DNA of 64,000 nucleotides, from positions 23,078,191 to 23,142,190 of the forward strand of contig NC_092026.1 of the NCBI RefSeq assembly GCF_042242105.1. The letters run 5' to 3'. Position numbers and translations under genes: made by a program. Of the stretch, positions 1 to 64,000 are shown in pieces. The notes under the pieces are model-generated. The model did no database searches. It was given only the letters and a program-made list of their open reading frames with translations, and was not told the origin of the DNA. The stretch comes from Pempheris klunzingeri (taxonomy: Eukaryota; Chordata; Actinopteri; Acropomatiformes; Pempheridae). Each line of letters begins with the position of its first letter. The stretch's first letter is position 1.

Positions 1-2098
1 TTTGTGCTTGTGTCCACTTAAAACTAAAATACCAATTTGATTCTATCAGCTATTAAACCTTGGAAAAAATGGGAAGAAATTTCCTCATCTCCTGAAAACT
101 CTTCTCTATATTCTCAGGACCTGGAAACTGCAGTCAAAAAAGTAATTGTACACTATTGTTGATGGTGTAATGCTGCGCTGATCAGCTAGTTTGTTTGTGG
201 TATTGTGCGATGATGTTGTTTAAAAGGGTTAGTTCGGGTCCAAGTCGATATTTGTGAAACACAAGATAAAAAACAAAGAAACAAGCTATGCTAAGTGATC
301 GTGGCAGCAGTAGACGAGAGAGTCTCATGTTCTCCCATGTAAAATTACTGTTTTTGCAAATAGTTTGGTGGGTTTCTGGTTAAACTGAAAGGATATTACA
401 GGTCTAAAGGTACTGTAGTTATCCTTTAACATCCTCTTGGCCCTGAAGAATTGATGTCAGGATGTCGACCACCACAGCACCAAGGCTGCTCTTGTCAAGG
501 CCTTGATTGACATCCATTTAAACAGACTGGCAAAGTTTCCCTCTTGGTATTATTAGATCTCAGTGCTGAATTGGACGTGGTTGACACAACATGTTACTAG
601 AGAGACTGGACTTAACTGGTGTGAAGGACGGGCTATTTAGTCAAACAATGATAAAACAGAAATAATTGTCTGTCTTTTTGTATTTGTCATGTACAAGGGG
701 ATGTTGTAACCAGTTTGCAAACAGAAAGCAAAATAGCACTGACCTGTGTTTATCTGAACAAAGTGTCCCAATACTGGAAGTTTGAAATGTTTGAGTCATC
801 TTGTCAGGTTAAAACAGCTTTAAAGGAAAACGTCTAATGATTAAATAAGGATTGAAACTAGCAGAAGGATTTTAACATTTCATCATCACCCTCTGAAAAG
901 GGTCCCAGAGGTTGTTTTTCAGTCTGTTGTGCAGACTCGCCTGTTTGCCGCTCAAACTGTGAAGCAAGTGTGCAGTAAATGTGTCTCAGATGCTCTAAGG
1001 AATTCAGGAAACAACACAGCCGTCTCTTCCTCTCATGAAAGGGAGTTAAGTCCCACTGGATGAACTGTAGATTTGGCACAAGACTTTGCAAGCAACACCA
1101 CGAGTGCCAAAAAGATCTCTGGTTCACCGTTTTGATCTGTTATCTTTTAATTCAGTTGATCAAGGTCATGTTGAGCTGAGAAATAAAGCATGTGACTAGA
1201 GAGAGAGAGTAGTAGTCGCAGTATAATGTGTAATCAGGAGTATCAGGTTTAAGAATCAGTCTTATTTGTACTTTGTACTGTGTGCACAGCTGCAAAGTGT
1301 TGAATGGTTCTTGTGAAATCCTGGAATATCATAAACAAAAAACAAGCAAATTCTGGCTTGTGGGTTAGTGGCCTTTTTATTATTCAACACTTTGTCCGTA
1401 GAACAAGTTTAGGTCAAAGAGTTCGTTGTCATGCCAGCTATGAAAAACCCAACTGAAATGAAATATTCTTCCTTGTGGAACAAAAATGACAAATTAATTT
1501 TTAGCTACACCAGCAGCAGCAGGTCTGTCGGTCTGAAGTTCATGTCCCCTAAAGCTTTAATCTAGCAGGTCTACTGTGGTCCTGAACTAATGGCATTCTC
1601 CTCATCACCAGCTCTACTTCATGCTCACTGACAATTAGCAAATATTTGCATGCTAACATGCTAATGCTAAGACTCTGAACATGACAAACGTTACACCTGC
1701 TAAACATCAGCATGTTAGCGTTGTCATTGTTAGCATGCTAAGACGCTACTGGGATGAGCTGGAGTGGCTGTAAATTCTTTGTTGTGTTTCATTTCAAGTT
1801 CAAGTCAAAGTTCAAAGAGTTTATCTGCGTGCCAACTGCAGGAAATGCAGCTAAAAGGAAATATTGCTTCTTCTGGACCATGGTATAAAAATGTAGTTAT
1901 AAAAGTATATATTTGTATATTTTACTTGGAGATGGACAAGACGATAACAAACTCCTGTTTTATGTGTTGAGTGTTAACTTAATAATGATTTCCACATGTG
2001 CTTCTTTCGCTGACATCATGAAGTACTCGTGTCTGCTCTTGTACTTAACTAAATAAAGGATACACAGACGTCTTTTACCATGACGTGCTAATGATGAC
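1..2098. other. Left flank, no gene recognised
   Basis: I see no exon with a recognisable protein on either strand. Open frames here are short, lack family motifs and do not join across splice sites. From about 1637 to 1742 there is a run of GCTAAC and GTTAGC words in both orientations, a common teleost interspersed sequence that can fold on itself. The stretch could hold untranslated sequence of ackr4 (to the right, on minus) or of a gene to the left, but nothing here proves that. Confidence 0.5.
1637..1742. repeat. GCTAAC/GTTAGC-rich interspersed repeat
   Basis: ATGCTAACATGCTAATGC near the left end and TTAGCATGCTAAGACG near the right end are partly inverted copies. Similar words recur at 22858-23055. 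This looks like a fragment of an old teleost repeat family; the family name is not known to me. Confidence 0.45.
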
Positions 2099-3202
2099 TC
2101 ATATTGAGAATGTGTTTGTCTCTTGGGATGCATTACGGGAGTTAAATGACATCTCCATCCCGCCCTCCTCTGCAGGATTCTCTCTCCTCCTTTGTCTTCT
2201 CTTCTCGCCAAACTTCTTGGCCACTTTCATCATGTGCTGCCTGAAGGACGACCCCATGAAGGCGTAGAGGATCGGGTTGAGGCAGCAGTGAGTGAGGGCC
2301 AAGCTCTCCGTCACCTGAGCCGCCTGATCCAACACCTTACTCGTCCCACAGTGGATCACCAAGGTGTAGACCGAGTCCATCGCTCGATAGACCTTCAGCG
2401 TATTGTAAGGCAGCTGAGTGACCACAAACACACCCACGACTATGAGGAGAACACGTAGAGCTTTCCACTTCTTGCCTCTGCTCTCCACAGGGAGGCCCTT
2501 TAGTGTCTGGCCCACGCTCCAGTAGCAGACCACCATGACCAGGAGAGGAAGTAGGAATCCCAGCAGCACCTCTGCCATCTCCAAGACCATTTTCCCCCCG
2601 CCAACCATTGACGGAGGGTAGATAGCCAGACAGATGCTCCTATTAGACGCCCATCTCACTTCTGAAAGTACTAAATCAGGAAGGCCGAGGATAAAAGCTG
2701 TCGCCCAAACGACTAAACACATCCTCCAACAGTGTCTCCTGGTGAATATCCTCTGCAGCCACCCTCTTTGGTCTTTCCCTTGCACCCTGGCTAACGCTAA
2801 GTAGCGATCCAGGCTAATGCAGGCCAGCAGCAGCATGCAGCAGGTGAAGTTGACCGTGTAGCAGGCCGACACGATCTTACAGGCGACCGTCCCCAGCTCC
2901 CAGCCCCTCGCCGCGTCAGCAGCCCAAAAAGGCAACGTGAAAAGCAGGAGCAGGTCGGCCACGGCCAGGTGGGTCAGGAAGGTGTCCGTCATGGTCTTGA
3001 GGCGTTTGTGGTAGGCGTAGACGGCCACGACTAAGGCGTTTCCTGCCAGTCCAACCACCAGACACATGGTGTACATGACAGGGAGGAAGAGGGCCGCAAA
3101 GGAACGGACGTCACCCTTCTCACAGAGGGCGGGGTAGTCATCGTAGCTGAAGTTGAAGCTGATGTTTTCGTGGTAATAGTAGTCGTCCTCTGAGACCTCC
3201 AT
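2099..3202 (-). CDS. ackr4: Atypical chemokine receptor 4 (ACKR4/CCRL1)
   Basis: Seven-transmembrane receptor of 367 residues, complete. ACKR4 of other vertebrates binds CCL19, CCL21 and CCL25 at the cell surface and removes them through arrestin without normal G-protein signalling. Seen here: an acidic tyrosine-rich N-terminus ([12 protein letters not shown]) suited to sulfation, with NIS and NFS glycosylation sites; TM1 with [11 protein letters not shown]2 [26 protein letters not shown] after TM3; TM7 NPILYAFMG; and a C-terminus ending TNTFSI, close to the human ACKR4 end TSTFSI. The loop after DRY lacks the LAIVHA of signalling chemokine receptors, as expected of this class. An in-frame ATG lies 32 codons upstream at 3298, but I prefer the ATG at 3202: a good 3' splice site lies between the two, and the protein then starts like the family. 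The coding region is a single exon. Confidence 0.95.
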
Positions 3203-3216
3203 GCTAATCAGATGAA

Positions 3217-3235
3217 GCTGTGAGAGAGGACACTT
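3217..3235 (-). other. ackr4: 3' splice site before the ackr4 coding exon
   Basis: Read on minus, TCCTCTCTCACAG ends just before 3217, fifteen bases upstream of the chosen ATG. Chemokine receptor genes commonly have a non-coding first exon and their whole coding region in the next one. The non-coding exon itself was not found and would lie at higher coordinates. Confidence 0.6.
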
Positions 3236-3298
3236 TGAATTACTGTCTGTGGCCATTAAACATTCACAGCTCTGCTTCAACAATGTACTTTGAGTCAT

Positions 3299-5869
3299 GG
3301 ACAGAAGCTTAGTAGTACTGAGTCAAAGTGAGAGTCTACTTCAGGGACTTCAACAGTCGGCTAAGGGCCCCAGTAGTCTGCCAGGCTGCCCCCTCAGAAG
3401 AGTCTCAGTCGACCAAGTTTGCATTGGTCCATGTTTCATTAGTTGGTCACAGGAAAAAGTAAATAACAAAACTCAAACTCTAATTGGGAGCTGTGCCTCG
3501 TCAATCTTAGATCAATTGTGTTGGTGTCATGAGTTCATAACTTCTATGATGTTTTGTAATAAATTAGCTCATGTCTGATATGAAAATACTCAAAAGTGAT
3601 TTTTTCTAAAAACAAATATATATTTAACATGTAACAAAAGATAAATAAACAATTAACACAGGAAATATATGTTTCATTTCACTTTGTCCTTAAACATTCA
3701 AAAGTCTGGTATTTAAAGCTGACAGCTGGCAAAGGAAGCATCTTAAATTAAAGAGTAACACACATTTAAACGTCATTATAATTTAGTGTAATTACTCTGT
3801 AAAGTGAGTGTCTGGATTCAATATGCTCACAGTTAAACTTTCATCGACGATGATTTAAATGAGCTGTCTTTGTTTTACAGCTGAACTATAACTAGAATTG
3901 GTCCCAAAACAGGAAAATACTGTATGTGCAAACCAAAAAAATTCCTCTACTTTGGGAAAAACACTGAAGTCTGTAAACGATTGTGTGATTGTAGACTAAT
4001 GTCTGTGGCGTCCCCGTCAGCATATGGACATCCTGTCCCGACCTGAACTCTTCCTCCCTGTTGTACCGTCACTGAGATAAATAATGTGAGTTCACCCTGC
4101 CCCTCTGCGTCCTGATAAGAGCGAAGGGCAGAGGAAGATACAGTTTCCACTTTGTGTAAACTATCAGATTCCCCCAGAGATCCGCCTGCTGAGATCTCTT
4201 CCCTCCTTAAATGAACACAATGAAGATGAAGAGTTTTGTAATGATGATGTAATGAATCAAGGACACGTCGCCACACAGAGACACTGATTATTAAAGTGTC
4301 GCTGGTTTACCACCAGTGCTGGATTGTAACTAAGCACATTTACTTAAATACACATTTGGGATACTACTAATACTATTTACTGAGTATTTTCAAGTCTTGG
4401 CATGTTGTACTTTTTACTGCACTACATTCGTCTGACAGCTGTCAAAAGTATATACAAGCACAGCGGAGATGATTAGTCGATCAGTTCATAAATTAATCAA
4501 TCAGCTACTGTTTTGGTAATGATTCACTTTTTAAGTAATTTTTCATGCAAAAACATGGTTTCATTGTTTCAGTATTCTCACATATGAAGTTTTAAATTAC
4601 AGTAATCAATCATTTTGTTGGTTGGACAAAAGGCATTTGAAGGTATCACTGCTTGTCACCACATTTCTCACTATTTTCTTCCATCAAACAATAAATTACT
4701 TGATCGAGACAAATAATTAGCAGATTAATTGATAATGAAAATAATCATTATTTGCAGCCCAATACAATATAGTTAAAAAAAAGAGCTCCACCTCAACCAC
4801 AACAGTAAAATCCTGCTTTAATGCATGAGTAATAATAATTTAATGATATAATATATATGAGTACAACACTCACAGGGGTTATTTTTCTGAACTGAGTACT
4901 TTTACGTTTCATACTTTAGGAGCATTCTCTTAATTACACTCACATACTTTTACCTATAACATTTCTTTTTTCTTTGTACAGGTATCATCAGTACTTTACT
5001 TAAGTCCCTGCAGAGTTACTAGTGCCACCTTCTTCCTAACTGTATAAAATGCAGCGGTGCAGGAAATATTCAGCTTTTATATTTAAAAGTTAAAGCATTA
5101 AATCGAAAATGTCACACGTAAAAGGACGTGGGTGTTTAGAGCAAAATGTGCTTCAAGAATCTAAAGTATAAGAACTCATGACTTGTTATGTGACTGTATG
5201 CTGTATTATTGGTCTCCTATTACTGAAGCACTCATGTGTTAGTGGTGTTTTCAGTTGTAATTGCTAATTTAAAGTACTTTGAGTTCTCTTCTTTGAGTAA
5301 TTTAGTCTGCAACTGTGCATCACACACAAAGTCAAGTTTTCCACGTGACATCTCAATCTATAAAGTCACACTCAACAGTTAGACCAGTTAAATGATCTAC
5401 AACAGAGAAACGCTGTTTAAAAGTTGATGCATCAGTGATAATAACAACCCGCTCACTTCACATGTCTCATAACGTGTCGGTCAATCTGCAGAACACTTTG
5501 ACTTAAGGTGGTTTGAGGTAGTTCAGTAATACTTACTGTACTTTTACCTGAGGAAGGGGTCACAATAAGAGAAGCAGCTCTTCAACACAAAGATGCACCG
5601 TCACAGATCAAACAGGTAAACAAGGAGCTAATACTGATCGATACTGATCGATACTCACGGTGTGTTAGTCACACATTCAGCTGGCTGTTCCGTGGATTTG
5701 CGCCACAGAGACTCAGGACTCCACAACACACACTCCCCACAGAGCAGGGTTGGTTTGATTTCACACCAGCGCAGCACACGTGGGCGCTGCTGCTGTATGA
5801 AAGCTCACTATGAGTATTTTACCATTAGCTGCCTCTTAGTACTTATACTTAGTCAGGCTGCATTTCAGA
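3299..5869. other. Intergenic or ackr4 5' intron
   Basis: No protein-coding exon recognised. The stretch is AT-rich. From about 4313 to 5030 it has words such as AACTAAGCACATTTACTT, GAGTATTTTCAAG and GTACTTTTAC that belong to a repeat common in fish; a second piece is at 16793-16925. The non-coding first exon of ackr4 may be here. Confidence 0.4.
4313..5030. repeat. Teleost interspersed repeat (CTAAGTACATTTACT family)
   Basis: The left edge TGTAACTAAGCACATTTACT and the inverted-looking right edge TACTTTACTTAAGTCC suggest a roughly 700-base degraded element. Related text at 16793-16925 reads AACTAAGTACATTTACTC. The class is uncertain. Confidence 0.45.
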
Positions 5870-8685
<2,816 letters not shown>

Positions 8686-9255
8686 TTACTTGGGACGAGG
8701 GTTATGTTGTCTAGGTTTCTTTTCGTGCTCTACCGTCTGTAATATACAAACAGAGTCTGAGTTTCACACAAGCACAAATATCTATATATAAATAATATCT
8801 ATAATATAACTAATTATTATAACTAATGAGAAGAGGATAAAAACAAACCACTGATCATCTTCTTCATCGGTAATCTTTGACGCAGTTTTTCTAAATGTAG
8901 ATTTGACACATTTTATTGTAAACAAAATAAATTCAAAGTCAATCAAACTTGGTCTTACTGAGTGCACGCCTCTACATCTTCCTCGTCTCCAAATACAGTT
9001 GGAACCTTGTTTACTTGTGTTCCTGTAGTTCACAGCCCCTTCTTCTGCCTATAGAAAAATGAGGTTAACATTTGAATCAAGGGCGTTCTTACAACACAAG
9101 AAAAGCTCTTTGTGGTCAGTGGATCTTCTTACCAGATCAGGAGACTGTGGTGATTGACCGTCTGTCTCCAGAGCGGCTGCATCAGTAGGAGTGAAGGCTG
9201 AGACGAGCAGGAAAACCTGCAGACACAACAGGACCAGCAGCACAGTTCTGTCCAT
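8686..9255 (-). CDS. Small secreted basic peptide, copy A (unnamed family)
   Basis: Three exons join in phase 0: 9255-9133, 9048-8959 and 8736-8686 (stop included), giving 87 residues. Exon 1 encodes MDRTVLLVLLCLQVFLLVSA, a clear signal peptide, then an acidic linker ending SPQSPDL at donor GTAAGA. Exon 2 begins AEEGAVNY after acceptor TTTCTATAG and carries SKQGSNCIWRRGRCRG, very rich in arginine, with two cysteines six residues apart and a G-x-C motif. Exon 3 gives a basic tail ending HNPRPK. The ATG at 9255 has a TATA box 37 bases upstream. The exon layout and G-x-C spacing recall the N-terminal half of beta-defensins, but the remaining defensin cysteines are missing, so that name is not justified. 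Host-defence peptide or peptide ligand are both possible. Exon borders are inferred. Confidence 0.65.
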
Positions 9256-9291
9256 GGCTGATGGGCTGAAGTTATAGCTATTACACACACG

Positions 9292-9299
9292 TTTATATA
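9292..9299 (-). promoter_or_regulatory. TATA box of peptide copy A
   Basis: On minus this reads GTATATAAAC, 37 bases before the ATG, so the 5' untranslated leader must be very short. Copies B and C have a TATA motif at a similar distance. Confidence 0.6.
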
Positions 9300-9558
9300 C
9301 TCACTGCCAAACAGCCAGTTTCATGTGTGCAGACTTGTGTATACAAACTGTATCAGACTATCTGAAATGATTTAACCACAATTTAATTACAACACTGTCT
9401 CTCTGTGGCTATATCTGATTCCTTCCCCTGCGACCCCTCCTTGGACATTCCCTGATCAGTAAAAACATGCCAGCATGTTTACAGAGAAATCTTCCATCTG
9501 ATAACTTATATGCTTGAGGTTTCTTCACCTAAACCTGAACTTCACTGAACTGTAACCT

Positions 9559-10810
9559 GTGATGACAGTGACAGTACAGAGAATACACATAAAATCACGT
9601 ATAGCTCATTATTTATACCTATTTGTTGTTGCTTATACTTATTTTGGTGCATCTGTACATCGTTATGCTGATGATACTGTTTTATATATCTACACTGTTG
9701 CCCGTAAAGTTGGAATAATTGTTCAATACCCCCAATTTTGTTAAAGCCTGAATACAGGCTTAATTGTGGTTTAAGTTTCACTGTGATATGTTTGGAAGAG
9801 TTTGATCAATAAAGTTGAGAAGATATACACTTTATTTATCAAGAATAAATCGCATTGTCACAATCATTTCATGAGAGGAGGTAAAAAACATTGTATTCCA
9901 ACTTTATGGGCAACAGTGTTTATACATATATTGTTGTGCAAACTGTTGCCCTGACATACAAGCGTCTGTGGTCTGCATTTGACTCTATGAGTCGCACGAT
10001 GTCCCACCTCAGGTTGGTGTTAAAAGCAGACAAAGCCAAGGATATATTATTTTTTAGCAAAAAAAGGTGACAGCTGTTCTTCCCTGCATCATGCCCACAC
10101 AAGGTACTCCTATTCAAACTGGGACCACCTACATATACTCAGACATCACAATGAAAGCTGTCTTTTCAATTTCATACTGAGCTTTAGTTTTACTTAGACA
10201 GTCAGGTGTTTTATCATGTAGACATGTTGGACTTTTTGTAACCATTGAACAATCATTGGAGAGTTAGACTTCATCCAACTAATAGTAATTACTTTTCTTG
10301 CAACCATCCAAAACATCTTTTAAGGAAATTATACTTAGAATTGGAATTCTTTTTTTAGGAACAGGTCCTGTTTTTCTATTAAAGCTAAGAAACATGGGGA
10401 AGTTTTGTACTTGAGCACCTCAGCTCACTCTCTTCATCTGCTGCATGCTGTCTATCAGCACTCTTCATTCATAACTGACTGTAAACCCCTCATACATATA
10501 TCCTTTAACTGCTGCCCATTTATTTGTTCACTTACCCCCTCAGTCTGTATAGAAGTTTGTAAAAAGGCTTTCTCCTACTCTGCCCCCTCAACCTGGTCTG
10601 GGCTCCAGCAGAAACTGCAGCATGAGTCCCTCAGGGGATTTTAAACCACTTTTAGAAAATCTGGAGAGAGCATCAGTGTGTTTTCTCTGTGCTAAATGTC
10701 CTGTTTGTCTGTAACTTTGTGTTGTATTTCTGCTGTTGTTTTGACCAGGTCTCTCTTGAGAATGAGACCCATGTCTCAATGAGATTATATGTATAAATCC
10801 CAGAGAGTCA
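9559..10810 (+). mobile_element. Degraded non-LTR retrotransposon (LINE) 3' part
   Basis: Plus-strand frames show reverse transcriptase fragments in the right order: HRYADDTVLY (catalytic YADD box) at about 9658-9690; LWSAFDSMSRTMSHLRLVLK with KADKAKDILFF at about 9966-10060; and KKAFSYSAPSTWSGLQQKL near 10560-10620, typical of the end of fish LINE proteins. A 3' tail with GGTCTCTCTTGAGAATGAGA follows at about 10748. Stops and frame changes show it is dead. A 226-base MITE interrupts it just after the YADD box. The class is probably L2- or Rex-like rather than L1. Confidence 0.75.
9693..9918. mobile_element. Tc1-like MITE nested in the LINE
   Basis: The terminal inverted repeats are nearly perfect: CACTGTTGCCCGTAAAGTTG at the left and CACTGTTGCCCATAAAGTTG reading inwards from the right. 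The 226-base element has no coding capacity. It splits the reverse transcriptase frame, so it inserted after the LINE. TA lies directly left of the element; the right flank is TTTATA, so the target duplication is not clean. Confidence 0.85.
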
Positions 10811-10849
10811 ACAAATCCCTCTGTTATGATTTTTACAAAATGTACATTG

Positions 10850-11300
10850 TGTCATGGTTTTGATATTCAGTCTGCTCAAATATTCAGTTTGCTGTTCATA
10901 TTCTAACTCTAACTTCAGACCCAGCCACTCTCACCTGCTCATCCCGTCAGTAGATTACCTCACCTGCTCTGTCTCCTCACTCACCTGTTCGCCATTCCCT
11001 CATTGGCTCTCGAGTATATATACCGGTCATATATACCAGTCCATTTCCACTGGCCAGGTTGTCTTTGTGCCTTAACTTTCCAGCATGCTGTTCCATGCTT
11101 ACCTCTGCTTTTTGTTTTCATCCTGACCTAGTTTTTAGCCAGCCTGTGTGCCTCTGATCCTGCTTCGGCCAGACCCCCTTGTTCTTTGTTCGCCTGCCAG
11201 GATTTTTGAATCTTTGAACTTTTCTGAGTAAAGACTGTTTACTTTTCATGCCTGCCTCATGAGTCGAGCTTTTGGGTTCTGTTGTCTTTGAACTGTGACA
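10850..11300 (+). mobile_element. Probable solo LTR (gypsy/sushi-like)
   Basis: A 451-base block opens with TGTCATGG and closes with GAACTGTGACA, the TG...CA borders of an LTR. Inside are a TATA-like GAGTATATATACC near 11012 and an AGTAAAGACTG poly(A)-like region near 11226, in the order expected for U3, R and U5. No second LTR or internal gag-pol was found. The flanking bases give no clear target duplication, which lowers confidence. Confidence 0.5.
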
Positions 11301-12026
11301 CACTTTGCAGCTTGTCAATGACAGATTTTTCAGATTAGAATATACAGAAGTATTCCAGCGTCAACCAGTAACAGATTGTGGTCATACTGGGCAGTTAGCT
11401 GTTCGGATGTGTGGAAATGCTCAGCAATGGAAGTATAAACTACGATGCATTACTTGTATATTCTTTATTTTGTCTGCAATGAAGTATACAAAGTAAACTA
11501 TAATTATTATCTGAGTAAAAGTAGATGTAAAAGTAGACATTTGTAAGCAACTTACTGCCTGCAAACAGGTGAACAGATTTTAAAGGACTCTAACCAAATT
11601 TGAACAAAACTACATATCTATGTGTTTGCAGAATGTCATTATTTATTCATGTTAACTTTCTTCTCCAATTCTTCCTTTCATCGTTAAGTTACAATGACTT
11701 ACAGCAGCATTTGGATTAACATGCACACAATTAAACAAGAAACTCAAAGGATGGATGGATGAACCTTTTATTTGAAAAATGAATTACTTGTTCTTCTTAA
11801 AAAACACTTTTTTATGTGATGTGTAAAAAGCTGTGGAACACATACAGCATTGTGAAACAATAATGACAATCTTAAATTACATATATTAATTTCTCACATT
11901 TGTAGCTGTAATGTATTAGCATAGAATATAAAAGTCATAAAATGACCAAAATGCCTAAATGCAAGGCAAAAGATAGAAGCTCTCCTGAGAAAAGATATAA
12001 TTAGTGCAGGTCTTCACTTCACTTCT
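11301..12026. other. Spacer downstream of peptide copy B
   Basis: No gene recognised. The 3' untranslated region of copy B (minus strand) probably occupies about 11750-12026, ending near the AATAAA at 11767-11772. Confidence 0.4.
11767..11772 (-). terminator. Candidate poly(A) signal of peptide copy B
   Basis: TTTATT on plus is AATAAA on minus, about 255 bases past the predicted stop. It is the first such motif downstream. Confidence 0.45.
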
Positions 12027-12939
12027 TCACTTCTGTTGTCTTTCGTGCACATTTTCCCGGCGAGGGTCTGGTGTAACACCAATCTGTGAACAGAGAGAGA
12101 AAGAGAGCCTCAGAAGGAGCCGTTAAATTCAAGACAGTTAAAAGGCAGTAAAACAAAAGTGAAACAAACTGAGACGCCCGTATCAATGGCTTGCTCTGTG
12201 TTGTACCTGAAGGCAGCATAATCAGCAGCATGGGCCACATCATGCATCATGCATAACAGCCAGAGCAGTTCAGTTCAGATTTCCTCTCCACAGGTATCTG
12301 AACTGTGGAGTGTGTTCTTTTTGCTGCATGCACTCAATTATTTTCTCCTGATTTTACTGACAAAACCTTCTTATTTGTCTGTATCATTTCTCTCCATTAA
12401 GTTGTTGTAAATACTTTTAGTGTTCAATCTACCTGTGTGAAGTCAATTTCTGCCCGGCCCTCCTGAGAGCGCTGTGACAGAACAAACACAAATAATTATT
12501 AATTGATGTCAGTGCTGTGATCAACACAAAAACAAATTCAAACACTGTTTTTTAAGATATGTATTCTGGGGCATGCACTTATTTTTTACTTATTTTACTG
12601 TAAATTTAAAAGAAAAATTCAAGAATCAAGCATTTTGTTTTACACTTGCGATGAGCACACATCCACCTCGCTTCAAGTTACACTGGGGTCCTCGTTTACT
12701 TCTGTGTCTTACTAAGCCCTCCTGAAACAAAACCAGGAGAAAATAGCCATCATTTTCCCACAGAAAACCACCTAAAAAGCCAAAAAAAGCTCCTTGTGCT
12801 TGGTGGGTCTTCTCACCAGACCAGGAGGCTGTCGTTGTTGACCGTCTGTCTTCAGAGCGGCTGCATCAGTAGAAGTGAAGGCTGAGACGAGCAGGAAAAC
12901 CTGCAGACACAACAGGACCAGCAGCACAGTTCTGTCCAT
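12027..12939 (-). CDS. Small secreted peptide, copy B (unnamed family)
   Basis: Exons 12939-12817, 12721-12644, 12471-12433 and 12083-12027 (stop included) join in phase 0 to give 98 residues. Exon 1 is the same length as in copy A (123 bases) and its first 22 codons are identical in DNA. It ends QPPGL at donor GTGAGA. Exon 2 carries SKRGPQCNLKRGGCVLIAS: compared with copy A, SK-x-G, both cysteines, RG-x-C and a final S are kept while most other residues differ. Exon 3 (13 codons) and exon 4 are supported only by splice signals (TCTGTCACAG and TCTCTGTTCACAG). An alternative donor two bases earlier in exon 2, joined straight to exon 4, would read through WCYTRPSPGKCARK and give four cysteines. 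The 3' half is therefore uncertain; the signal exon and exon 2 are solid. Confidence 0.6.
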
Positions 12940-12987
12940 GGCTGATGAGCTGAGTGGTTTGGTGCAGCTGTAACACACACGCAGATG

Positions 12988-12994
12988 TTTATAT
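12988..12994 (-). promoter_or_regulatory. TATA box of peptide copy B
   Basis: On minus this reads CATATAAAC about 50 bases before the ATG. The region further upstream also resembles that of copy A (a GATCAG word and a CATGCCAGCA word in the same order), so the proximal promoter was duplicated with the gene. Confidence 0.55.
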
Positions 12995-14249
12995 GCTCTC
13001 CAACAAAATGATTAACTCCATGTGAACAAAGAGGAGGGCATTTGTTTAACAAGTTCAATTTCATCATAATATCGACTCCCTGTGCTTGACTGGAATCTGT
13101 GCTTCCTTCTGTTGCAATCCCTCCCTTGACATCCCTGCCCAGATCAGCAAACACACTGCATGCCAGCAGCCTGTTAGATAAAAAAGTGTATTGATCCCCT
13201 GGAAGAATGTCCTGAATGTGGATAAAACCAATACAAAAGCTGTTTGGAAATAGACTTAGATCCTTTTCTTAAGTAAAACTACTAATTTACCAATCTGAAA
13301 AACTCCCTTACAAGTCAAAGTGCAGAATTCAAAATTCTACTTAGTGTTATATTTAAAATGTCCTTCAAGTCTCCAAAGCACTTCTAATAACAAATGGTGA
13401 AGAAACTGTGATATGGTCAGTGAACACACTGCCTGACTGCCTGAAACAACAAACATTTTGGAAAAATGTCAAAGAAGAAATTTCAGGATTTACAGGATAA
13501 TAAAATAGGATAATAAACTCAATTAACCAAAGCACCCAAACACTCCAAACTCTCCAAACAAAGTATACTAAGTTAATTACAGCTGTAAAAAATAATAAAA
13601 GCATACTGCCTCCATCTTGTGGCCACATCCTGCAGCGCCCAACACCACTGTGGGATAAATAAAGGCTGATCTATCTATCTGTCTACTTTGTATTCAAACT
13701 GCAGCAGAGAACGTGTTTCTTCTGTCTCCTCTTTTCTATTTTATTGATAACTGATTTAGAAACAGACAACTCAAAGAAAATAGAGAAGAAATACATTCTT
13801 TACTCTTTAGAGGATGGATTGCAGTCAGCCAGTCTCTGTTGATCGAACACATGCTTCCTTCTCGTACAATGATCAGATCCTCAATGGTCAATGGACGTTT
13901 AGGCCTTTGATAAAAGAAATGGAGCGCTTATTCCTTTGTAACCAATTTGCATCATGGTCACTATTCTTTTGTCCTTTTTTACACATTAAAAAAAAGACTG
14001 ATAAAACTACTGTAAGATATATGAGGAGAAACTATTGAACCTACTAGCCGTCTGGAGTCTTGGTTAATTTTGATGAAGTTGCATGCATGGTATCCCCTTT
14101 TTCCAGCACAAACTCAAGCTATCTGTCTGACTTCACAGTTAAAGGTTGATGAAAATGCTGTTTCACTCTTTTATACACACAAATACAGCAGAAAAAATGT
14201 CTGTTTACATGCTGTGTAAGTGATTTTATCTCAACTCTTTTTCATTGAA

Positions 14250-14460
14250 AGTCCATGTCTGGTTAAGGGTTGGAGATTTTATCTGAGACCTTGTTACTCA
14301 CTCTGATGAGATCTTAGTTATTGATGATTTCAATAGTCACCTGAATAAGGCCTCCGACCCTCTAAGTGAAGTATTTTTAGCACTTATTGGTACTTTTGGT
14401 TTCACTCAAGTGATAACAGTCTTGATCCATAGGATAGATTCATGGCAGACACAAAAGCAT
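14250..14460 (+). mobile_element. LINE endonuclease fragment
   Basis: The plus frame from 14308 reads EILVIDDFNSHLNKASDPLS followed by EVFLALIGTFGFTQ. This matches the conserved GDFN block of LINE AP endonucleases, with GD changed to DD. The frame breaks soon after. It is a short dead fragment and may be linked to the unassigned text upstream to about 13800. Confidence 0.65.
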
Positions 14461-15460
14461 CGTTGTTGGTAAGGAAATTCTTAAATCTCAGGCTCCCTCC
14501 AACAGTAAATAAGGAGCAGCCATTACAGTATGTACAGTGCCAGAACGTTTAGCGCAGGTACAGCAGCAACAAAGAGTAAAGTGACATCCATGTATCAATG
14601 CGATGGAAGTAAAGTTACATAGTGACGAACTTGAAAATTCAGAAGTTCCTCAGAGGTGTTGAGGAAGTGATGGTGCTCATCCACACAGCTGGTCCACAAG
14701 TTCAGGGTCCAGTCACATAGCGATCCAGGTCTCTGAGCTTGATGACAACTTGAGACCCCAAAGAACAAAAATGCGTTTTTTTAGACTTAAAAGCTGGTGA
14801 TATGTCAACATTATGTTTTTAGCATCAAGCATAAAGACAGAAAACAGGGGGAAACAAATAAGGTAACAACATCTAATAACTATGAGCACATCTAAAGCTC
14901 ACACATGAGAACAAGACATCTAAGGTAATTTGTTTAATATTGGCATAAAATGAAGCGTAATATCTGAGCTTTAGTTGTGGCGGTAAAGATAAACCTACAC
15001 AAAATGCGTTGTTTCTTGTGAATAACTAATTTTCATGTCCAATAGAACCAAAGGTCACAAAACCTTCAGACAGCTTTGTTGTTTTGAGTAAAATTTGGGA
15101 GTATTTGTTTGTATTTTTTAATAACTGGGCACTTCAGATTGAATTGATGATGTGTTTTCGAGAGTTCATTTGCAAATAGCCAACAGCTAATTACACTGAT
15201 ATATTTGTAAAATATCGTGGTTTGGATTAAAATGATAAGTCAAATACAGATATAAAAAGCAGTGTACATTACATACACAATATCGTCTCCAGTGTAGTGT
15301 GTAGACTACTGATAGAGGTGTGCACATAGCATCTGATATGAGTTTTAGCTGCTGTAACAGAGTAGTGAGCCACATGTCAGGACCACGAATGTTGTTGCAC
15401 CACTTCTATCGAACAGTCATGATGAAGCATCGCACATATCAAACTGCCATCTCTCTTTCT

Positions 15461-15461
<1 letters not shown>

Positions 15462-15501
<40 letters not shown>
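15462..15501 (+). repeat. CA microsatellite
   Basis: About twenty uninterrupted CA units. Confidence 0.97.
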
Positions 15502-15502
<1 letters not shown>

Positions 15503-15777
15503 TTACACATACGTTGACTGTTTTGAAATTGACCAACTCATAGTTTGCATTATGTTGTAATAAGTGCGACTCATTGGTAAAAAGGAAGCTTCACTGCAAA
15601 GTTGTTTTGACACCCATCATTTAGCTGCTATTGACAAACGCTGCTCCAACCTTACTGGTGCAGTTAGAGAACTCTTAGTGGCACAAAGCTCAGGGTTCAA
15701 TTAGCTGTAACCTAAATGTTGTCAGCTACAATAACACATAGTGGAGTGTTAGGAAGAAAATATGGTTTTGGTTGAAG

Positions 15778-15945
15778 GATTAGGTTAGCATTTTGGGAAA
15801 TAGATGAGCGGATTTATACCACTCATGTCTCTGCACAGTAAATATGAAGCTACAACTATGAGACAGCTAGCTTAGCTTAGCATAAAGAGTGGAAACAGGT
15901 GGAAACATCTAGCCTGGATCTGTCCAAACATGACAAAATGTGCCA
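15778..15945. repeat. Teleost interspersed repeat fragment
   Basis: GCTAGCTTAGCTTAGCATAA, GGAAACAGGTGGAAACATCT and AGCCTGGATCTGTCC occur in order. I know this string as a frequent fish repeat but cannot give its class with certainty. Confidence 0.5.
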
Positions 15946-16792
15946 ACCAGCACTACATCCTGCTAACAACATGTCATCTTCACACTTTGTTAAACAAACA
16001 AGAATATATGTTAGTAACGGTGGGATACGGTGCTGGTGGGTGGACTTGTTGCTGTTTGACAGTAGTTTAGTTCAGTGGGTCCCAATCAACAAAATAGGGT
16101 TGTGAGATGATTAATGAGGTAAGTAAGAGGATAAAAAAAAAAGTTCTGGTACACAAATGTGAATAAATAATTAGATTTTTTTTCAATCTTTGTATTTTTT
16201 TCCATTGAAAATATTGGATAAATGTATCTGGTTGGACTTTGAACAATTATTTAAATGAAACCATCAGAGAAGGTTAAAAGGGAAATGTCTCTTTGGATGA
16301 ACTGCAAACAACTCAAGCAAACCAAAAAGGTCGGGAGTCACATAACCACAGGTTTAATCTTAAACTACGTAGTGGTTAGACAATTATAAGATTATAGAAT
16401 AGCTCATCATATGATGTTTTATGTCAAATCTTAATGTGAATATATCTTTATATTAACTAGTAAGCTGTCAGATGAATGTAGTGGAGTTGTCTCTGAACTG
16501 TGGTGGGTTTAGTCAGCCATTAGTTACTTTTATTTGACTTATTGTTTAGAGGAGCAGTTCATTCTGTGTAAACTTTGTTGCAAACCAAACCAAAGACTTT
16601 GAATAGAAAATACACAGACAGTTTGGCACCTCATGCTACTTTGTAATTCGAATTAATACGGTCTTTACCTACAAGATTATTTGTAAAAGAGATTTTTTTA
16701 ATTCTTATAATTTATAATCTAAACAGATAGTTTGTCACACAGTCAGAAGCGAACTTCAAGCACAAAAGTTATCCAACGTTGCATCATCTGCA

Positions 16793-16925
16793 GTGGTAGT
16801 AGAAGTAACTAAGTACATTTACTCTGTAGTACTGTGCTTAAGTACGGCTTTGAGGTACTTGTACACTACTTGAGCATTTCCACTTTATGCTTTTTAATAT
16901 ACTTAAAACTACTACTTTTTCACAG
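16793..16925. repeat. Interspersed repeat abutting the broken peptide copy
   Basis: GTAACTAAGTACATTTACTC, GAGGTACTTGTACACTACTT and GAGCATTTCCACTTTATGC mark the same family as 4313-5030. Its right edge lies just before the duplicated peptide-gene segment at 16937, where that copy's first exon should be. Confidence 0.55.
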
Positions 16926-16936
16926 CACTGTATATA

Positions 16937-17127
16937 CTGATGCTCAATGACTGTATAGAGCTTTCCTCAAGGCCCCTGATTCACAGGCTGTATATACATT
17001 GCTGTGACATTTTGAAATTGATTGGTAGAGAGTGGTTTTCTGTGTAAAATGATAAATTTTGTTATAATTATGCTCATTTTGTTGCACTGAAGGTGAAGAG
17101 AACACGTTGGAAAGGATGCTGTCGTCT
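16937..17127 (+). pseudogene. Partial peptide gene, copy D (intron 1 end plus mature exon)
   Basis: This segment matches 18128-18318 of copy C: the downstream part of intron 1, the acceptor GCACTGAAG, and an exon starting at 17093 that reads VKRTRWKGCCRLTCGSGCH. No signal exon lies upstream; a dispersed repeat occupies that place. No good donor follows. It is therefore a broken tandem copy. The intron part differs from copy C at 4 of about 156 bases. In contrast, after the shared VKRTRW, the exon differs at 9 bases, 8 of which change the amino acid, yet all four cysteines remain. Rescue by a distant first exon cannot be excluded. Confidence 0.65.
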
Positions 17128-17952
17128 CACATGTGGATCAGGTTGCCACCTCCACCAGAGGTGCCTCAAAACAAAGAAAATATGGACGCCTCATTTTAGC
17201 CAAACTGAGCGTTGTTCGGTGCAGTGAAACTCAAATTGAATGGTGCTATATCGTCTTTGCACATTTACTCTTAACAAGAGCGAAATATGGTGTTTTCTGT
17301 CTAAAATATTGCATCATCTATCCTCATTTCTTCACTCATCAGTCGGTTGGAGTGAAGGTTGACAAGGTTGTTTTTATGAGATGCTCCCTCTTTATTATTT
17401 CAATGAAAAAGGTTTGTGGAGCAATTGATTACTGTAGATTCATTATTGGTTATCATGTCAGACTTGGAGCTCCGCTGTTAAGACAAGGCGCTACAGTAAA
17501 GATGTTTTAATATATTTAATTTGCTCTTAATGAGTGTGCACAGCTTGAAATAAGAAAGACTAAGGCAGGTTGCTGCACAAGCCTTGTAAAAAAAATTCAA
17601 CTTGATTTTAGAAAATATTTGAAACAAGTAGATTTGCATTGAAAACAGGTTGAAATATTCCAGCATTTTTCACTTTTGTATAGAAAATGTGACTTCAAGG
17701 ACTCAATTGCAGACTAAATGAGCTGATTTTCTTGCACTGACGCACCACGTTATTATTTATTAAGTGATCAAGGTGGGCTCCCTCGCAATCTTCCTGGCCT
17801 TTGACCTGCAGCGCTGCTGGTAAATGTCCTGCAGGTTGGGGAGGGTGGTTCTCATATGGCCAACGGACGTGAGAGTGATATCAACACTTATCACCTTATG
17901 ACTTGCATCTTGCTGGCAGCCAAACCCTGCTATAACTTCCTCTCAGAGATCA

Positions 17953-17958
17953 TATAAA
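17953..17958 (+). promoter_or_regulatory. TATA box of peptide copy C
   Basis: CATATAAATG lies about 39 bases before the ATG at 17992, matching the layout of copies A and B. Confidence 0.6.
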
Positions 17959-17991
17959 TGTGGGCTTTTTGAGGACTTCAGCCCATCAGCC

Positions 17992-18930
17992 ATGGACAAA
18001 AGTGTGCTGCTGGTCCTGTTGTGTCTGCAGGCATTGCTGCTCATCTCAGCCTTCACTTCTAGTGATGGAGTCGCTCTGGAGACAGATGATCGACAAGAGC
18101 AGCCTCCTGATCTGGTAAGAAGATCCACTGATGCTCAATGACTGTATAGAGCTTTCCTCAAGGCCCCTGATTCACAGGCTGTATATACATTGCTGTGACA
18201 TTTTGCAATTGATTGGTAGAGAGTGGTTTTCTGTGTTAAATGATACATTTTGTTATAATTATGCTCATTTTCTTGCACTGAAGGTGAAGAGAACACGTTG
18301 GAGAACATGCTGTCATCTCAAATGTAGACCAGGTTGTCTCGGCCCAATCGTGGTAAAACGTAACTTGTTTTATTTTGAACAAATTTTCTTTCTTTCTGAT
18401 TGTGAAAAAGCCAGACAAAATCCCTCAGGAGTCTATTCATCTGTGAATACACTGAGCTTGTTTTATTTATAGAAACAAAACCTTAGTTATACATCATGTA
18501 GAGACAATCTGGGAAGGAAGACACTTTTAAAACTGTGAATTATCTTTTTTTACAGTGATTTTTTCACTTACATAGACTTAAAATGGAAAAGACACAGAAC
18601 ACAGTGGGATAAAATCAGTTTACATGTAATAGACTGTATGACACTTTTATTTTTACATTTTTCATTTGTTTGTGTAAAAACTGAAACGATATTCTTTTCA
18701 ACTGTGAACGGTGAAGTCAGGCTTATCTCTTGAGTTTGTGCTGAAATAAGAGATACCATGCATGTGAGGCAAAGACAATGTAAAAGGTGTTAAACAAAGG
18801 CAACAAATCTGCAAAATTAAAATAGACTCTAAAGGGCCAGTATATGCAGTAGTTTTGTCTTATTCAACTTAAAGTACTTTTATCAGTTAATAGTTCTTTG
18901 TTTTTCTCTCTCTCTCTTCAGGACCAGTAG
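17992..18930 (+). CDS. Small secreted four-cysteine peptide, copy C (unnamed family)
   Basis: Exons 17992-18114, 18284-18352 and 18922-18930 join in phase 0 to give 66 residues. Exon 1 reads MDKSVLLVLLCLQALLLISA, a signal peptide homologous to copies A and B, then an acidic linker ending QPPDL at donor GTAAGA. Exon 2 starts VKRTRW: the KR is a good proprotein-convertase site, releasing a mature peptide of about 22 residues with core CCHLKCRPGC and an end GPIVDQ. The last exon gives only DQ and the stop after acceptor CTCTCTCTTCAG. The spacing CC-x3-C-x3-C is unlike fish hepcidin, LEAP-2, piscidin or beta-defensin; it resembles short two-disulfide peptides in general. Cell role unknown: antimicrobial or signalling peptide are inferences from basic charge, size and secretion. 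Exact donor of exon 2 could be three bases earlier. Confidence 0.68.
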
Positions 18931-19143
18931 TTTCTTGGTGGTCGACTGGATCAGCTGCGGCACCACATCTCCACTTGACCACTGACTAGAGGACTGCAGC
19001 GCACCAATCCTCAGTGATCATACATTATCAACCCAAGAACAGATCTCATCAATTCTCTGTGGAAATGTTATACATTATCTATTTTCACTGTGATTTTAAA
19101 TGACATAAATACAACAATTCACTGTTTTATGGGGTGTTTTGAT

Positions 19144-19149
19144 AATAAA
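19144..19149 (+). terminator. Candidate poly(A) signal of peptide copy C
   Basis: AATAAATAAAAG lies about 215 bases after the stop codon, giving a normal short 3' untranslated region. Confidence 0.5.
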
Positions 19150-19159
19150 TAAAAGTCCA

Positions 19160-19960
19160 CATGGAGTGCAACATGGTATACGCCTTTATTATTGCGCTGA
19201 AGTCTTTCTGTCAAACATCAAAACACAGAAGAAGCTTTTCCATAATAAATTATATCAATTAATATGAAAAACAACAGTAATGACAAAGTAAACTTTGCAA
19301 ATTTGCACAAATTTGCACACGCATCAGTCGTGGTGAAAAATTTCGTATTTTAAAGGTATCGTAAATGGGCGTGGCAAAAAGGCTCTTGGAGTGATGACCT
19401 AAACCAAACAGGAAGTCGGCCATATTGGATTTTTCACGCAGTTTTTGCCATTTACAGGGGCCGTAAATGAACGAACTAGTCCGAGGGGGTTGAAGCGATC
19501 GACTTCAAACTGAGTATATAGGACGTACCGGAATATAGGACGTCATTAGCGGCTGTTCTTTGGCGCCACATAGGGGACACAGGAAATGACGTGTAACTCC
19601 TTCACGCACTGTCCAAAATACATGAAAATTCTGAGCCGCGTAAAAGGGTCGGAGTCCAGCAACGGGACGAAGCCTGAAGCCCCGACGTGCACGGAGGTGC
19701 GAGGGCCCTCCAACGCTGCTTGCAGCTTTAATTGCAAAGCATTGGCGAGGACCCTATTGTTCTTCTACGTATTCTTATTATTAATATTTGTCTTCAGCCA
19801 CTTTGCAAGGGGAAATGGGGCGCAAGGGATAGTTGAAAACTCACCAAAATATGCAAACATTTCAGGAGTGGCGAAAAATTTGATATTTTATGGGTGTCAA
19901 ATATGTGCGTGCAGAAATGGCTCTATAGCGCCCCCTAAACGGCAGGCCCTCCCACCACTT
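19160..19960. repeat. Dispersed teleost repeat with CpG-rich text
   Basis: Words such as AATGGGCGTGGC, GGAAGTCGGCCATATTGGAT, GCAAAGCATTGGCGAGGACC and GCGCCCCCTAAAC are a familiar repeated block of fish genomes, often ending in ATTCTTATTATTA. No coding frame with a known domain was found. Class not determined; borders are approximate. Confidence 0.5.
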
Positions 19961-21171
19961 TGAGCTAGAAACATGCAATTTGGTGAGCACGTGTATCCTT
20001 CGAAGGATGTAGCCGATTGCGAAGGCCGAACAGAGAGCGTTGTAAAATGCAATGGTCTGGTCTATGTCGGACACACTCTTATGCTGCATAGGGCTGCTCC
20101 TTTACCACATTTCAGAGGAAAATATTATACTTTTTTACTCGAATAGCACGTAGCTGAATAACACATGACCATAACTTGCCATTGTGATTTAAAAATGTAT
20201 GTTATATACTTTACTCCCGCAATTGACTGCCACTCTCTGCCTATTTGTGTTGTGGTTAAATTGCACAGGGAGATTAATTACAATGGTGGAAAAAAAGACA
20301 TGATTGGTTTTGACGCTTCATCTTGCCAACGGAGCCCGAAAAACGTTACTGTACTTTGTCATGCCTGCCAGGCCAGGCCAGGCCACGCCAAGTGTCGGGC
20401 ATCTGTTTGCAGCTTCATGTCACCGGTTTCCTTTGAAAATTATTTGTATGCCATCAGTAATGTTATTATTAGCTAAATAACACCAGTTAGTTAAGGTTTA
20501 CATAGTTAATATCTATTAACACTGATTATAATGTTCTTTTTATAATGACATTAATCTTACTTACTTTACTTAACCTCTGCTCTCATCTGCCTCACTCTGC
20601 AACCTCACATTTATAAGCTGAAGAAGACATACATTCTCTCTCTCTCTCTCTCTCTCTGAGAGAAATGGAGCAGAGGGGTGAATTAAAAAGGAAAAGATAT
20701 ATTTCAATGTAGGATAAAGAGAGAGGGAAGAGGAGACAGGAAGAGAGAGGAGTGTGTAGAGTGAGACAAAGAGCGGGCTTGGCTCACAGAGGGAGCACAC
20801 TGCTAATAGAGGGACAGCATGAGAAGGGGAGGGAATACTATAGTATGCTGACTTTATGTGCTGTGAACAGCCACGTCTTTGCGCGCTCATTACTGCCTTA
20901 AAAACAGGGAAAGTCTGGTGGATAGTCAGATACCAAGGTCTGGAAAGGGACAAGTAGGGCAACAAAAAAAAAATAGAAAGAAAGAAATTAGAGACAGACG
21001 AGAAGCGGGCAAGACGCAAGAAGGCAGAAAGGAGAGCAGCATGAGGAGAGAGAGGCAGGAAAAGAAGAAGCAAGCAGAGCAAAAGGAAGAAGAAAAGAGG
21101 GACTTGTGAACAAAGGACCCAGACTAACCCTGGAGTATCTAACCAGTGCTCTGCTTAGCCCAGCTGGGAAG
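19961..21171. other. Upstream region and likely 5' leader of the sickle tail gene
   Basis: No separate gene seen. From about 20640 to 21110 the plus strand is purine-rich (GAGAGAGGGAAGAGG-type text), a common look for promoters and leaders of neuronal or adaptor genes. The frame of the first coding exon stays open upstream to 21106 but has no ATG there, so translation should start at 21172. Confidence 0.4.
20635..20657 (+). repeat. TC microsatellite
   Basis: About eleven TC units in the pyrimidine run upstream of the sickle tail first exon. Confidence 0.9.
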
Positions 21172-21433
21172 ATGTCCAAGTCCTGTTCTTGGCTGGCTTG
21201 TCCCGGATCAGCAGGGTCTAAGAGCTGCAGGCTGAGAAAGGAGCTGCAGTGTAATCGCTCATGCATGTTGCGGATTGGAGAGAGGCTGATGAAGGCAGGC
21301 AGTGAGGACAACCTTGTCCTGAGACCCATACCAGTCCAAAACCAGAGTGAGACTTCCTCAGCTGGAATAAGGCATGGATCGAATGGGCAGACACAGCCTC
21401 CCGCTAAGCATCCGGGACTTAAATCCTGCAAAG
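21172..21433 (+). CDS. skt: First coding exon of the sickle tail homologue
   Basis: Starts MSKSCSWLACPGSAG with A at -3 of the ATG and ends in phase 1 at donor GTAAGG. The text is not one I recognise from mammalian KIAA1217, whose isoforms have several alternative first exons. Joining to 30137 needs two bases and gives LKSCKAPCSSSTSPRSY, in phase with the conserved exon 2. An undetected small exon in the 8.7-kb intron is possible. Confidence 0.6.
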
Positions 21434-24400
21434 GTAAGGTGCCTCTTGTCAGGTTTTTGAATAAACATTGTTATCTACTATTATGCATTAATATGGTACA
21501 TTAGATTAGACAAAGGCAGCATAACATAATGCAAGATAACATTATACGACAAGGAGACTTGAGCTGTAAAACATATCATTAGATGCTCCAGACAGAGGCT
21601 TTTCTACAACTTAACTTCTGAAAATGGTTGGTTAGAGTTGCTGTATCTGAAGGGTCTTTGTTCCAGTTCAAAGAGCTTCCTATATTTTACTGGCTCTCAA
21701 GTTCCCCATGGACTTTTACCTTAAGTGTTATGTGAGGTGTCATTTAATACATAATTTTTTATACATACTTTTATATATTTATATTTTTACTTTGTGTTTG
21801 AAGTTTATCCTTATTCTTTTGGAGCTGTGTGTAACAAAAAGCAACTCAGCTTGGTCTCACTCTAGACATGATTAATATTAGTGACTTGCTTATGACAAGT
21901 TTCAGTTCTCTGGTGTTTGGGTAAGTTGGGTTGTTGGAACTTAGGAGCACATAGGACATCAGCGAACTCAGAGGCACTTTTATTATGCTTGGCAAGCAGG
22001 TGAATGCAGTTCAGAAAATAAATCTGGTTCAGTCTCTTTGTGCTTGGAGTATGTCCCAGCTCACACTCACAGTACAGTTCAGAGGGGGCTGGCGGAGGAT
22101 CAGGAAGCCAGCCCAGGGAATTGAAGTGGGCCGGACCGGTAAAATCATGGCATAATAACTTATAACGACAACTTCAGATTGTTTTCTTTGTTTTACGTTG
22201 GTCCAAAATAGTACAAGCACATTCTGAAAATGTATACATCCCAAATAAACCTCTTGACAAAACACTTAAAGTTAGTTGAAAATTCTGAGGAAAAAAATGG
22301 TGCAATTTCAAGAACAGAGACTTCAGTGTATCTACAAAGCCATTAAACTTTAAGTCACAGTTTAATTGGGATTGAACAAAATACAAAATAAATAATAAAT
22401 GAATAAAACTTAATAAAACATTTGTCATTTCCACACATTAATCCTGTGCTAACTCAACAAACCATATGTAACCAGGGTTGAAATCACTGTTTAGCCCAGT
22501 GTGTGTTTTTCCCACTTTTTTGAATGTACCATGTCACATGACACAGTCACATGACTTCAAACTCTCAATCACTTGTCTCCGAGGCACTATATAAGCTGCC
22601 CTGACCTCATGTCCCTTTTGGTTGTGTGGGAGAGAGGCCAGGGGACAACAGCTACAGGTCAGGTTTCCAAACAATTTCATACCTTAATTCAAATATCATG
22701 TAGTTTCCTGGTTTAAATCATGTTGTTTGTAACCAACCATTTAGAACCAGACCATTGCATGTGTGTTGGGGCCTGTTATCTTGTGTGCCGTGAGACTGAA
22801 CTGCTGAACTGGTGAGTTTTGAATTGTCAATTAAATGTGATGATCCATGACGGCCTGTTAGCATTAGCTACAATGTTAGCATATAGGCTAATGCTAACAT
22901 AAGAGTCTAGTAACTTGTCGACACTTACAAGGCTGATTTTGGATATCAATGTATCATGCTAACATGCTAATATGCTAACACAGGATTGTAAATGCATGTC
23001 TGATTGTGGTGTAATTTATACTACTATATGGTGAGACATGCTATGTTAGCATAGCATCCATTAGCTTTGTCTTTGAGGTTCTAAATGGATTGTTTGGTCC
23101 ATGCAGGCCAGGTGCCCTGCCTTGGCACCAAATCCAAGATGGTGAGCTAGGAAACAAGGCCAGGAGCCTGAAGAGAACTTGTTGCAGTCAGTTTCACCTG
23201 CCAGCCTGCCTACTCTCCCACCTTCTCGATCCGAGCATTTCACCACATTCATATTTCTGGATTATATGCATTTCTCCATCATTACTCCTCAAACCCAAAA
23301 AACTCTAAGCTCGTTCATTTGATCATGTGTTTTGATCAGGGAGTTAGACCTGGGTGACTGCACTGTGACTCATGTTAAGAAATTATTGGCCAATTATAAA
23401 TGTGCATTTTGAATGGTTGAATGCTAAACCAGTTATTCAGGAATTGCAGGATTGTAAATATTATGATTTTTGATTTTGTTTGGTGCACTTTATGTTTCAA
23501 TATATTTTCCATATTCAACTGCAAATACTGTGTCATCGTTTATTTACTGCACATCCCTGCCCTCCAGTAGCCGTATTTAGTTTCTTCTGATATTCTAGCC
23601 ATTTCAAATCCCATTTGTAGTTTAATTATAACTATCCTTGTATTCATTTAATACATGTTACACATACAAACCGAGGTAGAAACTATTCAAGTCGGTTGAG
23701 TTACTCCCTGCCTTGTAGGCTACACTATGGATAGAAAAATAAAAGTTGTGCAATGCATGAACCATTTCAACAAAGCAAACTCATGAACTGAAGTGACCGA
23801 CAGTATTACAGTAAATCACACACTGTTCACTTTCTTTAAATTTCCACAGAACTATATCAGGGTGCAGTGTCTCATGTAGCATTTTAAGTGGGGTCACCCA
23901 TTGTTTATTTTACTCTTGAAACCTGGCATCTTTTAGCTTTCACAAGTGCATCAATATCAGGCGTCACGTCCTGAGTGGCAGCCAATTTCAGGATGTTATT
24001 CAAGTGCTTGTGTGTTAGCCTTGAGCACAGCTTTGTTTTATTGATGCTCATTACAGAGAACTTGTGGTTCCAACCATGCACAACACTTTTGCAGCAAGGG
24101 CTGTCATGTTGGGGTAACCTGGCAAGAGATACTGATAAAATGTGTCCAAGCCATCTGCCTTCAAATCTGAGTCACACTGCAAGTCTATTATTTCAAGTTG
24201 GATGTTGACGGGCAGATCAGAAGCATTCACGGTGAATGGCGAGCAAAAGACTTTGAAGTCTTTCCCCAGTTCAGCAAAAATCTGAAAGCGTTGCTCAAAC
24301 TCCTGCAACAGTCCTGTTATTCTTTCTTTGAACTGCTTCATGTCTGCAGCATGTTGGGTCACGCTTACATCTTTCAGACAAGGAAAGTGAGCTGCATCAC

Positions 24401-27400
24401 CACCTGCGAGTTGCGCCTCCTCCCACAATGACAGCTTCAACTTGAACGCACATATGCTGTCAATACTGCGTGACAACTTTGTTGCGCCCTTGCAGCATCT
24501 TGTTCAAGTTATTCAGGTGCTCTGTAACATCCACCATAAATGCAAGGTCCTGCATCCATTCTGTGGACTGAAATTCTAACACTGGTTTGCCCTTTTCTTC
24601 CATGAACTGTTCAATTTCCTCTCGAAAATCAAAGAAACACCTCGGCTCATCGGTGTCGTACGACAGGCCAAAGGTGTGGTCTTTCTCTCTGAGAAGGCTG
24701 TCAAACTGACGGTGATTCAGGCCTCTGGATCAGATGAAATGAACAGTTTGGACGACCACCTTCATGACATTATCCATCTCTAACGACTTGCAACACAAAG
24801 CCTCCTGATACAAAATACAGTGAAAAGTCCAAAAATCACGTCCTCCATTTGCAGTCTGCACTTTCTCTCTGAACTTTGTCACAACAGCTGCTTTTTTTCC
24901 CGATCATTGAGGGCGCACCATCTGTAGCCAGGCTGACAGCGCGGGACCAGTCCACTCCGACCCTGTCCAGTGACAATATCAGCTGCTGTTGTGGTGTCTG
25001 TCATTGGCACCAACTCCTCGGTGACGGTCAAAGTGTCATCAACTCCGCGGATGAATATGGCCAGTTGCGCAACATCTGTAATGTCCGTGCTTCCATCAAT
25101 TGCAACTGAAAACACAATAAATGACTTTACTTTGCACTTCAGCTGGCTGTCCAAATCTGCCGAAAGATCAGAAATCCTGTCTGCAACTGTGTTTCTTGTC
25201 AGGCTGATATTTGCAAAAGCCTGGCACTTTTCAGGGCACACGATCTCCGCAGCCTTCAGCATGCATGTTTTCACTAAATGGTTTTGAAGCCACTGCAATT
25301 TCATTAGCAACAAGGTAGCTAGCATTCACTGCAGCCTCACTGGTGTCTCGGCTATGAGTGAACACAGACTGCTGTTTCTTCAGACCCGCCAACAATTCAT
25401 TCACCTTCTTTCTTCTCTGTTGTCCTTGAAAGTTATTGTATTTGTCGGCATGAAGAGTCTCATAGTGGCGACGAAGGTTATATTCTTTCAGCACTGAAAC
25501 ATGCTGTGAACACACAGCTTTCCCACTCACTTCCGTGAATAAATAGGAGGATGACCATTTTTCTTGGAACACTCTGCGTCCACTTTTCTCTTTTTTGGGC
25601 TGGCGACCAGTCACCCGAAGTCAGCTGGGATAGGCTCCAGCTCCCCCTGCGACCCTGACGGATAAGCGGTATAGAAAATGGATGGATGGATGGTTCAGGA
25701 AAGGTAGTTGGAGAAAAGCAAATATAAGGTTTATAGCTGTTTCTAAGGTTCCTGTATTTGAGGGTAAGTCAGACCCATTTAGGGCAAGATGTAATGAATT
25801 TTGTATCTAATAGTAAAAATTTTGAAATTAAAGAGGTTACTGGAGCATTTGGGGGTTAAACACCTTTCTCATAGGCACCTCAGTAAGAACTGCTGCCTTT
25901 TCACTTACCAAGTCACACCAACACCAACTTTTTGGCCATTACTTTTTGAAAGAGAAAAAAAACATAAATTATTAATTTGTCTGCCTGTCACTCCATTTTT
26001 CCATTCCTTAACTTAACACATTAGGATGTTTCTGTTGCTGTTTCTCTGAGGTGCTCTTCTCTTACAGCAGCAGTGTAATTTAATCTCAGACATCTTTTCA
26101 TCCCTGATGCCTATCCACTCCATTCAAAATCCATGCAACATCTTCTGCATCCTTACCCACTATTCTCATCTTGTTTCTTTATTCTTTTTTTTTTATTTTG
26201 TCAAAATGTGCTGTGGTGTGCCTCACTGAGCACTGAGAGCCCTAGGAAACAGCTGTTTGGTCTGCAAACAACATATTTATGATAATTCAGGTTACATGTA
26301 GAGCTACTTGTCTCTGCAAATAAGACTCATGCCACAATTACCAGTGTTTATTTTTGATCATGCCCCCAGTGTGGCTATATCTGTTTTTAAATACAAATCA
26401 TGTAACGTACTATGCTAGCAAACAAAGAGAAAAGTGATTTTGAAAAGAATGTCTGTGGTCATATACAGTAAGGTTGCAGATGTAAAGCTACACCCAGATG
26501 GGCAAATGAGGTTGGGATGCTCCTGAAAATCTACTGTTTGGGTAAACTGGGGATATCAATTGTTTAGCAGCAAAGAAGCGCTTGTTTAACATGTTTAACA
26601 GTCTTATAGAACAGTAGTGAAACATGTAACTGAACAGAGACTCACTACAGTGTGCAGCTATTCAAAAGCTGTTTTCTTGCATATGCATGAGATTTGATGG
26701 CGTAGTTGCACATCAGCCACTACAGTGGATGCTATTACATCATCTCATACACTGCTACCCAGTGGGAAGCCATTGCAAGAGAAAAATAAAGTGAAACCAA
26801 GATGGTCTACAGACATCAGCTTGCAGATTTTGAGTTGTATCTCCTGGTGCTGAATAAACTTGGTTCAGGCAGGACTTTGTATCGCTGCCTTGTATAGGCT
26901 ATGCTAAGGCAGACAGCTGGCAGCTGAGGATCTCCTCAGCCCAGAAGAAGAGGTGAGGATCAGCCAATCTGGAACCTCAGGCGTCCAGGAGAGAAGAGTA
27001 CAGCAGAGCTGGAGTTGGGGCAGAGTCCAGGAAGAGAGCCCCTGGGTGACATATCCCTGGATTAACATGAGCACACACATTGTAATTTATTTTGACATAG
27101 TTCTACATGCACTGTCCTGCTGCCCTAAATACTCACTAGAGCACGAAATGTGGATTAATCCACCACGGAAAATAGTTCCTGACACATATACAATTTCAAC
27201 TGTTTCCATTCCAATTTCCATCTGTTCCAAGGAAATAACTTTTAATCTTTTTTAGAAAATGAAACGTAATAGTTGGGAGCTGTATAAAGTAGGAACCCAG
27301 TCCCATGGTTTAGTTGGAAAGTACAAGTAAGTATGGTCTTATCATGGGAATTATTAATATAGAATAAAATATAGAATAATACCAGATATATCTGGGAGAG

Positions 27401-30400
27401 GATTAGAGAAGAAACTGAGCAAATATAAGTAACATATATGTTGTATGTAAACATATACATTTATGTTTTTTTATATCTATTATTAACTTGATTGAATAAA
27501 GAACTGTATGTTGTGAGCCACACTGCGCTTCAGCACAATGAAGAGATGACATTTACCTCCAGGCCTCCACTGAACTAGATCAATCAGATCTGCTTTGTCA
27601 ACGAGAGAGAGAGAGAAGAAAAAAAGGAAAAGGAAAAGTAGGTCATAGACAAAAAATATTGTTAAGAAATAGAAACGTTTGTCACCTTTGCTTTCATTCA
27701 TTCATTCTTTTCCTTCTGCTCCATCTCTATTCATTGATCCTACAAATTCATTGGAGTGTGAAGAGTATTGTGTGAATGTGCGTTTGCATTCCCATGGAAT
27801 ATATCACTAAAATCTAAATATTCTGAATGCCACAGAAATATTTGCGGCCTCTTTCCCTGACATGCCAAGCACTATAAAGGACATCATGTCAGTGAGATCA
27901 GGACTTGATGGGAGAGGACATGCAAAGGAAATTCAATATTTTCAAATCAAATCAAGTTTTGTTGTCACCAGAAGGGTCACTTTATATCAGTATTGACCAT
28001 GTATTTAAAAATGAAATATTGATATCATACAAAAATACACCTGCCATGCAAAATCATGGTGGAGGTGATGACAGGTGAGAGTGAGACACTAAAAAATTAG
28101 CTTGCCAGTTTTTTAGAGACGTGTGCAGAGAATTAGTACCACTAACCTGTTTAACCCACCTTCACTTCCATCACCCTGAAGGTTTCAGCACAGTAGACAT
28201 TTTACATAAGGCTGTGGCTCACAGGTAGAGTGGGTCGCCCCTTAATCCCCAGCTACTATGAGTCAGAACGTTGAGGTGTCCTTGGGCATGACGCTGAATT
28301 GTTTGCTAGTTAGTCACACTTAGTTAGATTGTTTGATTGATTTTGTTCTGTTTTAATAAATGTTTTAATACATGCTGTCTTCTTTAATGTTGTACAAGGG
28401 TGAATACTGCCAACCTCTACACTGTCAAGAACTCCAAAATCCTTCAGCTAACTATCAGTGTGGTAATTTTGGTAGAAGTTAAGTTAATTATTAAACATAA
28501 TTCCAAATTGATAGTTTAGTAACCTTTTGCTTTTCCTCCGTTTATTGAGGTGGGGCCCCAATCCATTAATTTTAATTATTAATTATCTTTGGTAATTATT
28601 AATTATTTCTGATAGCCAAATTGAACATGGGTGTTACTGAATAACCTTTTCAAAAACATTTCTTGTCCATTGATAGATTTAGTGATATTATTTCTCTCAG
28701 TTGTTGCTGAAAGGAGATTAGAAACTCACCAATTAGTCCAAGCTAACAATATACAGACTGTAAACCAAAATGAAATGGTCATGGAGTTCAAGACAGTCTA
28801 TTTAAAAAACAGCAATTGGCATCCATTCTATTTTTGAATTACCAACTGAAGCCAGAGTTAGTGTTTTTTGGATGGGTGGTCACTTAAACAGTGTTTCTGC
28901 ACCACTGATGTGTCATCTCTGTTGTGAATTCAGGGTCTAATTCTTTGCTACGTATGTACAGTGGGGCAAAAAAGTATTTAGTCAGCCACCAATTGTGCAA
29001 GTTCTCCCACTTAAAAAGATGAGAGAGGCCTGTAATGTTCATCATAGGTACACTTCAACTATGAGAGACAGAATGGGGGGAAAGAATCCAGGAAATCACA
29101 TTGTAGGATTTTTAATGAATTAATTGGTAAATTCCTCAGTAAAATTGCACAAAAAGAACTTGCACAATTGGTGGCTGACTAAATACTTTTTTGCTCCACT
29201 GTATATGTGCTTGTTAGAGCCTGCAGGTCTGACAGTGTAAAATGCCACACAGCTCTTTTGACGGCAGCAGTCACAGCATCCAGAGCAGTAAGCTTGAGTT
29301 AATACTGGATTAGTGGCATTTAGACTGAAATAATTATTTTGTCCAGCATCATACCTTTTGTTTGTGCATACGTGTGGCGTTAAAAGGGAGGACTGCAAAT
29401 TATATGTGATTAGTGCATCATAGTACATTGAAGTACTCAACACACACTTTTTCAACTCACTGTTTCACAAATCTTCCTGAAAACCCAAATGTTAATTGTG
29501 CCATTTGGCAACTTATCTGTTAAGTGTTGAGGGCAGACACTAAAATCATAAATGTGTTTTTGGTAAATAATATTCAGAACTTATTGGATAATTCAATTGA
29601 TCTCCTTTCTATCCTTGACTATGCTCAAATATCGACACCTCAAGAGATCAGTATTTTTCAGGCTTTAGGTGCCTACATAAACATTTGTAATTCCTAGTTC
29701 ACACACTGTTTAAATTTTGATGGCAATCACTCCCCAGCTGTGTGTGGACAAGTGATATCTGAAGCTGAATGACGGCAGTGTTATATTTTTAGCCTCATGT
29801 TGCCAGTATCTGCAGGGCTTTAGAGCTATTGTTCCCTCATTATTAGAGCTTCTGTCCACACAACATGGGCACTAAACAGCAGCTAAGCCATACAAATAAA
29901 TAAATATACAAACACACACACATCATATTTAGCGGACTTGTATTTCAATAACTAAGCTAACTAAGCATTTAACATAATTAACTGAATCCTGTCTTCTGAT
30001 TATTCTTTTGAAAACTACAGCACAGGTTTAGCATTTCACTCCTGTAACATGCTGCCTGCAGGACAGATGTACAGCATATTGTATATAGATAGAGCCATTT
30101 GATTTCATCACGTCATATTTTCCTCCTCTGGTTCAGCTCCTTGCTCCTCCAGTACGTCACCTCGAAGCTATGCCATCGCTACTGGTGCCACCAACAGGGA
30201 CAGCCAACTTGACAGCCTAATGATAAAGCACTCCGATGTGGAGAGGAAGACAGAGGTATTCCTGGACCATCTGAGGCAGAGGTACCCTCACCATGCCGCT
30301 GTTATCATGGGACATCAGGATTGCATGAGGAAACAGGTGAGATTTAAAGCTGTGCTGGAATGCAATAGTTACTAGTGATGGGAATTTCGGCTCTTTTTAG

Positions 30401-31250
30401 AGAGCCGGCTCTTTCGGCTCCCAAGTGGCTCCTCAGATTTTTTTGTTGCTTCAATAAATTTATTACCAAATTATGTGTAAAATGAATTACTCATGTAAAA
30501 AACACATTATATAGAATATTTATTATTTATATTGCCTTATTAATTTGAAATTATTTAATTTTACTGGGGTCATAGAGCTCTGGGCTGTAGGTCTTGGTGG
30601 CTGTGGTGTTGTCCTGGATGATGCTGTAGACACACTGGCACCTTCATTAACAGCAGCTTCCCTTGCTTGTCTTTTCTCCTCTAACTGAATTGATGGTGAA
30701 CAGTACACACACGTCTGTGCAGGTTGTTTGTGGAGCCTGATATGAAATTTTAATTTTGCAAAGTCTGCACTCTGCCCTCAAACTATCAGTTATATTAAAA
30801 TGTGTCCAAATTTTACTACGTGTTCTGTCGCTCATGTTTCTCACCTGTCCTGCCTGCAGTCTGACTATGTAGCAGCGCTCTCTCTCTCGCTCTCTTGTCT
30901 CTCCCTCACTCCAGTTCCTGTGCTCACTGCGCTGTGTGTCTGTAAGCCCCGAAACATGTATGTAGTAACAGTTCCCTTCTAGACTAAAATTCCATACAGT
31001 CTCAGAGTAACTCAGTTATCTCTTTTCTTGTTTTACATTCCATTCAGACAGGGAATACCCATCCCCCTGAAAGCTCCCCCTGTATAGGCGTACTGGGCTT
31101 GATGGAGCCGCAAGACCCTTTAACTTCCGAAGCCATGTCTGATGGAGAGGTGGTTCCCCCCACAGTCCCCTTTACAAGGGGCAGTAAAGCCAGAGCAAGT
31201 CTACCTGTGGGGAGCTCTAGTGGTCAGACAAGAGAGAGGACCGGTAGGTA

Positions 31251-31300
<50 letters not shown>

Positions 31301-34300
31301 CACGTGCATGCAAGGCCAAGGTTTGTTGAATCTGACTGATCCAGGCTACTATTACTGCAGTAACATCTTATTATTAAACCCATGCAATAACACTGTAATA
31401 GATGAAAAGATCTGCCAACACCTATGACATGGATATGCTGTAGATCCTGAAAATATGACTAGACATCTTTTCCCTGACTGTTCTGTACTGTCTGCAACTA
31501 TACAAACTCTACAAGCCTCTGTTCTGTGAAATGTCATTTTAATTTAACTTCATTAAATTCTCATGTGTGGGTGCCAAACAGCATGCTGACAACAGACTGA
31601 CCAGGGACGATGTAAGACCATTACATCCACCTGCTGTGTTGCTAGTCTTTTGTTAGCGGGCAAGATACTCTGACCCAGATATTTAATAAGACCTCAGCTA
31701 TATTAGCTGGGTTGGTAGGAGTGGTGGGCCACACTAGCATATCATTAATATTAAACAAAAATACATTGGTGGCAGCCACCCCTTATCCTAATTTGCTATA
31801 CAGGAAAAAACCTTAAGGAAGTTAAGGTGCAGTGATAAGAAAACAAAAAAAACATAAACCTTTGCCTAGTCCCAACCGAAATGAGTGTCCCTATAAAATT
31901 TAACCATGTACTTATAACAAAAGCATAGAAAAATCACAGGTCAGCTTATATAGACAAACACAAGCACTGGTAGCACAGCTGAGGGGGCACAGTGGTGTAC
32001 TGCTCAGGTGACAGCACAGCCACCCCCACAGTCTTTTAAAACATGATGGACAGACCAATAGCCGCAGAGGGGACGGACCAACCCAAATGCTCTATCTACT
32101 ACTTTCCATCCCAGTGAAACTGACTACTTATGTAAAAAGAATATTGCTGTGACAAACAGCAGGCTGACGTGGATCAAACTGTTGAGTGCAGTAAAGACAC
32201 TGTAGAATTTGATGAACAACATGGCAGACTGGAGAAACAAAGAGTTAAATATCCTTCCACAAATCACATCTCTCTGAAGGTAATAAGTTGTTACTTAATG
32301 AATGATGATATAATGCCACAGCTGGCACTTTGAAAGATAAACACTGTAATTTGTCTAAAACCTTAACATTTCTACAAATACTGTAAGTGTGTAATTAGTG
32401 GCTTTACACAGTCCAACAATGGCCCAGGAGCACTTAGTGTTGTCTTATGTCAGACCTGTTGCATTCAGGTTGCTGGATGTGTCGTATCATCACACTGTAC
32501 TGTCCTGTCAGAGACTAAAGCCCTCTCTGCCTGTGTGTGCTGTATCAGGTGTGTTATACCTACAGTATGGAGAGGAGACAAAGCAGGTCAGGATGCCTGC
32601 TGAGATCAGTAGTCAGGACACCTTGCGGGCTTTGTTTGTGACTGCCTTCCCCCATCAGTTCACTATGAAGATGCTGCAGTCTCCCAGCATGGCCATCTAC
32701 ATCAAAGACACCAGCCGCAATGTCTACTATGACCTGGAGGACATCAGGTGAGGACTTTTTAATGAAGTAATTTGCAATTAAACTGATGAATTAAACTGTT
32801 GTACTCAAATACATCAACATGCGTGCCTCCTAGATTACGGTAATACATAACAAAGTACATATATTATAAAATAATAAATACAATAATATAATATACAATA
32901 ATAATAAAATGTCAGTGAAATGCCTCCTCTCACACTCAGGTGAGATCTACCTCTGAGTTGTCCCCAGCAACTGTCTCCAGTATTAACTCCAGGAATACGC
33001 TCTGGAAAGAATATCATGACAAAAATAAAATAAAAATCAATGTAAAGTTATGTATAACACATACAGTATCTGTATAAATACTGTTGTAAACTATTGTTTC
33101 TTACCAAAATCTTCCCAAACTATTCCCAGCCAACATTTTAGCTAACTAGCTAACTAATTTTCATGTAAACAAAAGTCCAAGTCCCACTGTCCACATGCAT
33201 GGGCATCAAAATTTGCATGCCATTTCAAATATACTAAAGGCTCATGCATAACTAAACAAGAATCATGAATAAAATTAGATTTTTGAACTTGGGTGTAGGT
33301 GTAGACACCTGATTTTCCTGAGGAATTGGCAGACATCTTGGATTTCCCTTGTAAAGTGTATTTTTCTTCTGACACCACTAGATGGCAGTGAAAGCGTCCA
33401 CATATGTGTGCAACAGGTCCCAGTTATACAGAATTAAGTATTATGGTGCAGACAACCAAAAATGTTGTAGAGGTTGTAGATTTACCAAAGCTGTGAGCCT
33501 GTAAACTATTATCAGAAAACGGATTCCATAAACGTGCTTTCAGGACATTCATAATTTCTGATTATAATGATTTAATAAATTCAGAATATCTGAGTCAGGA
33601 TCCGATGATTGTATTTGTTTTTTCACATTAGTAATAAATCAAAGTTATTTCCAAGAAAAAGGGTTGGATTTATAATTAGATGCTCCATAGCCATAAGATG
33701 GGAACAGGTTTACCTACAAAGACTTGTCTGATCACTCATTGATTTTGCAGTGCAAGACCTGAATTGAATCTAAATCTTAATCAGTTACATATGTGTGAAG
33801 AGTGATTTGTCATGTAATGACCATGAGCCATGAAACTGTCACTGTCTGTGTTCTGTTTGCTTCTAGAAACATCACATCCCACTCCTGTCTCAAGGTTTAT
33901 CATAAAGACCCTGCACATGTGTTTAACCACCACGCCAGGCCTGCCAACAGAGAAGGACGGGTAAGTTCTGTTTTACCCTCCATATTTTTGATTGTGTCCT
34001 ACAGCGTTGATACAGTGACCACATATAGAACAGCTGTTTTCAGTCATATTTCAGACATCAATCAATCAATCTTGATTTTTATAGCACCAATTCATAACAG
34101 TGTTATCTCCAGACTCTTTCCATAAAGAGCAGGTCTAGACCAAACTCTTTAATTAGAGAGAGACCAACGATTCAGGAATTCAACATTAAGGATTCAAGAA
34201 TCCCCACATGAGCAGCATCAGATATTATATTAGGACACAGTGGAGGAAGAACTCCCCTTTAACAGGAAGAAACCTGGAACAGAACCAGGCGCAGAGGGGG

Positions 34301-37300
34301 GCATCTTTCAAACAAACACTATCAGGCTCCTCTCCTGTGGAATCTGGGTTCGGGGGGCAGACACCCTCTCTACATTTCAGAGCAGTAAAAACCTTCCTTT
34401 TTGTTGAAGCCTATAGTTTAGGGCTGGCAGGTTCAGGCCTTGGAGCAGCCCCTAGTTATACTGCTTCGTCCACACGACTCACCATGATGCACTGGGCTCC
34501 TCTCTCCTCCTCTTCCTCTCCATCCTTCTGCTTCATGTCTCTTTAATGTCTGTTACTAACTTGGTATCTTCCCCGGAGCCTTTCTATGGTTTTCTCATCC
34601 CTCAGGTTCTCTTGGCTGTGGTTCTCTGGCTGGCTCTCACTGCTGTCAGACGCTGCCACTTTTTACCAATATTAGTCGTGCTATTATTTTTCATATATTA
34701 ACTATTGTCATGTCATATATTTCAGTGTTACCATATTGCTAATTACTAGTCATATTCCTATTGTCAGCACTATAGTTCTGTTATTATAGTGCTGTTATTA
34801 TTTTGGTTGCTGTCTGTCTGTCTCTCTGTCCAACCTCAATCCCAACACGAGGTTTCTTCCTGTTGTATGTGTTATACTTTTTTCTTTTCCTCAAACTTGT
34901 CCTCACCTCACAATGTGCAATACCTTGTAATATCTCCCATTTACATATTGCTGTACATACAGCTGTATGTATTTTTTTTTTATATCTACTCGTGTCTGTT
35001 GTGACATTGTAAATTTCAGCATCATGGGACTAATGAAAGAATATCTTATCTCATCTTATCTTTTAGAGCATTTTTTTTGTTTTTTGTAGATCACTAAAGA
35101 CAGCAGTCACAGTCCAGTCCACAACCTGTCATCATCCAGCCGCAGCACCCTGTGCAGCCTGCAGGGCTCCATGTCCCCACCCACGGTCCGCTCCATGCCC
35201 TCCTCTCCCTCCAGGATGGCATATACTGGGGGCTGCACAGGAGGTGGGGCAGGGCTGGTGGATCTGGTCAGCGCCATGTTGCCACAGGAACGCTTGTCAG
35301 GAGCAGGGCGATCCAACACCCTCTGCTACAACAGCAGTGCCATATTGGAGAGGAGAGACATTAAGCCAGGTGAAATAAGGGCAGGGTCCTCAGCAGATCA
35401 GTGATCAATGATTAATTAATGATTATTAATTATTGCAAGCAAAATGTGACAAGGAAAGAATTGACATGGTCTATTTTTTCTGCAAAAGTCAAGTCACCCA
35501 AAATTACAAATTCATTTAATGAATATGAATACATGTCAAAAAATGTCAACATTCACGTGCAACTAAATGAAAGTGAAACCTCAGCATTGATGTATACCTG
35601 AATGAGCTCCAAATGTTTATCTGAACCACCAGAGATAGATCCACAGCATACATGATTGGAGGATGTGTGGAACAATCTCATTTCTCTTGATCTGAGCCCT
35701 GTGTATGTGTGTGTAGGGATGCTTTTCTGTGGTTTGACACCAAGATACATTTAAGAAGTTTATGTAGGTTTACAAGCTCGGAGTCTAACATCGCAGGCAT
35801 AGATGAGACTAAAGAATACAGAGCAAAGCTTTTTCACATATATAGGATTCTGCAAGCAATATCTGGTTTCAAGTATGTGAGGGGCTACCCCAAAGATGGA
35901 CTTGACCTTTCCATGGACCGACCATCGTCCAGACAAAGTGGAGTTTATCATTGTTTGGAGTTTTGCATGACACCAATTCTCTACCTAGCTCCACTCAACT
36001 TTAATTTAAGGTCAAATCAGCCAGAGTTAGTGAAAACTAGTTAGTTCTAGTTTGTAGGGTTCTTGGTCCACTGTGTTTCATACCATCTGTGAGAGTTTAA
36101 AAAGTAAAATGGAAGAATAGGTGTCCTGGTTGCTGTTCAGACGCTGGGGCCAGTGGCTCTCACTCATTTACTGTGCTGTGGGTTCGTCTACTGAGCAATT
36201 CAAGGACTCACATGCACTAACACGCACATGTGACTGTTCCAACGACCAAAACAATGGATAGAGAAGCTCGGATTACAACACACTGAGAGTGAAATTAACT
36301 TGATTCTCTGCACAGGTTTGCATTACTCTACATAGCAAATAGTTGGTTTATGCTGTATAAATATTCTGAATGTCATAAAAAGAACCTTTACCAAACACTA
36401 CTGTTACCCTGAACAATTAGTTGGCTATTTGTTACTGAACTTGCTTTCTGGATAAGATCCTAGTTCCCCTTGCATTTTGTCTCAGACAGCAAACATACTC
36501 AATTATTGCCTATGCCACAACAGTAATTATGCTACTGCAGTGAGGGGCTGATCTTTGTTGCCATCAGTTATCCAGGTTACACACCTGGCCAGATACCTCA
36601 GGTTTGGTGCAGTGGACAGTGAGCGTAGGAAGTGGTCTGCCTGTTAGGGAAAGTTACAGAAAATTGACTCTGTGTGTGTTTGTGTGTGTGTGTGACAGAT
36701 GAGAATGCTGGCAGCAGCAAGAGCATGGCCCTAGTGGTGCGTAGTGAAGGAGGACCACATTACCCAGACACCTACTGTTCCTCCCTGCAGGATGGAGCAG
36801 GAGGTCGCCTCAGCATCACCTCCTCCCAATGCAGCGCTCCATTAATGGGCTATGGAAATAGCATGGAGCACCAGACCGGTTCACTCCACAGGTACACACA
36901 CGGATTTAAACCTAGTCCAGATACATATACAGTATACAGATAGCACAGCATACAACAACTATCCTCTCTATACCACTCTATGTAAATGCATACAAAGACC
37001 TGAACAAAGTAATTATTATTAGTATAGTAACATATTAATAACATACTAGTATTAGTAACATATTAGTAAACATTAACCTGCTGAATCCAGCACTAGTATG
37101 GTTTATTCACTTTCTGTAATTACTTCGACACTATATATACTAAAGAGGTCATCACAGAATGTAAATACATTGTTTGGCTAGTGTGCAGAAAACAAAACTG
37201 ATGTTGTAAACATCAACAATTTCCTCCGGGATAAATAAAGTCATTCTTATTCTTATTCTTATTCTTATTACAGTATCACTGTAACCAGGTGTGTATGAAT

Positions 37301-40300
37301 CCATCATTGTCCCATCTCTTTCTCCAACATCCAGGCATAAGATTAGGAAGTATGGAGACAGCCAGCACCTGCCACTGGGAACCAAAACCCCACCCCTTTC
37401 CCCTCACAGAGTCAATGAGGTCCAGATGATTGACAGACAGAGCATTGGAGGGTTGTCTCCAGAGAGGATGTCACCTATTCACCAGTGGCGGGACAGCAAC
37501 GGGGCCACGGTGGAGATTGTAAACAGAAGCAGAAGAAGTTACTCATTGTCCTCTACCTCATCTGTTTTTGTGGACGGCCATCTGGAACAACACAACAGAC
37601 AGGGTTATGTGACTGCCAGCAACACTCAGAGGTGAGCTGAGAGCCAATCAGGATGAGTTGAGGAGTTTAACAGCTATGGGGAAGAAGCTGTTTGTCAGTC
37701 TTGTGGTGTGTGCACGAATCGTCCTGTATTCTGGTCTTCCTGAAGTCCACAACAATCTCTTAGTCTTTTTGGTGTTAAGGATGAGAACACCAGTCAGTAA
37801 GGTTTTGCACCTCCTCCCTGTATGCTGACTCATCTGCTAACTTAATGATGGTGTTAGTTAGAGGCTGCTCTGTTGGATAGTATATGTGCTATCTTATGGG
37901 TGCATGTGTTTCAGTGACAGAATGAAAGCCATGGAGGAGCAGATAGCCAGTCTAGCAGGTCTGGTGCACCATGCTCTGTCAATGGGACCAAATCTTCCAG
38001 GAGTCAAGGACCCTGTCAGGTCTGTAAACTGTTATCTTTTTAAGCCAACAGCCACTTATACAGAAGCAGCTATTCAAGTGAGCACTGGTATATAAAAACT
38101 GAACCAGGAAATAATCAGTATCTCAGGTATTAACATGAAATTTGTTCTGTATACTGTATAAACATTGCCTAGACCAGGGGGGCCCACACTCTTTCGGCTT
38201 GTGAGCCGGTCGATCGCGATCGACGTATTGGGCACCCCTGGTCTAGACCAATGATGTCTAGGTTTATTAAGTTATTGTTACTGTCTGTGTGTCTTTTCAG
38301 AGAGACTGCTGGACGCAAACTTCTCAACAACAGACCTGGTGAGATATCTATTTTTTTCAATTACAGCCACTGGTGACATCACCAGCCACCAAGAACATGC
38401 ATCTTATGCTCTGAACATGATGATGACCTTAAAATCATTTTCATGTTTGACCTTCAGGAGTGTCACCTGAGCCTCAGAACCCTGATGTTAGGATTGAAAA
38501 CTTCAGCCCTGGCCCCCTGGCTCTTCAGCTCCGTCCCTCTGACAGTGGGCTGCAGCAGAGCTTGGTGTTAGCAAAGACAAATGTGTGTGAGCTGCGACTG
38601 CAACTCAACCAACTCAGACACTTACAGGTACTGAGCTGTATACTCACTAATTATAGTCAATGAAACCATCACGATCATCATCATTTTAATGACAGCTGAC
38701 GTGGATACAAAATGACTACACTGTAGGTGACGGTTTATTTGTGGTTAATGTGAAAAGGACAGTATTAGTATTATGTATTAGTGTCCACAGTGCATCTGTA
38801 GCTTCAGTCATGTGACAATATATGGGCAGGGGTGAGAGGGATTTACATCAAATCCTGAAGATGTGATTGGGTTGCTCAAAGAAGAGTAGAGTAGGTAGAG
38901 AGATGCTGAGCTGTAGGACTATTCTCCTCCATCCCCATTGTTAGACTGAGAAGAGGAGAGTGGAGATGAAATCAATAAACTGGTTACTAAAATGCAAACA
39001 CACTCACATATTGCTTTGCTACTCATGAGGTAACAGTGAGATTTATTAATCAAAAACATTTTAAAGGAAAGAAAATGTATACATATGTCAAACATATAGA
39101 CATATTTGGCATTGTAACAACATACATCAACAATTAAGAGCGCAGGGTTAGAGTTAGGTTAGGTGAACCTAGTCCTAACCTAAACATACTCTACTGTAGC
39201 TGGACAACATGGTGTTATTTTCTCATATGGTGTTGGTGTATATAGATATATAGGTATTATTACTTTGTACTGTTCAACTGTCAGTGGGATATTCAGAACA
39301 CACACATAGGTGCTAAAGCTGCTAAAGCTGCAGTACTCATTAGATCCATCAATACAAAACTGACTGAAGAACATGATTATGGTTTTGCTATTCTTTGAGT
39401 TCCGCCACCAATGAGCCAATAAGTCACATTGTCATTATATTTGAAAATAGTTCATCCTCTTGGGAGCATGATACGTTCACAAATTGAATGCCAATCTGTC
39501 CGTTAGATATTTTTTTATCACTTATAAATATATATAAATGTTTGGCTAGATTGTGTGGTGGTAAAGTTAGGACTTATTCTTAAGTGATCAGCTGTTATAG
39601 TAAGTATTGTTGTTGAATCTCAGTTCCTGAGCTGATGCATGTGTTCCAGTTGTCAACCCAGGAGAGTGTGAGTTCAATGCTGCGGATAGCAGGGCAGGAG
39701 CTGCTGGTGCTGATGTGTGATCAACTATCTCTGTCTGAGATGACGGCACACAGACAGAGAGCTGAGATAGAGGAGGAGCAGATCCACTACCTGGCTACGA
39801 AGGAAAGAATACTCACACAGCTCAGGTATGAATATGCTTTGAAAATATCGGTTTTTGAAGTAAGACTATGTAGCTTTTGAAAAACAAATAGCAAAAAAAG
39901 TCAATCTTTACAAATAAAAAAAAAAAAAACCCTATATTTTTAGCATTGACCATTAACAAGTAATCAAGACTTGTGGACACTGTTCAACAAAAGTTACTTA
40001 AGATAGCTTGAAAGGATCAAATCATATTTTATTTTTGTCTTATTGTCATTTTAAGCATTTGTCCATCAATAACTTCTCCACACAATCTGTGGCACCTGCT
40101 CTCTGTTTTATAACAGATTTAGTTCAAACTATTAATTCTAATTATTATTAACATCTTACCTAGCCTAGTACCTATGCCTCTAAAAGATAATTACATGTGT
40201 TTGAACAGTTACATACAATAGGTTGACCCTTACTCATCCATTACACCAGTAATCTTATAGCCATATTAGAATCTTATACATTCTGTGGGATTGACTCACT

Positions 40301-43300
40301 GAAGCCTCCAGAAAGACATGCAGCTGTTTAATTTCCAGCAAACAAGTTGATCAGAGAAACAGTGATACTACCACCACCACACACAATACTACTACACTGC
40401 ACAAAACTTTCAATTCCAAAATGTAAGGTGTCAGCTGGGTTCTTTTGCCAAACGTTGAAGCACAGCAATTCTATAGGTGGCCATGATTTCTTACGTGGTG
40501 TCATCATTTACACCCTCTGACACCACGCCCCCAATGATGTCACCGAAGCTAAAGCCAAATCATTAGTGGCATAAAAGGCACAGCATGGCAACATCTTTAG
40601 GCCGAGACAAAATGAGAAGAAACATATTGTTAAAAATAGAGCTAGGGGGATGGAAAGTGATTTGATCTGGTGTGACATGGGTTTCCAGAGACATCAGAAC
40701 TCATTCTCATGTTAGCATGCTACACACTGACGTAGCCCAAATGACTCAAATGACAAACAGAAGCCTGGCTTTTTTTTTTACATACAAATTTGAGAATGAG
40801 CGTGACACAATTCTATCTCCCTAAACCAATCCAAATCATGTATTTCACTTTGTATTGCTCAGCAACCTAGCTTCTATGAATTGAGAATTTGAGCATTTGA
40901 GGATAATTTACACATAAAATATTTGAGTCCACCCCCCACACTGCTCACCATTGACTCTGCTCATCACACACAGAGACTTTTGCTTGTTTTCCTCCTCTAT
41001 GCTGACAATAATGTCAAGGAGTAAATCAGCCAATAGGCACACTTACTGCCCACATCACTGGTGTTTGACCACAAAGCATGCTTTAGAATCTCCAATTAAA
41101 AAATATATTTAAAAACAAACTGTAGCTCCCCTCCAGTTTAATTACGGACGACAAGGCGTTCTTTTTCTTACAGACATTTATTCCAACATGACAGTGCCAT
41201 GAATGCCATGAATGCCATGAATGCCGTGAGAACTGAATAAATAAATATACAAATATATATAAGTTGGAGCACAAATTCAAATAAACGACAAAGAAATGCA
41301 TAATAAATACAAACAGCACAATGTAAAAATAGGCATAGCTACATTTCATACCTCATTGGCCGCATAAACTTTGGGGGAGAAACTTCCAAATCAAAAACGA
41401 TGCCCTCTTCAGTCCTCTTATGGACTCATAGTATTAACAGGTGCACTGCTCCATGTGGCGTCTGCTATAGTGCATCTAAATATATTACCTGACCCCAACA
41501 AGGTAACAACATTTGTTCCACATAAAGGTTCCTCTTTAAACAATATTCACCATCGTGTGTTTTAATCTTTTAAGCTTATTTCTATAAAACAACATAAAAT
41601 ATTATTTTATTAACTAAATTATTCTTGTTTTTAACTTAAAATAATGAAATGAATGTCTCTCGTTGTGGCAGAACAGCAATTTGAAGGTTATTGAAAGTAA
41701 AAGAATACTGTCAGCATAGTCTTTTGAATACTATCATCAGAAAACAACCTGTGTCATTGCTTAGACATTGTCAAACTAGTTCACTTGGTAAAGTGTTGTC
41801 AACAGGCAGGAAGATGTTAGAACTCTTACCTGCATGTGTCGACTGTTACGGCCACACACTTGATGTGTTTTTAACCTCCCAGTGAACTGGAAAACTATGT
41901 GGACTTTTTGCGAAGACGCTCTGCCTCTAGTCCAGACTACCTGTCAGTCACTCTGAGAGATGTGGAGGAGGGAGCAGTCAACCTGAAGAAGGTTGGGGAA
42001 GCTCTGACCATCCTTCAAGGTTAGTGGACTTTAGCTGTTGGGCTGCAGTTGTGTGTAAAATGTGTGTGTGTGTATTTCTTGTTGTAGTTTGACTGGTTTC
42101 TTGGTATATTTACATTCAGTAAAAGCAATACAATTGAGAGATGAACATAATGTTAGTTAATAATATATTTGGTAGTTTGTTTATTGTAAACCATTTTCAC
42201 AGGAACTATGAGAACTATCCTTAAACACCTCACTGTGCTCTGTTAACACACTAGAAACAGTAACCCCACATATCGCATTGGAAGCTCCCTTGAATGATTT
42301 CCACCATAAACATCATGGGTTCAAAATAATTGCTTGACTTATATTTCTGTAAGAATTCTCATAAGTATCTTGCCAACAACCAGTGTTGGCTTAAAAACGC
42401 ATTATATGTAAACAGATGAAGGAAATCTATGATACAGACTACAGTGGAAACCCCTTATAGCGGTTACGGCTACAGTAATCAATCACCTTTATGTATCAAA
42501 AAGTCTGGGACAGAATCTCTCCTATGCAAATGTTACTTGGCATACAGTACAGGCCAAGAGTTTGGACACACCTTCTCATTCAATGCGTTTTCTTTATTTT
42601 CATGACTATTTACATTGTAGATTCTCACTGAAGGCATCAAAACTATGAATGAACACATGTGGAATTATGTACTTAACAAAAAAAATTGATTGATTGATTG
42701 ATTGGTTGATTTATTTAAGCATGTTCAAATGTGATTAGGCAGATTTACTTGACGCTGAAAGTCTGCATAGACTTAAATGTTTCTGCACAAAAGATAGAGC
42801 AGGAATCTATAAGAATCAATAAGGAATCAGACAGATAAGCAAGATCAATAATCGAGGTAAAGAGGGCTGCATAGGTTGATCTTCTGTGGGCGGTCAAAAG
42901 ATAAGAAACTTTCAACTGATGAAAAATGTAGAAATCGGTGCCTTTATGTGTCAATAATCACACTCTCTTGATCACAGACTGTTGGAATGATGTTTAAGTG
43001 GAGGAAGAAATCTTTTCAGATTAATGTCAGATTCCCTGTCTTCTTTTCTCTGTCAGTGATGTGAGATCAATCAATCAATCAATCAATTAATCAATTAATC
43101 AATCTTTATTCATATAGCGCCAATTCATAACAGAGTTATCTCCAGACTCTTTCCATAAAGAGCAGGTCTAGACCAAACTCTTTAATCAGAGAGAGACCAA
43201 CGATTCAGGAATTCAACATGAAGGATTCAAGAATCCCCACATGAGCAGCATCAGATGTTATATTAGGACACAGTGGAGGAAGAACTCCCCTTTAACAGGA

Positions 43301-46300
43301 AGAAACCTGGAACAGACCCAGACTCAATGTGGGCAGCTTTCTGTCAGGGTCCGTGTTGGGTGGAGGTTGCCAGGTCAAAGTTGCCATGTGTCTAATGACT
43401 TTGCATTCCACCCCTTTGCACACATTCCTGTAAAAAAAAATTGCAACAGGGTGGGAGGCATTGGGATTTATGAGCTCTGATATGTGACACCTCCCAGATA
43501 AACTGTCAGAATACCGTCATAACAGCTAAAGTTCACCATAACCAGGCTTTATTTGTGCAAGCTGCCTTGAGAAACCGCAGTTGGAGATAACAGGGAAAGG
43601 AGTTTCTTTGTTGATCCAGGCTTTCTGCTTCAGGACCTGTGTGTGATCCCATCAAAGAGGCATTGGATGGATCATTTGACACAAAGTGAACAAATCGATT
43701 TATGCATGCCGCCTACTTTAGTCAAGAAAAGCAGGTTGTTAAAATGGAAAGATGGAGAATATTCTTTAAAAAACGCAGCAACACTGTTGTTTTCATCTGG
43801 TTCTGTATGCCTTCTCAAACAGTGTATTTGAACAAAAATAAAATGAATTTTAGTGAAATATTATTTGGGATAAATAACCAATAGACAATCAATTTTGTTT
43901 TTATTTTTAATGATAATTCAGACACACCTGGTTGGAGAGTGATTCATTTTAGGTATTATCCTAACATTTCTTTGCAATTGCTCAAAGTGTTTAGGTGCTT
44001 TTGTTGATTGGTTGTCTTCTAGGTGAGTTTCCAGAGCTGCAAATGAAGATGCGCTCAGTGTTGAGGCTAGAGGTGGAGGCAGTGTGTTTCCTGAGGGAGG
44101 AGCCTCATAACATTGACTCCATGTTAAAAAGGGTCAAAGCCCTGACTGAAGCCCTCAGTTGTCTCCGCAGGTACTCATTAACTTCACTCATAAGTAACAC
44201 AGTTATGTTTAGCAGGAAAAGAATCCTGGTGTGTCTATGATCATCTTTATCCTCACTGTTATCATCAGGTGTGTGTCAGAGTCAAACCCCCAAACAAACA
44301 AAGGACCACTGAAGACCCAGAGCCCCCAGAGCCCCCAGAACTCCCCCAAACCCCAGCCTCGATCCTCTGTCATGCCCCCTCTGCCCACCCCTTCTCTCTC
44401 TGGGAGTCAAGCGGAGGTCCGCCAGGTGAGCTCAGCCTCCCCAATCATGGCCTGCAGAATGAAGAGCACAGCAACCACTGCGATCCAGCCCTCCCACCAC
44501 CACCCCAGCCCCCCACTGACACCCACACACGGACAAGACTCCCCCACTGTGTCCAAGGTATAGCACTGATAATTGTTGCGTTTGCTGCATGATTATAAAA
44601 TGATGAAATGTGAGCCTGAGCACATAAACAGGTGTCTTGTTAAGAACTGTTGTATTGTTAAGGTGAGTCCTCACAGCAGAGAGAGCAGCCCTGCCCTGCA
44701 GAGGAGACTGGGCCCTCTGCAATCTGACGACATCAACCAGCCTGTACCGACACCAAGACAGGAGAGCAACACTGACCAAACTGTCATAAAACACATACAG
44801 ATGCATACTGAGGTCAGTCCTCAATATATACTCACTCTATTACTCTGTTTTATTCTGGTAATTGGTAAATGGTCTGTATTTGTAGAGCTCCTTTCTAGTT
44901 ATTTCAACTACTCAAAGCGCTTTACATCACATCCTCATTCACCCATTCACACATCATTCATACAGGAGGAATGTAAGCTGGAGGAGAATATTATGTCAGA
45001 CTATTATTTCACACACTGAAGCTGCTTCAGGAGCAAGTTGGGGTTCAGTGTCTTACCCAAGGACACTTCGACATGTTGACCCATAGGAGCCGACTCACAT
45101 GACGACCTAACAACCCTAACAGTGTTTAAGCCTGACCTCCCTACCAGTCAGTTAGAACTGAAGAAGCCTCTTGGATGGGAGGCGAAATGTCTTCAAGTAC
45201 CTTCAACAAGTCCAGTTGACTTTTGCTCAACTCCTAAGTGTCATGATCCTGCATTTTGTTAAGCTCCGTTTTTGTCTCGTCTCCTGTTGTCTTGTCATTT
45301 CCTGTTGTATTTTGTAGTATCCCTGTTTTTCCTCGTCTCGGTTTTCCTTGTAACTGCTACCCAGCACCTGCGAGGTGTGCCTCTGGGAGATTGCCCAGTA
45401 TTTTAAGTCATCCATTGTATAAAGCTCTGATACAAACCTCTATTTCAATTTGGGAATACATTTATTCTAGTTTGTACATTTAGATAATATTAATGACATT
45501 TAGTGTATTAAGAACACATTGCTTTTAAGGTTTTAGTTAAGTTTAGTTATGAAGATCCCTCACTGTTCCAACAAGCACTCATCCACTGCTCAACTGTCAG
45601 TCTGGACTAACATCATTCTGCATCTCTTTGCTAGACCTCTGGTAGCAGCGTCAGCTGTCCTGGTCAGCGATCCCACACCAAGTCTCGCTACTCATCCTCT
45701 ACTGGATCACCAGAAAAAACCTCTAAGGGCCAACAGCAGGCCACCCAGGAGGACCCCAGCCAGGTAAATCAACTCTGAGAGACCTGAGATTAGCAGCTCT
45801 GCATCAGCATAGACTGAAAGAGAACTGGAATAATGCTCCATCCATGGTATCTGGTTCTGAGATCATAGATAATCATATCATAGATTCTACTTACCATGAA
45901 GTTTCATAAATATTACTCTACCTTTAGGTGGACTCCCACTGTACAGTAAAAGAATTGAACTGACTTTACTCATTTTATTTCTCAAACAGTAGCAAGCAAT
46001 AGCTTCAGTCAAGGTTGAGTATTTTATTACGTTAATTTACAAAAAATGTTCAATGTTAATGCTAAATGTTTTTATTTATTTAGACAATTTTAATTTAAAA
46101 ATTCTACAGTAGATAAATAGTACTTTTTTAAATTTACCTATAAATAGATAGATTAGAGGGAACTAGATTCAATCAATTCTGTTTTATAGTAACAGTAACA
46201 CAATTTTCAGAAAATGTCAATTGCAATAATTGCATAGTCAATAGTTGGAAAAATTAGTGAATAATATTGTTTTACTGATTTCACTGTTTGCAGTGAGTTG

Positions 46301-47495
46301 AGTTCTCAGTTGAGAATGTATTGTACCTTCCTATTTTGTGGAGATGTGGATCTTCCTCAAGTTATATCTGTCTGTTTATGTCTGTTTGTGTTCCTCTTCA
46401 CCATGGCACACCTCTGTCAAGATATCCATTCATGCCCCTATAACCAAACGTAGTTGTTGATCTTTTGAAAACTCAACACAGTTGACATTTGAGTCTGTAG
46501 ATCAGTGGGGTGTCCCTGCATGTGACCTGTACGTTCACTGTATACAGCCATTCATCCTCTGGCAGTGAGTGAAATATTATTTTAGTGTCAAAAAATCTGT
46601 AATGTCAGTGGATATGATGGACCTGATTTTAGCAATCTAGCATCTATTTTGTAAGGACATGTGGATGAATTTTATTGAACAGTAGACTGTATAACTTCTT
46701 ACCATGAGTAACGGCTTGGCTGGCCAAAGCCGTGGAAATGAGAGGTCTGTGTACTTAGATTCAGTGTTCAGTGTTCTTGACATATTCTGTGGTGTCTGTT
46801 TGCAGGCTGACAGCAGGAGCAGTAGAGCAGCTGGGGATACTAACCATTCTTTCATTACTTTGTGTGCCTGTAATATCATAGCTCTGCCTCTCTGTCCACT
46901 CCTCACTGCTCAGACACCACCAATAGCCTTCAAAACATCTACTTCTTCACCTTCAGCTTCTTCCACCTCCTCCTCTGGGAAACACTCTCTGTCCCCTCTC
47001 CTCTTTCTGTTGGGTGAAAAACCCCTTTTCAGACTCCCAACTTTACTGTCCCTCTCAGTTCCTCCTTCCCTCTTCCTCATAAGTCTTTTATCCTGTCTCT
47101 GAATAGGAGTCTCCTCCTCTCGTCTAGCCACATCTTGTCACCATCCCACGCTAATCTCAGCCATTGCAGCAGCAAACGCCAGCACCGCTTTGTCCTTGCG
47201 CCTGCCTCCAGCACCACTTCCACCTTGCCAGCACAGCTACTACTCTTCATCATCCTACTCTTCATTCTCACCCTCCTTCTCCTCCACCTGCTCCTCTCTG
47301 TCCCACCCCTCCTTCTCCTCTTCCTCTCCCTCCCAGTCCTCTCTCCTCCTCTCTACCATTGTCAGTCATGGAGCGAGGAGCGTCCAAACATCAGCATCCG
47401 ACCCCAGCTCTCCGGGACGTGGCAAGAAACGTGTTGGAGGTCAAGCTGGCCAAGTCTTGAGCGCGGCAGCAGGAGTCCCGAAGGACGCAGTGTGA
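21172..47495 (+). CDS. skt: Sickle tail protein homologue (KIAA1217/SKT), 19-exon model
   Basis: Exons: 21172-21433, 30137-30336, 31048-31243, 32549-32747, 33867-33960, 35090-35369, 36699-36891, 37335-37631, 37915-38019, 38301-38338, 38458-38627, 39650-39825, 41883-42019, 44023-44170, 44269-44557, 44663-44812, 45635-45763, 46914-47013, 47107-47495. All phases agree; total 3552 bases, 1183 residues plus stop. It belongs to the p140CAP/SKT family of cytoplasmic coiled-coil adaptors; mouse Skt mutants have tail and intervertebral disc defects. Diagnostic blocks against human KIAA1217: VLYLQYGEETKQVRMP, YIKDTSRNVYYDLEDIR, KVYHKDPAHVFNH, SSAILERRDIKPG, TKTPPLSPHRV, MEEQIASLAGLVHHAL, FPELQMKMRSVLRLEVEAV. 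These fit KIAA1217 better than its paralogue SRCIN1. Human KIAA1217 is near 1940 residues; I found no counterpart of the long part between the coiled coil and the serine-rich end. Exon 1 and the last four exons are the least certain. Confidence 0.88.
22588..23310 (+). other. Possible cryptic or alternative first exons
   Basis: A TATA motif (CTATATAAGCTGCC) at 22588-22594 is followed by exon-like segments with splice signals: AACAGCTACAG before GTCAGG at about 22656, GCTGAACTG before GTGAGT at about 22811, and CCATGCAG before GCCAGG at about 23106. No protein frame is apparent. It could be an alternative non-coding start of the sickle tail gene, a non-coding RNA, or part of a mobile element. 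Confidence 0.25.
23920..25596 (-). pseudogene. Broken hAT-superfamily transposase (GTF2IRD2/ZBED-like)
   Basis: Read on minus, frames in order give RRVFQEKWSSSYLFTE, a zinc finger with CSQHVSVLKEYNLRRHYETL, then CPEKCQAFANISLTRNTVAD, the catalytic-region motif FSVAIDGSTDITDVAQLAIF, RAVSLATDGAP-like text near 24930, and a helical part with KERITGLLQEFEQRFQIFAE and NMTALAAKVLCM. A frame change near 25270, another near 24940 and in-frame stops show it is inactive. The zinc finger, DST motif and C-terminal order are those of domesticated relatives such as GTF2IRD2, ZBED5 and FAM200. The apparent ATG at 25614 lies in a neighbouring repeat. No terminal repeats were identified. Confidence 0.8.
25597..25694 (+). 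repeat. Retroposon 3' tail with GGAT repeats
   Basis: GGCTGGCGACCAG, AGCTGGGATAGGCTCCAGCT, GACGGATAAGCGGTATAG and GGATGGATGGATGG occur in series. This is the widespread fish retroposon end in which the last words repeat. It abuts the hAT remnant and supplies its false start codon. Confidence 0.75.
25695..28204. other. Intron stretch with nothing recognised
   Basis: AT-rich intron text without exon-like conservation or a known repeat I can name. A GA-rich block occurs at 27605-27640. Confidence 0.4.
28205..28320 (+). repeat. tRNA-SINE-like fragment
   Basis: GCTGTGGCTCACAGGTAGAG, TGGGTCGCCCCTTAATCCCC and GTGTCCTTGGGCATGACGCT match, in reverse orientation, the repeat seen at 53130-53245, where GGTTCGATCCC-type B-box text survives. 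Confidence 0.6.
28959..29201. mobile_element. Tc1/mariner-like MITE with TA target duplication
   Basis: CAGTGGGGCAAAAAAGTATT at the left and the complementary AATACTTTTTTGCTCCACTG at the right form long inverted repeats (the match continues through GTCAGCCACCAATTGTGCAA). TA flanks both ends. It is 243 bases long with no transposase. Confidence 0.92.
30137..33960 (+). CDS. skt: Sickle tail N-terminal conserved block (exons 2-5)
   Basis: Exon 2 holds VFLDHLRQRYPHHAAVIMGH, matching human EHLKQKYPHHATAIMGHQ. Exon 3 holds EAMSDGEVVPP and FTRGSKARASLPVG. Exon 4 (32549-32747) is the strongest match of the gene and covers a small globular domain shared with p140CAP. Exon 5 continues it with HSCLKVYHKDPAHVFNH. 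Acceptors and donors are canonical. A hAT-type element lies in the intron between exons 2 and 3, and a CA microsatellite begins right at the exon 3 donor. Confidence 0.92.
30374..30982 (-). mobile_element. hAT-type element remnant with BED finger
   Basis: The left end TAGTGATGGGAATTTCGGCT, followed by AGAGAGCCGGCTCTTTCGG, is typical of fish hAT elements. On minus, 30844 downward reads SKIWTHFNITDSLRAECRLC then KIKISY, the N-terminal half of a BED zinc finger; the histidine pair is missing, so the finger is cut. A weak partner end CCCTTCTAG is at 30974-30982. Borders are approximate. Confidence 0.65.
31252..31298 (+). repeat. CA microsatellite at a splice donor
   Basis: About 23 CA units start nine bases after the sickle tail exon 3 border at 31243. 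Confidence 0.97.
34057..35055 (+). repeat. Interspersed repeat, long copy
   Basis: Opens with ATCAATCAATC, then TCCAGACTCTTTCCATAAAG, GAGAGAGACCAACGATTCAG, CAGTGGAGGAAGAACTCCCC and AACAGGAAGAAACCTGGAAC; ends near AAGAATATCTTATCTCATCT, a retroposon-like tail. A shorter copy in the same orientation is at 43065-43330. It lies between sickle tail exons 5 and 6. Probably a LINE- or SINE-derived element; class not certain. Confidence 0.7.
35090..38627 (+). CDS. skt: Sickle tail serine/proline-rich middle (exons 6-11)
   Basis: Exon 6 has MPSSPSRMAYTGG and AILERRDIKP; exon 7 has EGGPHYPDTYCSS and GRLSITSSQ, aligning with human GFYADPYLYHEGRMSIASS; exon 8 has RKYGDSQHLPLGTKTPPLSP; exon 9 begins the first coiled coil (RMKAMEEQIASLAGLV); exon 10 is only 38 bases; exon 11 holds LVLAKTNVCELRLQLNQLRH, a heptad-like stretch matching human LRLQLQQMRQLQ. 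Many SP and TP sites suggest regulation by proline-directed kinases, an inference. Confidence 0.9.
37236..37269 (+). repeat. ATTCTT short tandem repeat
   Basis: Four to five ATTCTT units follow GGGATAAATAAAG, the pattern of a retroposon tail. Confidence 0.8.
38175..38240. mobile_element. 66-base hAT-type MITE, nearly palindromic
   Basis: Starts CAGGGGGGCCCA and ends GGGCACCCCTG. An internal GGTCGATCGCGATCGAC block is itself a palindrome. The flanking eight bases are GCCTAGAC (38167-38174) and GTCTAGAC (38241-38248), seven of eight matching, which is the target duplication length of hAT elements. It sits in the intron between sickle tail exons 9 and 10. Confidence 0.85.
39650..44170 (+). CDS. 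skt: Sickle tail coiled-coil block (exons 12-14)
   Basis: Exon 12 contains AEIEEEQIHYLATKERILTQ, exon 13 ELENYVDFLRR and EEGAVNLKKVGEALTIL, exon 14 FPELQMKMRSVLRLEVEAVC with EEPHNIDSMLKRVKALTEAL. The order and spacing match human KIAA1217 (GEFPTLQNKMRAILRIEVEA and EEPHKLDSLLKRVRSMTDVL). This is the best-conserved helical part of the family. Confidence 0.93.
41194..41229 (+). repeat. Nine-base minisatellite
   Basis: GAATGCCAT-type unit repeated about four times, the last with one change. Intronic. Confidence 0.9.
42545..42676 (+). mobile_element. One end of a Tc1-like element
   Basis: CAGTACAGGCCAAGAGTTTG then GACACACCTTCTCATTCAAT is a well-known Tc1-type terminus of fish, preceded by TA. 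The text runs to about 42676 with no partner end, so the element is truncated. Confidence 0.75.
43065..43330 (+). repeat. Interspersed repeat, short copy of 34057-35055
   Basis: Begins with a TCAA run and keeps TCCAGACTCTTTCCATAAAG through AACAGGAAGAAACCTGGAAC in the same orientation, between sickle tail exons 13 and 14. Confidence 0.8.
44269..47495 (+). CDS. skt: Sickle tail low-complexity C-terminus (exons 15-19)
   Basis: Exon 15 is proline-rich (PQSPQNSPKPQPRS and HHHPSPPLTPTHGQ). Exons 16 and 17 are predicted only from phase and splice sites. Exon 18 (TPPIAFKTSTSSPSASST) and exon 19 (SYYSSSSYSSFSPSFSS, ending GVPKDAV) resemble the serine-rich end of human KIAA1217. Exon 18 may instead begin at 46806, where TGTTTGCAG is a second in-frame acceptor adding 36 codons. 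I did not find the human segments with KAERKWEEKRQNLDHYNGKE or PPPPPRRSYLPGSGLTTTR; they may be truly absent in this homologue. Confidence 0.65.
44868..45240 (+). repeat. SINE-like repeat plus retroposon tail
   Basis: AATGGTCTGTATTTGTAGAG, CAAAGCGCTTTACATCACAT and CACATCATTCATACAGGAGG, then GGGTTCAGTGTCTTACCCAA. Related pieces are at 50968-51037 (inverted), 53056-53245 and 61037-61225. From about 45150, GAAGAAGCCTCTTGGATGGG is another common fish repeat end. Confidence 0.65.
45239..45440 (+). mobile_element. Possible partial LTR
   Basis: TGTCATGATCCTGC followed by TGTCTCGTCTCCTGTTGTCTT and CCTCGTCTCGG is in the style of the LTR at 10850-11300. No closing border was found. Confidence 0.3.
45764..46805. 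other. Sickle tail intron 17
   Basis: AT-rich; no exon-like text recognised. Human KIAA1217 has long coding exons at this relative position, so their absence was looked for specifically. Confidence 0.4.
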
Positions 47496-47678
47496 TTTTT
47501 TTTTTTTATCCACAATTTAGTCTTTAAAACATGCAAGAGCAAACAGAAATGGGTGGAACATACCCAACTGATGTGCTAAATTGCAGTATGTTTACCTACA
47601 AAGATAAGGTTTGTAAAATTAAAAAGAAATGTCAGTATCCTGTCCTATAACCATACATCAGAATTCAACATTGACAGC

Positions 47679-47684
47679 AATAAA
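47679..47684 (+). terminator. skt: Candidate poly(A) signal of the sickle tail gene
   Basis: AATAAAAGC occurs about 185 bases after the stop codon at 47493-47495. Later signals cannot be excluded. Confidence 0.4.
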
Positions 47685-48402
47685 AGCACAAACAGGCAGT
47701 GCCTTGTGTTCCAGCAGATGGTGTTACATAGAGTGGTGGATAAAAGTACATTGGTTTGATCACTGCCTTACAATAACATTACCATATTATTAGCTTGTCA
47801 CTCTCACTGCCGATGGAGTGAATCAACACCCTCACAGGTGTCTCCACATGTGCTCACTGATTGGACCTCTGCTCAGGTGAAAAGTAGGTGTTTTCACAGA
47901 ACTGGGAGATATTTAAATGACATGTACCAGTAAAAATGGTAAAGGTGCAAGTTTTACTGTCTAAACAGGTGCAGCAAATCTAACAGAGTGAGGGAGATTT
48001 CAATGATGAAATCTGTACACACCAACACAGCAGGCACAATAAGAATACAGCTGTGTGGGTGTACACAGGTGTGTTAGGCCGAATCCTTACCAAAAGGTTC
48101 ATGTACTGTGTTTATGTTGATGACTATCCACTAATATGTTCACATTTGAAACCCTTGTGTTGATATCAGTTGGCCTCCGTGTTGGTTGGGGTCTAGTCCA
48201 CCCTGTTATTAGTTTTGTAAAGTCACATGCTAGCATCTGATATCCAGGCTACTGGACCTCTGCACATAATCTATATATCTATAATCTATGACCTATAATT
48301 GTCAAAATGTAGAAAAGTACACAAATCTTCAAAACCTTCAGCCCCACTGTTATAGATTTATTAAGACATTGACTCAAGTTTAGTTCTTCTTCTTCTCTTC
48401 AT

Positions 48403-48440
48403 TCTTCTTCTTCTTCTTCTTATTATTATTATTATTATTA
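48403..48440 (+). repeat. TTC/TTA trinucleotide repeat
   Basis: TTC units change into ATT units over about 50 bases around this position. Confidence 0.85.
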
Positions 48441-50967
48441 CATATCTGCATGATTATCTTCTACTACAACATTTCACAGAAAGCCTTTCTAAAACCCCTC
48501 TGGAAGACGGATCTTCGAGTGACAATTTCTCCACTGCTGCTTTACTATGTCACATAAGATATAAAATAATAAGAATAAAAATGTCATTTGAATATAGACT
48601 AAATGGGTGAACAGAGTTTATTTTTCTTCAACTAGTTTTACATAGTTTCAACTTTGATTGCAATCAGTCCTCCTAGTAGAACAACCGCTTTTGGATTATT
48701 GATGTATGATGTTGAGTAGAAGTTGTAATTATCAATGTCCCAAAGACAATCCTTTATGTAGATGAAGTATAATATAGAAATAATATACAGGCATATTGTA
48801 TTGTATTATTTGTAGCTTCTTGGTTATTCGTATTTCATTCGTAGTGAGTTGTTTGAAGTGTTTTTTGTCAACTTTCATTACACTGCCAATGTAAGTTCAT
48901 CATCACAGATGTGTTCAGGCTGTCTGTAAAACTGAATCCTCAAAGAACACAGGGACAGTCCACCATTCTGGGAAATCTCTTTATCAGAGTCAAATGAGTA
49001 GATCAATACCAGTGCGAAGGGATGTCCGAGACATTTCCCAAACATTTCAGACTTCTGACTTTGCAGACAAACAAAACTGTTAACTTTTGAAAATACCAAA
49101 TCAAACCACAATCTTTGCTGACATTAAAAGGTTTTTAGTAGCTTCACCACATGTGGCACGCAGAACATTAGTGTCTGTGGTGTCCTACACTTGTACATCC
49201 ACCATCGTCGTCTATGCACTCTAAAAATGAAGCACTTTGCTAACTGGAGAAAACATCCTCAGTGAACATCCAGTTACTGTTTGTATAATTATAACTTGCA
49301 CAGACAAACCGCCATGATGAAGTTATAGATGCTTTTTTGTTAGAGGAAAAAAACACACTGACTTCTTGCATACCAAGAATATTTTATAAATGCAATCTAA
49401 AAAAAAATGTAGTGAGAACTGCTCCTGAAACACGACAGCCTCCACTGTTTTCCACCATTGTCTTTTCTAATCTTTGGTGAAATACACAGAATTCAAGAGG
49501 TTACAGGTTTGAATAAACACTTCAAACACTGGATCTCCCTTGTAAACACTGAGATGAACTGACTCATTCATTTTATGATCTGACTCTGAGTAAGACTGCT
49601 ATTCTATTTCCTAAAATGTCAGCCTGTTCTTTTACAGACTTCTTTCTGATCTTCTGTAAGGCAGCCGCATGAGCTTTAATACACCAATACCTTTGGTTTG
49701 ATAATGTGATTTGATACACACTGTGTGGACCTTCTACTGTGTATTTGAATGTGTATTTTTCATACCTAAAGGCACAGTTTAATATAATCTCCCACTTGGA
49801 TGCAAATAGATTATTTCTTTTATTGGTTGTGCATGCCTTTAACTCTGCCTTTAACTTCCTGAGTTTACACCACATCGAATAACTGTATTCTCTCTTTTTG
49901 TAAAATGTTGACTGAAGTTTCCTATGAGTTTGGAGAATTAATAAAGGGCTTCCAGAGTGTTTAATCATCAGCTGCTCCTGCTGTCCTGGTTTATTTAACA
50001 GTGCAGTCCAGTGTTGTGCCAGTAGAGGGCACTAGAGGCCCAACTGTGGTCTGATTCATGCTTCACATTTTCAGACCGTCTACTCAGCACTTCACTGTTA
50101 CTCAAGGTAGAGCTCATCTAAAGTGTTCTGTTAATAGTAACAAATCTTAACAATCCCCTTTTTTTTAAATGTCTGTACAGTAAAATATTAAACAAAAGGA
50201 GGTAATTAAATAAACTGGAGAATCCTTTGCTGAAAAAATTGTGTGTGATTGCTGTGACGGCTTTATAATGAAAAAAAATCTTTTTTTTTGTAACATAAAA
50301 ACTGTTAATTACCAAAACAACATAAAAATCCATTAAATCATGTTTAAATATTTCTATACTGAAACATTTCTGTTCTAATATTTTGCACGTCAACTATTCT
50401 CTTTCAACATGGAGGAAACATTGAACAATCGAACATTCAGCACAAGGTATCGATGACTGTCAAGCACTCATTGAAAGAATTACAGATTAGGATCCACTGG
50501 CATCAGACAGTTATCACTAAAATGGCAATTACAGGCCTCATTTGTGAGATGATCTAATAACCTGCTCCACAAAGAAACGCTGGTAAGTGAAGCACCATTG
50601 CAAATAGTAGCTCATCTCAGTCTGTGATTCTGTGATTGAACATCCTACCAACATATTTAACATACAAGAACAGCTGACTGGGTTCCCAAGGGATTTCTTC
50701 TCAAAACATTATTAGTTATGAAATTAAAATCACCTGGGAAAAAAAACAATGATTATTTTAGGAATTACGGTTAATTTTACATATTGTGTAAAGTGAAAAT
50801 GATTTGTTTAGGATAAACGTTTGCCAGCTTCAAAATGACTGCACCCCTACTCTCCCTGAGAGTGTGTGATACTTTTTAGGACCCATGGCAAACATTTGAC
50901 TCAATAAATAGTTCTATCTATCTAAACAGCATTGCTATGTAGTGTTCAGAGTTGCTCACTGACCAAG

Positions 50968-51037
50968 TGAATATAAGTGGTGTGAATGGGTGAATGAGGA
51001 TGTGATGTAAAAGCGCTTTGACAGAGCATTTACCATT
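50968..51037 (-). repeat. SINE-like fragment, inverted
   Basis: GTGAATGGGTGAATGAGGAT then GATGTAAAAGCGCTTTGA is the reverse complement of the words at 44915-44960. Confidence 0.6.
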
Positions 51038-51059
51038 TTACTATTTCTTGCTGTGAGGC

Positions 51060-51650
51060 AACAGTGCTGCCCTGAAAACCAACTGACCAATCATTTCAGA
51101 ACATTTGGCTTCCACAGACTGTCAAAACTGTTGTGCCAGATGTCCTTATAAAAAGAACTTTAAGATGCTCTTGATGCCAAAAAAAAGAAATCTTCCAGTC
51201 TGGATGTAATTCCTCCTGAGCTGCTCTGAGTTGTGGCACATGGTTGGTCCTATCCTCCTTGACTCCATTAAATATTCGCTCAAGGTTGGCTCTTTCCATA
51301 AATATCAAAAAACTACACTTATTTGTCTCCTTTCAAAAAAGTATAAGGATCTTTGGACTGCACCGCCATTATCATTTTACAGTATATTAAATTATTTGAG
51401 GTTGTATTCCTGCATTACTTCTCAGATTCATCAGACCTCCTTAAGAGCCATTTGACCATCGCCAATATACACTTACTACATATAATTGAGGCATCATCTG
51501 ATGAACATCCTGGGGCAGTTTTATCTTTAGATGTAGAAAAGACAGTCAGTCATGTGGTGTGTGGTATTTGACAAGAGAACAAGGCAGGGCTGCTCACATT
51601 ACCCAGCTCTCACTGGAACCTTTAGCCCAGGCAGTTTGGGAAAATCAAGC
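51060..51650 (+). mobile_element. Degraded L1-like reverse transcriptase fragment
   Basis: Plus frames give CTAIIILQYIKLFEVVF, SHLTIANIHLLHIIEASSDE, HPGAVLSLDVEKTVSHV and TRQGCSHYPALTG. These follow the order of fish L1 proteins (nucleotide-binding AEKAFDRV block, then TRQGCPLSP), but with the segment between them deleted and stops present. Confidence 0.7.
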
Positions 51651-53055
51651 CATATCATAATTGTTGTAATGCATTATAATCATTATTATAATGCATTATT
51701 ATGTGATTATATTTACTGTAAGTGGCCAAAATGTGCTTTAAGTGAAATATAAAATTCCCAAAGAGTAGGCAGATATAATACTTTACATGTTGGTCAAAGT
51801 TGGTCAAATTAATTAATTTTAAAATGACAATATTAGCACAGGAAAAACAAGCACTACTAAATATATTACACAGAATAATATTACTGTATTGTTAGTTCAT
51901 AATTCAGATATACTATGTTTCCACTTGTCCTTTGAACAAGTGGAAGTGACTGAGAAGCCTGACACCAGAGAAGAATGGTGGTGCTGACAGTGGGTGGATG
52001 GGACAGCAGTTATTTGTACATGACTTTAGTCAGAGAGAAGGAAGTTAGAGGTAAATATCCCCTTAGAGGTTGAGACTTACCAAGTGCTGATACCAGGCCA
52101 TAGTTTTTTAAGGAGTCACATTTGGTGATCAAACCTTTACATGAATCTAAAACATACTGCTGCACCGAACCTCCAGCTGCACAGTGGAGCTACTTTAAAC
52201 AGTGAACCTGGAGCCTTAAAGGTCTCCTGCTTTCTTCTTTGTCTGTGAATAAAACAGTACGTTTTCCCCCAAGCTTCCTTTTTTCCAAAAGCATAATGAG
52301 AGCCCAGTCCTATAATTGGCGAAATTATTAGTTCCATCATATGCTAATTAGCTCATATGTAAATTGCAGGGCCAGATGAATCCCAGTGCCGACTTTGTGT
52401 AATTAGTCTGTAACTCCTCTGCATCCTGTGGAACGTGGGGAAGTTGATGGGCCAAAAGTGTGTCAGATGCAACAGAGGGAGGGACGGGAGACTAATTAGA
52501 AATAACTCACATAAAGCATTTCTACATTAATTACTACATTTTCTGTGTCCCAATACTTTTTTTTCTTCCTTCTCCCCACAACTGGGTTGCGTCAGAGGAG
52601 AACATCGCAAACCAACAAGGAGCCTGACTGCTGCTTAATCAAAGCTGTGGCTCCTTATTTGCATTTTTAATTGGAATTAATTATGATTGCCCAAATGTGT
52701 ATGTGTGTGTGTGTGTTAACTGTGCTCAGGGATATTCTTGCTTATGGGAATTTCTTCATCAGATGATGTCATTATCAATAGCACAGTGTGTTTCGCTTTA
52801 CAGAGACCAGGACCTGAAAACAACTGACCAGACAGACGGCTTTTCTGTGCAATGCATAGATCATTCCATGGTATTTATAGTGCATTGATGTGGATATAGT
52901 GTCTCAAACTAAATAACCATCAACAGGCAGGATAACTTGAACCTGCTGGCCTTCTGGACTGGAGCTTGAAAACTGTGGTACCAAAAAACTACCAACTGTC
53001 TGAGATTGAGGGAGCACGTGGTTGCTTTTAGATTAGGAGAGAAAGAGTTCTGTAT

Positions 53056-53245
53056 GAATGGAAATGGTCTGTATTTGTGCACCTTTCTAGTCATTTCAAC
53101 TGAATCTAAGTTGGAGACTATTCTTTCACACTCTGAAGCTGCTTCAGGAGCTAGTTGGGGTTCAGTGTCTTACCCAAGGACACTTTGACATGTTGACCCA
53201 TAGGAGCTGGGGATCGAACCCCCGACCTTCTGATTGAAGGACGAC
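53056..53245 (-). repeat. tRNA-derived SINE-like element
   Basis: On minus, GAGGTAGAGTGGGTCG and GGGGGTTCGATCCCCAGCT look like polymerase III A- and B-box text, followed by GTGTCCTTGGGTAAGACACT. On plus it begins AAATGGTCTGTATTTGTGCA like the copy at 44868. Confidence 0.7.
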
Positions 53246-55877
53246 CCACTCTACCTCAGTCTCTCTCCTGGTTGAGTTCAACAGGTTTAACACTCGCTTC
53301 GCAGCCCACAATTAGCATCAGAGGTAGCAGGTCAGTGGTCTTCCGCTGCAGGCCGACACAATTGTTGGCCCAAAGGCACAGCTTAACTATCACAGACACC
53401 TTTAAACAGACTGCCTGTTGTTGTGTATGGTTACAGAATGTTTGAACCAGTGTTTGTACCCAAGAAAACACCTGTCACCTGTCTTAATGATTATTGTTGC
53501 TGTTATAATAAGTAAAATAAGTTCTTGGAAAGACTGGTTAGAGCATATATTATATGGAACATTCCCCCACTGACCCATTAGAGTTTACCTGTAGATGACA
53601 CTAGCTCACTTGTTCTGCATGTCTTGGTCCTCAAGAAGAAAAGTACATGACATACAGTGCATGATAAAAGGCCTCACTTAATGTAAGACCAGAGAAACCA
53701 TTGCCTACTTGGCAAGTTCATCAGTCCATCGACTGATCATCTATCAAAACTGTTGGTAGTTTTAGATTTCTGCGAGCACACATCACTCACACTCACCTCT
53801 TCCCTCAACAATAAGGCACAACAAAGGGCTGTTCTTCCTGAGAGCTTCCATGTAGGAACAGAAGCTCTGCGCAGGACTAAAGAAACTAAAAACTACACTC
53901 TGTCACCTGTGTGTCAAACACGTGATCAGTAGGTTTCCAGCTATATTAGAACTTTTTGAAAATCTATCAAGTCCCCCAATTTGCAGCAGCTTCCATCTGA
54001 ACCCCTTGACCAGGTTTCCACATAGGAGCTGCAGAAACAAACGTTCATGGATTCCTCAAGGAGAATTTCAAAGGAACAAACTATTTGTTTCTTTCAGCAC
54101 AACTCAAAAGTTTTGGTTTTGCTTTGACATCCATGAAATGTTCAGACAAAGACAAGAGAGAATGTTTTACATGGAATATGTAGCACATGACCTTGGCTCA
54201 GGATGTGTCTAATTCAGTCTTCTGTAATTTTGAGGGCAGCACCGCAGGCAGCGACACACAGCCCACTCCCACCCAGGGGCCCCACCCACACATGACCCCA
54301 GGCTATCTGACAGCCAGCAATTAGAACCTTACCAGTAACTACCCCAGACCCTCATTACCAGTTAATTAAATCAAATCTATCAGGAATTATCTGTGTAAAC
54401 CTGGGAGGAATATCTTCAAGAAAGCTTTCAAACCCTCAAAAGGAAGAAGCAGAAAGAGGTTTTCTCCTGAAATGTGTCCCTCTCTTTGAGCATCAATTGG
54501 GAGTTGACTGTTTGACCTGTGAGCAAATCTCAGTTTTTGATTCTAAGAACTTTGGATCATGGTTTGGTTCAAGTTCCTTATTTGAAGACAGTAGCTATGC
54601 CTACAAATAAGATGCTTTTTGTCATGTGTTGGGTTAAAACAAAGGCGTTTTCACAAACAATGTAGAGTTTTTATTCCAAAAAGCAGCACTTATGAGCTGG
54701 AAACTTTTCATATTCTATTTAAACAACAAGAAAAAGGTTAAAATCCTCCATAATTTAGACATTCACTTCACAAAAATAACATCCATTTATTTATTCTCAA
54801 ACAGGTAACAAAAAGCTACAAAATGACTGGCGATCTATGCACAGACATAAAAACATAGAAAAGTCAGTGTGGCTGGATTGTCCACAAGTGGCTTCATCAT
54901 CTCTTCCTCCTCCTCCTCCTCCTCAAGTTCATGTCCTCATTGCTTCCCCATCAAGTGAACTTATATGTGTGACTGTCAAGGAAACCGCAGCACATCTCTC
55001 GGCTGGTACATTGACAACACAACTACAGCAGTCTGAAGGGCAGTGGACACCTACAATATTCAGTCTACCCTCATTCATTTAAATAGGGTGGGCAGAATAT
55101 TTAGAACAGCTGTCAGTGTGACACTAGAACTGAACATCAGAATAATTGTAGATGTAACTGATGTATCAACACTTCTCACTAAGAAGCAGCTTCAGCTTGG
55201 TGGGCCTGATACACTACTGTAGAACTGTAGCATGAAGCATGATGTAGTGTTTTCCAATGCTGAATGTCCTGCCCTCCACAGTGACTGCCACTGTTGTCAG
55301 TGATCATCACAGTAGACATCATGTGCATTTGTTGCTGCTCTTGTTACAATTAAGTAATAACGCACCGTTCCCACTAAACAAAAGGTAACAAGACCAAAAA
55401 GAAAGACTGAAATATGAGCTCACAGATCCATGGCTCAGGTCTCTCTCTATAACTTACCACTGCTCTGTGCTAGAAACACTCTGTAACCCACTTTGTTAGA
55501 GGATATAACCATTTGAAAATACTAAAACAACATACATGTACTCCCCATCAGTGTAATGTTTTAATGGCAGATCAATACAAGCTTTCTATTGTATTTCATC
55601 TTGTTGATCTTGTCTTCAGTTTTTAGGAGAGATCTTTGCAGCAGCTATTAGCTTTCATATGGATGTCTTTGTGCACATATCATATCCTATTACGTATTCA
55701 AAATAATGTTTCATTAATTGTTAATTAAATGTGCTTCATACATCAGTGCAGCTGCTGATTACACTGCTTGATCAGGAGACAGTAAGTGATCACGTTTACT
55801 GGTGTGTGCCACTAACTGTAATACTAAGGTGCTGTCATGCTGAAGGGAAATGGCAGAAATGATGGAGGGAGAAGCGG

Positions 55878-58259
55878 TTACTGTCCAGTAAGAGGTCTTT
55901 TGTCCTGAGCCGTCATTGGCTGTAAAGGATATGACTCGTAGTTGAGTTTCTGGGTGAGAACTCCTGTCAGGATGAACTCGGCGTTGTGGACATCTGGACA
56001 ACAGAGACAGGACAAAACACATCAACATAAGGTCTAATGCAACACTTTGGTTCACAGGGTCAATCTCCTCCTTACTTGGTACTGTTTCTGACCACTAGGA
56101 GAGTGAGGCCATGTTTTAATGAGTGGCTCCCTGTTTTGTACTGTGCACAAGGACACACATACAAGTGGGCAACTCACAGGAGAGGACTGCCTTTTTTTTT
56201 GGCTATTTAAACTTTGCAGCATGCCAGAGGTGGCAGTCCTAAAATAAAGATGCGTTTAGGACTACACTGGAATTGGGGTCCTGAAGACACACAACTGGGG
56301 AGCAGGCAGTAATGGTCGGAAATGCATTGGGAGCATGATTTCTATAAAAAAAAACAAAACCAATCCCGACCGGGGTTCTAACTCTCATCCTGCCACTGGT
56401 GTCAGAGTATCCCACTGATTGACAAAAAAGAAACATAGCAATGTGCTGGCAAAGGTGAAGAGGAAAAGGACTGCCTGGGAACAATATAGAGTTTTCATTG
56501 TTCATGTTTTTAAGCGGCTTCGAAAATGTTTTACACAAAATTAATTTGTGTCTAACAGAAATTAAGTTTGCTTCAAGAAAACTCCACAAGACAAGACATA
56601 TTGGAAATGTAGGAATTGTATCTGTACAGGTGGTCAATATTGTATCAATATTATCGCAACTATTGATTCTGTACATCCCACCCCAGGGCTCCAGTGTCCT
56701 GGCCCCTTAATACTGGCTAGAGTTCAGTAAAGACACCCAGTATCATTCAGTTAGGAAACACACAGCGCCCATCTCTACTATCACCTTCTAAACATTTACA
56801 ACACTCTGCACTCAAACAGGAATAAGACTGTGTGTGTGTGTGTGTATGTATGTTTGCCTTACCAATGTTTTTCAAGAAGTATTCTCTACAGAGGTGGAGG
56901 TCATTGTCGCAGGAAATTAAGATGATTTCTGGAAGGTTCTGCAACCAAAGACCAACATGTATTTAGAACAATGTAAATAAATAATAATCAGAGAATTAAT
57001 CAGAGGTATTTTTCAATCTTTGTTGATACTAATGCTTTTAACAGAAACACCATCACCTACCACTGGCTGTGAACTTATATCTAGGTATAATATCTGTCAT
57101 GTGGTTTTAAAGTCCCTAAAATACATTTGTATCCCACCTCTGTTACATATTAAAACCCTTGCTGTGAGGGCTCAGTGTTTTTAAGGAGGGACAGTTGCAT
57201 TAAAGGATTCCAGGTAAACTGAAGGACCTTGTTCTGTTTATGCTCCATGATCTTTCTGTAGGAGGGTTGCTTGGCCAGCAGCTTTCCCCCAGCACTCTCC
57301 AGGATGGCCTTCATGGTGCTAAGGCTGGGGCAGATCCCTGGGGTGAGGTAGAAGTACTTCCCCTGCAGAACAGGGACAAAGCACGTTCACCAGAACCAAT
57401 CCAAGTTTCCACTATTTAAACTAGTGTGTCATTTCCAACTCGTTTCAGTGTCTTACCTTGAAGAGCTGTGTACTGTGGGCTCTCTTTAACGACTCCTCCA
57501 GATTGAAGCCAAATAACACCTCTGCCTCAGCATCCCTTAGAGTGTAACTCTGCTCATCTGCAGCACAGACACACTAGATAAGTCACTACTGTGTGAAATA
57601 GTACACATTTTTTTCAACAAGGACATTGGCCCTCTGATTAAAGTCAATTAAATTATGAAATAGATGTTCAATTTATACTTGAACCTCATACATACTGAAT
57701 CTGCACAACTCAAAAATAACTCTAAATGAAAAGAAGGGAAAAAGAGACTCAAAAGAGGGAAGACTAAATGAAAACAGAGTGACCTTGTTGTTATTTTTGG
57801 TAGATAAAGTTTTCTTACAGTTGCAGCCCCGGTAAATAACACACTCACATACCCACAAACTTCTGGCTCTTCCAGCTCTCCTCCAGCCACTCTGGGCTCA
57901 CGATGTGTTTGACCACAGACATGGCGGTAAGGAACTTGACGGTGCGAGTCACCTTACTGGCTACCAGGTGAGTAGCTTTGTGACTGCTATCTGCAACTTC
58001 ACCACCTAAAGCTTGCAACCTCTGCAGGGAGGAAGAGATGAGGACAGACACCATCACACAGTGAGGCGTTAACGTTAACATGTAACTTGATTATATGAGT
58101 GAGAGAGTAATACTGACATTCTGTCTCACTACCCTGTTTATAGGATTTGGTTTTACCTTTGTGTACTGCTGTACTTGTGTGGGCTCAAAGCCTGTGAACA
58201 TGACTCGAGGAGTGGACTCAGGAGGAAGCTTCTTACTGGGGGATTGGATCTCCTCCAGT
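55878..58259 (-). CDS. paxip1: paxip1 C-terminal BRCT pair (BRCT5-6)
   Basis: Six exons. BRCT5 runs from [15 protein letters not shown] through [19 protein letters not shown] to [12 protein letters not shown], with the W of the last BRCT helix. BRCT6 starts [20 protein letters not shown], contains [14 protein letters not shown] and ends [17 protein letters not shown]. In the human protein this pair reads the phospho-SQ motif of 53BP1 and gamma-H2AX. Confidence 0.94.
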
Positions 58260-61200
58260 CTGCACACACAGAATTGTACCCACAGTACCATTATTGCATG
58301 TTACAGACTCCAATATTTTTCTACATTATATAATATTTAGAATTACAGATTGGACAGTTGACAAGCAGCCTGTACCCAGATCTGTTGGACTGACCTGGCC
58401 TTCTTGTTTGCAGGCTGGTTGGTGGAGTCCATTATCTTCTGTTTCTGGAGCAGCTGGAGACTCTGGACAGCACAGAAACATTACAGAGACACAATCAGAT
58501 GAGCCGACACAGCATCGACTGCCCGTATGGTTTCTTCCATCTGTACTAACCAAACAAGTTTCAAATATAAGCTACATGGGAAACACTCATTCATTGGTTT
58601 TCATTGGGTTATTTTACATCCAGACGCTGTACATGTGGGGAAACCATGGAGGGGTTTCTCTTATAATAGTATTAATGCAAAACAAGTTTAAAAACTCAGT
58701 GAGGTGCAACATAACTATTTGGATAAAAGTGTAGGGGTGGTTATGACCATGATTTATGAGTACAGGGTAACTAGTGCAGACTGTAAACACACCAGAAATA
58801 TGTTTTGCACTGAATACATGATTGACAAGACAGAGTGTTTAGGTTGGTTGATGTTAAAAGCAGGTACGCTGCACGGATGTTTCATAGGCGTGTGAGGAGC
58901 ATTACAGCCCAAAGCATTTTGTGTCAGGATAGTAAACATCTTCCAGATGGAGCTGACTGGGCTGGTTTTGACACACCAAATAGAAGGAAAGCACACTGTG
59001 GATTTCATCTCATCAAACAGCGCTTCAACAAACTCACCACCAAAGCTTCAGGAGATATCTTGATCGGCGTTCTCCAAGCAGCTACAGAAAAATACAGACA
59101 GTCAGCACAGATTCATTTATACACACAGATTCAGACAGACAGACACACACAAAAAAAAGTTTGGCAATTACTACTGATTACACTTTAGATACAATATCAA
59201 GCTTAAGGCTGTTTCATTAGTCCTACTCCTGTCACACATACATGCTCATACCATATGAATCAAACATCTGGGACTCTACAGTTCTACGTACAAACATAAC
59301 ACACTCCAGTAAGGATACAGAGTGTGAACTAACTGCCTTGTTTATTGTCTGATATGTTCTTTCTAACATAAAATGTTGATGCCTGTTAATCATGGTATTT
59401 TCAGCTGTACATACCCAGCAGGTTCTGGACCAGTTGTGGATTAGGCACCAGTGGTTCAGAGAGTGTGTAAATGGAGTATCTGCTGTGCTGAATCTGTCTC
59501 AGTGCTTCAAAGTTGCCCAGCAGTATATCACACAGCCACTGGGCATTTACACACGGGATCTTCCACTCCTTAGCCTTCTCATATTTAAGCCCACTTGGTC
59601 TGTGGAGAGATCAGCAAGATAAACATATCACCAACTGCTTCTTTTGATATCTTGGTCTGTAGTTCTGCTGCTCTCAAACGAAACTGACTGAGACATGCAA
59701 CACTCACTGACTTACTCTCTACCTGGCACCTTGCTATTACATGTATTCTGTTGTTGTTTGTTGTATATTTGCACACTGACATCATCATTAGCATCAAGCG
59801 GTGCAAGCACCCTAACAAAATGCAAGGAATTACTATGATCATATTCTTAGCTAATATAAATCACTATTTTGGAGGCCTTAACATGCAGCAAGAGTAGTGA
59901 AACTGTTGCATCTTGTCTTTAATATCAGAGAATGCTATTGTAATTTTATTGCATTCTCTTGTATGGTGGCAGCAATTGTTACAATGACAATAAAGTTCCT
60001 TAATTTGATTAGATTTGGCTCTGGCAGAAATCATGTTCATGGGCGAGTCAAATTATTAATGTTTAGTCAGGTTAACTAATGTTGCATTAACCTGCTAACT
60101 TACCATTGGATGGGTTGAGAACACATATAGCTACAGTAGTTAATATTGTGTCGCAAATTCAGTTTTGGGCTGTTATCAGTGGTCAAAATATCATCTGGTG
60201 ATTCTCCAAACATTAAAGGAACTAGAGGGGGCAAAGGGGATATGACAATTCTGACAGCAGGTTGATCATCCCGCAAAGCTGTGTTTTTGTGAATGACAAT
60301 CTTACTCTTTACAGATGAGGACACTGTTACTGCGACACAGATATCCGGTGTATCTGGCACCAGCCAGATAGGCCATCAACTTCAAATCATCTCTGTCAGC
60401 ATCCACAAAACCTGTCACTGAAATAATCTGAGAGGAAAGACAGAAACAGGGAAAAGGTTTGAGTACGTAGATGACAGGCAGATGTCATTAAGAAGGGAAA
60501 AAATAAAACATAGGCAATTACAATTATTTCTCTCATTTTCTGTACAAGTGTAAGAGTAATATTCCAAGTGGAGGAGACTTCTTGAATTCTCAGCCATATA
60601 AAGACTGTTACCTGGTTAAATAAACTGGAGATTCCATGATGAAAACATACATTTTTTTTGGTCATTGTCCTCATTAACTACACTAGGGGACGTCAGGCTG
60701 GTAACATCCATGACTGTGTGACCCAAAGTAGCAGTTGTTTGCAGGAGTTGGACCTACATGCTGAGAGCAGGGTTTGGCTCCAGGAGGGAAGGCAAAGGGC
60801 AGATGTAACGTCCGATGAGGAGGAACCATCTTCTTCCTCTTCAGTACAGTGTTGAGCCAGTGTGCTGTTACACAGCGCTTTCCTTCTCTCAGGGCCTGAC
60901 AAAGAACACACCACAAACAACCACAAAGACAGCAGTTTTTGAATAACACATCAAACTTGGTTAAACTAAACCAAAGAGAAGAATAGCTTGATATTCATCA
61001 TGCAGTTCAGTCCATACAGTCAGTAAAAGAAAATGGTGAGGACACGTGTAGCGCCTTTCAAGTCTTCTTGACCACTCATTCACATTCACCTTTTCACACA
61101 TCATTCATACAGGAGGAAGCTAACTGGACAGGAGGAAACTGTTCATTCACTCACCAATTTGGGGTCCAGTGTCTTTCCCAGAGACACTTTGACAAGTGGA

Positions 61201-62633
61201 CTCAAGAGCCAAAGATTGAACAGCCTGAGCTGTGGCTCACAGTTGACTCCCTCTTCTCCTAAATGTTCATAAACTCTAACTTCTTTACTTTCAGATACTC
61301 AGTCAATGCCTTCTCCTGTCACCATGTTTTGTTTGTAATAATCTATTTTCTAGATCGTCTCCCTCTGTTGTCATGTTGTCATGTGTTGGCATGTTTTATA
61401 GTGGTAGAGTACTTACTACATTTGTGCTCTGATAGCACACATCCTTACCTGTACATACATGTTACTGACTTGACTCTCACACAGCAGGTGTGTACAGCGG
61501 CTGGTCAGGGTGGGATCAACAGCACCTCCACATGCCTGGATCACCTGAGGGAGGAGTTCATCAAACATTAACCAATCCCTTAATTTACCATTTTGTCTCA
61601 ATGCTGATGTTAACCACTATTGCTGAGTGTAAATAAGCAAAGTCGAGTCAAGTCAAGGTAAATGTATTTGTACAGCAGCTTTCAGACCCAATGCAACTCA
61701 AAGTGCTTTACAGGGACATAAAACACAATAAAAACAAGACAGAAACATTCAATTGCACATAAAAGATAATAAAATCACAAGAAAATAAACAGTTAAAGCT
61801 TAAGAGAAGATGCATTAAAAGACAAGAAAAGCATGTGTATAAATAGTTACAAGTTAAAAGTTATGCAGCTCTATTACTGGAAAGTGATGTTTTAAGGCCT
61901 GATTTAAAAGCGCTGACAGTTTTAGCATCTTAAGTGTTCAGGAAGCTTGTTCCACAGGTGAGGAGCATAGAAACTAAAAGCTGCTTCACCTTGCTTGGTT
62001 CTGATTCTGGGAATGCTGAGTAGACCTGCACCTGATGACCTAAGACCTAAGGGGTCCAAGACCATTTATTGCTTTGTAAGCAAGTAATAGGACTTTAAAA
62101 TCTGTCCTTTGGCACACTGGAAGCCAGCGGAGGGATTTAAGAACCGGTGTGATGTGCTCCACTGTCTTGGTGTTAGTGAGGACTCTGGCCGCCGCTTTCT
62201 GGACAAGCTGCAGTTGTCTAATTAACTTTTTATTACGACCCGTAGAGACACTAGTGCAACAGTCCTGCTGAAGATAAATGCGTGAATACGTTCTTCTGTA
62301 TCTTTTTTTTTTTAGTAACTTTTTATTTATGAGAATGTAATCGGACTATTTGATTAATACAAGTAAATTATTTTAACTGCATTTATATAAGAATGATTGT
62401 GTCCCAAGCTTTTTGAGCCATATAAGCAGATGATCAATGTAACTGTGATCACCACTCATAGCATAGGCTCCTGATCATTATGCAATGCAGCTCTAAATAA
62501 AGACTATTACCTTCTTACTTTTTGTTAGACTGAGCGACTGTCTTACCCTCTTCCATGTGGCCAAGAGTTGTTTGTCAGCCATCTGTTCTGGATAGTCAGC
62601 AACAGCAAACACACAGCCCAGCAGGAAACCATC
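55878..62633 (-). CDS. paxip1: PAX-interacting protein 1 (PTIP), 3' thirteen exons
   Basis: Nuclear BRCT scaffold that binds phosphorylated 53BP1 and joins the KMT2C/KMT2D H3K4 methyltransferase complex. Exons in gene order: 62633-62547, 61544-61449, 60895-60758, 60427-60306, 59599-59415, 59081-59038, 58462-58395, 58259-58157, 58021-57853, 57557-57457, 57362-57228, 56938-56863, 55993-55878. All phases agree: 479 residues plus stop. It is near-identical to human PAXIP1 in long runs: [116 protein letters not shown]3 to BRCT6 are complete; BRCT1-2 and the glutamine-rich part lie past the right edge. The last residues after NYESY differ from the human end KFN: here [16 protein letters not shown]. 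Confidence 0.95.
58395..62633 (-). CDS. paxip1: paxip1 central BRCT pair and linker (BRCT3-4)
   Basis: Seven exons. BRCT3: [14 protein letters not shown] to [21 protein letters not shown]4: [20 protein letters not shown] to [17 protein letters not shown]. The linker exons at 59081-59038 ([14 protein letters not shown]) and 58462-58395 ([16 protein letters not shown] and PANKKAR) are less conserved but end in the basic KKAR seen as SSKRAR in human. The introns carry SINE-like and L2-like inserts. Confidence 0.9.
61037..61225 (+). repeat. SINE-like repeat in a paxip1 intron
   Basis: GTAGCGCCTTTCAAGTCTTC, CACATCATTCATACAGGAGG and GGGTCCAGTGTCTTTCCCAG repeat the order of the copy at 44868. Confidence 0.65.
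61640..62260 (-). mobile_element. L2-like LINE 3' fragment in a paxip1 intron
   Basis: On minus, about 62230-62040 reads [33 protein letters not shown] and [14 protein letters not shown]. These are the hallmark C-terminal words of fish L2-like LINE proteins. The 3' end on minus has AAAGCACTTTGAGTTGCATT and a pyrimidine tail. It is in the same orientation as paxip1 and has no complete frame. Confidence 0.85.
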
Positions 62634-62784
62634 CTGAGGAACTGAAATGGAAAGAAGTTACAAAGGTGAATCTGCAAGTCACAAGAGTTTTATTTGTCAT
62701 GTGTGAAACACTCAGTGAATACGTTAGCAATTCAATTCATGCAAGTAAAGTAAAGACGACAATCTAAGGCATACAATAAGATCT

Positions 62785-62845
62785 TACACTGACAGCAGGT
62801 GCTACCATGTTAGGCGCCAACCTGCTCATCACGGGCCAGTTGCAC
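62785..62845 (+). repeat. SINE-family fragment
   Basis: GCTACCATGTTAGGCGCCAA then CCTGCTCATCACGGGCC is a piece of the repeat family seen at 44868 and 61037, from a part those copies lack. Confidence 0.5.
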
Positions 62846-64000
62846 TAGTTGGATGCAAAAAAGTCGAGTGCAAGCCCTATAACAGGCTTAGCTATGTTCA
62901 GCCTTGTGATAAATATTTACACCCAGCTGACACATTCGTCCTCAATGATAGTTTCCTTTCACGTTGCTTATTTAGGCGCCAGTGGCACTCTGGTCATGTT
63001 GAGCTAAGATGGACAATATCTGCACATAGCCTCTCTTACAGACTTCAGGCAGCAGGTACTGAAGGCAACTGCACAGGAAACTACCAACCAATGGTATCTG
63101 CTTCAAGAGATCAGCTAGACTTTCAATCAGTGAAGAAAGAAATAAGAATAAAGAAATTATGTGACAGTGAAATTACAAGTAAAAAAGGAGAACCTTGAGT
63201 TCAACAAACGGAAACGCCATACATTCCATATATCTGGATAAATATAAATACCTGAATGAATCCTATACAGTCAAATTATATCGTCTCTGCATAGATGATG
63301 GTGCAACAGGTATTGATTCTACGGAGGGCTAAGGGCACATTTTACATCCAGCCTAGTTTTACAACTGGGTGAATGTCCAGCTGGTGGAGTCTATTCATTA
63401 ACACACACACACACAAAAAGATGACGCTCTCAGCTCAAGGGCAACCACCAACCAACTGGTCACATCCTCTGTGTTGTGGAGGACAACACATGAACAGGTC
63501 AACGAGTGGCCCAGGTGACCACACGTCTTGAGAACCTTGCCTGGACAAGCAAGACAAGTGGCAACACCGAAGCCTGCGCAGCCAAGAGGGCTGACGGGGC
63601 AACGGGTGTAATTTAACTCCACCACGTGCCCAGAAGACAACCCTGATGAGAAACCCTCAGCTAGAGTCAGAGGGAGCCGGAGTACCCGGAGAGAACATGC
63701 AAACTCCACACAGGAAGACCTGTGCTGCCCTAAAAATTCTGGGAATAACATCAAATATTTCATTACTAACTGAAATACCAATTGAACAATGCTGTGCAGT
63801 GTTCGTCCAACATCAGACGAGGGTCAGGTGACCAGTATGTCATCATTCTCATAGCCTGATAATTGAGAACAACAAGAAGCCAAGTCCTGAATCCCAGAAT
63901 TGTGTCTCCAGAATACCTGTGTTCTTCCAAAAATCTAATGCCAATTTCAAATATAAATACTAACAGAGTAATAGCAGTCAGCAATGCTTGACCAACATAC
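62846..64000. other. paxip1 intron, right edge of window
   Basis: No further paxip1 exon recognised; the glutamine-rich exon and BRCT1-2 must lie further right. From about 63600 to 63725, CCCAGAAGACAACCCTGATG then GTACCCGGAGAGAACATGCA and AACTCCACACAGGAAGACC is a widespread vertebrate repeat end. Confidence 0.5.
63600..63725 (+). repeat. Retroposon 3' fragment
   Basis: GGAGTACCCGGAGAGAACAT followed by GCAAACTCCACACAGG is a very common fish and amphibian repeat string. Confidence 0.6.

Follow-up and report, generated by a model that had tools for sequence, protein, structure and literature searches.

Two intact and recent copies of a secreted-peptide gene, D and E, probably bear the mark of selection for amino-acid change on their mature peptide. 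The excess of differences between them lies inside exon 2, the branches of both copies are accelerated, and divergence is low on either side. These results support the diversifying selection on the exon that a first-pass annotation had proposed from a comparison of D with a neighbouring copy, C. That annotation had left two explanations standing, selection or conversion of the exon from another copy; the former is favoured here, and for the latter no convincing donor was found.

Gene D lies in the window (the whole stretch of 64,000 nucleotides analysed, C15:23078191-23142190, from a genome of 645.9 Mb, and fish DNA to judge by its relatives), within a cluster made of secreted-peptide genes A, B and D and of fragment C. 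The cluster is flanked by a rhodopsin-type receptor gene, which we take to be chemokine-receptor-like, and by an AIP3-domain exon. The coordinates of all features are reported in Table 1. Genes A, B and D have an exon 1 of 41 codons, coding for signal and propeptide, and carry the mature peptide on another exon. A whole-genome search with D, which may miss short or diverged copies, returned seven places, every candidate having been scored, namely A, B, C, D and three more on the same contig near 13.43 Mb, where genes G, F and E form a second cluster (C15:13426531-13434045). The two clusters, the first of which spans 8686-18930 of the window, are 9.7 Mb apart; G, F and E are all on the same strand, and A and B are opposite to D.

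Table 1. Features of the two clusters and their surroundings. Positions refer to the window, unless given as C15 coordinates.
Feature	Position	Strand	Remarks
Rhodopsin-type receptor gene (7tm_1)	2099-3298		Pfam match
A, exon 3 including stop	8686..8736	-	by-eye reading
A, exon 2	8959..9048	-	loop CIWRRGRC
A, exon 1	9133..9255	-	
B, exon 4 including stop	12027..12083	-	by-eye reading
B, exon 3	12433..12471	-	by-eye reading
B, exon 2	12644..12721	-	loop CNLKRGGC
B, exon 1	12817..12939	-	
Fragment C	16936..17145	+	157 nt of intron 1 and first 53 nt of exon 2; motif CCRLTCGSGC
C, exon 2 part	17093..17145	+	VKRTRWKGCCRLTCGSG and first two bases of the fourth Cys codon
Segment common to D and E	17148..19295	+	E side C15:13432836-13435001; 96.4% identity
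D, whole gene	17992-18930	+	motif CCHLKCRPGC
D, exon 1 (signal and propeptide)	17992..18114	+	41 codons; predicted from sequence
D, intron 1	18115..18283	+	GT..AG
D, exon 2 (mature peptide exon)	18284..18352	+	VKR, then four-cysteine peptide
D, intron 2	18353..18921	+	GT..AG
D, exon 3, coding end	18922..18930	+	Asp-Gln-stop
AIP3-domain exon	32398-32751		
G, exon 1	C15:13426531		second cluster
F, exon 1	C15:13431114		second cluster
E, exon 1	C15:13433689		second cluster

E is an intact duplicate of D, 9.7 Mb off, and the match between the two spans 2.17 kb; both have open reading frames and GT-AG introns. Noncoding differences amount to 16/844 upstream, 3/165 in intron 1, 10/569 in intron 2 and 9/365 on the 3' side, for a total of 38/1943 (2.0%). 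Exon 1 differs at 3 of 123 positions, by two silent changes and one replacement, and exon 3 at one of 9, by a silent change. Exon 2, by contrast, differs at 11 of 69 positions (16%), and the 11 differences cluster within 52 nt. All of them are replacements, none of the 16 silent sites being changed (dN 0.243). The excess over the noncoding DNA is significant both by Fisher's test (p = 3.6e-7) and in a scan (P about 1e-5). A comparison of exon and intron in a further copy, by which the first-pass annotation had suggested its claim be checked, thus comes out in its favour when performed on E. The reading frame of exon 2 is kept, VKR and the cysteines are unchanged, and all three residues after the second cysteine differ.

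The noncoding clock predicts 1.05 replacements in exon 2, where 11 are observed (Poisson 1.6e-8). In a codon model with time fixed by the noncoding DNA, omega for exon 2 is 12.7-13.7 when kappa is set to 1, 2 or 4 (2dlnL about 35, p about 3e-9); exon 1 yields about 0.6, which is not significant. A star tree of C, D and E was also evaluated over 18 codons, by using two sets of branch lengths set from noncoding DNA: omega is 14.6 or 12.0 for D and 14.2 or 11.7 for E, with p between 0.001 and 0.002 for each. Selection on the mature peptide accounts for what is seen in both the counts and the codon model, that is, a difference about 8 times the noncoding one in exon 2, with exon 1 at background.

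The ratio of replacement to silent changes is marginal when taken alone, because exon 2 has just 69 nt: the probability that all 11 changes are replacements is 0.018 by simulation and 0.055 by share of sites, and the corresponding figure for the 14:1 ratio, obtained when D/E are pooled with C, is 0.11-0.17. The case draws its strength from the fact that the excess is confined to exon 2 and stands out against the flanks on either side. Clustering in the exon would also be produced by a locally raised mutation rate, with no selection, and error-prone polymerases have been proposed for the mature exon of conotoxins (PMC3862624). Such a rate should raise silent changes as well, whereas D and E show 0 in 11 (the probabilities of 0.018 to 0.055 given above), and the older A/B pair is without any excess of exon 2 over its introns; this explanation is, on these grounds, very improbable.

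Still less credit is given to recent homogenisation of the intron by conversion, a reading for which C and D alone would leave room: the two copies would be older than their intron suggests, and the exon would look fast without being so. C and D do show 0 differences in the first 79 nt of C and more to the right, and exon 1 of A, B, F and G has a homogenised look. However, divergence between D and E is even, at 1.8-2.5%, along some 2 kb to the left and right of exon 2, and a homogenising tract would need to spare just 69 nt. As for the possibility that D, E or C was wrongly assembled or sequenced, all DNA-level comparisons are between copies within one assembly of one genome, and recent duplicates are prone to assembly error. 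Nevertheless, runs of N are absent from the window and from the stretches fetched around both clusters, and 11 of 11 differences in exon 2 leave reading frame and cysteines intact, something not to be expected of errors; the probability of an artefact appears negligible.

The first-pass annotation started from the comparison of C with D, which share a gap-free block of 210 nt (16936-17145 against 18127-18336) with 11 differences. Four of them fall in 157 intron bases, in agreement with the four sites originally counted, and seven in 53 bases of exon 2, where 7 of 7 are replacements. The nine differences listed after VKRTRW, eight replacements and one silent change, are as the sequence has them, but the last two, at 17146 (silent, TGC/TGT) and 17148, lie past the block. 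Similarly, the four cysteines are kept in C and D as claimed, but the third base of the fourth Cys codon of C is outside the block, since the block ends at 17145 and that base is 17146. Fisher's test of exon against intron gives p = 0.0065 for 7/53 against 4/157, 0.0014 for 9/59, and 6e-5 for the post hoc window of the first-pass annotation; by the scan statistic, p is 0.003-0.004. The contrast is therefore significant, yet few sites are behind it. A simulation of nine random changes between C and D (all cysteines kept, P 0.046; at least eight replacements, P 0.26) was set aside, as it counts the two differences past the block.

C itself is a fragment, not the gene copy it had been taken for. 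No exon 1 was found for it: tblastn in 144 kb, including the window, returned only the exons of A, B and D, and one weak match (E 0.08). Outside the block, no similarity to D was detected on either side of C (p 0.83 and 1.0; 115 and 136 nt tested). C breaks off within exon 2, after 53 of 69 nt, and the segment common to D and E starts at 17148, about where C ends, with DNA that at the other cluster lies upstream of E; the exon of C is thus cut at 53/69 nt and continues into DNA of the type found upstream of E. C and D cannot, as a consequence, be weighed as two working genes, and a claim of selection from them alone is weak. In the star tree, omega for the C branch is 5.1 (p 0.21) or, with longer branches, 3.1 (p 0.31), and as one of its codons, codon 18, has a third base (17146) that the block does not cover, the one silent change on this branch may be spurious; the changes in C are compatible with neutral drift. 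C is a leftover 210-nt piece of the D/E type of gene, adjoining the edge of the D/E segment, and could have originated as a junction fragment or as a remnant of a tandem duplication.

Other features of the window were noticed along the way. An open frame of 113 codons in all, with its ATG at 18131 and reaching 18472, takes in most of intron 1 of D in the frame of exon 2, and C has an in-frame stop in the matching stretch; the open frame is probably due to chance. An inverted stretch at 13997-14258 (- strand) is 68-74% similar to intron 2 of D (18570-18887), has no recognisable exon and may be a relic or a dispersed repeat. At 24051-25614 (- strand), broken reading frames have by eye the look of a BED/hAT-type transposon protein, their sole Pfam match being a zinc finger just below cut-off, in one of three frames.

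Tight clustering, with 11 differences in 52 nt, would also be left behind by gene conversion or segment switching, if a tract from a diverged paralogue had overwritten exon 2 of D, of E or of both. With exon 2 taken from a diverged donor, the excess would reflect the age of the donor, not recent selection in D and E. Silent changes are too few to decide, and there is a precedent in snake toxins, for which the replacement of short stretches of exon by unrelated sequence has been described (PMC2711939). Exon identities, on the other hand, are 86.8% for C/D, 86.8% for C/E and 84.8% for D/E, i.e. the three are nearly equidistant, and in the exon part of the block (53 bases) D has 4 private sites, E has 4 and C has 2, one more site showing three states. 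The four private changes in each of D and E, together with the three-state site, imply that at least two conversion events would be needed. A neutral donor should moreover have brought silent differences too, of which D/E has 0 in 11. No donor exon emerged from the whole-genome search with D, within its limits for short or diverged copies. Over 284 kb around the two clusters, the search for a donor or another CC-type exon gave only short weak matches, with tblastn E of 0.011 or worse (0.011 at C15:13379699; 0.029 at C15:23176903), in addition to several chance matches to the CC-C-C pattern in low-complexity or stop-rich frames. A single conversion event would leave the pattern unexplained, several from unseen donors could account for it; conversion is on the whole unlikely, and selection on the mature peptide remains the preferred reading.

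A and B are much older copies, and the only older pair compared segment by segment. Their gapped identity is 94% (116/123) in exon 1, 74% in the 5' flank, 72% (57/79) in intron 1, 74% (54/73) in exon 2 and 75% (70/93) in intron 2; within exon 2, dN (0.29) is lower than dS (0.67) in 14 alignable codons. The first-pass annotation had indicated that further copies, whose exon evolves no faster than the intron, would refute its claim, and A/B is a result of this kind: exon 2 is not always faster than the introns in this peptide family. The reason is either that subfamilies differ in the selection they undergo, or that the signal is masked by the age of the divergence.

Exon 1 of A, B, F and G shows 0 to 0.5 silent differences per about 34 sites in all six pairs, the extreme case being B and G, with one different base in 123, and intron 1 and upstream DNA of the same genes differ by 10-25% even in the best local stretches. 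This frozen exon 1 points to homogenisation or to constraint on the DNA or RNA. Since its silent sites are nearly frozen in all six pairs, no claim of selection is made for exon 1 of A and B, where 7 replacement and 0 silent changes are found. A chimeric origin of D, with exon 1 joined to a C-like module, was also considered, the gap-free similarity of D to A/B stopping at 18131 and that to C starting at 18127. It was dropped as the main reading, as the D/C intron aligns piecewise to the B intron (p 0.002-0.018; only 0.05-0.14 with the A intron) and the sequences of D and E agree through 18127-18131.

A homologue search with D alone gave no match, but profile searches identified 36 relatives, all uncharacterised: 31 carry the name of a fish species and 5 are nameless. 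Among them are the percomorph proteins LOC122993417, LOC125902503 and LOC144405523. The species of two relatives were confirmed as Percomorphaceae, and the remaining ones we take to be percomorphs as well; the name "percomorph signal-exon peptide family" was coined in this analysis. A homologous signal/propeptide exon, MD[KR]..VLLVLLCLQ.., is conserved in A, B, D, E, F, G and the relatives, and in the genomic sequence of these six genes a phase-0 intron separates it from the exon that carries the mature part. Among 29 precursors (A, B, D and 26 relatives), compared in 406 pairs, median identity is 76% for residues 1-29 and 29% from residue 41 onward.

The loop C-x3-x-G-x-C, often in the form C-x3-P-G-G-C, is present in 26 of 42 sequences, namely 22 of the 36 relatives plus A, B, F and G; as 14 relatives are without it, the loop is common but does not define the family. 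Pro occupies position 5 in 17 of 27 distinct loops, and Gly position 7 in 23, the pattern itself fixing two Cys and one Gly; variability peaks at the three residues that follow the first Cys (entropy 2.3-3.1 bits). D and E lack this loop and carry C-x3-C-x-P-G-C instead. The arrangement CC-x3-C-x3-C of D, E and C is found in 0 of 36 relatives, and looks therefore like a derived four-cysteine framework. In the group of relatives P0017, P0013, P0029 and P0009, a tuna precursor has three loop units, of which two are nearly the same, precursors from stickleback and Lates have two loops, and a grouper gene model bears the isoform number X18; judging from these precursors, mature exons in tandem, or alternative ones, may be a frequent trait of the family.

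No Pfam or NCBIfam model reached its cut-off for the peptides tested, solved structures gave no useful match, even with the profile, and Rfam gave none. Viral and prokaryote collections contained no relative, which is unsurprising for a fish gene. Among the top full-text matches listed, none was recognised as a description of the family, and no paper was found under six of its locus names.

The cysteine order CC-C-C of D, E and C also occurs among the frameworks of conotoxins, the peptides of cone snails, and no link of the fish peptide family to venom is known. Likeness to conotoxins extends to the evolutionary pattern: PMC3862624 reports for them a conserved signal exon and a fast mature exon, with Dn > Ds in several superfamilies, and introns conserved within a superfamily, as here. 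The gene described here is, by contrast, a vertebrate one, and canonical members have one C-x6-C loop. No conotoxin homology emerged from Pfam, all conotoxin scores being under the curated cut-offs (in bits, 19.2 against 25.1 for F with PF02950, 13.6 against 21.6 for E with PF07365, 12.7 against 27 for A with PF16981). The conotoxin models for E and F, chi-conotoxin and filovirus glycoprotein for A, and heat-stable enterotoxin ST for D (E 0.0036), all below cut-off, were taken as chance or cysteine-pattern matches. A hepcidin model is absent among the Pfam matches; hepcidins have eight cysteines. They share with the present genes the short secreted cysteine peptide, and positive selection is reported for that of miiuy croaker (PMC3325200). 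Fish beta-defensins are also small secreted cysteine peptides, and in cod the gene consists of three exons separated by two introns, its mature peptide having six conserved cysteines (PMC3636224); after exon 1, two cysteines are found in A, B, F and G, and four in D and E.

According to the proposed scheme, exon 1 would code for signal and propeptide, exon 2 for a KR site followed by the four-cysteine peptide, and exon 3 for two residues and the stop. The precursor, as predicted from its sequence, would presumably be secreted and cut after VKR, yielding a 22-residue peptide with two disulfides. Selection for amino-acid change would target this mature peptide in D and E, and might be exerted by a changing partner. 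The most likely role, with about an even chance of being the right one, is that of a host-defence peptide, whose loops would change in an arms race; mating or chemosensory signals, or another secreted effector, are the alternative. Small size, net charge (+1 to +5 in six putative core peptides), gene clusters and rapid change appear to fit host defence best, although reproductive or chemosensory signals evolve similarly.

It is conceivable, and we advance it only tentatively, that the family represents an undescribed arms-race peptide system of percomorphs, organised like a venom superfamily, with a frozen signal exon and mature exons that would be duplicated, shed as orphans such as C, driven at an omega of about 13 and led to new disulfide frameworks, CC-C-C beside C-x3-PGGC. 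Given the precedent of conotoxins, the evolutionary mode is already known; the family and the fish setting appear new. The D/E pair offers an unusually clean natural test, in which the 69-nt exon is timed internally by the roughly 2 kb of flank and introns that surround it. Identifying the target of the family would reveal the force behind such change in a setting other than venom, the ordinary tissue of a fish.
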